DNA of 38,222 bases from Bacteriovorax sp. Lineage in GTDB: Bacteria; Bdellovibrionota; Bacteriovoracia; Bacteriovoracales; Bacteriovoracaceae. Below the pieces are notes generated by a model. The model was not told where the DNA came from, ran no database searches, and saw nothing but the letters and a program-made list of their open reading frames with translations. The position numbers and the translations under genes were made by a program. Below, piece after piece: positions 1-38,222 of the stretch; position 1 is the first letter of the stretch, and every line of letters starts with the position of its first letter. The stretch spans positions 1 through 38,222 of the forward strand of contig JACMPM010000121.1 in assembly GCA_014377485.1 (NCBI GenBank), written 5' to 3'.

Positions 1-747
1 CAGAGTAATTGAAAAAGCTTTGGCAATTTTTTTCAAAACTTTTGCAGCATCAACAACATTATTTGTTTTAGTGTAAGCATAAGCTTCTGCTTCATTACAA
101 AAAAGTAAATCAACTCCATCTCCAATCATTTCGGCGAGGCCTTCACTAAAATAAGTCACCATATTAACATCTGAGAAAGTAAGTGCTGTTTTAACGTTAT
201 TGGCTTCTGCTACTTTGCGTGCCTTGACTGCTGCATCTTTACCAGATGGGGAAGCAACTAAATATCCTTCAATATAAACATAATTTGAATTTTTAATACT
301 TTCTTCTATTAATTCTTTTGTAGAAATAGTTTGGGTGATTCCTAAAAAAGTATTCATTGTGCGGTCAGCGTCCGGAGTGATGAGGACAATACATTTTCCT
401 GTGACTCCTGGCTCTAACGAACTAGTTGAAAGATTAGTTTCAACTCCGTTATCCATAAGATCTTTAAAATAGAAGTCTCCAGTTTCGTCACTAGCTACTT
501 TACAAGAATAAAAACTTTTTCCACCAAATTGTGAAACGGCAATCATGGTATTAGCTGCAGAGCCTCCACATGAACGCTTGTGTTGAACTCCGTGAAGTGT
601 GGTAATAATTTCAGTCTGGCGGTCTTCATCAACTAAAGTCATTACACCTTTAGAAATAGAAGCTTTGGCTAAAAATTCGGCCGTAACTTCAAATTCCATG
701 TCAACTAAAGCATTTCCAATTCCGTAGACGTCGTATTTCTTTGCCAT
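1..747 (-). CDS. PfkB-family sugar/nucleoside kinase, adenosine kinase-like (3' end outside window)
   Basis: The reverse strand reads from an ATG at 747 to the window edge with no stop (249 codons), so the C-terminus is missing. The N-terminus (MAKKYDVYGIGNALVDMEFE) and the block CGGSAANTM near residue 50 match the first PfkB signature and the adenosine-kinase-like branch of the ribokinase family, which phosphorylates adenosine or another nucleoside or sugar with ATP in the cytoplasm. The segment VYIEGYLVASPSGK near residues 165-180 is also typical. The second signature with the catalytic Asp (DTxGAGD) would lie beyond the edge, so activity cannot be judged. An AAGGA lies about 11 bases before the ATG. 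It diverges from the SUI1 gene across 69 bp. The substrate is not certain; ribokinase or fructokinase are alternatives. Confidence 0.88.
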   Translation of the reverse strand, partial: MAKKYDVYGIGNALVDMEFEVTAEFLAKASISKGVMTLVDEDRQTEIITTLHGVQHKRSCGGSAANTMIAVSQFGGKSFYSCKVASDETGDFYFKDLMDNGVETNLSTSSLEPGVTGKCIVLITPDADRTMNTFLGITQTISTKELIEESIKNSNYVYIEGYLVASPSGKDAAVKARKVAEANNVKTALTFSDVNMVTYFSEGLAEMIGDGVDLLFCNEAEAYAYTKTNNVVDAAKVLKKIAKAFSITL

Positions 748-816
748 ACTGGTTATATTCCTTTTAAAGTTTCTCACAAATTAAGATTCAAAAATAATAA
801 TCAAAAGACAGCAATA

Positions 817-1224
817 ATGAAACAAAATAAACCATCCAAAGACAATCAAAAGAACAATGAAACCAGGCTTGTCTATTCAAGTGACGGCTCTCATTTAAAA
901 ATTTGTAAAAAATGCGGAGAAGATCCTTGTGAGTGCCCGACTTCACAACAAAATAATATGGAAATAACTCCTGACAAAACGACTCTAAAAATCAAATTGG
1001 AGAAGAATCAACGCGGTGGAAAACTTGTTACGGTGATTCATGAACTTCCTTACAATCCAGTCTATTTTGAAGACTTGGCAAAAAAGTTAAAAAACCATTG
1101 CGGAACAGGTGGAACTTTTAAAAATGATGGAAATACCCAGATCGAGTTACAGGGAGATCAGCGAGAAAAAGTAGAGGCCTTTCTAGCGAAATTAAATTTT
1201 AAAACAAAACGCAGTGGCGGCTAG
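817..1224 (+). CDS. yciH: SUI1/eIF1-family translation factor (YciH-like)
   Basis: This 135-residue protein has a short charged N-terminus, a Cys motif (CKKCGEDPCECP, residues about 29-41), and a C-terminal SUI1 fold (about residues 50-133). The blocks KLEKNQRGGKLVTVI and KKLKNHCGTGGTFK followed by IELQGDQREKVEAFL are the hallmark of bacterial YciH and archaeal/eukaryotic eIF1. The family binds the small ribosomal subunit and affects start-site fidelity; in bacteria the role is minor or stress-related. The length fits (E. coli YciH is about 108 residues plus this N-terminal extension). The ATG at 817 has only a weak purine stretch upstream. The stop codon overlaps the end of a minus-strand remnant. 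Confidence 0.9.
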   Translation: MKQNKPSKDNQKNNETRLVYSSDGSHLKICKKCGEDPCECPTSQQNNMEITPDKTTLKIKLEKNQRGGKLVTVIHELPYNPVYFEDLAKKLKNHCGTGGTFKNDGNTQIELQGDQREKVEAFLAKLNFKTKRSGG

Positions 1225-1331
1225 TAATTAATATCAGACTGCGGTGCAAATGGCGATTTATGTAAATCATAATTTGCAATGAAGGCAAATCCCGGATTAC
1301 TATTTTTGTCAGAGACTTGCCAATTTGTACT
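1221..1331 (-). pseudogene. C-terminal remnant of an unidentified gene
   Basis: The 317-base gap between 1224 and 1542 has no intact gene, but the reverse strand holds a protein-like run of about 36 codons ending in TAG at 1221-1223 (it includes DKNSNPGFAFIANYDLHKSP). Directly upstream in frame lie two stops (TAG, TGA), and there is no start codon. The composition (G, F, N, Y, P; no long Lys/Asn/Ile runs) looks coded rather than random. I read it as the last piece of a deleted gene, with low certainty. I do not recognise the family. The rest of the gap, apart from the RBS of the next gene, shows nothing I can name. Confidence 0.3.
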
Positions 1332-1541
1332 CTATCAGCTGTTTTACATTTCACGATCAATTCATTTGCAAACTACCAATTATCCACAATATTCTGGCAC
1401 CTAAAAAAGCCTCAAGAAAGCAATACCTCGCTAATATTACATACATTACTTCATCTTTAAATAAAAATACCGATCTGGATTTTACGTCCTTTAAAATGTA
1501 CCAAGACATTAAGAAATCAGCTTGGGTTAGGAGTTATCCAC

Positions 1542-4301
1542 TTGTTAAAAAAAATACGATTCTCTTTAAGTATTTTCACCTATTTTATTTTACTGATTTT
1601 TAGTATTAAAACATCGAATATTTGGGCAGAAGAAAATAGTATATCGATGTCAGATCCTGATACATTTGAGCTAACAGGGATGCTTTGGGGGGCCAACGAA
1701 ATCGGTGCTAAAGACTGTAGTTCTTCTGGTGAAAGCTTACCAAAATCTATGGATGGCTGGTTTAAAGCAGTTTCAGAGTACTCCCAATCAGAAAAAGCAC
1801 GCGACAATAAATTAAATGCTGACATCGCAGCTCTTAAGAAAAAAATTGATGAAATAATTGCGAAGACGACTACGAAAGAATTGCAGACTGAAGCCTTGCA
1901 ATTTCAAATTGATTCAGTAAATGAGATTATAGCAAGCATTAATGGGGCAAACGGCAGAATTCCTCTAAGAGAGAAATTACTGTCAACAATACAAAAATCT
2001 CTTGAATACACAAACAATGAAAATAAGAAAACGTATTTGGCATATAAAATTGATCTCATTCAAAACGGATTTGAAGAAGCGATTAAAATAGCACAAATGG
2101 CCTGTGATAGAAAAAAAATAATTGAGACATGTGAAAAATTTGACGATAAGGAAAATTGTATTAAAAGTAAAGTTAACTCTCCAGTGCCCGGATGTGATGT
2201 AGCTCAAAAGACAATTCAGATGATCCATAGCGGACCTGCTCAAGCCTATGGAGATATTTATCTTGTAAAAAAAATTGCTAGTAAAGAACTCAATGAAAAA
2301 ATGGCAAAATTTGAAATAGTTATGACTGAGATGAATAATGGAATTCTTAAATCCAATGATTCTCAATTTGATTGGACAACCCCTATTTCCAAAGGTCTGA
2401 CTAAAATGATTGCGGCCAGAAATGAAGCCGGAGTTATTTGTCCATATGCTGATGATAAAAACAAAGAAGGTAAAAAAAATGAAGATATCCCTAAAAAAGC
2501 AAAAATATTTTTAGAAATTTTGGGAGTGTCTGCTGAAGATCTTGATAAAGCAGTTAGTAATTTCACTACTGCATGGAATGAAACGGACCAAGTTATCGGC
2601 CAGGCAGGACAAAGACCCAGCTATTTTGAAAAAGTTAAAAAACTTCTCGAGGGATTAATTGTCAAAGATAAAGTTAAGCTTGGGGATCTTCAAACTCAAT
2701 TAGAGGCATTAAAAAATAATTTAAAAAAAGTTAAAGCTGAACTCGGAATTAGTAGCATCAATGAGGAAATTTGTCCGGCCAGTCCTCTTCCAAACGGAGT
2801 TAGGGTGTGTGATAGTCATTACAATGTATGGTGTGACCCGACTACTACAGAAGGAAAATCCTTTGATGCTTATATATCATGCATGAGAAGAGCTGAAGCC
2901 AATATTGCAATAAAATCGGCAGACTCTTCAGTAAGTAATTACATAAAAAATCATCCTGATTTTGTAGGTCTCGTTCAAAATTCTCCTGGAGGTCGATGGG
3001 ATGCCAAGATGAAAAAGCCAGATGGGACTATTTATTTTGTCGATAAATCGTTTGATGGTATACCTGTCACTGCAGAAAGTTGCGGACCTTATCCTCTTCC
3101 AATGGGCTCTTTCTGTATGCTTGGAGATCTCGATTATTCACATTCAAGTGCATTTTGTAATCCAACGACACCTCAAGGAAAAGCTTTTGCCATCTGGACT
3201 AAATGTAACAATCTAGTTGTAGCTACCGATGCAATTCAATGCATTCCCGAATATAGAGGATCTATCGTATTCAAAGCATGTCCCGCTGCAGGCAGCAGCA
3301 GTCCGAGCATCGATGCAAGCAAGTTAATTCAAAAAGATCCATGCAAACCTGATTATCCAGGTGGACCTGTTTTAGGACCATGTCCTGCTTTTAGTGGTGG
3401 AGTGGCGAGCAACTCTACCTCAAGCGAGAGTGAGGGAGGAAATATATTTTCCGCAGAACCATCTGCAAGTTCTGGTTATGCCAAAGCATTTTCGCCTACA
3501 GAATTGGAGATCTACGGAAAGGTGCCAAATAAAACTAACTTCACTTTTACACAAAGTAAGTCTGCACCAACTTCGATAAGTTTTTTTTCTAAAGGAAAAA
3601 GTATCGAAGTCTGTAAAAGCGAATTAGGAACGACTAAATGTAGCAAAGATTCTGATGGACCATCCATGGGACGTACGGCTTTTGGATTACCTGTTGAAAA
3701 CAAGGCCAAAGATTTTATACATCGAATGAGTTTCACATTTAAGGCAGATAATTATTTTACATCTAATCCTGGAGGCCATTTTGCCTTTGGACTTCGCGGA
3801 GAACTTCGAAATACAAAGCAAGACTCAAAAGAGGCCGGTGCTGATGGGCGGGGTGTAATTTTTGGAAACATAGCTGGAGACAAAAGAAATGCAGGATTTG
3901 CTAAATGTGGAAATGGAATTGTCGAGGCAGAAAGTTACTCACGTGATGCTTTTGCAAAAGGACTTTCTCCGAGAGCTAATGAAATCTTTCCGGAAACATG
4001 TAGTGGATCAATTTTTCAAGATAATAAATATTATAAAGTTGAAATTGATGTAACTCGGAATACATATATTTTATATAGACTTTATGATAGCTCTGGCAAA
4101 CTTCTCCAAAAAAACTACGTTAAAGATCAACCAAGCACTCGTATAGATCCAGGACTGGTGGGATGGTTTATTGGGCATGTCTTTGATGTGACGACTGATC
4201 AAAAAGATAATGATGGAGATGGTATCGTTGATAATGAATCATCGAATTGGTCATTCTTAATTGATAATTTTAGGATTAGTTCAGGGGCGTTAAAGCCTTA
4301 A
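1542..4301 (+). CDS. Large exported protein with coiled coils, duplicated Cys module and C-terminal lectin-like domain
   Basis: The start is TTG at 1542, supported by AGGAG at 1529-1533 (spacing 8) and by a good Sec signal peptide at residues 1-29 (MLKKIRFSLSIFTYFILLIF, then NIWAEE). The 919-residue product then has helical, Lys/Glu-rich stretches (about 70-135 and 370-400) likely to form coiled coils. A Cys-rich module appears twice, near residues 409 and 513: C-P-x-PLPxG, then C-(D/N)-PTTxxGK-(S/A)-F, then a C a few residues on. A Gly/Ser linker (about 605-645) leads to a beta-rich C-terminal region (about 650-919) with a possible Ca-binding DNDGDGIVDNE stretch and a pattern reminiscent of LamG/legume-lectin folds. 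The product is probably periplasmic or surface-exposed. I do not recognise a named family; an adhesive or binding role is inference. Confidence 0.85.
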   Translation: MLKKIRFSLSIFTYFILLIFSIKTSNIWAEENSISMSDPDTFELTGMLWGANEIGAKDCSSSGESLPKSMDGWFKAVSEYSQSEKARDNKLNADIAALKKKIDEIIAKTTTKELQTEALQFQIDSVNEIIASINGANGRIPLREKLLSTIQKSLEYTNNENKKTYLAYKIDLIQNGFEEAIKIAQMACDRKKIIETCEKFDDKENCIKSKVNSPVPGCDVAQKTIQMIHSGPAQAYGDIYLVKKIASKELNEKMAKFEIVMTEMNNGILKSNDSQFDWTTPISKGLTKMIAARNEAGVICPYADDKNKEGKKNEDIPKKAKIFLEILGVSAEDLDKAVSNFTTAWNETDQVIGQAGQRPSYFEKVKKLLEGLIVKDKVKLGDLQTQLEALKNNLKKVKAELGISSINEEICPASPLPNGVRVCDSHYNVWCDPTTTEGKSFDAYISCMRRAEANIAIKSADSSVSNYIKNHPDFVGLVQNSPGGRWDAKMKKPDGTIYFVDKSFDGIPVTAESCGPYPLPMGSFCMLGDLDYSHSSAFCNPTTPQGKAFAIWTKCNNLVVATDAIQCIPEYRGSIVFKACPAAGSSSPSIDASKLIQKDPCKPDYPGGPVLGPCPAFSGGVASNSTSSESEGGNIFSAEPSASSGYAKAFSPTELEIYGKVPNKTNFTFTQSKSAPTSISFFSKGKSIEVCKSELGTTKCSKDSDGPSMGRTAFGLPVENKAKDFIHRMSFTFKADNYFTSNPGGHFAFGLRGELRNTKQDSKEAGADGRGVIFGNIAGDKRNAGFAKCGNGIVEAESYSRDAFAKGLSPRANEIFPETCSGSIFQDNKYYKVEIDVTRNTYILYRLYDSSGKLLQKNYVKDQPSTRIDPGLVGWFIGHVFDVTTDQKDNDGDGIVDNESSNWSFLIDNFRISSGALKP

Positions 4302-4321
4302 ATATAAATATTAGATATGCT

Positions 4322-5083
4322 TCATTTAAAAATTTTATACATATCATAGCGAGTGCTCTTGCCGTTATAACTGGCCGTAAGATTTTCTTTAATTGGCACA
4401 GCACTTAATGATCGTTTGACCACAACTCGCGAACGCGCAGTTTTTAAGGCCCATTCTAGAAATTCAGCAGAGTCAAAATCTTCTCCCACCACATCTTTAA
4501 AAATGCGCATTTCCTTTCTAGGTAAGGCTGATTTTTTAGATCCGGTTTTTTCCGGATACATAGGATCGTAGTAAATCACATCGGGGCGATCTTCTTCGTT
4601 AATTTTTGAGAAGAGCCGTGAGGCATCTGCGAAGACAATTTCAAAATCCAAGGGATATCTTCTTTTGGCATCTGCCAGCAGTAAATAAATGGTAGGATGA
4701 CGCTCGAAAGAACGAAGTTTTGCTCCAAAATAATTTATTAAAAGTGAATCTTTTCCGGTGCCACAAGTGGTGTCCCAAACAAAAGGTCTTTCAATACCTT
4801 TAATTCCAAGCGCCTTCGCCAATGGCTCCCGAGTAATGGCATACTGCTGCCGTTGGTGATAGCTATAGCTTTCTTCAAAATCAAAACACATAACACCGAG
4901 ATCCACAGAGTGGAATTTCAGCTTTCCTTCTGAAAAATACAAGTAATCGCAGTCTTCCCTTAGCTTACGCTCTGATTCAATTTCTAGACAAAACTTATTT
5001 TTGTCGTTAACCGCATCTTGTAGATATGATGGCCAAGCATCAATCTCCAGATCGCTCATTTTTATCTTTATTAATTCACTCAT
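4322..5083 (-). CDS. rsmJ: 16S rRNA (guanine-1516-N2)-methyltransferase RsmJ
   Basis: This 253-residue protein matches RsmJ (formerly YhiQ), which methylates N2 of G1516 in 16S rRNA using S-adenosylmethionine. The SAM-binding motif is CGTGKDSLLINYFG (about residues 109-122), followed by the acidic/charged helix FERHPTIYLLLADAKRR. The catalytic-type motif is DPMYP (about 170), followed by the family stretch KSALPRKEMRIFKDVVG and then VVVKRS near residue 222. The length agrees with the family (about 250). It diverges from gcvP across only 49 bp. A TATAAT box ends 8 bases before the ATG and no Shine-Dalgarno sequence is visible, so translation is probably leaderless. Confidence 0.92.
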   Translation of the reverse strand: MSELIKIKMSDLEIDAWPSYLQDAVNDKNKFCLEIESERKLREDCDYLYFSEGKLKFHSVDLGVMCFDFEESYSYHQRQQYAITREPLAKALGIKGIERPFVWDTTCGTGKDSLLINYFGAKLRSFERHPTIYLLLADAKRRYPLDFEIVFADASRLFSKINEEDRPDVIYYDPMYPEKTGSKKSALPRKEMRIFKDVVGEDFDSAEFLEWALKTARSRVVVKRSLSAVPIKENLTASYNGKSTRYDMYKIFK

Positions 5084-5091
5084 TATTAGCT

Positions 5092-5097
5092 ATTATA
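5092..5097 (-). promoter_or_regulatory. Candidate -10 box of a leaderless rsmJ promoter
   Basis: The reverse strand reads TATAAT, then 8 bases (agctaata), then the rsmJ ATG. A start point about 7 bases after the box would fall on or next to the ATG. No purine-rich ribosome site lies between. No clear -35 hexamer is seen at 17 bases. The same 49-bp gap must also carry the gcvP ribosome site. Confidence 0.5.
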
Positions 5098-5132
5098 CTG
5101 GTAAATAATTCATTTTAAAAGGACGTGTGCTC

Positions 5133-8100
5133 ATGCCAGAAAAAAACTCTGAAAGCAATTTCAAAAATCTTCCGTATGATCCAAAAAAGCTAAAAAGAGA
5201 GTTAACTAAATATTATATTTCTTCTACTAAAGAAGAACAGGCAGAAATGCTGACGACAATTAAACTTAAAACACTGAGTGACCTCTACGCTCATATACCT
5301 GATGATGTAAAATTCGACAAAGCGCCCTTTGTGACAGAAGAACTTTCATATAACGATCTCATCGCTCACGTCGAAGAAGTTGCGGCAAAAAATAATGTCA
5401 AAACATGTTTCATCGGGGACGGTTTAAAAAATTATAAAGTTTCAGAAATTGTGCCTTATGTTTGCAACCTACGCGGACTAACTACGGCCTACACTCCTTA
5501 TCAACCTGAGAGATCGCAAGGAACTTTGAACTCTCTTTGGATTTATTCATCAGCACTTTCTATGCTGACTGGATTTGAAGCAGTCAACGCTTCTTTTTAT
5601 GACCGCTCAACGACTCTTTTTGAAGCGATTCAAACTGCGATGAGAATTGTTAAAAATACTAATACTGCTCTGATTTGCGAATCAATATACCCAGGTGATA
5701 TTGAAGTTTTAAAAACTCACGCTAGAGAGACTGGTTTAAAGTTAATCACTATTCCAACTGACCCTGAAACAGGGATAACAAATATTGAAATTGCCCGCAA
5801 GCTTGCTCTGGAAATAGGATCTAATCTCGCAGCAATAGCATTTCCTCAAGTCAATAATTTTGGAAACCTTGAAGATGTTCATGAACTAACAGATTTATGT
5901 ACTGAACTCAATATTCAATCAATCGCATTATTTGATCCTATGCTTCTGGCAACTGATGGATTAATTCCACCGGTAGAATACGGAAGTAATAAGCAAGGTG
6001 CCAACATGATCGTGGGAGAAGGCCAACATCTTGCCATCGCTCCAAACTTTGGTGGCCCAGGACTAGGGATTTTTGGTATTCGTTATAATGAAAAAAATAA
6101 ATTAGATATCCGTTCTACTGCAGGTCGATTTATCGGACGCGCCAAAGATGTAGATGGGAAAAGTTGTTTATGCATGGTTTTATCAACTCGTGAACAACAT
6201 ATCCGTAGAGACAAGGCCACTTCAAATATTTGTTCTAACCAATCGTTTATTGCGACTGCCGCAGGTGCTGCAATCCTAGCTCGTGGTGAAGAAGGAATGA
6301 CTGAGTCAGCTCTATTAGGGCGCGACTATGCACTTCAAATGGCACAAGTTCTCACTCAATATAAAGGTGTCAACCTCGCCTTCCCATCAACTCCTTTTTA
6401 TAATGAATTTACACTTGAACTTCCAATGACAGTTAGTGAGCTTCAAAAAAGAGCATCGAAAGCAAATCTTCAACTTGGCGTTGATGTTAGCAATCGATTA
6501 AAAGACGGAAGAAATCTTCTGCTGCTCTCATTCTTTGATGTACACACAGACGAAGATCTTGAAGCATTAGAAATCTTTTTTAGAGATAATTTTGAAGCAG
6601 AGGAAAATGATGAGTTCCTTCCTGAAATTCCTGAAAATTTCCTACGTACTTCAAAAGTTGGTTTGCCCTCTCTTGAAATTGAAGACATTAAAACTTACTA
6701 CAAAAAACTCGCTGACTTAAATGTTAGCCCTGATGATAATATTTATCCTCTTGGTTCATGCACAATGAAATACAATCCCTATATCAATGACTACGCTGCG
6801 AGCTTAAAAGGCTTTACAGATATTCACCCTCAAGCACCGATTGAAGATGTTCAGGGATGCCTTAAAATTTTATTTTCCATTCAAGAAATGTTTAAGTCTA
6901 TTACAGGACTACCAGCAGTAACAACTCAACCGGTGGCCGGAGCGCAAGGTGAATTGGTTGGATTAAAATTATTTCAAGCCTATCACCGAAATAATGGGGA
7001 ATCAGAAACCCGCAATATTCTTTTAATTCCACGTTCTGCTCATGGAACAAATCCTGCTTCGGCGACGATGGCCGGATTTGAAACAAAAACGGTCGACGGA
7101 ATACAATACGGAATTGTAACGATTGAAGCTAATAAAAAAGGTCAAATTGATTTTGATCAAATGAAAGAGGCCATCGAAAAATACAAAACCAGAATTGCTG
7201 GTGTAATGGTTACGAATCCAAACACTTCAGGAATTTTTGAAACTTGCTTTAGAGAAATGAGTAAACTCATTCACGCCGCTGGTGGATTAGTTTATATGGA
7301 CGGCGCGAACATGAACGCTATCGCTGGTTGGATAGATCTCGATAAATTAGGTGTAGATGCTGTTCATAATAATCTACATAAAACCTGGACTATTCCTCAC
7401 GGTGGCGGGGGCCCAGGAGACGGTATCGTTGCAGTCTCTCATCGACTGATTGATTATCTCCCTGGAATTCAAGTTACAAAAGACAGTGCCGGATTTTATG
7501 ATATGGTGAAAGCTCCAAAATCAATTGGTTCATTCCATCGTCACTTTGGAAATTTCGCTCATAAAATTAGGGCCTATACTTATATCAAGTCACTTGGCGG
7601 TGCAGGAACTAGAGAGATGTCTGCTGTAGCTGTTCTTGCAGCTCGCTATTTACATGAAAAATTAAAACCAACTTTCCCTAGTCTTCCAGAAGAATGTGAC
7701 AACGAAGTTCGTATGCACGAATTTATTCTCACAATAACTAAAGATACTTTTGCCCGCATTGACGCCGGTGGAACTCCTAAAGCTCAGGCCATAGCAAAAA
7801 TAGGGAAACTCTTTTTAGATTTCGGACTCCATGCTCCGACTGTTGCGTTCCCTGAAATTTATGGCCTGATGATTGAGCCTACTGAGACTTATAGTAAAGC
7901 TGAACTCGACCGTTTTGTAGATGTAGTAAACGCTATCTCAGAGCTTATTAACGAGACACCACATGTTCTAAGAACAGCACCTCATTTTACACCTGTAAAA
8001 AAAGTAGATGAGGTTGATGCTAATAAGAATTTAACTTTTATGGAAGAGTTGAAAGTTCTTCCAACACTTTACTCGAACGTTATAGATCCATTAAAACTCT

Positions 8101-8159
8101 CCAAAATGAATATTTCGGATGTAAGTCATGAAATTCTTCGGGCGCATAATGAAGGTTAA
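5133..8159 (+). CDS. gcvP: Glycine dehydrogenase (decarboxylating), P protein, PA-PB type fused in one chain
   Basis: This is the P protein of the glycine cleavage system: it decarboxylates glycine on pyridoxal phosphate and passes aminomethyl to the lipoyl group of GcvH. The ATG at 5133 is preferred over the GTG at 5127 because AAAAGGA (5117-5123) gives a spacing of 9. Residues 1 to about 475 resemble the GcvPA subunit (N-terminal KTLSDLYAHIPDDVKF) and residues about 510-1008 resemble GcvPB (YPLGSCTMKYNPYINDY). The PLP lysine is in NNLHKTWTIPHGGGGPGDG, Lys750. At 1008 residues it is somewhat longer than the usual one-chain enzyme (about 950). No gcvT or gcvH lies nearby. A strong terminator follows. 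The identity is secure; the PA/PB-like halves are judged by eye. Confidence 0.95.
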   Translation: MPEKNSESNFKNLPYDPKKLKRELTKYYISSTKEEQAEMLTTIKLKTLSDLYAHIPDDVKFDKAPFVTEELSYNDLIAHVEEVAAKNNVKTCFIGDGLKNYKVSEIVPYVCNLRGLTTAYTPYQPERSQGTLNSLWIYSSALSMLTGFEAVNASFYDRSTTLFEAIQTAMRIVKNTNTALICESIYPGDIEVLKTHARETGLKLITIPTDPETGITNIEIARKLALEIGSNLAAIAFPQVNNFGNLEDVHELTDLCTELNIQSIALFDPMLLATDGLIPPVEYGSNKQGANMIVGEGQHLAIAPNFGGPGLGIFGIRYNEKNKLDIRSTAGRFIGRAKDVDGKSCLCMVLSTREQHIRRDKATSNICSNQSFIATAAGAAILARGEEGMTESALLGRDYALQMAQVLTQYKGVNLAFPSTPFYNEFTLELPMTVSELQKRASKANLQLGVDVSNRLKDGRNLLLLSFFDVHTDEDLEALEIFFRDNFEAEENDEFLPEIPENFLRTSKVGLPSLEIEDIKTYYKKLADLNVSPDDNIYPLGSCTMKYNPYINDYAASLKGFTDIHPQAPIEDVQGCLKILFSIQEMFKSITGLPAVTTQPVAGAQGELVGLKLFQAYHRNNGESETRNILLIPRSAHGTNPASATMAGFETKTVDGIQYGIVTIEANKKGQIDFDQMKEAIEKYKTRIAGVMVTNPNTSGIFETCFREMSKLIHAAGGLVYMDGANMNAIAGWIDLDKLGVDAVHNNLHKTWTIPHGGGGPGDGIVAVSHRLIDYLPGIQVTKDSAGFYDMVKAPKSIGSFHRHFGNFAHKIRAYTYIKSLGGAGTREMSAVAVLAARYLHEKLKPTFPSLPEECDNEVRMHEFILTITKDTFARIDAGGTPKAQAIAKIGKLFLDFGLHAPTVAFPEIYGLMIEPTETYSKAELDRFVDVVNAISELINETPHVLRTAPHFTPVKKVDEVDANKNLTFMEELKVLPTLYSNVIDPLKLSKMNISDVSHEILRAHNEG

Positions 8160-8184
8160 AAAAAGATTTTAGTAAATTTCAATA

Positions 8185-8216
8185 AAAAAAGCCTAAGAAA
8201 ATACTTAGGCTTTTTT
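8185..8216. terminator. Bidirectional intrinsic terminator
   Basis: GCCTAAG (8191-8197) pairs with CTTAGGC (8204-8210) around a 6-base loop. It is flanked by an A-run (8185-8190) and a T-run (8211-8216), so it can end both gcvP (plus) and the four-gene operon whose last stop is at 8222 (minus). Confidence 0.9.
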
Positions 8217-8221
8217 ATTAT

Positions 8222-9091
8222 TTAAGGTTTTAAAACTACTGCTCGTGCAACTCTCTCGCCCCGGCAAGGTGATTGGCGATTTTTACTATTTGGTTCTACG
8301 TCGATAGTTGCCACATCTTCAAGCAACTCCAAGTGGCATTGATTTAAAAAAACTTTTAAATCTTTAGGGTCTATACCCCATTTGAAAGGCTCACTTGCCA
8401 ATTTTAAGAAGAAATTAATTAGACCTTTGCCTTTATGAAAATTGAAAGCCTTATTGGCATCTGGCTCAATATAAGTAAAAATAATTTCTGAATAATCAGG
8501 AAGCACAAATGCCAGGTCAGTGAAAAAAAGTCGCACATCTTGTTCACTCAAGTACATAGAAACGGCTTCCCAAACAACTATAACAGGCCTGTCAGATAGT
8601 ATTTTTGGTGCCAATTCACGAATTGATTCACGGGTAAGATCAAGTCCTATATATAGCATTTTTGTATTTATGTTTTTAACTAAAATTAATTTTAAATTCT
8701 GAGTGGCGGGGTGATCAACTTCAAACACTTCTTTAAAACTTTTATTTAATGAGCATTCTAATCCTAGCCCGTCGAGCCCTGCTCCGATCACAAATAAAGT
8801 AGAGTTAGGTTTTTGTTCAACCCATTTTAAAACGGTTTGATAAATCCACCATTTTCGTCTTAAAACATGCTCTGAAAAACCAGGAAGGATAAGATTTTCT
8901 AATCGATTTGATACAAATCTAAAAAGCTTAGAATTAAAAAAAAATCTGAAAAATGATGAATAATATTTTACTAACAACTCTTTTGAAAGCAATAATGTGC
9001 CCGGAAGGACAAAAGATGGAGATTTTCTTGCGTTGTTAAAACAAACGAGTGAGATGAGTATTGCCGTTTTACTAATACGATTGTCTTTCAC
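8222..9091 (-). CDS. SAM-dependent methyltransferase, leucine carboxyl methyltransferase (LCM/PPM) family
   Basis: This 289-residue protein has the LCM-family SAM site FVIGAGLDGLGLEC (about residues 101-114) with the diagnostic EVDHPATQNLK about 15 residues later. A second motif, VVWEAVSMYLSEQDV, lies near residue 175, and PGFSEHVLRRKWWI precedes the SAM site. Family members methylate a carboxylate (PP2A leucine) or act as O-methyltransferases on small molecules and polyketides. The start is GTG at 9091, four bases inside the upstream gene (GTGA overlap), with AAGGGA 5 bases before it. It is the last gene of the operon and ends just before a terminator. The substrate is unknown; a carboxyl or hydroxyl made by the upstream enzymes is the natural guess (inference). 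Confidence 0.85.
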   Translation of the reverse strand: MKDNRISKTAILISLVCFNNARKSPSFVLPGTLLLSKELLVKYYSSFFRFFFNSKLFRFVSNRLENLILPGFSEHVLRRKWWIYQTVLKWVEQKPNSTLFVIGAGLDGLGLECSLNKSFKEVFEVDHPATQNLKLILVKNINTKMLYIGLDLTRESIRELAPKILSDRPVIVVWEAVSMYLSEQDVRLFFTDLAFVLPDYSEIIFTYIEPDANKAFNFHKGKGLINFFLKLASEPFKWGIDPKDLKVFLNQCHLELLEDVATIDVEPNSKNRQSPCRGERVARAVVLKP

Positions 9092-10215
9092 AGGGATCCC
9101 TTTTTTATGAATGGATTCTCTGTTTTAAAGAGAATTCCAAGTCCATGCGGTCCAATTTTATTTTGATTTTTAATTCCATTAAAGGGAGAGAGCGAAAGTT
9201 TTGGAAGAATGGGATCTACACTTAATAAATGATCCGAAAATCCACCTTCGTAAAAGAAATTTTTTCCATTATATTTACTGATTAAGGCCAATGCGGCCCT
9301 GGTTAAAAGAGAAGTCTCGCCGACTTGAGAGCCAATGCCCCAAAGCATCTTGTACTTCTGGGCCTGATCAATAATTTCCATGGTTCTATTAATTCCGCCC
9401 AGCTTGGAAATTCTAATATTCAAACAAACACGACTTGGAAAACTGCCATAATAATCTAAATCAGACAGATTGGTAAGAGACTCGTCTAAAATTAAAAATA
9501 AGTTACTGAATTTCAAAAATTTACTAATACTTTCTTGATTTCCTGGTTCAAAGGGTTCTTCAATTCCCCAGATGGGAATAATAATATTTTGTAAAAAAGA
9601 TAATAATACTTCGTATGATAAAAATGAGTTATTGGCATCCATTCGGAAACGCATACCGGACTTATAAAACAACCTAGTAATAGGATGATTGAGGAAAGCT
9701 TGAACTCTTATTTGATCTTCAATTGAAGATGATATTTTTAGTTTTATATCATTTATGCCAAAAAGCTTTGCGATAATTAAATTTTTTATCATTTTCGTTA
9801 CAGATTTTAACCCTATCACCATCGTGGGATTAATCTTATTAGATTTTTTTTTAGTCGAAATAATATCCTCTAAAGATTGTTTATTTTTTAATCCATACCA
9901 ATCTAGCCATGCGAGTTCGAGCGCGCAAAAAGCACTTTGATTATTATTTATTAATACTCTATTGGAAAAAATCCAAGCTTGAAATGATGGCAGAGTGTAA
10001 CAATAATTTATTTTACTAATTTCAGAATGTTCATAGAATTTTTTAATCGTCTCAGCATTTTCGCCCGTCACATAAGAACGCGGACAAGATTCTCCAAAAC
10101 CTTGAATTTGATCATTTTCTAACATCGCCCAAAGTGTCTCACTCTTGTCTCTTTCAAAACTAGCATGAGAAAACTTTATCTTGAAAGGTATAGACTGCAT
10201 TTTATATTGAATCAT
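9088..10215 (-). CDS. Enolase-superfamily enzyme, muconate cycloisomerase subgroup (epimerase/racemase/OSBS-like)
   Basis: The capping domain (GFGESCPRSYVTGE, near residues 40-55) is followed by a barrel carrying the muconate-subgroup residues: KLK (the KxK general base) near 155, DANN near 190, EEPF near 220, DES near 245 and the second lysine in RISKLGG near 270. GIGSQVGETSLLTRAA near residue 300 closes the set. All metal ligands (Asp, Glu, Asp) and both lysines appear intact, so the enzyme should abstract a proton alpha to a carboxylate. Known members are dipeptide epimerases, N-succinylamino acid racemases and o-succinylbenzoate synthases; no menaquinone gene is nearby to favour OSBS. I chose the ATG at 10215, which overlaps the upstream stop as ATGA; an in-frame ATG at 10236 is possible. 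Confidence 0.85.
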   Translation of the reverse strand: MIQYKMQSIPFKIKFSHASFERDKSETLWAMLENDQIQGFGESCPRSYVTGENAETIKKFYEHSEISKINYCYTLPSFQAWIFSNRVLINNNQSAFCALELAWLDWYGLKNKQSLEDIISTKKKSNKINPTMVIGLKSVTKMIKNLIIAKLFGINDIKLKISSSIEDQIRVQAFLNHPITRLFYKSGMRFRMDANNSFLSYEVLLSFLQNIIIPIWGIEEPFEPGNQESISKFLKFSNLFLILDESLTNLSDLDYYGSFPSRVCLNIRISKLGGINRTMEIIDQAQKYKMLWGIGSQVGETSLLTRAALALISKYNGKNFFYEGGFSDHLLSVDPILPKLSLSPFNGIKNQNKIGPHGLGILFKTENPFIKKGSL

Positions 10216-12752
10216 TTTCTTTGCCACACTTTCCATTCTGAAAAAATTTTTTCAAAAACTTTAAGTGTGAGCAATGCTTTAAGTTTCCATTGAGCTTCAC
10301 GTACTTTTTTAATCAATATTTCCTGTTTTGCAAACTCTTCAATAAAACCATCATTAACTTGAATTAATTTTAAAGCATGCAATCGATCAGAACAACGTTT
10401 TGAATCATATTCGATATTAATTTTTCTCAAAAGATTATCTAATTCTAACTCCAATTGGAATAAGTCATGGCCCATTAACTCACCTTCAATTAATGCTATA
10501 TAATAAGCATTTTCTTCATCCGCGAGCGCAATCATATTGAGTTTTAATTGATGATTTTCATTGAGAAAAGAAACGGCCTCTAAAAACTGATTCTCATATA
10601 GTTTCTCCCCTGTAATGCTAGTCACTCCAGTTCCTTTTCGAATAAAACGAATAAGCGGGATGCCATTACGAAAGTCATCCACACGAATGACATCATTGAT
10701 ATTATACCGATAAAGACCATTATAGGTTGTGAGGTAAATCATGTACTCAATACCAAACTTCAATTGATGGAGTAGTAGATATTGGTTATTATTTATTTCA
10801 TCAACCGGTTTAAATTCAAAAAAATGATCATAAATGGTGAGCATTTCGCCATTTGAATTTGTTAATGGAACACTAATTCTCGCTTCGCTGGCAAGGTAGC
10901 CAATCTCATGGAATAATGGTGCATTTAATTCTTCAGAAAATGATTTTTTAATTTTTTCAAAGGCAAGCTTACAACTGCCGCCTTGCCAGGTGGCAACTAC
11001 CACTGTTTTGGGTAATAGATCATGCAGCGAAATCTTCCCTTTGGATTTATACAATTCCTTCAGCCTCTGTGCTTTTTCTGGCCGAGGTGTGAGCTTTTTT
11101 TTAATTACTTTAACAATGTTTTGATCAAGTTTATGTGAATCAAAAAAGCTACCATTACTTAAATCAGTAATAAAAAGATCAAACTTTTCATTTATCATAA
11201 CTTCAAGCTTTAAGAGCGTACTTGGATTTGCACAACCAATAAATGTAATATTATTCTCATTTAAAATAATCCTAAGCACTAAATTATACCTAAGATCTAC
11301 ATCCGCAATCTCAAAAACAGCTGAAGGAACTACATAAAGACTGCTGATAATTTTTGGAAATGAAGCAATAAAATGGGCAGAAGCAGAACCGATCTCAAGC
11401 CCGTTAACAGTGTGTCCTTCAATTTTTTGTCCAGTGAAAACTAAAAAATTTCCGACCGTATAATTATCAGATTTTTTCAGGGCTTCAAATAGTGAAAAAT
11501 TTTGTGAATCTTTATTGGCCCGGATAGTTTCCTCTAAAATAGGAATGAGCTTTGCTTTACTGGTTGAACCAGAAGTCTGAGTGTAAAAAACTGGCTTATT
11601 GGTAATTAAGCCGTAAGTATTTTTAGATTCTTGATCTTCGTAATAGGCCCTTAGGTCTTCATATTCGTGAATGGGAATGTTTTCCTGGTATTTTGAAATT
11701 GAATCTATATCAGCAAAATGATACTTTAAACCTAAACTTGTCTGTTTATTTTTTTTTAATATCTTCAATAATATTTCAGTTTGAATTTCTACCAATGAAC
11801 GATTGCTCTCAAGGTGCTTTTTATAAATTTTTCCGCCCTTGATCCTAATACTTAAATTCATCAATTTTGATTTTAGGGAAAAAGTGCCAGTTTGATCCAA
11901 GTCGTGAATAAAAGGTGCAAGTAATTGATCAATAAAATTTTGAGGATAGTTTTTATTTTTTAAACCATAATGTGTTGGCCCAAGCGAGTCCGGTAAAAAA
12001 TAGGTTCCAAAAATTTGATCATAAAGACTAAGTTTATTTCCAAAATTATTATTAGCTTCCAGCGCCTGGTAGGAGTGATGATATCTATGTTGTTCAGGCC
12101 CGGAAATAATTCTATTGAGAAGTCCTAAACGCATATCAATATTACAATGTTGGAAAAATCCGTTTACGGCATAAAAGACAAAATAAAGTCCAAGTGCCAG
12201 CGGATTTACACCCATAAAAATAAAAAGAATAGATTCCCCGCAGAGTTGAAAAACTTTCTCAATGGGATGAAATCTTCCGACATTCCACCAATACAATTTC
12301 TCAGTGCTGTGGTGAACGGCATGAAATCGCCAAAGTAATGGAGAATGATGACAATAATAATGAATCCAATAACGGACAAATTCACTTAAAGAAATTAATA
12401 AAATAATTTGTAGTGCCATTGGAAAATGATTAGGCCAAAAATTTATTTTAAATGATGTATATGAAGAAAAAAGGACAATCGCTGAAAGTGCCCCGGCCTG
12501 AATTAATTTGCCCAGCAGGCCATGAACTAATAATAAATAAAGTCCGTCTGTGCCTGCCCTTGTATCAAAGCCCTGCCATTCTTTTTTAAATGGCATGTAC
12601 TTTTCACCAAGAAAAATAGTAAAAGCACCAAAGGCCATTGCCCAAAAAGTGGCTGATTCAATCTTAGAGGTAATATCTAAAATTATTATAAAAATAAGAT
12701 AGCTCAAAATTATCGTCAGAGGATAAATAGAGAGTTGAATATTTTTTTTCAA
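10212..12752 (-). CDS. Fusion of fatty acid hydroxylase/sterol desaturase domain and GH3-type acyl-adenylate amide synthetase
   Basis: Two unrelated enzymes form one 846-residue chain. Residues 1-290 are a membrane di-iron hydroxylase: several transmembrane helices and the His boxes HYYCH, HAVHH (about 130-150) and HRYHH (about 222). Residues about 300-846 are a GH3-like adenylating enzyme: P-loop-like QTSGSTSKAK (about 390), GYLASEARI (about 620), YRYNINDVIRVDDF (about 675) and a C-terminal segment beginning SITGEKLYENQ (about 715). GH3 enzymes activate a carboxylate as acyl-AMP and join it to an amino acid. The start is TTG at 12752 with AAAGG 9 bases before it, 12 bp after the nucleotidase stop; there is no stop or frameshift between the domains. 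The fusion implies the hydroxylated product, or a lipid held at the membrane, is the GH3 substrate (inference). Confidence 0.85.
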   Translation of the reverse strand: MKKNIQLSIYPLTIILSYLIFIIILDITSKIESATFWAMAFGAFTIFLGEKYMPFKKEWQGFDTRAGTDGLYLLLVHGLLGKLIQAGALSAIVLFSSYTSFKINFWPNHFPMALQIILLISLSEFVRYWIHYYCHHSPLLWRFHAVHHSTEKLYWWNVGRFHPIEKVFQLCGESILFIFMGVNPLALGLYFVFYAVNGFFQHCNIDMRLGLLNRIISGPEQHRYHHSYQALEANNNFGNKLSLYDQIFGTYFLPDSLGPTHYGLKNKNYPQNFIDQLLAPFIHDLDQTGTFSLKSKLMNLSIRIKGGKIYKKHLESNRSLVEIQTEILLKILKKNKQTSLGLKYHFADIDSISKYQENIPIHEYEDLRAYYEDQESKNTYGLITNKPVFYTQTSGSTSKAKLIPILEETIRANKDSQNFSLFEALKKSDNYTVGNFLVFTGQKIEGHTVNGLEIGSASAHFIASFPKIISSLYVVPSAVFEIADVDLRYNLVLRIILNENNITFIGCANPSTLLKLEVMINEKFDLFITDLSNGSFFDSHKLDQNIVKVIKKKLTPRPEKAQRLKELYKSKGKISLHDLLPKTVVVATWQGGSCKLAFEKIKKSFSEELNAPLFHEIGYLASEARISVPLTNSNGEMLTIYDHFFEFKPVDEINNNQYLLLHQLKFGIEYMIYLTTYNGLYRYNINDVIRVDDFRNGIPLIRFIRKGTGVTSITGEKLYENQFLEAVSFLNENHQLKLNMIALADEENAYYIALIEGELMGHDLFQLELELDNLLRKINIEYDSKRCSDRLHALKLIQVNDGFIEEFAKQEILIKKVREAQWKLKALLTLKVFEKIFSEWKVWQRK

Positions 12753-12764
12753 AATTATAGGCCT

Positions 12765-14339
12765 TTATTCACCTAATTCTGCATTTTGATTTGGCATTAT
12801 TAAGAGATGATTATCTTCGCTGATTTTATTCAAACTTAAACTACCCACGCTTTGGGCGACTTTTTCTTCAAGCGTATTCCAGATTTTAAACTTAGTATTT
12901 TTCGGGCTGCGAAGCAGCGCCGAAGTGTAAGGACTCACTCCTTCAGCTCCTCTTACAATACCTTCCGTAAAGGCGACTGTATAATACTTAAAGGGGTTGA
13001 TCACTTTTCCATTTACTAAAAGTTTTTTGCTTTTTATACCAAATTCTGTTTTTTTATATTCCATAGTGATGCCTGAAAAAGTTAATGGCTGACCAAAATG
13101 AGTAAGAGCTTCAAAGACTAAACGCAACCACACACCTTTAATTTTGGTCGTATAAATAGTCCAGCCATATTTTTCAGATAAGTCAAAGACTCTTGGAATA
13201 GAATTAAATAGATCGCGACGAGAAACATTTCCAGTAGGAAAATCTTCTCCATTCATAAAAGGCGTATGAATGGCAATATCGGCCTTTGACTTTTCTTTCA
13301 TTGAATCTGTGATGAAATAAGCCCATTTACGTGCTCCATCTTTATCATTTGCCTTTAAATCTGAATACCCGACATGCTCATCCAGCCAATCTTTTCCGTA
13401 AGTATTATCAAGATCGTTATTGGCCTCTTCCACTAATGATTTAATTTTTAAATCACTCGCTTCATATTTAACAGGAATTAATTCATAAGAAACAATTTTT
13501 AAAGGGTGTCCAACTTCGAGATCAACAATCAGGCGGCCTAGGTATTCAGTATGCATACCGGCTTGAACGATTGGCACAGAAAGTTTATTTTTATTAACAC
13601 CGTACGAAGGTTTAAAAAGTGCCGTATGAGAGTGTCCACCAACAATCAGATCGATGTATTTTGTTCGCTCGGCAAGTTTGATGTCGTTTAGAACGCCTAT
13701 ATGAGTAAGAGCAATTATATAATCATTTTTTCTTTGTTTAAGAATTTGTTCATAGTGTTTAGCGGCCTTGAAGGGGTTGGTAATTCTTCCACCATCAAAG
13801 CGCCATTTATAAAAAATTTCATTAGTTGTTAAACCCAATACACCAATTTTTATTCCATCAATTACGAATTCTTTAAATGGTTTTATTTTTGACCGTAGAT
13901 TTTTGAAGTCGTAATTCATTTCTAAATTGGCCGCAACCAGCGAGAATTTTAAATCCATTTCACCTAAGATTTTATCAAGGTCGCGCGTTCCCATTAAATA
14001 GTCGTGATTTCCAATTGCGCCGACATCGTAACCCATTTCATTATGTACATCGAATACTTTTCTTCCCGCATCGGCCATGTAATATAAATTTCCTTCGGTA
14101 AAATCTCCCGCATCCATCACCAGAGATTTTACTCCTTCTTCAGTCATTTTATTTTTGTAAAAATCGATTAAACTCTTAAGTCTTGCTGCTCCACCGCGAT
14201 TGGCATCATGATCTATGCTATCGAGGTATGAATGGGTGTCATTAGTGTGGAGTATTTGAATCAACTTTGCGTTTGCAGCGTGAGGATTTAGCAGAGAAAA
14301 AGCTGTAAAGAATAAAATGCTAAAAAAATTTTTGCTCAT
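12765..14339 (-). CDS. Exported 5'-nucleotidase/UshA-like metallophosphatase
   Basis: A signal peptide (residues 1-24, ending HAANA) precedes a calcineurin-like metallophosphatase domain with all metal motifs: HTNDTH (Asp34, His36), DAGDF, GNHDY, THIG and GGHSH. A C-terminal 5_nucleotid_C domain (about residues 330-505) follows, with NGEDFPTGNVSRRDLFN and VAFTEGIVRG for nucleotide binding. The family hydrolyses AMP and other nucleotides, UDP-sugars or 2',3'-cyclic nucleotides in the periplasm; 524 residues is usual. GAGGTG lies 5 bases before the ATG. It opens the four-gene operon and is the only exported member. It may simply salvage nucleotides during prey digestion; a link to the AMP-releasing GH3 enzyme is doubtful because they act in different compartments. 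Confidence 0.92.
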   Translation of the reverse strand: MSKNFFSILFFTAFSLLNPHAANAKLIQILHTNDTHSYLDSIDHDANRGGAARLKSLIDFYKNKMTEEGVKSLVMDAGDFTEGNLYYMADAGRKVFDVHNEMGYDVGAIGNHDYLMGTRDLDKILGEMDLKFSLVAANLEMNYDFKNLRSKIKPFKEFVIDGIKIGVLGLTTNEIFYKWRFDGGRITNPFKAAKHYEQILKQRKNDYIIALTHIGVLNDIKLAERTKYIDLIVGGHSHTALFKPSYGVNKNKLSVPIVQAGMHTEYLGRLIVDLEVGHPLKIVSYELIPVKYEASDLKIKSLVEEANNDLDNTYGKDWLDEHVGYSDLKANDKDGARKWAYFITDSMKEKSKADIAIHTPFMNGEDFPTGNVSRRDLFNSIPRVFDLSEKYGWTIYTTKIKGVWLRLVFEALTHFGQPLTFSGITMEYKKTEFGIKSKKLLVNGKVINPFKYYTVAFTEGIVRGAEGVSPYTSALLRSPKNTKFKIWNTLEEKVAQSVGSLSLNKISEDNHLLIMPNQNAELGE

Positions 14340-14524
14340 AGCTGCACCTCGTTCACGTTTATAATTAATAAACAGTTCGGATTTATCAGCACTTATTTTA
14401 AAATTATACTCGACTCACCTTACCCGAGCATTCTAGAGGGGAAAATTTTGCTGAATATTGACACTTTCTGTGATAAGTTTTGCCTTATATCACTTTAAGT
14501 AAAAAATAATTCAGGACAATCCCA

Positions 14525-16135
14525 ATGCTCGATCACGCACACAATGCTAAGCGCTGCACTTTCGCCATCATTTCTCACCCCGATGCGGGTAAGACAACCA
14601 TGACAGAAAAACTGTTATGGTTTGGACAGGTCATACGTGATGTAGGCAAGGTTAAGGCCAAGGACGGAAATTACGCGAAGTCAGATTGGATGCAACTTGA
14701 ACAAGAAAGAGGAATTTCAATCAGCTCATCAGTCATGAGTTTTCCTTATGCCGACAGGGCCATGCATTTATTAGATACTCCCGGACATAAAGATTTTTCA
14801 GAAGATACCTATCGTACACTTACTGCAGTCGAATCCGTGCTGATGATGATTGACTCTGCAAAAGGCGTAGAGGCACAAACAATAAAATTAATGGAAGTTT
14901 GTAGAATGCGAGATACACCAATCGTGGCATTTATGAACAAATATGACCGCGAGGCAATGGACCCTTTCGCCCTGTTAGAAAATATCGAGAAGATTTTAAA
15001 TATTCAATGTGTCCCAATGACTTGGCCTATAGGTTCTGGTGTAGATTTTAAAGGTGTATATGATCTTCGCACAAAACAGATCATGAGTTTTAAGAACGCT
15101 AAGGATCCATTTAAACCAATTATTATCGATGCAAGTGATTTGGATTCTGCTGCCGTACAAGCTTATATTGGTGCTAGTTTACTCGCCATATTGAAAGATG
15201 AACTAGAAATGGTATCAACTGTTATTGGCGAATTTAGCGAAGAAGAATTCCTGGCCGGAATTCAAACACCTGTCTTTTTTGGTTCAGCATTAAATAATTT
15301 TGGGGTGAAAGAAACATTGGACATGATCGCTCAAGCTTGTCCTGGGCCTAAGCCCCGTGAAGTTAAGTTGCCGCCCTTTGAATCTGACTCTCCTACTGTG
15401 ATTCTCGATCCGGATACTACGGATGAATTCACCGGATTTATTTTTAAGATTCAGGCGAATATGGATAAAAAACACCGCGACCGAATCGCTTTTCTTCGCG
15501 TCTGTTCTGGAAAATTTCTTCGTAATCAAAAAATTTATCACGTCAGATCTGGCAAAGAATTAAAAATAGCAACACCATTAATGTTTCAAGCACAAGACAG
15601 AGAGATTACGGAAGAAGCTTATCCAGGAGATATTATCGGACTTCATGACAATGGAAAATTTCAAATCGGCGATACCTTTACTGAAAGATCAAAATATCAG
15701 TTCACAGGTATCCCCAACTTTGCTCCAGAAATTTTTAATAAAGTTGTTCTTAAAGATCCAATGAAGGCCAAGCAACTTGAAAAAGGATTGCAACAGCTCT
15801 CGGAAGAAGGAACTGTTCAGTTATTTACCAGACATTCAACTTCAGAGAAAATTTTAGGCGCCGTTGGGGCCTTGCAGTTTGAAGTTGTGAAATATCGTCT
15901 GGAAGACGAATACAATGTTAATGCCGATTATGAAGGGTATTCATTCATTGGTGTTCGATGGTTAAAATTTGCCACCGAAAAAGACCAGGGTGTATTTATG
16001 GCAAACAATAGCAGCAATATTGTTTACGATCATAAAAAGCGTATATGTTTTTCTGTCCGCTCTGAATGGGATTTAAAATTAGTTATGGAAAAAAATCCTA
16101 ACGTTATGTTTTATAAGAACTCGGATTATAGATAA
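14525..16135 (+). CDS. prfC: Peptide chain release factor 3
   Basis: This GTPase (536 residues; E. coli RF3 has 529) recycles RF1/RF2 from the ribosome after termination. The G motifs are SHPDAGKTT (G1, residues 18-26), RGIS (G2), DTPGHKD (G3) and NKYDRE (G4, where NKLDRE is commoner). The RF3-specific block KAKDGNYAKSDWMQLEQERG is intact, and the C-terminal domain has GALQFEVVKYRLEDEYN. The ATG has AGGAC 7 bases upstream. The stop TAATG overlaps the next start, so it heads a coupled operon running to 19546. It diverges from the nucleotidase gene across 185 bp, where both promoters must lie; I see no clean pair of boxes there. Confidence 0.96.
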   Translation: MLDHAHNAKRCTFAIISHPDAGKTTMTEKLLWFGQVIRDVGKVKAKDGNYAKSDWMQLEQERGISISSSVMSFPYADRAMHLLDTPGHKDFSEDTYRTLTAVESVLMMIDSAKGVEAQTIKLMEVCRMRDTPIVAFMNKYDREAMDPFALLENIEKILNIQCVPMTWPIGSGVDFKGVYDLRTKQIMSFKNAKDPFKPIIIDASDLDSAAVQAYIGASLLAILKDELEMVSTVIGEFSEEEFLAGIQTPVFFGSALNNFGVKETLDMIAQACPGPKPREVKLPPFESDSPTVILDPDTTDEFTGFIFKIQANMDKKHRDRIAFLRVCSGKFLRNQKIYHVRSGKELKIATPLMFQAQDREITEEAYPGDIIGLHDNGKFQIGDTFTERSKYQFTGIPNFAPEIFNKVVLKDPMKAKQLEKGLQQLSEEGTVQLFTRHSTSEKILGAVGALQFEVVKYRLEDEYNVNADYEGYSFIGVRWLKFATEKDQGVFMANNSSNIVYDHKKRICFSVRSEWDLKLVMEKNPNVMFYKNSDYR

Positions 16136-16653
16136 TGGAAAAAACATTAGCTGATGTCATCGGTGACTATAATTTTTTTCTTGAAGATCTTTTTTCTAAG
16201 ATTTCAGAGATTGAATTAAATGTAGAAAAATACGAACTCGATCATATCTGTTACCGTGTCCAATCTATTAACGAGTATAAAAGTAAAAAAGAAGAACTCT
16301 CGCACTTCGGTGAACTGCTGATAGAATCTATGGTCAATGGCCGCTTAATTTCAACTTTTAAACTAATTGAACCGATTGCTTTTAAAAATAGGAAAATATT
16401 TTTAATCGAGCTCCCTAGTCCTAAATCAATGCACTCTTATGCCAACGGTCTGGAGCATGTTGAGTTTGTCACAAAAGAGCCCCTTCAAAAAATCGTTGAC
16501 CGCTATCCTCAATACTCTTTTGAAGTTTTCGGAATTCATAAGAAAATAAACGCAGATATTACTTTAAAGCTTGGTGAGTACTGCATCCGCTTTCATAACC
16601 AAAATTTAGAAGATGTGATTAAACTTGAAAAAAACATGAGCAACAGAAGATAA
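16135..16653 (+). CDS. yecM: YecM-family protein (vicinal-oxygen-chelate-like fold)
   Basis: This 172-residue protein aligns by eye with E. coli YecM: DHICYRVQSINEYKSKKEEL, then GELLIESMVNGRLISTFKL, then IFLIELPSPK and NGLEHVEFV, ending LGEYCIRFHNQNLEDVI. YecM has a glyoxalase/VOC-like fold, with metal-ligand candidates His and Glu in DHI and EHVEF; its biochemical role is not established. The ATG overlaps the prfC stop by one base, implying translational coupling to the release factor. An enzyme of small-molecule metabolism is possible, but its position among translation genes is the only functional hint. Confidence 0.85.
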   Translation: MEKTLADVIGDYNFFLEDLFSKISEIELNVEKYELDHICYRVQSINEYKSKKEELSHFGELLIESMVNGRLISTFKLIEPIAFKNRKIFLIELPSPKSMHSYANGLEHVEFVTKEPLQKIVDRYPQYSFEVFGIHKKINADITLKLGEYCIRFHNQNLEDVIKLEKNMSNRR

Positions 16654-16657
16654 ATAT

Positions 16658-17596
16658 ATGGCCGATCAAAAAACTATCCAAAACAGAATTGAAAAAAATT
16701 ACAAGCACAGAGCTAAATGGGCCCGCAAAGAAGGTATCGAAGGTTTCCGAATTTATGAAAAGGATATTCCTGAATTTCCCTTTATTGTCGATGTCTACAA
16801 AGATCACGCAGTCATCTTTGAAAAGCGTGATGATGAAATTGATGCTGAAAAGTTTGAACATTTTAATTATATTATCAGCGCTGTTAAAAACGTTCTCAAC
16901 CTACCTGAAGAAAAGATCGTTATTAAGTCACGCAAAAAGCAAAAAGGTGCAACTCAGTACGAGCGCCTCGAAGAGAGAAATGAAACTATTATAGTAAAAG
17001 AATACCAGGCAGAATTCTTAGTTAATCTTCACGATTATCTAGATACTGGTCTTTTTTTGGATCACCGTCCAATGAGACAATTTATCTTTAATGAGGCCCG
17101 TGGAAAAAAATTCTTAAACCTTTTTTCTTATACGGGAACGGTAAGTGTGATGGCCGCTTTGGGCGGAGCAACTCACGTCACAAGTGTGGATCTCTCCGGT
17201 ACCTATCAGGATTGGGCCAGAAAGAATTTTGAACACAATAAAATTTCCTTAAAAGAGCATAACTTCATCGTTCAAAGTGCACTCGATTATCTCGAAAAAG
17301 CTGTGAACAAGTTTGATCTCATTTTCCTGGATCCTCCAACTTTTTCTAATTCAAAAAAAATGGAAGAAGATTTTGAAGTAGAAAAAGATCAAGTTGTTTT
17401 GATTAAAAATTGCCTGCGTCTTTTAAGCCCAGGTGGAACTCTCTATTTCTCAAACAATAAAAGAAAATTTAAACTAGATCCTGCAATTCTAGAGATGGCT
17501 GTAGTTCAAGATATTACGGACAAAACCATTCCTATGGATTTTAGAGAGAGAAGTATTCACCACTGCTTCAAAATCACTCACCTACCCAAAAAATAA
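16658..17596 (+). CDS. rlmK: Stand-alone RlmK-type 23S rRNA (guanine-2069-N7)-methyltransferase
   Basis: The 312 residues match only the C-terminal half of the E. coli bifunctional RlmKL. Diagnostic blocks are KWARKEGIEGFRIYEKDIPE (about 20-39), KSRKKQKGATQYERL, LVNLHDYLDTGLFLDHRPMR (about 122-141), LNLFSYTGTVSVMAALGGA (SAM site), VDLSGTYQDWARKNF, FLDPPTFSNSKKMEEDF (catalytic region) and LYFSNNKRKFKLD. RlmK makes m7G2069 in the peptidyl-transferase region of 23S rRNA. The N-terminal RlmL half (THUMP domain, m2G2445) is absent and not nearby. It lies 4 bp after yecM and 2 bp before the helicase gene, so it is operonic; in E. coli RlmL unwinding assists RlmK, so the adjacent DEAD-box helicase may substitute (inference). 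Confidence 0.92.
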   Translation: MADQKTIQNRIEKNYKHRAKWARKEGIEGFRIYEKDIPEFPFIVDVYKDHAVIFEKRDDEIDAEKFEHFNYIISAVKNVLNLPEEKIVIKSRKKQKGATQYERLEERNETIIVKEYQAEFLVNLHDYLDTGLFLDHRPMRQFIFNEARGKKFLNLFSYTGTVSVMAALGGATHVTSVDLSGTYQDWARKNFEHNKISLKEHNFIVQSALDYLEKAVNKFDLIFLDPPTFSNSKKMEEDFEVEKDQVVLIKNCLRLLSPGGTLYFSNNKRKFKLDPAILEMAVVQDITDKTIPMDFRERSIHHCFKITHLPKK

Positions 17597-17598
17597 TT

Positions 17599-18798
17599 AT
17601 GATAAAAAACTTATTTTCAGAACCCATTGAGAAAGCATTAACAGAAGATATGAAGATTCAAAGCTTCACTGAAATTCAAACGCGTTGTATTCCTATCATC
17701 ATGGACGGGAAAAACCTGATTGGGGTTTCGGAAACTGGAAGTGGAAAAACTTTGAGTTTTGTCCTTCCCTTAATAAATAAAATAGTTGGAAGTCCTAAAC
17801 GCCCGACAAAAATTCTAATAATTACTCCAACAAAAGAGCTTAGCGAGCAAATTTTAGCCGTAGTTAAAAAAGTCTGTCGCCACACAAATTTAATCAGCAT
17901 GAGTCTTTACGGCGGAACCAGTTATGATTCCCAAGTGCGTGATTTAAAAAATGGCGTGCATATTATCGTCGCTTGCCCAGGGCGATTAAAAGATCATATT
18001 GATAAAGAAACGATTGATCTCAAAGGAATTGAATATTTAGTTTTGGATGAAGCCGACCAATTGATGGATATGGGATTTCTACCAGCATTGACGGTTGCAA
18101 TAAATGCAACCCCTAATCGCAAACAAACGATGCTGTTTTCTGCAACGGTTAGTCCTGAAATTCAAGAACTGATTAAAGACTTTATGCCTGAATCTGAGCT
18201 TGTCCAGTTACATGATACAAAACCAAAAGAAGTTATTCAGGAAATATTTTGTCCAATTAGTCCTGAATTAAAATATCCATTCTTGCGTTTTTTATTAAAA
18301 CATAAAAAAATTAAGGCCTGTTTAATATTCACTCGCACTAAAGATGAAGCTAATGCCTTAGGAAAACAACTGGCCTTAGATAATTATCAGGCGGTGACTT
18401 TACAGGGAGACATGACAACCCATCAAAGAAAGAAGGCCCTGGATGCCCTTAAACTAAAAAATGCCATGGTTCTGGTTGCCACTGATGTTGTCTCGCGTGG
18501 TATTGATATTCCCCATGTCACTCATGTTATAAACTTCACACCTCCTGAGACGCTAGAAGCTTATGTACATCGTATTGGAAGAACTGCCAGACATGATAAA
18601 GGCGGAGAGGCCATCACTCTCTATACGCCTGAAGAAGAATACTTATTGTATAAGATTTCTAACGGTAAAAAACACCCGGCACTAAAATTCAAAGAATTTA
18701 ATTATCAATTAAAAATCGAGAAAAAAAAGCTCATCATCATTAAAGAAAAAGAAAAAGAAAAAGAAGAGCAAGACGAAGATTATGACGAAGACTATTAA
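17599..18798 (+). CDS. DEAD-box ATP-dependent RNA helicase
   Basis: All core motifs are present in order: Q motif SFTEIQTRCIP, motif I SETGSGKT, Ia TPTKEL, Ib CPGRL, motif II DEAD, motif III SAT, motif IV IFTRT, motif V ATDVVSRGIDIP and motif VI HRIGRTAR. The 399-residue protein is close to the minimal RhlE/DbpA-like core and ends in a Lys/Glu tract followed by an acidic tail (EEQDEDYDEDY), not an RNA-binding domain. The family unwinds or remodels RNA duplexes in ribosome assembly or decay. The ATG follows the rlmK stop by 2 bases; the 3' end overlaps the next gene by 17 bases. The exact subfamily is not assigned. Confidence 0.94.
   Translation: MIKNLFSEPIEKALTEDMKIQSFTEIQTRCIPIIMDGKNLIGVSETGSGKTLSFVLPLINKIVGSPKRPTKILIITPTKELSEQILAVVKKVCRHTNLISMSLYGGTSYDSQVRDLKNGVHIIVACPGRLKDHIDKETIDLKGIEYLVLDEADQLMDMGFLPALTVAINATPNRKQTMLFSATVSPEIQELIKDFMPESELVQLHDTKPKEVIQEIFCPISPELKYPFLRFLLKHKKIKACLIFTRTKDEANALGKQLALDNYQAVTLQGDMTTHQRKKALDALKLKNAMVLVATDVVSRGIDIPHVTHVINFTPPETLEAYVHRIGRTARHDKGGEAITLYTPEEEYLLYKISNGKKHPALKFKEFNYQLKIEKKKLIIIKEKEKEKEEQDEDYDEDY
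18745..18762 (+). repeat. Three tandem GAAAAA hexamers inside the helicase tail
   Basis: Three GAAAAA units encode alternating Lys/Glu near the C-terminus of the DEAD-box protein. Because the unit is six bases, copy-number change would lengthen the charged linker without shifting the frame. Confidence 0.8.
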
Positions 18799-19546
18799 GT
18801 CGAATGAAAAATCAAAATGGTTTCACAGCGATTTTAAAAACGACACAGTCGCAGTCGTTCTTATCGCTCCTGGACTCAATCTTCTTCCCAGTAAAATGGA
18901 TAGTCTCGCTAAATTTTTTGCTTCAAAAAAATGTGATGTTTTAAGAATTTCACTTGGAGCAAATCCTGAGCATTGGACTGAAAAGTTTAGCGACTCCTAT
19001 GATGCGGCCCTAGAGCATGCCGAGATTATGCAAAGACCACTTTATTTTCTAGGATTTTCGCTGGGAGCTTTAGTTGGCATTCACTATATTGCCAGACACC
19101 CTTATCAACAATTTATTAAATGCGCGCTGATTGCTCCGGCAACTCATACTAGAGCTTACACAATTATTCCCGCTCTCCTTGCAAAGATTTTCCCCAAAGG
19201 AAGTCTTCCAAGCTTAAATCTAGAAAAATATCGAGAAAGATCAAGAACGACTCTCGCCGAATATAAAAAAATGCGAACTCTTCAAAATGATATTAAAATT
19301 ACTCTCAAAAATAACGACATGAATATTGCCACTCTCCTGATCACTAACCCCCAGGATGAGCTGGTTAAAAGTTCGGATCTTGTAAAATTTGCCGGTTCTA
19401 ATCCAATGTGGAACACCCTTGAATTGACCAACAAAGGCAGTCTGCTATCTAAAAAATACCATCACTTAATCATAGATTCGGACTCTATAGGTGCAGAAGA
19501 ATGGGAAAAATTGTTACAAAGCCTGTCCAATCATTTTGCTTTGTAA
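18782..19546 (+). CDS. Alpha/beta hydrolase-fold protein
   Basis: This 254-residue cytoplasmic protein has an alpha/beta hydrolase layout: oxyanion-hole region APGLNLLPSKMDSLAKFFA (about residues 29-47), nucleophile elbow GFSLG with Ser93, an Asp candidate in NPQDELV (about 185) and a His candidate in KKYHHLIID (about 225). The lid region (about 125-165) is basic and helical. The family covers esterases, lipases and acyl-CoA-type hydrolases; the substrate cannot be read from the sequence. The ATG lies 17 bases inside the helicase gene, so it belongs to the prfC operon. It has no signal peptide. Confidence 0.8.
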   Translation: MTKTIKSNEKSKWFHSDFKNDTVAVVLIAPGLNLLPSKMDSLAKFFASKKCDVLRISLGANPEHWTEKFSDSYDAALEHAEIMQRPLYFLGFSLGALVGIHYIARHPYQQFIKCALIAPATHTRAYTIIPALLAKIFPKGSLPSLNLEKYRERSRTTLAEYKKMRTLQNDIKITLKNNDMNIATLLITNPQDELVKSSDLVKFAGSNPMWNTLELTNKGSLLSKKYHHLIIDSDSIGAEEWEKLLQSLSNHFAL

Positions 19547-19554
19547 AAATATGC

Positions 19555-19560
19555 TATAAT
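19555..19560 (+). promoter_or_regulatory. Candidate -10 box of a leaderless promoter for the HNH gene
   Basis: TATAAT is followed by eight bases (tttagtta) and then the ATG at 19569. No Shine-Dalgarno sequence is present, so transcription would begin at or next to the start codon. No convincing -35 hexamer is seen. Confidence 0.5.
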
Positions 19561-19568
19561 TTTAGTTA

Positions 19569-20081
19569 ATGAGAACGTTGCTCCTAGATTGCAACTATTT
19601 TCCGGTAAAAATAATTTCTTGGCAAAAGGCCATGATACTCTTTTTGACCGAACGGGCCGAAGTGGTCGATGAATACGAAGATCAACTCATTCGTACAGTA
19701 TCTACTTCCTATAAATTGCCTAAAGTCCTACGTCTTTTTCAAACTCACAAACTCTCGCAAAATGTAAAATTCACTCGCATGAATGTTTTTTTTCGCGATC
19801 AATTCAAATGCCAGTACTGCGAAATAAGGCTGCCTTCCAATGAACTTACCTTTGATCATGTCATTCCAGTTTCTCAAAAAGGTGGAACCAATTGGGAGAA
19901 TGTCGTTACTTGCTGCAAAGGTTGCAATACTCATAAAGGTTCTAAGACCCTAAAGGCCGCCAATATGAAACTTCTGAAGGTTCCAAAAAAACCGAGATGG
20001 TCACCCGAGCTTTGTTTGCGGCTTCTTGAAAATGATCCGGTTGAATGGTGGAATTTCTTCCCAAATAGATTAGCTTCTTAA
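19569..20081 (+). CDS. HNH endonuclease family protein (cytoplasmic)
   Basis: This 170-residue protein has the common N-terminal block LLLDCNYFPVKIISWQKAMI and a zinc-ribbon HNH core (about residues 80-130). CQYC and CCKGC supply zinc ligands, FDHVIPVSQKGGTNWENVV carries the catalytic His, and CNTHKGSKTL closes the fold. The family is widespread in free-living bacteria, not tied to restriction or mobile elements, and its biological role is unsettled. There is no signal peptide. It starts 22 bp after the prfC operon but appears to have its own leaderless promoter. The length is typical. Confidence 0.9.
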   Translation: MRTLLLDCNYFPVKIISWQKAMILFLTERAEVVDEYEDQLIRTVSTSYKLPKVLRLFQTHKLSQNVKFTRMNVFFRDQFKCQYCEIRLPSNELTFDHVIPVSQKGGTNWENVVTCCKGCNTHKGSKTLKAANMKLLKVPKKPRWSPELCLRLLENDPVEWWNFFPNRLAS

Positions 20082-20217
20082 CAGATTTTTACAGCTGTAA
20101 AACCCAGATTATTGTCACATAAGAACCTGACCCTAAATCTGGCCATTAAGATAGTACTTATAACCCCTAAATATTTAGATAAAAGAAATCTTGAGACAGG
20201 CATATTTAATATTCATT

Positions 20218-20223
20218 TATAAT
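20218..20223 (+). promoter_or_regulatory. Candidate -10 box of a leaderless promoter for the binding-protein gene
   Basis: TATAAT is followed by tagatc and then the ATG at 20230, with no ribosome-binding purines. TTGAGA at 20191-20196 is a possible -35 box, but the spacing (21) is long. The rest of the 148-bp gap shows nothing else I can name. Confidence 0.45.
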
Positions 20224-20229
20224 TAGATC

Positions 20230-21270
20230 ATGAGCATTGATGTTAAACACAACTTATTAAAAAATTTTCTGAGCGATCAGAAATTAGGGCAAAAAAATAC
20301 CCAAACAAGTCTTGATCAAACAATGATGGGAACTCAACAAAAATCACTTGGAATGGATCTTCGAAATGAAGGTTATAAAAACAATGATCCCAAAAATAAA
20401 AATAAAAATAAAAACCAAAAATCAGAACAGCAAAATGAAAATAAAAAAGAAGATTTAATTGACGAGAAACTTAAACAGCAATCTGCCAAGATTGAGCGCA
20501 ATCCCTTAGTACTTCTAAAAGTATTTAGCATCTCTTTTATTACAATATTTTTAATAAACTCTAATATTGCTCTCGGTGAAACAATCATTATGACCGGAGA
20601 TAAATGGTGTCCTTTTAATTGTGAACCCCAGAGCGCAAAAATGGGTTATATGATAGAAGTGGCAAAAATTATTTTTGAAAGAAAGGGACATAATATTGAT
20701 TATCAGGTTCACTCATGGGTTAAATCAATTGAAAATGTCAGAAACTCCAAAGCAACAGCTTTAGTGGCCACTACTAAATTTGATGCTCCAGATTTTATAT
20801 ATCCTGAAAAAAGCATGGGAACTAACAAAGACTGTTTCTATGTGCGCACAAAAGATCATTGGGAGTTTAACGAGATCGCTGATTTAAAAAATCGTAAACT
20901 GGCAACCTCACAGGGATACGCCTATTCTGCAAAAGTTACGGCCTATATTAATGAAAATCCAAAGCTAGTCCAAACAGCTTCAGGCAGTGACACTTTTAGT
21001 GTCAATTTAAAAAGGCTTGATAGCGGCAGCGTAGATACCATAGTTGAGAATCCATTTGTTTTCAATTATATGGTTACTGAGGACAAATCCCTCAACAAAT
21101 ACGAAGAGGCCGGTTGCACCGAAGACAATGATCTCTATATTGCTTTCTCTCCTAAGAATCCCCGTTCAAAAGAATTTGCAAAAATCCTCTCAGATGGAAT
21201 TGAGGAATTGAGAAAGGATGGAACTCTAGATAAGATAATATCCAAGTATTCTTTAAAGGACTGGAGATAG
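20230..21270 (+). CDS. Membrane-anchored or exported periplasmic-binding-domain protein with a long disordered N-terminus
   Basis: Residues about 118-346 form a family-3 extracellular solute-binding domain (amino-acid ABC transporter type): MGYMIEVAKIIFERKG, then LKNRKLATSQGYAYS, DTIVENPFVFNYMV and a final LRKDGTLDKIISKYSL. Ahead of it lie a 90-residue hydrophilic, Lys/Asn/Gln-rich region and a hydrophobic segment (about 91-115). The start gives an abnormally long n-region for a signal peptide; no good internal start lies just before the hydrophobic segment, and a cytoplasmic tail plus signal anchor is plausible. No permease or ATPase gene is adjacent, so a sensory or scavenging role is as likely as transport. 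The Cys pair in KWCPFNC is notable. Confidence 0.8.
   Translation: MSIDVKHNLLKNFLSDQKLGQKNTQTSLDQTMMGTQQKSLGMDLRNEGYKNNDPKNKNKNKNQKSEQQNENKKEDLIDEKLKQQSAKIERNPLVLLKVFSISFITIFLINSNIALGETIIMTGDKWCPFNCEPQSAKMGYMIEVAKIIFERKGHNIDYQVHSWVKSIENVRNSKATALVATTKFDAPDFIYPEKSMGTNKDCFYVRTKDHWEFNEIADLKNRKLATSQGYAYSAKVTAYINENPKLVQTASGSDTFSVNLKRLDSGSVDTIVENPFVFNYMVTEDKSLNKYEEAGCTEDNDLYIAFSPKNPRSKEFAKILSDGIEELRKDGTLDKIISKYSLKDWR
20392..20409 (+). repeat. Three tandem AAAAAT hexamers encoding a Lys-Asn tract
   Basis: Three AAAAAT units followed by a further A-run encode alternating Lys/Asn in the disordered N-terminus of the binding-domain protein. The six-base unit keeps the reading frame if the copy number changes. 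Confidence 0.8.
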
Positions 21271-21272
21271 AA

Positions 21273-21725
21273 GTGAATTATTGGCTAATGAAAAGTGAAC
21301 CCGACGTCTTCTCAATCGACACATTAAAAACTAAAAAAAAATCAGGCTGGGACGGAGTACGCAATTATCAAGCTCGAAACTATATGCGTGATGATATGAA
21401 AAAAGGCGATATGGTTCTATTTTATCACTCTAGTTGTGATGTGCCGGGAGTTGCAGGATTAGCAAAAGTATTAAAAGAATCTCATCCCGATCCTACTCAA
21501 TTTGATCCCAAAAGTGATTACTATGATCCAAAGGCCACAAAGGATACTCCTCGATGGTTTATGGTTGAAGTTGAATTTGTAGAAAAATTTAATGTTGTCA
21601 TTTCACTTCATACTTTAAAAAGTATAAAGGTCTTAGAAAATATGCCGCTTGTGCAAAAGGGGTCGAGACTTTCAATCAATCCTGTCAGTGAAGTCGAATA
21701 TAAAACTATTTTAGAATTAAAATAG
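21273..21725 (+). CDS. EVE-domain protein (PUA-like, modified-base or RNA reader)
   Basis: The 150 residues are one EVE domain: YWLMKSEPDVFSIDTL at the N-terminus, GWDGVRNYQARNYMRDDMKKGD (about residues 25-46), FYHSS, then DPTQFDPKSDYYDPKA and PRWFMVEVEFVEKF. EVE proteins resemble YTH and ASCH domains and bind modified bases in DNA or RNA; the stand-alone form (thymocyte nuclear protein 1-like) is common in bacteria without a known partner. The start is GTG at 21273, 2 bases after the previous stop, with GGAG 7 bases before it. It converges on the AgmX-like gene with only 16 bp between stops and no clear terminator. Confidence 0.92.
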   Translation: MNYWLMKSEPDVFSIDTLKTKKKSGWDGVRNYQARNYMRDDMKKGDMVLFYHSSCDVPGVAGLAKVLKESHPDPTQFDPKSDYYDPKATKDTPRWFMVEVEFVEKFNVVISLHTLKSIKVLENMPLVQKGSRLSINPVSEVEYKTILELK

Positions 21726-21741
21726 TTTACTATCTAATATT

Positions 21742-22896
21742 TTATTCAGTTCTTTTTGGATAAAGATTCATGGCCTGGTCAACTTGAACCGTTCCACCGC
21801 CTCTTACCGCTGGGAATACTATTCCATGAAGAACATTTTTCATACAATCACGAACTTTATCCGAAGTTATTGAATCCGAAGAAATTTCTGAGCGACTTAC
21901 TCTCCCTTGATTTGCAATAAAAAATTTGAAGCTCATGACACCAGAGAAGCCTTCAGGGTTTTTATCCTTTTCTAGAGCTTTTTGATAACAAGATCTAAAT
22001 TGCGGAATATGATCGGCCAATAATTTTCTTATAATATCCGGATCCATTGGAGAAACAGCAATTTTTTCAACCGGTATTCCTGCAACCATTACGGTTCCCT
22101 TAGTAGCAAGTCCTTCGAATCCTCTTGAAGAGTCAATTTTACCTTTTGCTGAACCAGTAAGGCTTCCAACGTTAGTCGCTACACGGGCAATGTCTGTGGT
22201 CCCTGTAGTTGTTCCTGTGAAATGGCCGTCACCTGATCCACCGCCAACACCATTGCCCATTCCTCCGCCGTGGCCTCCCCCTGCACCACCGTCATCAATA
22301 GCATTTGGATTAGTTTTAATTCTTTTTAATCCTGATCCAGTTTTTACGATTGAGTTAGTAAGGTTTGTCATATCTGTACCTTGATAAGTATCACCAGACC
22401 CACCAGTATTTCCATCAAGGGACTTAACTTTGCCAGGAGCTGAACCAGTGCCGACATCAGTCTTAGGAAGTTTTCTTAAATCTGTTTTAGGGTCAAAAGC
22501 TGTTTTCTTTTGAGAGCGCGGATCACCTTTTTGAACTTTTTGAACTTTATCTTTTAATGGATCGCCTAATGCTTTAGCATTTTTTACAACTTTTTCAGTT
22601 CCATTTTTAACTTTTTTAACTTCAGCTGGTACTGCTACTTTTTCTGATTCAGCAGCGATAAGTTTCTTTTGAATCATGGCATTTTTCACTGCCGGAGTAA
22701 TGAACTCCATTTTGATTGGTTCTAACTTTGGGTCATCATGCATTTTATGTTCCAATACAAGATGAGGTAATTTAAGCAGAAAGAAAAATAGGTGGATGAC
22801 AATACTTCCGATCAAAGCACGCTTATTAAAGCGCTTCGTCTCTTCTTCTAGTTTACTTTCACCGGCAGTGAAATTTGGCTTTTTAATAGCACTCAT
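21742..22896 (-). CDS. AgmX/TonB-like envelope energy-transducing protein
   Basis: This 384-residue protein has a cytoplasmic N-terminus, one transmembrane helix (about residues 28-45, SIVIHLFFFLLKLPHLVL), a long Lys/Pro- and then Gly-rich periplasmic linker (about 65-255), and a C-terminal AgmX/TonB-like domain (about 275-384). That domain has CYQKAL, a beta segment FSGVMSFKFFIANQGRV, a second Cys in RDCMKNVL and FPAVRGGGTVQV. It is the third gene of an ExbB-ExbD operon, so it should carry proton-motive energy across the envelope. Related proteins serve gliding (AgmX, AglT in Myxococcus) or TonB-like uptake. No outer-membrane receptor gene is adjacent. The Gly-rich linker contains GGAGGGHGGGMGNGVGGG. 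Confidence 0.85.
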   Translation of the reverse strand: MSAIKKPNFTAGESKLEEETKRFNKRALIGSIVIHLFFFLLKLPHLVLEHKMHDDPKLEPIKMEFITPAVKNAMIQKKLIAAESEKVAVPAEVKKVKNGTEKVVKNAKALGDPLKDKVQKVQKGDPRSQKKTAFDPKTDLRKLPKTDVGTGSAPGKVKSLDGNTGGSGDTYQGTDMTNLTNSIVKTGSGLKRIKTNPNAIDDGGAGGGHGGGMGNGVGGGSGDGHFTGTTTGTTDIARVATNVGSLTGSAKGKIDSSRGFEGLATKGTVMVAGIPVEKIAVSPMDPDIIRKLLADHIPQFRSCYQKALEKDKNPEGFSGVMSFKFFIANQGRVSRSEISSDSITSDKVRDCMKNVLHGIVFPAVRGGGTVQVDQAMNLYPKRTE

Positions 22897-22909
22897 TTTT
22901 TAACCTTAA

Positions 22910-23350
22910 TTACTTTTTTATCTTATTAGGATCTTCTTCTGCAGCAATTGAGAAATTTTTGGCCCCAGCATTTTTTGCCAGATCCATCAACTGAACGGCC
23001 TTGCCAAGAAAAGCCTTGGTATCACCTTCAAGAATAACTGATTCAGTTTTTAGAGATTTTAGTGAACTGGCAATGCTAGCTCCTAAATCAGCTTCAGCAA
23101 TTGTCTTGCCGGCAATGGCCACTTTTCCGTCTTTATCCAAAGTAATGATCAGGATTTCATCCTGTTTCTTTTCATTGGTGATTTGAGTTTTAGGAAGCTC
23201 AATATCAAGGCCCGATTCAAGTGCAGCTGTTGAAGTCACCATAAAAATAATCAGAAGAACGAGCATGATATCAATAAGCGGAGTCATGTTGATCTCCGAC
23301 ATGATGTTCTCATCATCGCCTGAATTTTGATTCATATTACCCATGGCCAT
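22910..23350 (-). CDS. exbD: ExbD/TolR-family proton channel subunit
   Basis: This 146-residue protein has a single N-terminal transmembrane helix with the conserved NMTPLIDIMLVLLIIFMVTS (Asp27 is the expected proton-carrying residue) and a periplasmic domain with ELPKT and ITLDKDGKVAIAGK. It couples proton flow to rotation or movement with ExbB. AAGGAG lies 6 bases before the ATG. It is 41 bp after the exbB-like gene and 13 bp before the AgmX-like gene. The symbol reflects family only; TolR and AglS homologues cannot be excluded. Confidence 0.92.
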   Translation of the reverse strand: MAMGNMNQNSGDDENIMSEINMTPLIDIMLVLLIIFMVTSTAALESGLDIELPKTQITNEKKQDEILIITLDKDGKVAIAGKTIAEADLGASIASSLKSLKTESVILEGDTKAFLGKAVQLMDLAKNAGAKNFSIAAEEDPNKIKK

Positions 23351-23391
23351 AAGGCGCTCCTTAAATTCTTATTCGCGTTTAAAAAGACAAA

Positions 23392-24003
23392 TTACTTTTT
23401 TGCAGAATTAAAAGATTCTGTTAAATCTCCTAAACCATTTCTAAATTCATTGAGAGCTTCAGTAACTTTCACTTGAAGATAGTTGTAAAACATAACCGCA
23501 AAAACTGCGACCAAAATACCAGCAGCAGTGGCCACTAGCGCTTCAGAAATTGTTCCAGCAACAACGGCGAATCCAGATTTACCTGCAACACCAATTGCTT
23601 TAAATGAACCCATGATCCCCCATACAGTACCGAAGAGGCCAACGAATGGAGCTGAAGATCCGATTGTCCCAAGAACCCAAAGATTCTTTTTTAAACCTTG
23701 AGTTGTCTCATTCATTCTACGTTGCATTCTTGCATCCCATTCTTCTTGAGAATTAGTATCTTCAAAAATTGCAGAATGTGGTTTTGCGATAATTTCTGGA
23801 CAGTTTTTATAAAGCCATTCCATTTCATTGAAACGCTTTGACTGGATGATTCTCATCCCTTCATCAAAAAAATATTTTGCTTGTTTTCTGAAATTGATTA
23901 AAAACCAAATCTTTTGAATCGCTACAGTCCAAAGCACTATTGAGAAAACCAATAGCGGGTACATGATAAAGCCACCTTGCTTAAATACTTCGACCAAATT
24001 CAT
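23392..24003 (-). CDS. exbB: MotA/TolQ/ExbB proton channel family protein
   Basis: This 203-residue protein has three transmembrane helices (about residues 14-34, 112-135 and 152-172). The conserved block GTIGSSAPFVGLFGTVWGIM and the third-helix motif ISEALVATAAGILVAVFAVM are diagnostic of ExbB/TolQ. The cytoplasmic loop (about 40-105) is charged. It forms the pentameric channel around the ExbD helix. AAGGAG lies 8 bases before the ATG. It heads the operon, 163 bp downstream of the 24167-25693 gene on the same strand, so it probably has its own promoter in that gap. Confidence 0.93.
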   Translation of the reverse strand: MNLVEVFKQGGFIMYPLLVFSIVLWTVAIQKIWFLINFRKQAKYFFDEGMRIIQSKRFNEMEWLYKNCPEIIAKPHSAIFEDTNSQEEWDARMQRRMNETTQGLKKNLWVLGTIGSSAPFVGLFGTVWGIMGSFKAIGVAGKSGFAVVAGTISEALVATAAGILVAVFAVMFYNYLQVKVTEALNEFRNGLGDLTESFNSAKK

Positions 24004-24166
24004 GATAAGACTCCTTGTCTTGTTTTCTAACAGAAATGTTTATAGTTACTTAACGGTTGTTTTTTTAATTCTTTTAATATTTTAACTTACTTTTTAATAG
24101 TTTGTAGCAAGAAAATTACTCGAGTATTTTGCTTTGCTTTGAATGAGTTTTTACCATCGCTAAAAA

Positions 24167-25693
24167 TTAAATATGGAAGGCTTCTTCTAGGCCCTTGATC
24201 GGGCAATTCTTATTTAGAATATCGACAAAAGTTTTATCGTCATTACTAAGTAGGACACCTTCTGCATTCCAAATTTTACCCCTTGGAACTTTACAGACTC
24301 GACTACCCTGGCGAATTTCGGCCGATACAGCTCCCATAGTAGGATATTCATAGCGGTGATCCACGCGAATACTTATTCCTGCTCCAGTATATTGAACATT
24401 GGGTGGACTTCGCTTAAAGCGGTCAGTTGTTAAATCAATTGGTCCTTCTTTTAAAGCACCATTTTTTATTCCATGTGTTTTCTTATCAAAAATAACTTTT
24501 TCACCAGTCGTCATAGTAAGAATGACATCATCACCGATGATTTCGGTTATTGGAACTCCAAGTCTCGGCAATAAAATCATCACGGATTTTACATCATGAG
24601 AGTCCGGTCCTCCGGCGACATCGGTGAGGTAGAGATAAGTTTCATTTGAAGCATGGTCGCGGCTTGTAAACTCAATCTTCCTGGTGGGAGTTCCTCCATC
24701 AGGATAAAGACTTTTTGCACCATCTAAAAATGGGTGTCCAGGATTATCACTAAAAGCATAACCACTAGGATAATGTTCATCAGTTTTACAATCTATTTCG
24801 TAGGTGACATCAATGCCGTTAGCATCTGGTCTACTTCCACCACAGGCCATGGGAATTCTGGCCGTCAATCTCTCAAAAGGAGGTAAGGCATTTGATGATT
24901 TGCTTAATTGTAAGGGAGATTGAACTTGAGTTGAAACTGCAACGGGAACAGGAGCAAGAGCAGGAGTCAGAGGCTTAACGACTAGGCAATCTACCTTAGG
25001 ATTTTTTCCTAAACTCAATGCAACTTTTTGAACATCTTCCAAACCAGCTACGACAACCTTTGCACTTTCTTCAGGCAATTTATTATTCATTTTTTTGATT
25101 TCATCAAGATTTAGGAGAAGAAGTTTACACATTCCAGTACTCGCTTGAGCTCCTGAACGACAAATTTGATCGGCAAGATCAAACAAAATTAAAAGTTTCT
25201 TTTCATCTTTATTTTTTAGTATTTCTTTAACAATATCTTCTGACGTCAGCCCCTTTTCTTTGAATTTTTTGTGACAATTACTGAAGGCCAATTGTCTTTC
25301 TTTTAAAGAACTAACCGGAGCGCAAATATTTTTTCCAAAAAGTAATGGTTGGCATTGAATGGAATTTGCCCCGCAAGTGCCCTCGCTATAACCTGAATTA
25401 TTCTTTACCGGGCTCGCACATTTCCCGTTGATCAATACGCTCGGCCATCCGGCATAAAGACAACTAAAAGCATCGTCGGCCCAGGCAGTGTAAAAAAAAT
25501 CGGGAATAACATTTTGTTCATGGAGAGAGATATCTTTAATAGTAGCTCGTTCATGTTTTATTAAAAATGATGTATAGGATTCTACTAGGAGTGCCCTACC
25601 AATATTATCAGATTCTATCCATAATCCCCTGCCGCTCTGAGCGAATGCTTGAGTACATAATAACGTAGCAAAAAAAAACAAATAATATTTCAT
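24167..25693 (-). CDS. Exported protein of unknown function, long paralogue of the 25830 protein
   Basis: A signal peptide (residues 1-18, ...LCTQAFA) precedes a 508-residue exported protein. The N-terminal half (about 20-240) is Cys-rich (CGANSIQCQPLLFGKNIC and others). A Pro/Ala/Val linker (about 240-265) follows. The C-terminal half (about 275-508) matches the divergently transcribed 25830 product: VMILLPRLGVPI against MMFFPRLVMPA, a TTGEKVIFDKKTHGIKNGALKEGPI block against TKEEIVFNGKTKEVVSGVIAEAPI, and CKVPRGKIW against CKIPVKDLW. GGAGAA lies 6 bases before the ATG. I do not recognise the domain; it is presumably periplasmic. The extra N-terminal Cys domain is the main difference from its paralogue. 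Confidence 0.85.
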   Translation of the reverse strand: MKYYLFFFATLLCTQAFAQSGRGLWIESDNIGRALLVESYTSFLIKHERATIKDISLHEQNVIPDFFYTAWADDAFSCLYAGWPSVLINGKCASPVKNNSGYSEGTCGANSIQCQPLLFGKNICAPVSSLKERQLAFSNCHKKFKEKGLTSEDIVKEILKNKDEKKLLILFDLADQICRSGAQASTGMCKLLLLNLDEIKKMNNKLPEESAKVVVAGLEDVQKVALSLGKNPKVDCLVVKPLTPALAPVPVAVSTQVQSPLQLSKSSNALPPFERLTARIPMACGGSRPDANGIDVTYEIDCKTDEHYPSGYAFSDNPGHPFLDGAKSLYPDGGTPTRKIEFTSRDHASNETYLYLTDVAGGPDSHDVKSVMILLPRLGVPITEIIGDDVILTMTTGEKVIFDKKTHGIKNGALKEGPIDLTTDRFKRSPPNVQYTGAGISIRVDHRYEYPTMGAVSAEIRQGSRVCKVPRGKIWNAEGVLLSNDDKTFVDILNKNCPIKGLEEAFHI

Positions 25694-25829
25694 AATATTT
25701 CTCCATGAGATATATCGGTAAAATCACTTATTTTAAAAATAAAAAAGATGTTACAAGAACTTTATTCCTGAGAAAAATGCTTTGGATGCAATAGCGTTAC
25801 AATAAAATAATTAATAATAGGAGAACCAA

Positions 25830-26660
25830 ATGAATTTGACTAAAACTATTCAACTATTCTTTCTTTCCACCATGGTCTTATCCAATATTGCTAGTGCTAA
25901 AGTCATTACTGATTTCGATGAAACCAAAATTCAAGCACCTTTTGTAGAATCCAATGAGGAATTTCTTCAAGATACTGTTTGTAAAACTCGCGACCATTTA
26001 AGATGGGACTATTGTTCTACTCGTTATGAAAATGGTGAGGAACAAATGAAGAGTTTTAAATTCAGCAACTATGGCGAAAATAAAATTGTCCCTAAAGCAG
26101 GTTTCGGTGTCGGTCGAGATTTTGAATTTATGTTCGAAGGTTTTGCCAGCTCTGATCTAGGACTTCTTATCTGGGATATGCCAGATGAAACTGAAAGCCA
26201 TGGCCACTTAAAATTAATGATGTTTTTTCCTCGTTTAGTAATGCCGGCCATCCGCTACGTTTCAGATGCAAATAAAGATTTAGTTATTGTAACGTTGCCA
26301 ACAAAAGAAGAAATAGTTTTTAACGGTAAAACTAAAGAAGTGGTAAGCGGAGTTATTGCAGAAGCTCCTATCATGCAAGATAAAGCTGGAAATGCTTTAA
26401 ACCCGGGTCTTACTTATAACGGTTCAGGAGTTGTTGTTGAAGCAGACCGACTGGCCGATTATCCGGTTGGACTAGCATCTCAAAAAAATAATATCGCGAC
26501 CATCAGCAAGAAGGGATATAAGAATTGCAAAATACCTGTAAAAGATCTTTGGTATACTGATGACAATAAAGGTGGAAATGTATTTTTTAATAAAAAGTAC
26601 GTAACTGACAAATCTTTTGACATGCTTTTAAAACAGAAATGTAAATTTTCGATGTACTAA
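25830..26660 (+). CDS. Exported protein of unknown function, short paralogue of the 24167 protein
   Basis: This 276-residue protein has a Sec signal peptide (residues 1-23, ...NIASA) and AGGAGA 6 bases before the ATG. Its body (about 100-276) is beta-rich and homologous by eye to the C-terminal half of the divergent gene: SHGHLKLMMFFPRLVMPA, then the VIFN/GKTKEVVSGVIAEAPI block, YNGSGVVVEADRLADYP and CKIPVKDLWY. It contains four or so Cys, two probably paired. The two genes share a 136-bp promoter gap and probably arose by duplication with inversion, or a domain was added to one copy. No function can be assigned. Confidence 0.85.
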   Translation: MNLTKTIQLFFLSTMVLSNIASAKVITDFDETKIQAPFVESNEEFLQDTVCKTRDHLRWDYCSTRYENGEEQMKSFKFSNYGENKIVPKAGFGVGRDFEFMFEGFASSDLGLLIWDMPDETESHGHLKLMMFFPRLVMPAIRYVSDANKDLVIVTLPTKEEIVFNGKTKEVVSGVIAEAPIMQDKAGNALNPGLTYNGSGVVVEADRLADYPVGLASQKNNIATISKKGYKNCKIPVKDLWYTDDNKGGNVFFNKKYVTDKSFDMLLKQKCKFSMY

Positions 26661-26667
26661 TTTCCAG

Positions 26668-26694
26668 ACTTCCCCCTAAATGATGGGGGGAAGT
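26668..26694. terminator. Strong GC hairpin between convergent genes, overlapping the SGNH coding end
   Basis: ACTTCCCCC (26668-26676) pairs with GGGGGAAGT (26686-26694) around a 9-base loop that holds the SGNH stop codon. The right arm encodes the last codons of the SGNH protein. On the plus strand a weak T-run (ttcttta) follows; no T-run follows on the minus side. Confidence 0.6.
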
Positions 26695-27365
26695 TCTTTA
26701 ATATTTGCGATAATATTTAAAATTTGAATGCTGACTTTGCTTCCCCATTCCGCAGATAAACTCGGTGAGTAATGAATCCCCTCTTTTTCATTCGAAGGAA
26801 ATTTAGTCAGCAAAAGACTATCGATATAATGACAATTATTTTTCTTAGCTAACTCAATCAATAATTGATTTGTTTCAACTAATTTTTCTTTGGTTACAAT
26901 TTTTGAATTGGCATCTGGTGGCCCAATCCAAATACAAATACTTTTATCTACATTTATAGTCTTCATCATTGTTACAATGCTTAAGGTATAATTTTTTGGT
27001 TTTTCTCCAGCTGCGATATTAGTTCCCAGTTGGACAATGGTGACTTCGGGGCGATATCTTGCTAGTTCATCAGAAATTTTAGGCGTCTGATGCTCCTTCG
27101 ATCTACTCTCATCACTCCCGTCTTTTTTCCAAAATCCACAGACTGTTTTTTCATAACCATTTTTGCCAAGCCAGGTACTCGGAGTCGATCCACAACTCGA
27201 TTCCATAATTACATGATCAGAAATAGTCGATAATTTTTTTTCGATAACTGTGCCTAGTCTCCCATAGCTATGAGAATCTCCAACATAAAGAATGGTAGGA
27301 TTTAATTCAGCTCGCAGTGTGCCGGATATCAAAAAAGGAATGACAAATATAAATTTTAACTTCAT
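26676..27365 (-). CDS. Exported SGNH/GDSL-type hydrolase
   Basis: A signal peptide (residues 1-19, ...ISGTLRA) is followed by SGNH blocks: block I ILYVGDSHSYG (Ser31), block III LGTNIAAGE (Asn near 115), WIGPPDANS, and block V with GIHYSPSLSAEWG (the His near 195; Asp is replaced by the preceding residues EKEG, so the usual DxxH is altered to xxGIH). Family members are esterases, lipases or O-acetyl-sugar esterases; the export and the GDSH variant suggest a cell-wall or polysaccharide acyl group (inference). No Shine-Dalgarno is evident before the ATG. It is convergent with the 25830 gene and its last codons form one arm of the intergenic hairpin. Confidence 0.8.
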   Translation of the reverse strand: MKLKFIFVIPFLISGTLRAELNPTILYVGDSHSYGRLGTVIEKKLSTISDHVIMESSCGSTPSTWLGKNGYEKTVCGFWKKDGSDESRSKEHQTPKISDELARYRPEVTIVQLGTNIAAGEKPKNYTLSIVTMMKTINVDKSICIWIGPPDANSKIVTKEKLVETNQLLIELAKKNNCHYIDSLLLTKFPSNEKEGIHYSPSLSAEWGSKVSIQILNIIANIKELPPII

Positions 27366-27433
27366 AAAATGTTTTTAGCATAAGATAATACTTCCAAGCT
27401 AACATATGAAATTAATATAGGGAAAAAACTGAA

Positions 27434-29611
27434 TTAAGATTTTCTTTTTGCCACTTGAAGCTTCTCATAACTAGCAATCAGCTTTAGATGCTTCTCAAGC
27501 CCTTCCAACTTCATACTCGTTTTTGTAAGACCAAAAAAACTCACTTCCCCAGTGATAGTTCCAAGAGCATTGTTCAATGTCTCTGCACTAAACATTCTGG
27601 TCATATTAGGCACGTAATCTTCAATATCAAGTTCCTCATTAAGAGTGATATCAAGAATCGTATTAACGGCCTGGTAGTATCTTCTACGATCATTTGAATT
27701 GTCGTTGAACGTAATAAACATTTCAACTAATTCTTTCGCTTCTTCAAACCGCTGAAGCGCTAAAAGAGATAGACATTTTAGTTCACCAATATTCAACTGG
27801 CCCCAAACAGTATTTTCGTCGAATGCCACACCAATCAATTCCGCAATTTTAGTGTAATTATCGAGTTCACTTTCATCTAAATTAGAAACTAATTTTAAAA
27901 GGGCGTTGTCATCTAATGAGTGTAAGTTAAGAATGTCTGATCTAAAGCCTATCGCTTTATTATGATTATCCCAAATAAGGTCAGTTGGCTCATAGATTTC
28001 AGAATATCCAGGAACTAAAATCCTACAGGCCTTAACACCTAATTCTTCATAATCAGCGATATAAACTTCTTTTTCCAATTGTTTGAGAATGTTCATTAGA
28101 TAATTATTTTCATCTTCCGTTGTGCCCGAGAAATCCCATTCAGAAAATTCAAAATCATTTTTTTCACTGAAGAATTTCCAAGAAATAACACCAGTTGAAT
28201 CGACAAAGTGATCGATAATATTATTGTGCTCGCAGATAGCATTTTGATTAAAAGTTGGCGGAGATAAAACATTGAAGCCTTCAAAGCTTCTTCCTTGAAG
28301 AAGTTCAGTTAAACTTCGCTCAAGTGCCACTTCGAATTTCGGATGAGCTCCAAAAGAAGCAAATACCCCACCATTTTTTGGATTCATCAAAGTGACACAC
28401 ATAACGGGAAATTTTCCACCTAAAGAAGCATCTTTAACGACAATCGGAAATCCTTCCGCTTCTAATTTATTAATCCCTTCTAAAATATTAGGATATTTTT
28501 CTAAAACACTTTTTGGAACATCCGGAAGAGTAATTTCTTCGAGAATAATTTGATTTTTTACCGCGCGTTCAAAAATTTCCGAAAGGCATTGAACTCGCGC
28601 TTCGTATTTTGTGTTTCCAGCACTCATGCCGTTACTTACGAATAAATTTCCGATTAGGTTTACTGGAATATAAATTGACTCGAGATCAGATTGGCGTACG
28701 TAAGGAAGAGCACAAATTCCGCGTTTACTATTTCCAGAATTTGTATCAATTAAATGAGAGGCCTTGAGTTCATTGTCTGGATTATAAAGAGCGAGAAGTC
28801 TTGCATCCATTAAACCTTCAGGCAGAGAATCTTTGGCCCCAGGTTTAAACCATTTTTCGCTTGGGTAATGAACGAAATCACCTTCTGCAATATCAAGACC
28901 TAGAAATTGATCATTGTACAAATAATTATTACTAATGCGTTCTAAGTATTCACCTAAGGCCGAACAAAGCGCAGCGTCTTTTGTCGTCCCTTTACCATTG
29001 GTAAAACACATTGGAGAATCGGCATCTCGAACATGGACTGACCACACGTTAGGTATAGGATTTCTCCAAGAAGCAATTTCGATTTTAATCCCTAAAGCCG
29101 CGATAAGGCCTGTCATATTATTGATTGTTTCTTCGAGCGAGCAATCCTTTCCTAAAATCATGGTCTTTGAATCGTGATCAGTTAAATGAGTGTACATCAA
29201 TCCAGAATCCTGTCCCAGGACATTTAGAGTTTCAATTTTAAACTCAGGAGATTGTTGAATAACTTTTTTTACTGTGCATCTGTCTATCGATTTGAGAATT
29301 CCCTCGCGGTCATGCTTTGATATACTCTCTGGCAACTCAACTTGAATATTAAAAATTTGTTTGTATCTATTTTCGGGATCAACAATATTGTTTTGTGTAA
29401 GTTTGATGTCTTCTGTCGGAATATTGCGAGCAATACAATAAACCTTCACAAAGTAGCCGGCGCAAAGGGCACTTGATGCTAAAAAATAATCGAATGGACT
29501 CGGAGCTGTCCCATCGCCCTTATAACGAATAGGTTGATCAGTGATCAGGCTAAAGTCATCGAACTTAGCTTCAAGTTTTAAATTATCTAGAAAACGAACG
29601 TTGATTTGCAT
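27434..29611 (-). CDS. OsmC-YcaO fusion protein
   Basis: I start at the ATG at 29611 (AAAAGG 6 bases before) and not at the in-frame ATG at 29647, giving 725 residues. Residues about 1-135 are an OsmC-like domain (DGTAPSPFDYFLASSALCAGYFVKVYC, with its redox Cys, and CTVKKVIQQSP with the second Cys). Residues about 160-560 are a YcaO domain with ATP-binding blocks SALGEYLERISNNY and GNTKYEARVQCLSEIFERA. A helical C-terminal domain (about 560-725) resembles a TPR. The architecture matches the known OsmC domain/YcaO domain family. YcaO enzymes activate amide backbones with ATP; E. coli YcaO has been linked to RimO methylthiolation of ribosomal protein S12. No peptide precursor gene is nearby and the C-terminus lacks a Pro-rich PxPxP tail, arguing against an azoline cluster. 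Confidence 0.93.
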   Translation of the reverse strand: MQINVRFLDNLKLEAKFDDFSLITDQPIRYKGDGTAPSPFDYFLASSALCAGYFVKVYCIARNIPTEDIKLTQNNIVDPENRYKQIFNIQVELPESISKHDREGILKSIDRCTVKKVIQQSPEFKIETLNVLGQDSGLMYTHLTDHDSKTMILGKDCSLEETINNMTGLIAALGIKIEIASWRNPIPNVWSVHVRDADSPMCFTNGKGTTKDAALCSALGEYLERISNNYLYNDQFLGLDIAEGDFVHYPSEKWFKPGAKDSLPEGLMDARLLALYNPDNELKASHLIDTNSGNSKRGICALPYVRQSDLESIYIPVNLIGNLFVSNGMSAGNTKYEARVQCLSEIFERAVKNQIILEEITLPDVPKSVLEKYPNILEGINKLEAEGFPIVVKDASLGGKFPVMCVTLMNPKNGGVFASFGAHPKFEVALERSLTELLQGRSFEGFNVLSPPTFNQNAICEHNNIIDHFVDSTGVISWKFFSEKNDFEFSEWDFSGTTEDENNYLMNILKQLEKEVYIADYEELGVKACRILVPGYSEIYEPTDLIWDNHNKAIGFRSDILNLHSLDDNALLKLVSNLDESELDNYTKIAELIGVAFDENTVWGQLNIGELKCLSLLALQRFEEAKELVEMFITFNDNSNDRRRYYQAVNTILDITLNEELDIEDYVPNMTRMFSAETLNNALGTITGEVSFFGLTKTSMKLEGLEKHLKLIASYEKLQVAKRKS

Positions 29612-29740
29612 ATTGGACCTTTTTATAAATATCGTTTCATCTACCATTTAATTCATATAAATTCCTCAAAACATGTAAAAAATACCATTATCAGAGTGTA
29701 ACCGACACCTCATACCAAAAAACTATTTAGGAACTTTGCT

Positions 29741-30301
29741 AGGATTAAATTTATTAAAAAGCTTATATCATTTGCACTTGCAGAGACTGCCAACTTGCCA
29801 ACAATGGCGGAAATGATGAGCGAAAACATCGTTTTAATTGACATTGCTACAGAGCGGATCGGAAACCTTACCCCCAGCTATCCTTGCTTGAAATTAAATA
29901 CTAATACACCTTCCAAATTGCCAACTTTAGGCGAGCGCGAAGGAGCCTAGTGTGATTGCAAATTCAAAAATGATCTTACCGAGATTCAATCGCAAGAATT
30001 TGCAATCACCAGTGGTAATGATAATTTTCTTCACGGGGCATTTTATTTAGGCCCTGAAGGAAAATTAAAATTCACTATGGCCTCAACTAGATTTATTAAA
30101 ATAACAATAAAAGATGGATATAGAAGTCGGGATGAGCTTACGTGGAGTAAATTTTCTTTTCCAATGAAGTGCAAAACTTTAGTAATCAAACCTTATATTG
30201 GTTTTGAAAGACACGAGACTCCTATGGATACTGAATATGGAAAAAATACCATCAACCCTTATGAAACTTATAATACTGTTGGCCTTAGAGTAAAATGGTA
30301 A
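29741..30301 (+). pseudogene. Decayed outer-membrane-protein-like gene
   Basis: One reading frame runs from about 29702 through an in-frame TAG (29948-29950) to TAA at 30299-30301. The second part (29951-30301) reads like the C-terminal strands of a beta-barrel: alternating hydrophobic residues, several aromatic residues and a terminal ...GLRVKW. The first part (FIKKLISFALAETANL, TMAEMMSENIVLIDIATERI) has some signal-like character but no start codon or RBS. An internal ATG at 30077 has no ribosome site, so a 74-residue independent gene is unlikely. I read the region as a remnant. Confidence is moderate for the 3' part and low for the 5' part. Confidence 0.45.
29952..30009. repeat. Perfect 14-bp inverted repeat with 30-bp spacer
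   Basis: GTGATTGCAAATTC (29952-29965) is the exact reverse complement of GAATTTGCAATCAC (29996-30009). It begins one base after the in-frame TAG of the decayed barrel gene. The transcript could fold as a 14-bp stem. Confidence 0.85.
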
Positions 30302-30303
30302 TA

Positions 30304-30329
30304 AAAAAGGGAACCAAGGCTCCCTTTTT
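30304..30329. terminator. Bidirectional intrinsic terminator
   Basis: AAAAAGGGA (30304-30312) pairs with TCCCTTTTT (30321-30329) around an 8-base loop. The A- and T-runs serve both the remnant (plus) and the papain-like gene ending at 30351 (minus). Confidence 0.85.
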
Positions 30330-30350
30330 ATTACTAATTAATTTTTAAAA

Positions 30351-31829
30351 CTAGTTTTTAGTTGTAATAACTTCTTTATTAGAGACTGCAGTCACCATTT
30401 TGCCGGCAAATGGAGTTTCAGCTGTATAATAAAGTGTGTAAGTTCCATTTGGAACTGTGTTTGTTCTAAATCCTAAACGCATTTGTTCCACAACTTCATC
30501 AGTCACTCTTTTAGCAACAACCAATCCTTTAGAATCTTCAACATAGAAAGTTACTTTTTGAGGAATAACCGGAATTGCTTTAACATCAATATCAAATTCA
30601 ATTCTTCCACTTTGAGGTTTCTTTAAATCAATTCCAGAAGCTCCAGTAAATAAAATAGTTGTAGTTGGTTCATGATTTAAGACTAAAAAATCTCTTACTT
30701 GAGATATTTTTGAATTAGATTTTGCATACACTTCATAACGTCCATCTTTCAAGCTTGTTGTATCGACAGATAATTCACAAGCAGTGTTTGCACTTTGACA
30801 AGCAACTGTGTTGATACTATCAGTATCACCTTTAATTACAACTTCACTTGGAGCGGCTTTTGCTAGAGCAACTTGAATAACTTTTGATCCAGAAACGTAT
30901 TCATGACTAGCTGGTGATTGGATAGAAATATAATTATCTTCTGCAGCAGTTTGATACGCCCATGTATTGTCAGCAATACCTGATTTATCATCATAAGATA
31001 CGCGGATGAATCCGTTTTCTCCCCAATCTGCTCCCCAAGAGTTACGCACAATCCAGTATCTTCCATCATCGTTAAATCCAACAAGAGAAACTGCATGTCC
31101 ACCAACTGATTTTCTGCTTACTGATTTGTAAATCCCAGAGCTATAAACCAGGAAGTCTTCATAAACTGTTAGTGTAGTAACCAGTGGACCTTTTTTTAAT
31201 GCTTCTTTTACTTTTGTTGCAGATCCACCGGCAAAACTTGGTGAATTAGAACCAGTAATTTTATAAGTACGCTCAGCTTGGTTTTCGCAGAAATTCTTTT
31301 TACACTGAACATCTTGTCCTGTTGACCCTGATTCATAGGGAGCGCAAGCTGCATCAACTATACCTTGTTTTTTTAACATGCTGGCAGCAGATGATGGTTG
31401 CCATCCGTAATCACAAGCTCCGCCACCGCAATTAAAAAGTTGTTGAGGTGAAAAACTTGGAATTAACCAAGTTAAACCTGAGTTGATTCTGTATGTAGCT
31501 TCAAGAGTTGCAACAGCAGCAAAGGCCACGCATGAACCACAATTTCCTTGATTCATTACTGATCCTAGCCAATTTGTTCCATTTACATTTCGCCAGTCCA
31601 TAGACTCATTGGCCTTATTTCTATCTTCAAAAAGAGCGTTTCCGGTAGGACGATCCGTTGATCCCAAAAGTCTCTTGATTTCAATATCACTCATACGAGA
31701 AATTGAATTATCACGAGCTATCCAACCAGCATGGTTCTTCTGGATAAGCATATTTATATTGTTAATATTAACTGAGGCTGAAGCCGACAGAGCGCTTCCA
31801 AGCAGAAGCATCGCCAGAAATTTTTTCAC
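30351..31829 (-). CDS. Secreted papain-like (C1A) cysteine protease with C-terminal Ig-like region
   Basis: A signal peptide (residues 1-18) is followed by a short propeptide (about 19-75), a C1A catalytic domain (about 76-300) and a beta-rich C-terminal extension (about 300-492). The catalytic set is complete: Gln94 in MNQGNCGSC, Cys100, His245 in GGHAVSLVG and Asn263 in RNSWGADWG. Extra Cys (CGGGACDYG, CKKNFC) suit the family's disulfides. The start is GTG at 31829 with AAGGA 7 bases before. Such proteases digest host or prey protein; here this fits a predatory lifestyle (inference). The C-terminal domain may bind a surface. The stop lies just past the terminator shared with the remnant. 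Confidence 0.93.
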   Translation of the reverse strand: MKKFLAMLLLGSALSASASVNINNINMLIQKNHAGWIARDNSISRMSDIEIKRLLGSTDRPTGNALFEDRNKANESMDWRNVNGTNWLGSVMNQGNCGSCVAFAAVATLEATYRINSGLTWLIPSFSPQQLFNCGGGACDYGWQPSSAASMLKKQGIVDAACAPYESGSTGQDVQCKKNFCENQAERTYKITGSNSPSFAGGSATKVKEALKKGPLVTTLTVYEDFLVYSSGIYKSVSRKSVGGHAVSLVGFNDDGRYWIVRNSWGADWGENGFIRVSYDDKSGIADNTWAYQTAAEDNYISIQSPASHEYVSGSKVIQVALAKAAPSEVVIKGDTDSINTVACQSANTACELSVDTTSLKDGRYEVYAKSNSKISQVRDFLVLNHEPTTTILFTGASGIDLKKPQSGRIEFDIDVKAIPVIPQKVTFYVEDSKGLVVAKRVTDEVVEQMRLGFRTNTVPNGTYTLYYTAETPFAGKMVTAVSNKEVITTKN

Positions 31830-31939
31830 AGTATCATCCTTGATAATAGGAAATTCTATTATTCAATTACAAGGTATCGCGCAATTTTCCGCAATCAAAT
31901 GATATTGATATAAACTTACTTTAGAAGTGAAGACGTCGG

Positions 31940-33169
31940 TTATTTCTCTTTAATGTAAGTCGTTCCATAAATATTTTTTAAAAGATCAGATTTTTTAACA
32001 TAAGCATAACCCGAGCTTGAATCACAAAGAACATTCGGGTTTCTAGCAATAGGTGGATTAGCTTCACGACAAGCATGCATTTTCGCGTAAATAATCTCTG
32101 CATTCGCTAACGAACGAGTATCGTTAGTACACTTTGCATAATTGGGATTTTCAACATTATAGATATCACAAGAATTTCCCCAAGAATTGCGCAAAATATA
32201 TTCGACTTCACAAGTTTTAGGATTGAAACGTTTTCCTACTAAACTAGAGGCATGAGGAGACGACTTTTTTTCATCAGGATTCAAAAGAAAACCTGCAAAA
32301 TAAATAATTCCGGCCGGAGTACCCTTGTCTAGTGCTTCGTCGGCAGTCTCAAGAAGTTCAAGTGGTGTGCGACTTTGATATTTCGAATTAAATTTTGGAT
32401 TTTTTGGATCATTGAGAGTTTCATTTTTTATTACCGGTTGATCTTTTTGGAAAAAACTAGAACTGAATCTTTTTTTACAGGCAGTAGCTGCCAATCTATT
32501 TATTGCATTTTCTTTTTCAGTAAAAAGTAAAATAGTATTAATGGTTCTGGCCGTTAAGCTGGGAAATAATTTTTGAATTTTTAGAAGACTATTACAAGTT
32601 TTTACATCAGTTTCATCAAATACAATTTTTAGCATTTCGTCTAAATTGCATTTGCCCTTCTGGGCACAACGACTATCTTGAACATAACCAAAATTCTCAG
32701 AAGGTAAATCCTTCTCAAAACAAAAACCACTTTTTTTAGCTATATTAAGGGCCTCTACAATCAAGCCGCTTTCTGCTACAACATTTTTTTTATATTTAAT
32801 TGCAAGTTCATTTGAGTCCTTTGCAACAACTCCTTTTAAATAATCTCCTTTCATCATCCTGTTAAAAAAAGTCGATATACCTACTGCAGAAACAGCAAAT
32901 TTGCCGCTCCTGTAATCTGCATTCCGATCAGGCCTGATAACTTCTATCGCTCGAGTTTTATAAAGATAATGAGTCAACAAATCTGCAGAAGTAAATCCAT
33001 AGCACCATCCAATAGAATCCTGGTCCCTGAGCGGGCCCATTTCTGAGCGAAGATCTACTGCTTTAATCATTTTATCTTCTGGAAGTGCGTTTGGACATAA
33101 GTTATCTGCCAGAAGAATTTGAGAAAACAAAATAAATGTGCACAATAAAACAATCGGTCTAATCGACAT
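31940..33169 (-). CDS. Secreted divergent papain-like cysteine protease
   Basis: A signal peptide (residues 1-21) leads directly into the catalytic domain, with almost no propeptide. Gln50 and Cys56 lie in PLRDQDSIGWCYGFTSADLL, His306 in SPHASSLVG and Asn328 in RNSWGNSC. The 250 residues between Cys and His are far more than the about 135 of classical papain, with a helical insert (about 130-280) containing several Cys. This architecture is known among delta-proteobacterial C1-like peptidases. The ATG overlaps the upstream stop by 11 bases (ATGTCGATTAG), so it is coupled to the small Cys protein, which may be a partner or inhibitor (inference). It ends 111 bp before the GTG of the other papain gene. 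Confidence 0.85.
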   Translation of the reverse strand: MSIRPIVLLCTFILFSQILLADNLCPNALPEDKMIKAVDLRSEMGPLRDQDSIGWCYGFTSADLLTHYLYKTRAIEVIRPDRNADYRSGKFAVSAVGISTFFNRMMKGDYLKGVVAKDSNELAIKYKKNVVAESGLIVEALNIAKKSGFCFEKDLPSENFGYVQDSRCAQKGKCNLDEMLKIVFDETDVKTCNSLLKIQKLFPSLTARTINTILLFTEKENAINRLAATACKKRFSSSFFQKDQPVIKNETLNDPKNPKFNSKYQSRTPLELLETADEALDKGTPAGIIYFAGFLLNPDEKKSSPHASSLVGKRFNPKTCEVEYILRNSWGNSCDIYNVENPNYAKCTNDTRSLANAEIIYAKMHACREANPPIARNPNVLCDSSSGYAYVKKSDLLKNIYGTTYIKEK

Positions 33170-33578
33170 ACTTCACTTTCAATGTAAGGGCCGCAATATC
33201 CATATATGAGCCATCATTAAAAATACAGCGGGAAGATTTAATCCAAAATTCTCCATCCCAGTACTCAATGAATTGAGGAATACCATTTAATAAATCGCAA
33301 ACCCTAAATCCAGGAGACCCTGATTTAACTTGGACATCTTTATGCTTCAGGAGAAAAGGACCAGGCAGATTGATAGTACACTCTTTATTTTCAGCGCACT
33401 TTTTAACAGAGGAAATTGAACGTAATAGACTGTCGTAACAGTAGCGATCTTGCAAAACAATCTCTTTAATCTTGTCGAGGTATTTAATTTTGCCGTCGAT
33501 ACAACCAGATTTCTCTGCTGCAAAAACTATTTGTGTTAATAATACTAAAAATATAAAAATAATTTGAATAGTTTTCAC
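33159..33578 (-). CDS. Small secreted Cys-containing protein coupled to the protease
   Basis: This 139-residue protein has a signal peptide (residues 1-20, ...TQIVFA) and six Cys in the mature part (CIDGKIKY, RYCYD, KKCAENKECTI, RVCDLL, SRCIFNDG). The C-terminal part reads like a small beta domain (IEYWDGEFWIKSS). I do not recognise the family. The start is GTG at 33578. It begins 10 bp after the stop of the decayed gene at 33589, and its 3' end overlaps the protease start by 11 bases, so all three once formed an operon. A protease inhibitor or chaperone is possible by position only. Confidence 0.75.
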   Translation of the reverse strand: MKTIQIIFIFLVLLTQIVFAAEKSGCIDGKIKYLDKIKEIVLQDRYCYDSLLRSISSVKKCAENKECTINLPGPFLLKHKDVQVKSGSPGFRVCDLLNGIPQFIEYWDGEFWIKSSRCIFNDGSYMDIAALTLKVKYVD

Positions 33579-33588
33579 TCAATTATTA

Positions 33589-34135
33589 TTACTTATGAGT
33601 GAACTTTTTGCAAAGATTGGCAGAATTAACCCCAGAGGAATTAAAATTCATCAAAACCATTATTCCTTGAAAAGATTTACCGGCCAATTCTGGAAATAAA
33701 AAATTAGTAGGAAACTTAATTGAAAGTACCTGTTCAGCTTCATTGAAATGAAGAATTCCAATTACTCCTAGATCAATCTCATCTCAATACGAATCTTAAA
33801 TCCAACTAGCTTAAATCCACTGGTTGCCAATTGGTCTATAAGAACAAATTTCTTCACCTAAGGAATGATTCTGACATCCCAGCAACTCTAAAGTAGTTAA
33901 CCTTATCGCTATAGTATTGTCTGACTTTAGGAAAATTAAACTCTTAAAAACAATTAATCCTGGGAAAAACCCAGCTTGGTAAAACGTAAAAAAGTGAAGT
34001 TTAAATTATGAGTTGCGCAGCTTCCAATTTTATAAGAATACACTAATTCTTCCCGATTTCCGGTTTCTGCGTAGCTATTAGCACAAAAAGATAAAACAAA
34101 AGAAATTAAAAGTATAAAATAGTAATGAAATTCAT
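33589..34135 (-). pseudogene. Decayed gene for a small secreted protein, first in the protease operon
   Basis: An AGGA lies 9 bases before an ATG at 34135, but the signal-peptide-like frame (FHYYFILLISFVLSFCANSY, then AETGNREELVYSYKIGSCAT) is reached only with a one-base shift in the first codons. It then hits TAA, continues in another frame (SLIFLKSDNTIAIRLTTLEL, then HSLGEEICSYRPIGNQW), and ends in a third stretch (LHFNEAEQVLSIKFPTNFLF, then SANLCKKFTHK, stop at 33589-33591). I count at least three frameshifts or stops. The product would have been about 180 residues, exported, of unknown family. This accounts for most of the 651-base gap between 33578 and 34230. Confidence 0.65.
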
Positions 34136-34229
34136 AGAAATAAGTCCTAGCCTATAAAAAAGTGCCGAGCTACACTAAACCCGCTAGAAGCACTATCTCT
34201 AAAGCACACAAATATTTTGGGAGGCCTTG

Positions 34230-35393
34230 ATGAACCGTCTGGATCAAATTTCTTTAGGGAAAATTGTCGTAATTCGCGAAAAATTACTAAAAGCACAGAG
34301 AGACGGGAAAAAAATTTATCGCTTTGAATCGGGCGATCCAAGCTTTGCAATTTATCCTGATATTAAAGTTGCAATGAACAAAGCGCTTAATGAAGATAAA
34401 ACTCACTATATTCCAAACAACGGAATTCCAGAATTAAGAGATGCTCTGGCCAATAAATTGAAATTACAAAATAAACTCAATATAGATTCAAAGCATATCT
34501 CTGTTACTAACGGGGCCATGCATGCGCTGTACGTCCTTTATCAATGTATTGTTGAGAGTGGAGACGAAGTCATCGTTCCAGATCCAATGTGGACTGAGGC
34601 CGTAGAAAACGCTCGTCTTGCAGGAGCAAAAACTATTGGGGTAGAACTAAAACCAGAATACAATTATGTTTATCGCGCAGAAGACATTGAAGCGAAAATA
34701 ACTTCAAAAACAAAAGTAATTTTCATCAACTCTCCCCAAAACCCAACTGGGGCCATCATTCCAAAAGCTGAATTACAAAAAATTGCAGACCTTGCTGTAA
34801 AACATAATTTTTGGCTGGTAAGTGATGAAGCATACGAGCACGTATTGTTTGATGGCGGTGAACACACTTCTATCGGATCTCTTATCCCTGATTACGATAA
34901 AGTTATTTCAGTTTATTCATATTCAAAATCATACGCGATGAGTGGCCTTCGTTTAGGTTATTTTGCTTGTAGAAATGAACTCTTCAATGACCGAGCTGGA
35001 AAGCTTCTTCGTTGTACAGTTAACGGGATAAACAGCGTTTCTCAATGGGGCGCAGTCACTGCACTGGCAAATCCTGATAGCTGGTATACAGAAATGAACA
35101 AAGAATACTTAAAAAGGAGAAATCTTTTTCTTGAAGCTTTATCAGGACAAGATATTCTTATTCCATACATACCTCATGGCGCTTTTTACTTATGGTGCCG
35201 GGTAAAAGATGGAATTGATGTAGCTGCCTTATCTGAAGCAATGGCCCAGGCCGGAATTGGTAATGCCCCTGGAGACTGTTTTGGTGAATGCGCTTCAACT
35301 GTGCAATCGATAAGATTTGCATTTAGTTGTTCAACTGAAATGATTCTTGAAGGAACAGAGCCTCTTCGCAAATTTCTATCAAATTATAAATAA
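34230..35393 (+). CDS. Class I/II PLP-dependent aminotransferase
   Basis: The ATG at 34230 has GGGAGG 5 bases before it and is preferred to the TTG at 34227; 387 residues. Fold-type I aminotransferase motifs are in order: GDPSF (about 34), YIPNNGIPELRDALA, TNGAMHAL, DPMWTEAVENA, FINSPQNPTGA (about 170), SDEAYEHVLF (about 198), PLP lysine Lys233 in SYSKSYAMSGLRLGY, and a C-terminal RFAFSCS Arg for the substrate carboxylate. The subgroup (aspartate, aromatic or alanine-type) is not fixed by eye; it resembles the AspC/PatA group. It is monocistronic. The neighbouring genes give no pathway. Confidence 0.93.
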   Translation: MNRLDQISLGKIVVIREKLLKAQRDGKKIYRFESGDPSFAIYPDIKVAMNKALNEDKTHYIPNNGIPELRDALANKLKLQNKLNIDSKHISVTNGAMHALYVLYQCIVESGDEVIVPDPMWTEAVENARLAGAKTIGVELKPEYNYVYRAEDIEAKITSKTKVIFINSPQNPTGAIIPKAELQKIADLAVKHNFWLVSDEAYEHVLFDGGEHTSIGSLIPDYDKVISVYSYSKSYAMSGLRLGYFACRNELFNDRAGKLLRCTVNGINSVSQWGAVTALANPDSWYTEMNKEYLKRRNLFLEALSGQDILIPYIPHGAFYLWCRVKDGIDVAALSEAMAQAGIGNAPGDCFGECASTVQSIRFAFSCSTEMILEGTEPLRKFLSNYK

Positions 35394-35420
35394 GTTTTTT
35401 TAATATTTATTACAAGTTCA

Positions 35421-35495
35421 TCAACCTTGTGTCTCTTCATGCAAAAGTCTCGCGATTTTTTCTTCATCGTAGATATCGATATCAAAGACAGACAT
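35421..35495 (-). CDS. Possible 24-codon small ORF or gene stub
   Basis: On the reverse strand GAGG sits 5 bases before an ATG, followed by 24 codons (SVFDIDIYDEEKIARLLHEE within) and TGA. The acidic, helical composition looks coded. It may be a real small protein or the N-terminal stub of a lost gene. The rest of the gap up to the DUF4337 terminator shows nothing further. Confidence 0.35.
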   Translation of the reverse strand: MSVFDIDIYDEEKIARLLHEETQG

Positions 35496-35613
35496 CAAGT
35501 CCTCACTTCACACCAGGCCAATATTTGAATTCAATAGAAAAGAAAAGCAATTACCAGGCCAAAAATTAGGGTAATATTATTAAGAAGTTAAAATAAGAGA
35601 CTAATAAAAAGAC

Positions 35614-35653
35614 AAAAAAAAATGGTGAACTGTCAAAAAAATAGACAGTTCAC
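35614..35653 (-). terminator. Intrinsic terminator of the DUF4337 gene
   Basis: GTGAACTGTC (35625-35634) and GACAGTTCAC (35644-35653) form a perfect 10-bp stem. On the minus strand it is followed by a T-run (A-run at 35614-35622 on plus). Confidence 0.88.
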
Positions 35654-35678
35654 TTTGATGAATTTGAGAGATTCAAAA

Positions 35679-36212
35679 TTAAATAAATAACCAGCCTTGA
35701 ATAAAAAAGAAACATCCAATGCTCGCAAAACCTAAGCTAACATACCAAAAAGATTTTCTTCTGGTTAAGACGGCGATGGCCGAAATAGCAATGGCAATTT
35801 GAAAGAGTGTTACGGACTTTGCCAGAATAACATGGGCCTTTAAGTGATGCTCAGACTCTTCAGATTTCTCTGTTGCCTTTTTAGAGATTTCTTCTTGATC
35901 TTTTTTATATTCTTCAGATTTTTTTAAATCCTGCGCTTTTGGCGTCTTTCCCATCTCCACCAACAAATCATTTTTAAGACTCATAATTGAGCTCTTGATA
36001 CTTTTTGCCTGGTAGTGACTCCAATTGTCTGAGGATTGGATTTGAGAGATTAACGCCTCGTTAGAATGATGTCCGGCCATTAAGGCAGAAATCGCTGCGA
36101 TAACGGCAATCATTGCGGTTGATAGTGCTACTTTTCCTATCCAGCCACCTTGATGGGCGTGCTCATGAATATGCTCTTGGCTTTGCTCTAATGGGACTTC
36201 AATTTCTTCCAT
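35679..36212 (-). CDS. DUF4337 membrane protein
   Basis: The ATG at 36212 has GAGG 5 bases before it, so the protein is 177 residues (an upstream in-frame ATG at 36272 lacks a ribosome site). A His-rich N-terminus (EQSQEHIHEHAHQ) precedes a transmembrane helix (about 28-47), a long charged helical region that should form a coiled coil (about 50-120, KKSEEYKKDQEEISKKATEK), and two closely spaced C-terminal helices (about 127-147 and 152-175). The layout WIGKVALSTAMIAVIAAISA and SHYQAKSIKSS is that of DUF4337, a family of unknown function. It is monocistronic with its own terminator. The His-rich tail could bind metal (inference). Confidence 0.88.
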   Translation of the reverse strand: MEEIEVPLEQSQEHIHEHAHQGGWIGKVALSTAMIAVIAAISALMAGHHSNEALISQIQSSDNWSHYQAKSIKSSIMSLKNDLLVEMGKTPKAQDLKKSEEYKKDQEEISKKATEKSEESEHHLKAHVILAKSVTLFQIAIAISAIAVLTRRKSFWYVSLGFASIGCFFFIQGWLFI

Positions 36213-36415
36213 AATTCCTCGTAAGTATTTTTGAATGGTTATATAAGTTTTATTATAGCGAATTGTTGGCACTCAAAAAGATAAAAATGATTACAAGAAG
36301 ATGGATTAACCGATCAATAACATTGGGAATACCATGGTCATCCTTGCACTCTCTTTGAATATAAACATCTTTTTCACTATAGTTAATAAGATTCTCTAAT
36401 CTAATTGGAAACCTC

Positions 36416-37148
36416 ATGAACCTCTACCTCATGGCACTAATTTGTCTTATATTCACTCAATCAACTTTGGTTTATTCACAAACTGATTCCAAAATAATCA
36501 CACCTACAAAAATGAAGCAAAAGAATTATCTTCAAAAAATTTAGATGAGAAAAGAAATTTTTATCTAAATCTTCTGGCAGAAAGAGAACTTTATCAATAT
36601 CGCTTTTATGATAAAGCTGATATTTATTATCAAAATGCAATAAAAATGAATTTTGAAGAAGACAAAACAGAAGCCTTCATTAATTTAATTGCAATTTCTA
36701 TTATCAAAAAAAATAAACCAAAAGTACAATTGGCCTATGATCAGGCGTAAATTATCGAGAATTACCTCCCATTTAAAAATGGAATTGAACTGAAAGAAAT
36801 TACCGGATTTTAGGAAGATTCACGCATGAAGAAAATTTAATTAATCTTCTTAAAAATAAAGAATATAAAAAAGTGTTCAGCAATCTAAATCCTAAAGCAA
36901 TGAAAAACGCTAAGGAAGATTTTAATATCACTGTATATGAATCTTTAAATGATTTAATAAATAAAAAATCAGTCAATGAGCTTTTTTGCAATAAGCAGTT
37001 TAAAAAATATCCCACATCCTACGCTTACAATATTATCATCTGTGGACTCTTAAATGATTATCTACAAAATGGAACGTTTGATAATAATCATTTAAAAAGG
37101 GCTGAAAAATATTTTAAAATAAAGATATTGAAAAATACTATTTATTAA
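36416..37148 (+). pseudogene. Frameshifted gene for an exported helical-repeat (TPR-like) protein
   Basis: An ATG at 36416 opens a signal peptide (MNLYLMALICLIFTQSTLVY, then SQTD). The frame breaks at the A-run 36508-36512, where one more A would join it to KELSSKNLDEKRNFYLNLL and ELYQYRFYDKADIYYQNAIK, a TPR-like helical pair. That frame is cut by TAA (36748-36750), resumes (IIENYLPFKNGIELKEITGF), meets TAG (36811-36813), and continues after another shift as LGRFTHEENLINLLKNK to the stop at 37146-37148. The three lesions argue for true decay; the region is otherwise coherent over about 240 codons. The exported protein was probably a TPR adaptor; I cannot name it. Confidence 0.7.
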
Positions 37149-37271
37149 CTATGATTAATAAAAGGAACCATCTCTTATACTTTTTGGGCGCCACGAGAAA
37201 TAGGAAAAGTAAAACTATCTTTTACTGAGAACAGCAATACTGTGAGCAAGTCAAAAACTTGAGGACTAAAT

Positions 37272-37302
37272 GTCTCGGTGACAAAAATTGTTCCACCGAG
37301 AC
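37272..37302. other. Inverted repeat downstream of the secreted HNH gene
   Basis: GTCTCGGTG (37272-37280) pairs with CACCGAGAC (37294-37302), with ACA/TGT pairs inside the loop. It sits between the pseudogene and the HNH gene stop. No T-run follows on either strand, so it is a weak terminator candidate or another RNA/DNA structure. Confidence 0.5.
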
Positions 37303-37323
37303 TAGTGATTCAAAATAAAAAGA

Positions 37324-37824
37324 CTAAAGTGTATTTAAAATTTTCATGACATCAGTAACTTGATTTAAATAAGTTTTTGCTCTTACAATCAATTTCACAG
37401 CATCGGCCTGCTTTAATTTACCATTTGCCATCTTTTCACAAATTAACGGCTCAACAGGATCAGTGATTTCGTAAACACTTTTGTGTTGAGGCCATAGATT
37501 GCTCGTATCGTTTGATCCTCCAGCACAAAGAGGAATAAAATGATCAATCTTAAAATCAGTTCGACTCAATGTTTGGATATGGTAACCCAATTGTTCATCA
37601 TATTGCTGAATGAGCATTTCTTTGGTGTCGTAAGTTACTTCGCGTTCACAATAAGCAATATGCTCTGGGTAGCGATAAGTTGTAGGCTTGTCGCAAAGTT
37701 TGCCTGGAGTTAATTGAGGATTGGGACCAACCGGAAAGTTCGGCCCAAAAGAAAAAGCTGTACTCGAAAAAAGTGTAAAGACCGAAAGAATCACGGCCCC
37801 AAAACCAAGACGTTTAAACATCAT
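37324..37824 (-). CDS. Exported HNH endonuclease-like protein
   Basis: A signal peptide (residues 1-25, ...SSTAFS) and a 140-residue mature part carry an HNH core: IDHFIPLCAGGSNDTSNLWP (about residues 93-112) with catalytic His94, Asn and His from the following HKSVYE. Two pairs of Cys (LCDKP, YCEREV; LCAGG, ICEKM) probably form disulfides, unlike the zinc-ribbon HNH at 19569. Two ATGs (37824, 37821) follow an AAGGGG with a TATAAT at 37834-37839 only 9 bases ahead, so the leader is at most a few bases. A secreted nuclease suits DNA degradation of prey or biofilm (inference). It is upstream of, and on the same strand as, the 37272 hairpin. Confidence 0.88.
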   Translation of the reverse strand: MMFKRLGFGAVILSVFTLFSSTAFSFGPNFPVGPNPQLTPGKLCDKPTTYRYPEHIAYCEREVTYDTKEMLIQQYDEQLGYHIQTLSRTDFKIDHFIPLCAGGSNDTSNLWPQHKSVYEITDPVEPLICEKMANGKLKQADAVKLIVRAKTYLNQVTDVMKILNTL

Positions 37825-37934
37825 TTTCCCCTTATTATAAACTCAAAGGGGTTTTATCAGACTAATAAATCTATCTCCACTCTTGTGAAAAAATTACAAT
37901 TAAATTAGCGGCTTTCTTATTGAGTCATCCATAA

Positions 37935-37962
37935 TAAAAAAAGGCCTTCCCGTAAGAAGGCC
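37935..37962 (-). terminator. Intrinsic terminator of the flagellin gene
   Basis: GGCCTTC (37943-37949) and GAAGGCC (37956-37962) form a 7-bp stem with a 6-base loop; the plus-strand A-run at 37936-37942 is a T-run on the minus strand. It lies 32 bases past the flagellin stop. Confidence 0.88.
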
Positions 37963-37993
37963 CTATTAAAAAATTTAATCGTACAAGTGCAAA

Positions 37994-38222
37994 TCAACCT
38001 AAAAGTTTTAGAGCTGCTTGTCCTTGAGAGTTCGCTTGAGACAACACAGAAGTACCAGCTTGAGTTAAGATGTTCATCTTAGTGTTTTTCGCTGATTCAG
38101 CAGCAAAGTCAGTATCTCTAATACGAGAGTTTGCAGCAGATAAGTTCTCTGAAGATGATTGCAAGTTGTTAATCGTCGAAGTCAGACGGTTTTGGATTGC
38201 TCCAAGTTCTGCTCTTTGTCCC
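37994..38222 (-). CDS. Flagellin, C-terminal part (5' end outside window)
   Basis: The reverse strand reads an uninterrupted frame from the window edge to TGA at 37994-37996 (about 75 residues). It is the conserved D0/D1 C-terminal domain of flagellin: [20 protein letters not shown], then [18 protein letters not shown] and [20 protein letters not shown], ending KLLG. Flagellin polymerises into the filament outside the cell. The start and variable region are outside the window. A terminator follows directly, so it is the last gene of its transcript. Confidence 0.95.

Follow-up and report, generated by a model that had tools for sequence, protein, structure and literature searches.

Organisation of the operon

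Four closely spaced genes on the minus strand of a 38,222-nucleotide stretch of Bacteriovorax sp. DNA (the window) raise the question whether their enzymes act in one pathway and what that pathway would make. The preliminary description had taken them for a coupled unit closed by one terminator, and this organisation is borne out by the current analysis. All four open reading frames are present and tightly coupled. The gene of a UshA-like protein (12765-14339) is situated 12 bp upstream of, and co-oriented with, the gene of a hydroxylase-GH3 fusion (10212-12752), the gap being read at 12753-12764. The fusion gene is coupled to that of an enolase-superfamily enzyme (9088-10236) by an ATGA at 10215-10212 if the latter starts at Met8. 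The first ATG of the enolase gene is at 10236, giving an overlap of 25 bp, and translation may in fact begin at Met8 (10215). A GTGA at 9091-9088 couples the enolase gene to that of an LCM-family SAM-dependent methyltransferase (8222-9091).

A palindromic hairpin with T-runs has been identified at 8185-8216, between the operon and the convergent gene at 5127-8159, both by a program, which flagged it on the plus strand, and by reading of the sequence. Because it is symmetrical it can be read from either strand, and it is likely to be the terminator for both transcription units.

The hydroxylase-GH3 fusion protein

The fusion protein (846 aa, TTG start) comprises an N-terminal OlsE-like membrane fatty-acid/lipid hydroxylase domain (about residues 1-290) and a C-terminal GH3 acyl-acid-amido synthetase domain (about residues 317-840). 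Pfam scores of 94.8 bits for FA_hydroxylase (PF04116), 160.5 for GH3, 69 for GH3_M and 23.9 for GH3_C are all above gathering. The hydroxylase domain belongs to the membrane fatty-acid hydroxylase superfamily with multi-histidine di-iron motifs, namely HYYCHH, HAVHH and HRYHH, which are invariant across 46 homologues. The GH3 domain, with its three domains and nucleotide motifs, belongs to the GH3 superfamily of acyl-acid-amido synthetase fold; the motifs TSGSTSKAK, YLASE and YRYNIND, as read from the translation, are intact. The AF2 model of the fusion (pLDDT 86.1) retrieves plant GH3 structures at the top of the fold search. The plant enzymes JAR1, GH3.5, GH3.12 and GH3.15 share the fold and the nucleotide-binding motifs, whereas the present domain is bacterial, fused to a membrane hydroxylase and only about 20% identical to them.

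The best NCBIfam matches of the fusion are OlsE (NF052566, 180.5 bits, cut-off 475) and OlsH (NF052613, 82.9 bits, cut-off 620), and the GH3 proteins of other cassettes, at 94-105 bits, are also below the OlsH cut-off. OlsE ornithine lipid hydroxylase and OlsH lyso-ornithine lipid synthetase have therefore been rejected as equivalog identities. The hydroxylase domain matches OlsE over nearly its full length, including the His motifs of this di-iron family, but it scores far below the cut-off and is fused to, or encoded beside, GH3.

The enolase-fold protein

The enolase-fold protein (382 aa; Pfam MR_MLE_C above gathering) belongs to the muconate-lactonizing (MLE) subgroup of the enolase superfamily. 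It has the KxK motif on β2 (K165/K167), the D/E/D metal ligands (D200/E226/D251) and the β6 lysine (K278), all intact. The first five of these residues are invariant in 56 homologues; K278 is conserved in 53 of them and replaced by R in three. The AF2 model (pLDDT 92.2) matches structures of the MLE subgroup at Z 34-38.

The best NCBIfam match is o-succinylbenzoate synthase (OSBS) MenC (TIGR01928) with 83.2 bits against a cut-off of 200.65, and dipeptide epimerase equivalogs score 36 and 21.5 bits (cut-offs 343-500), so that neither identity is accepted. By profile, 2p88, an N-succinyl-Arg/Lys racemase, and dipeptide epimerases come closest among solved structures, with resemblance to OSBS and muconate cycloisomerase as well. 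In dipeptide epimerases a DxD motif on β8 binds the free ammonium group. The β8 strand of the cassette family has E330-G-x-F, and the profile alignments to 3jva and 1jpm end before β8. With 2p88, the N-acylamino acid racemases and the L-Ala-D/L-Glu epimerases the cassette enolase shares the MLE fold, the KxK and β6 lysines, the D/E/D metal site and the TGE loop. It is probably set apart from them by its PRxYVTGE and E330-G signatures, and it has a genetic tie to GH3 and only 13-21% identity in structural alignments. In N-succinylamino acid racemases a pair of lysines acts on a substrate that is an amide (PMC8142540). The enolase is assigned to a new GH3-linked subfamily of the MLE subgroup and is probably an N-acyl amino acid racemase/epimerase.

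The same genome (G000) encodes a separate, more distant enolase paralogue, which scores 66 bits where the cassette enolase reaches 380, and a low-scoring paralogue is also present in many relatives. The cassette enolase is for this reason unlikely to be the housekeeping copy.

Conservation of the gene neighbourhood

Relatives were searched with the enolase alone as query (173 returned, 80 kept), and partners were counted within 6 kb in the 46 named loci having at least 3 kb of flank on each side. A GH3 gene accompanies the enolase in 40 of the 46, and both GH3 and an OlsE-like hydroxylase in 35. The usual order is hydroxylase-GH3-enolase, with genes mostly abutting and spacers of a few bases. 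In all, 57 named loci, from at least 11 named bacterial phyla, keep the enolase next to GH3, so the core of the cassette is not specific to one strain.

The distance matrices of the proteins co-vary (enolase/GH3 r=0.81, GH3/hydroxylase 0.77, enolase/hydroxylase 0.74; none of 999 permutations as high). The enolase-linked GH3 proteins form a single clade of 62 (support 99/97), two of which are without the enolase, and the hydroxylase tree requires at least five changes between fusion and separation of hydroxylase and GH3. Among the GH3 loci outside this clade that were examined in relatives as a control, none has an enolase of the cassette family nearby. There are exceptions to the pattern: several cassettes lack the hydroxylase, some relatives of the enolase, in two Saprospiraceae loci and in enolase-hydrolase fusions, have no GH3 nearby, and the genome with the closest hydroxylase-GH3 fusion (G021) is without the cassette enolase. 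A viral origin has been rejected, as a scan of viral contigs gave no relatives of the cassette.

That the hydroxylase-GH3 protein and the enolase share one pathway, as the preliminary description had proposed for all the enzymes, is strongly supported by the spread over these phyla, the recurrent fusion and fission, the co-varying distances and the single GH3 clade. It might be argued that the four genes are co-transcribed neighbours and no more, the enolase serving as the cell's housekeeping MenC or dipeptide epimerase and the rest being unrelated, since close spacing by itself is no proof of a common pathway and the UshA-like gene is not conserved with the other three. This reading is hardly tenable: it is already contradicted by the conserved neighbourhood with its co-varying distances, and the separate paralogue also speaks against it. 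Neither of the outcomes that the preliminary description had named as refuting, a neighbourhood confined to one strain and a housekeeping role of the enolase, has been borne out.

The methyltransferase and other accessory genes

The methyltransferase (289 aa, GTG start) belongs to the LCM family (PF04072, 43.4 bits against a gathering value of 22.3) and scores 49.3 bits with TIGR00027, below the cut-off of 93.55. An LCM protein is found in two cassettes, the present one and that of a Leptospiraceae genome, the two being 29% identical over 277 columns. In one clade, consisting of three genomes of the same genus, the slot is occupied by an ICMT-type methyltransferase. LCM and ICMT belong to different families of methyltransferase, and the classic members of each methylate carboxylates. 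Their filling of the same slot within one genus has been counted in favour of the pathway proposed below. The ICMT-type proteins score with the phospholipid methyltransferase family as well and might therefore act as N-methyltransferases. In two relatives (G051 and G001) the nearest LCM homologues are encoded away from GH3 and enolase, for which reason LCM is regarded as an accessory and rejected as a conserved member. The place of the methyltransferase in one pathway with the other enzymes is more weakly supported. The methyltransferase is an exchangeable accessory of the cassette; several cassettes carry α/β-hydrolases or methyltransferases, and enolase-α/β-hydrolase fusions occur among the relatives.

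Proposed pathway

We consider it somewhat better than an even chance (roughly 55%) that the operon is a membrane aminolipid cassette of new composition, combining GH3 ligation, hydroxylation, epimerisation by the enolase (or, alternatively, elimination) and possibly methylation. What the analysis shows directly is the order of the genes, their conservation and co-variation, the folds and the catalytic residues; the substrates, the order of the steps and the product are given here as we infer them. GH3 amide ligation and proton abstraction α to a carboxylate, both proposed in the preliminary description, fit the closest families, and the D-configured or methyl-esterified hydroxy-acyl amide suggested there is a putative product.

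The GH3 domain would use ATP to adenylate a free fatty acid and couple it to an amino acid at the amino group, yielding an N-acyl amino acid. This step is modelled on OlsH, which uses ornithine and has been shown biochemically to be a GH3 aminolipid synthetase (PMC12493201). The planctomycete OlsH/OlsI/OlsG ornithine-lipid pathway likewise joins a fatty acid and an amino acid by a GH3-type ligase, and its operon has an α/β-hydrolase O-acyltransferase and a methyltransferase, either of which is carried by several of the present cassettes; it differs in having neither enolase nor hydroxylase (PMC12493201), and the cassette GH3 proteins, at 83-105 bits, stay well short of the 620 required for OlsH. 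The cassette probably builds an undescribed amino-acid-containing lipid. The genome also encodes an OlsB-type (PF13444) protein, and ordinary ornithine lipid may therefore come by another route.

The lipid nature of the product rests on family resemblance; since plant GH3 enzymes act on jasmonate, auxin or benzoates, the acid may be other than a lipid. The enolase might make or remodel a small aromatic or cyclic acid, as MenC acts before MenE, and GH3 might activate it towards a non-lipid amide or natural product. Aromatic acids and jasmonate are plant GH3 substrates, GH3 and MenE have a common adenylating-enzyme fold, and o-succinylbenzoate synthase is the best NCBIfam match of the enolase. 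The MenC scores, however, are 83-86 bits against a cut-off of 200. Moreover, an OlsE-like lipid hydroxylase is usually encoded as the third partner, in many cases as a fusion with GH3, and the accessory ICMT-type methyltransferases or α/β-hydrolases recall the OlsH/OlsI lipid operon. We regard a small-acid substrate as quite unlikely.

In the aminolipid pathway the fused di-iron hydroxylase, embedded in the membrane, would add a hydroxyl to the N-acyl amino acid, either at the headgroup or on the acyl chain. The enolase would hold the α-carboxylate through a divalent metal, one of its two opposing lysines would take the α-proton, and reprotonation would yield an epimerised N-acylated amino acid. 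A different outcome, β-elimination of the newly introduced hydroxyl, is predicted if the hydroxylase places it on the β carbon of the headgroup; removal of water by the enolase would then give a dehydroamino-acid lipid. The consecutive hydroxylase, GH3 and enolase genes and the recurrent hydroxylase-GH3 fusions are in keeping with this, and the MLE subgroup includes the β-eliminating OSBS, the top match noted above. Yet by profile the enolase comes closest, among those with solved structures, to racemases and epimerases, the hydroxylase is missing from several cassettes, and characterised OlsE, to judge from the title of a reference in PMC12493201, targets C4 of ornithine and not the β carbon. 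Elimination is accordingly held to be unlikely.

The last enzyme of the operon (LCM here, its ICMT counterpart in sister species) may transfer a methyl group to the free carboxylate; in other lineages the α/β-hydrolases found instead might perform O-acylation. More tentatively, the carriers in at least 11 phyla may have in common a membrane aminolipid class not yet described, in which a dedicated enzyme of the enolase superfamily, working with the hydroxylase-GH3 pair or fusion, inverts (or dehydrates) the stereocentre of the headgroup.

We know of no earlier enolase-superfamily enzyme in membrane-lipid biosynthesis, where the present one would be placed if the proposal is true. Among the papers covered by a literature search, none describes the gene set and nothing beyond OlsH came up, many of the matches being noise from glycoside hydrolase family 3. 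Products are unknown for many bacterial GH3 proteins, and according to the 2025 OlsH paper (PMC12493201) it is still to be worked out what their diversity means for function. The cassette defines one GH3 clade with recurrent enolase and hydroxylase, among whose carriers are the environmentally important Nitrospira, Nitrospina, Thiobacillus, Gallionellaceae and Bacteriovoracaceae. What the proposal directly predicts is a hydroxy N-acyl amino acid lipid that is either epimerised or dehydrated, and the GH3 product as substrate of the enolase offers a ready assay pair.

The UshA-like gene

No UshA-like homologue has been found in any of the other cassette loci; the gene is rejected as a member of the cassette, and for it the one-pathway proposal is unsupported. 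A link to phosphate starvation is only speculation. This fourth gene, which had no part in the reasoning of the preliminary description, encodes a 5'-nucleotidase/metallophosphatase of UshA type (524 aa), exported and with a signal-peptide-like N-terminus, in which the Pfam domains 5_nucleotid_C and Metallophos are both above gathering.

Operon anatomy

ORF reading of the window bears out the preliminary description of four open reading frames on the minus strand. In the order of transcription they encode a UshA-type 5'-nucleotidase (12765-14339), an FA_hydroxylase-GH3 fusion (10212-12752), an MR_MLE_C enolase-fold protein (9088-10236) and an LCM methyltransferase (8222-9091), each assigned in Pfam above the gathering score. 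The 12-bp gap and the ATGA and GTGA couplings claimed earlier are also found on reading the sequence; the ATGA overlap is situated at 10215-10212, conditional on the enolase starting at Met8, and the GTGA at 9091-9088. A palindromic, T-flanked hairpin (8185-8216) lies downstream of the GTGA-coupled last gene.

Conservation of the GH3-enolase pair

Three genomes of the same genus encode a hydroxylase-GH3 fusion, the enolase and an ICMT-type methyltransferase. Five further relatives, one of them from another family, have GH3 and enolase, several with an alpha/beta-hydrolase. Genome contigs were scanned with an alignment of relatives' enolases seeded from GH3-adjacent copies, retrieval being by the enolase sequence alone; the scan yielded 173 relatives, and the best 80 were kept. 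Among these, 46 loci retain at least 3 kb on either side of the enolase. A GH3 gene occurs within 6 kb of the enolase in 40 of the 46, accompanied by a hydroxylase in 35, and most of the spacers between the three genes are of a few bases. The six loci without GH3 comprise four enolase-alpha/beta-hydrolase fusions and two loci of Saprospiraceae. With the flank filter removed, GH3 and enolase are observed together in at least 57 loci, from Pseudomonadota, Nitrospirota, Bdellovibrionota, Nitrospinota, Poribacteria, Bacteroidota, Verrucomicrobiota, Acidobacteriota, Myxococcota, Spirochaetota and Planctomycetota. Because the retrieved records carry MAG or uncultured in their titles, single loci could be misassigned through binning errors, which would leave the whole pattern unaffected.

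Searched with the enolase profile, 97 related genomes yield two distinct groups of matches. The strong group (E < 1e-67) is found in ten genomes, nine with the known GH3-linked copies and one (G085) with a copy near a contig edge. Many of the 97, the window's own genome among them, have a paralogue that scores less strongly (E 1e-16 to 1e-33). No enolase of the cassette family was found near a GH3 from outside the enolase-linked GH3 clade at the loci fetched from relatives. In a tree of 83 GH3 proteins all 60 enolase-linked GH3s fall in one clade (support 99/97), which has just two members without enolase, one being from G021, whose protein is the one most closely related to the window's fusion. 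For enolase, GH3 and hydroxylase the pairwise distances are correlated (r 0.74-0.81; 0 of 999 permutations); in these sequence comparisons joint inheritance and the species tree are not separated, and the genes travel together under both.

The enolase

The closest NCBIfam family is MenC (o-succinylbenzoate synthase), at 83 bits against a cut-off of 200 that is not reached. At Z 34-38 the model (pLDDT 92.2) matches structures of the muconate-lactonizing (MLE) subgroup, among which chloromuconate cycloisomerases, dipeptide epimerases and N-succinyl-Arg/Lys racemase score practically alike. By sequence profile the top match is the racemase 2p88, followed by dipeptide epimerases. Residues K165, K167, D200, E226 and D251 are invariant in 56 homologues, and K278 is lysine in 53 of them; R53, Y55, E307 and E330, likewise invariant, serve as subfamily markers. 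The base pair known in N-succinylamino acid racemases is made up of two lysines (PMC8142540).

The hydroxylase-GH3 fusion

The hydroxylase is closest in NCBIfam to the ornithine-lipid hydroxylase OlsE (180 bits, below the cut-off of 475) and GH3 to the ligase OlsH (83 bits, below 620). The fusion model has a pLDDT of 86.1, and plant GH3 structures are its top matches in the structure search. The histidines of the hydroxylase are invariant in 46 homologues. The fused and separate states require at least five changes on the hydroxylase tree; the fusion has thus been gained or lost more than once, a sign that both activities are likely to act on one substrate.

METHYLTRANSFERASE and UshA

The window shares LCM with cassette L124 of Leptospiraceae (order enolase-GH3-LCM-hydroxylase), the two proteins being 29% identical; G021 has a weaker LCM about 8 kb from its hydroxylase-GH3 fusion. 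In the three same-genus genomes the slot after the enolase is filled by the different, ICMT-type membrane methyltransferase. Classic members of both LCM and ICMT methylate carboxylates, that of a lipidated cysteine in the case of ICMT, and a carboxyl methyl ester would therefore be the simplest reaction common to the two, with the reservation that the ICMT-type proteins match the phospholipid N-methyltransferase family as well. The UshA-like gene is absent from every other cassette locus compared.

Proposed pathway

OlsH joins free fatty acids to ornithine in an ATP-dependent manner (PMC12493201). Gene anatomy, conservation and catalytic residues are shown directly by the sequences; by analogy with OlsH, we infer substrates, order of steps and product as follows. 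GH3 would form an N-acyl amino acid, which would then be oxidised by the fused hydroxylase; the enolase would epimerise the alpha carbon or, alternatively, eliminate a beta-hydroxyl, and the methyltransferase would perhaps cap the carboxylate. The O-acyltransferase OlsI of the OlsH operon has its parallel in the alpha/beta-hydrolases of other cassettes. The sections consulted of the OlsH paper name no enolase or hydroxylase next to its GH3, a word search of the paper's text gave no instance of 'hydroxylase', and no account of the hydroxylase-GH3-enolase set was found in the open-access papers searched, an absence that is not proof. The cassette is rated a variant of GH3-dependent aminolipid synthesis in which the enolase is the unprecedented element. 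The window's genome also encodes an OlsB-type (PF13444) acyltransferase (G000:C50:14144-14431), so the classical ornithine-lipid route may coexist.

Neighbouring genes

In many cassettes the gene immediately upstream of that for the hydroxylase encodes a small membrane protein, about 155 residues long (position -3 in about 16 loci), as in L046 (5961-6464, plus strand), L053, L063, L065, L080 and L099; the copies tested have no match in Pfam or NCBIfam. Long hydroxylase ORFs of some loci and the S15-hydrolase protein of L105 are apparent fusions with it. Several lineages have CocE/NonD-type S15 hydrolases flanking the cassette (L056:6675-8480; L051:4645-6426; L105:10149-12410), and some of these hydrolases carry a lipoprotein-like signal. 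In L085, L096, L100 and L113 the enolase is fused to the alpha/beta-hydrolase type that is separate in other cassettes, with GH3 absent nearby.

A second GH3 arrangement in the same family, with hydroxylase, a protein of about 210 residues and a GH3 from another clade, is seen in L041, L127, L130, L131, L133, L136 and L139; in L041 the middle protein is a hexapeptide transferase and a Rieske oxygenase adjoins. ParA/MinD-like ATPases are encoded next to the cassette in one relative from Bacteriovoracaceae (L037:11944-13020, by Pfam) and in Planctomycetota (L118:7317-8111 and L117:7309-8118, from sequence only). Just downstream of the enolase, Nitrospirota loci L066, L072, L074 and L075 encode a 162-residue protein that resembles a TIR-type domain by eye.
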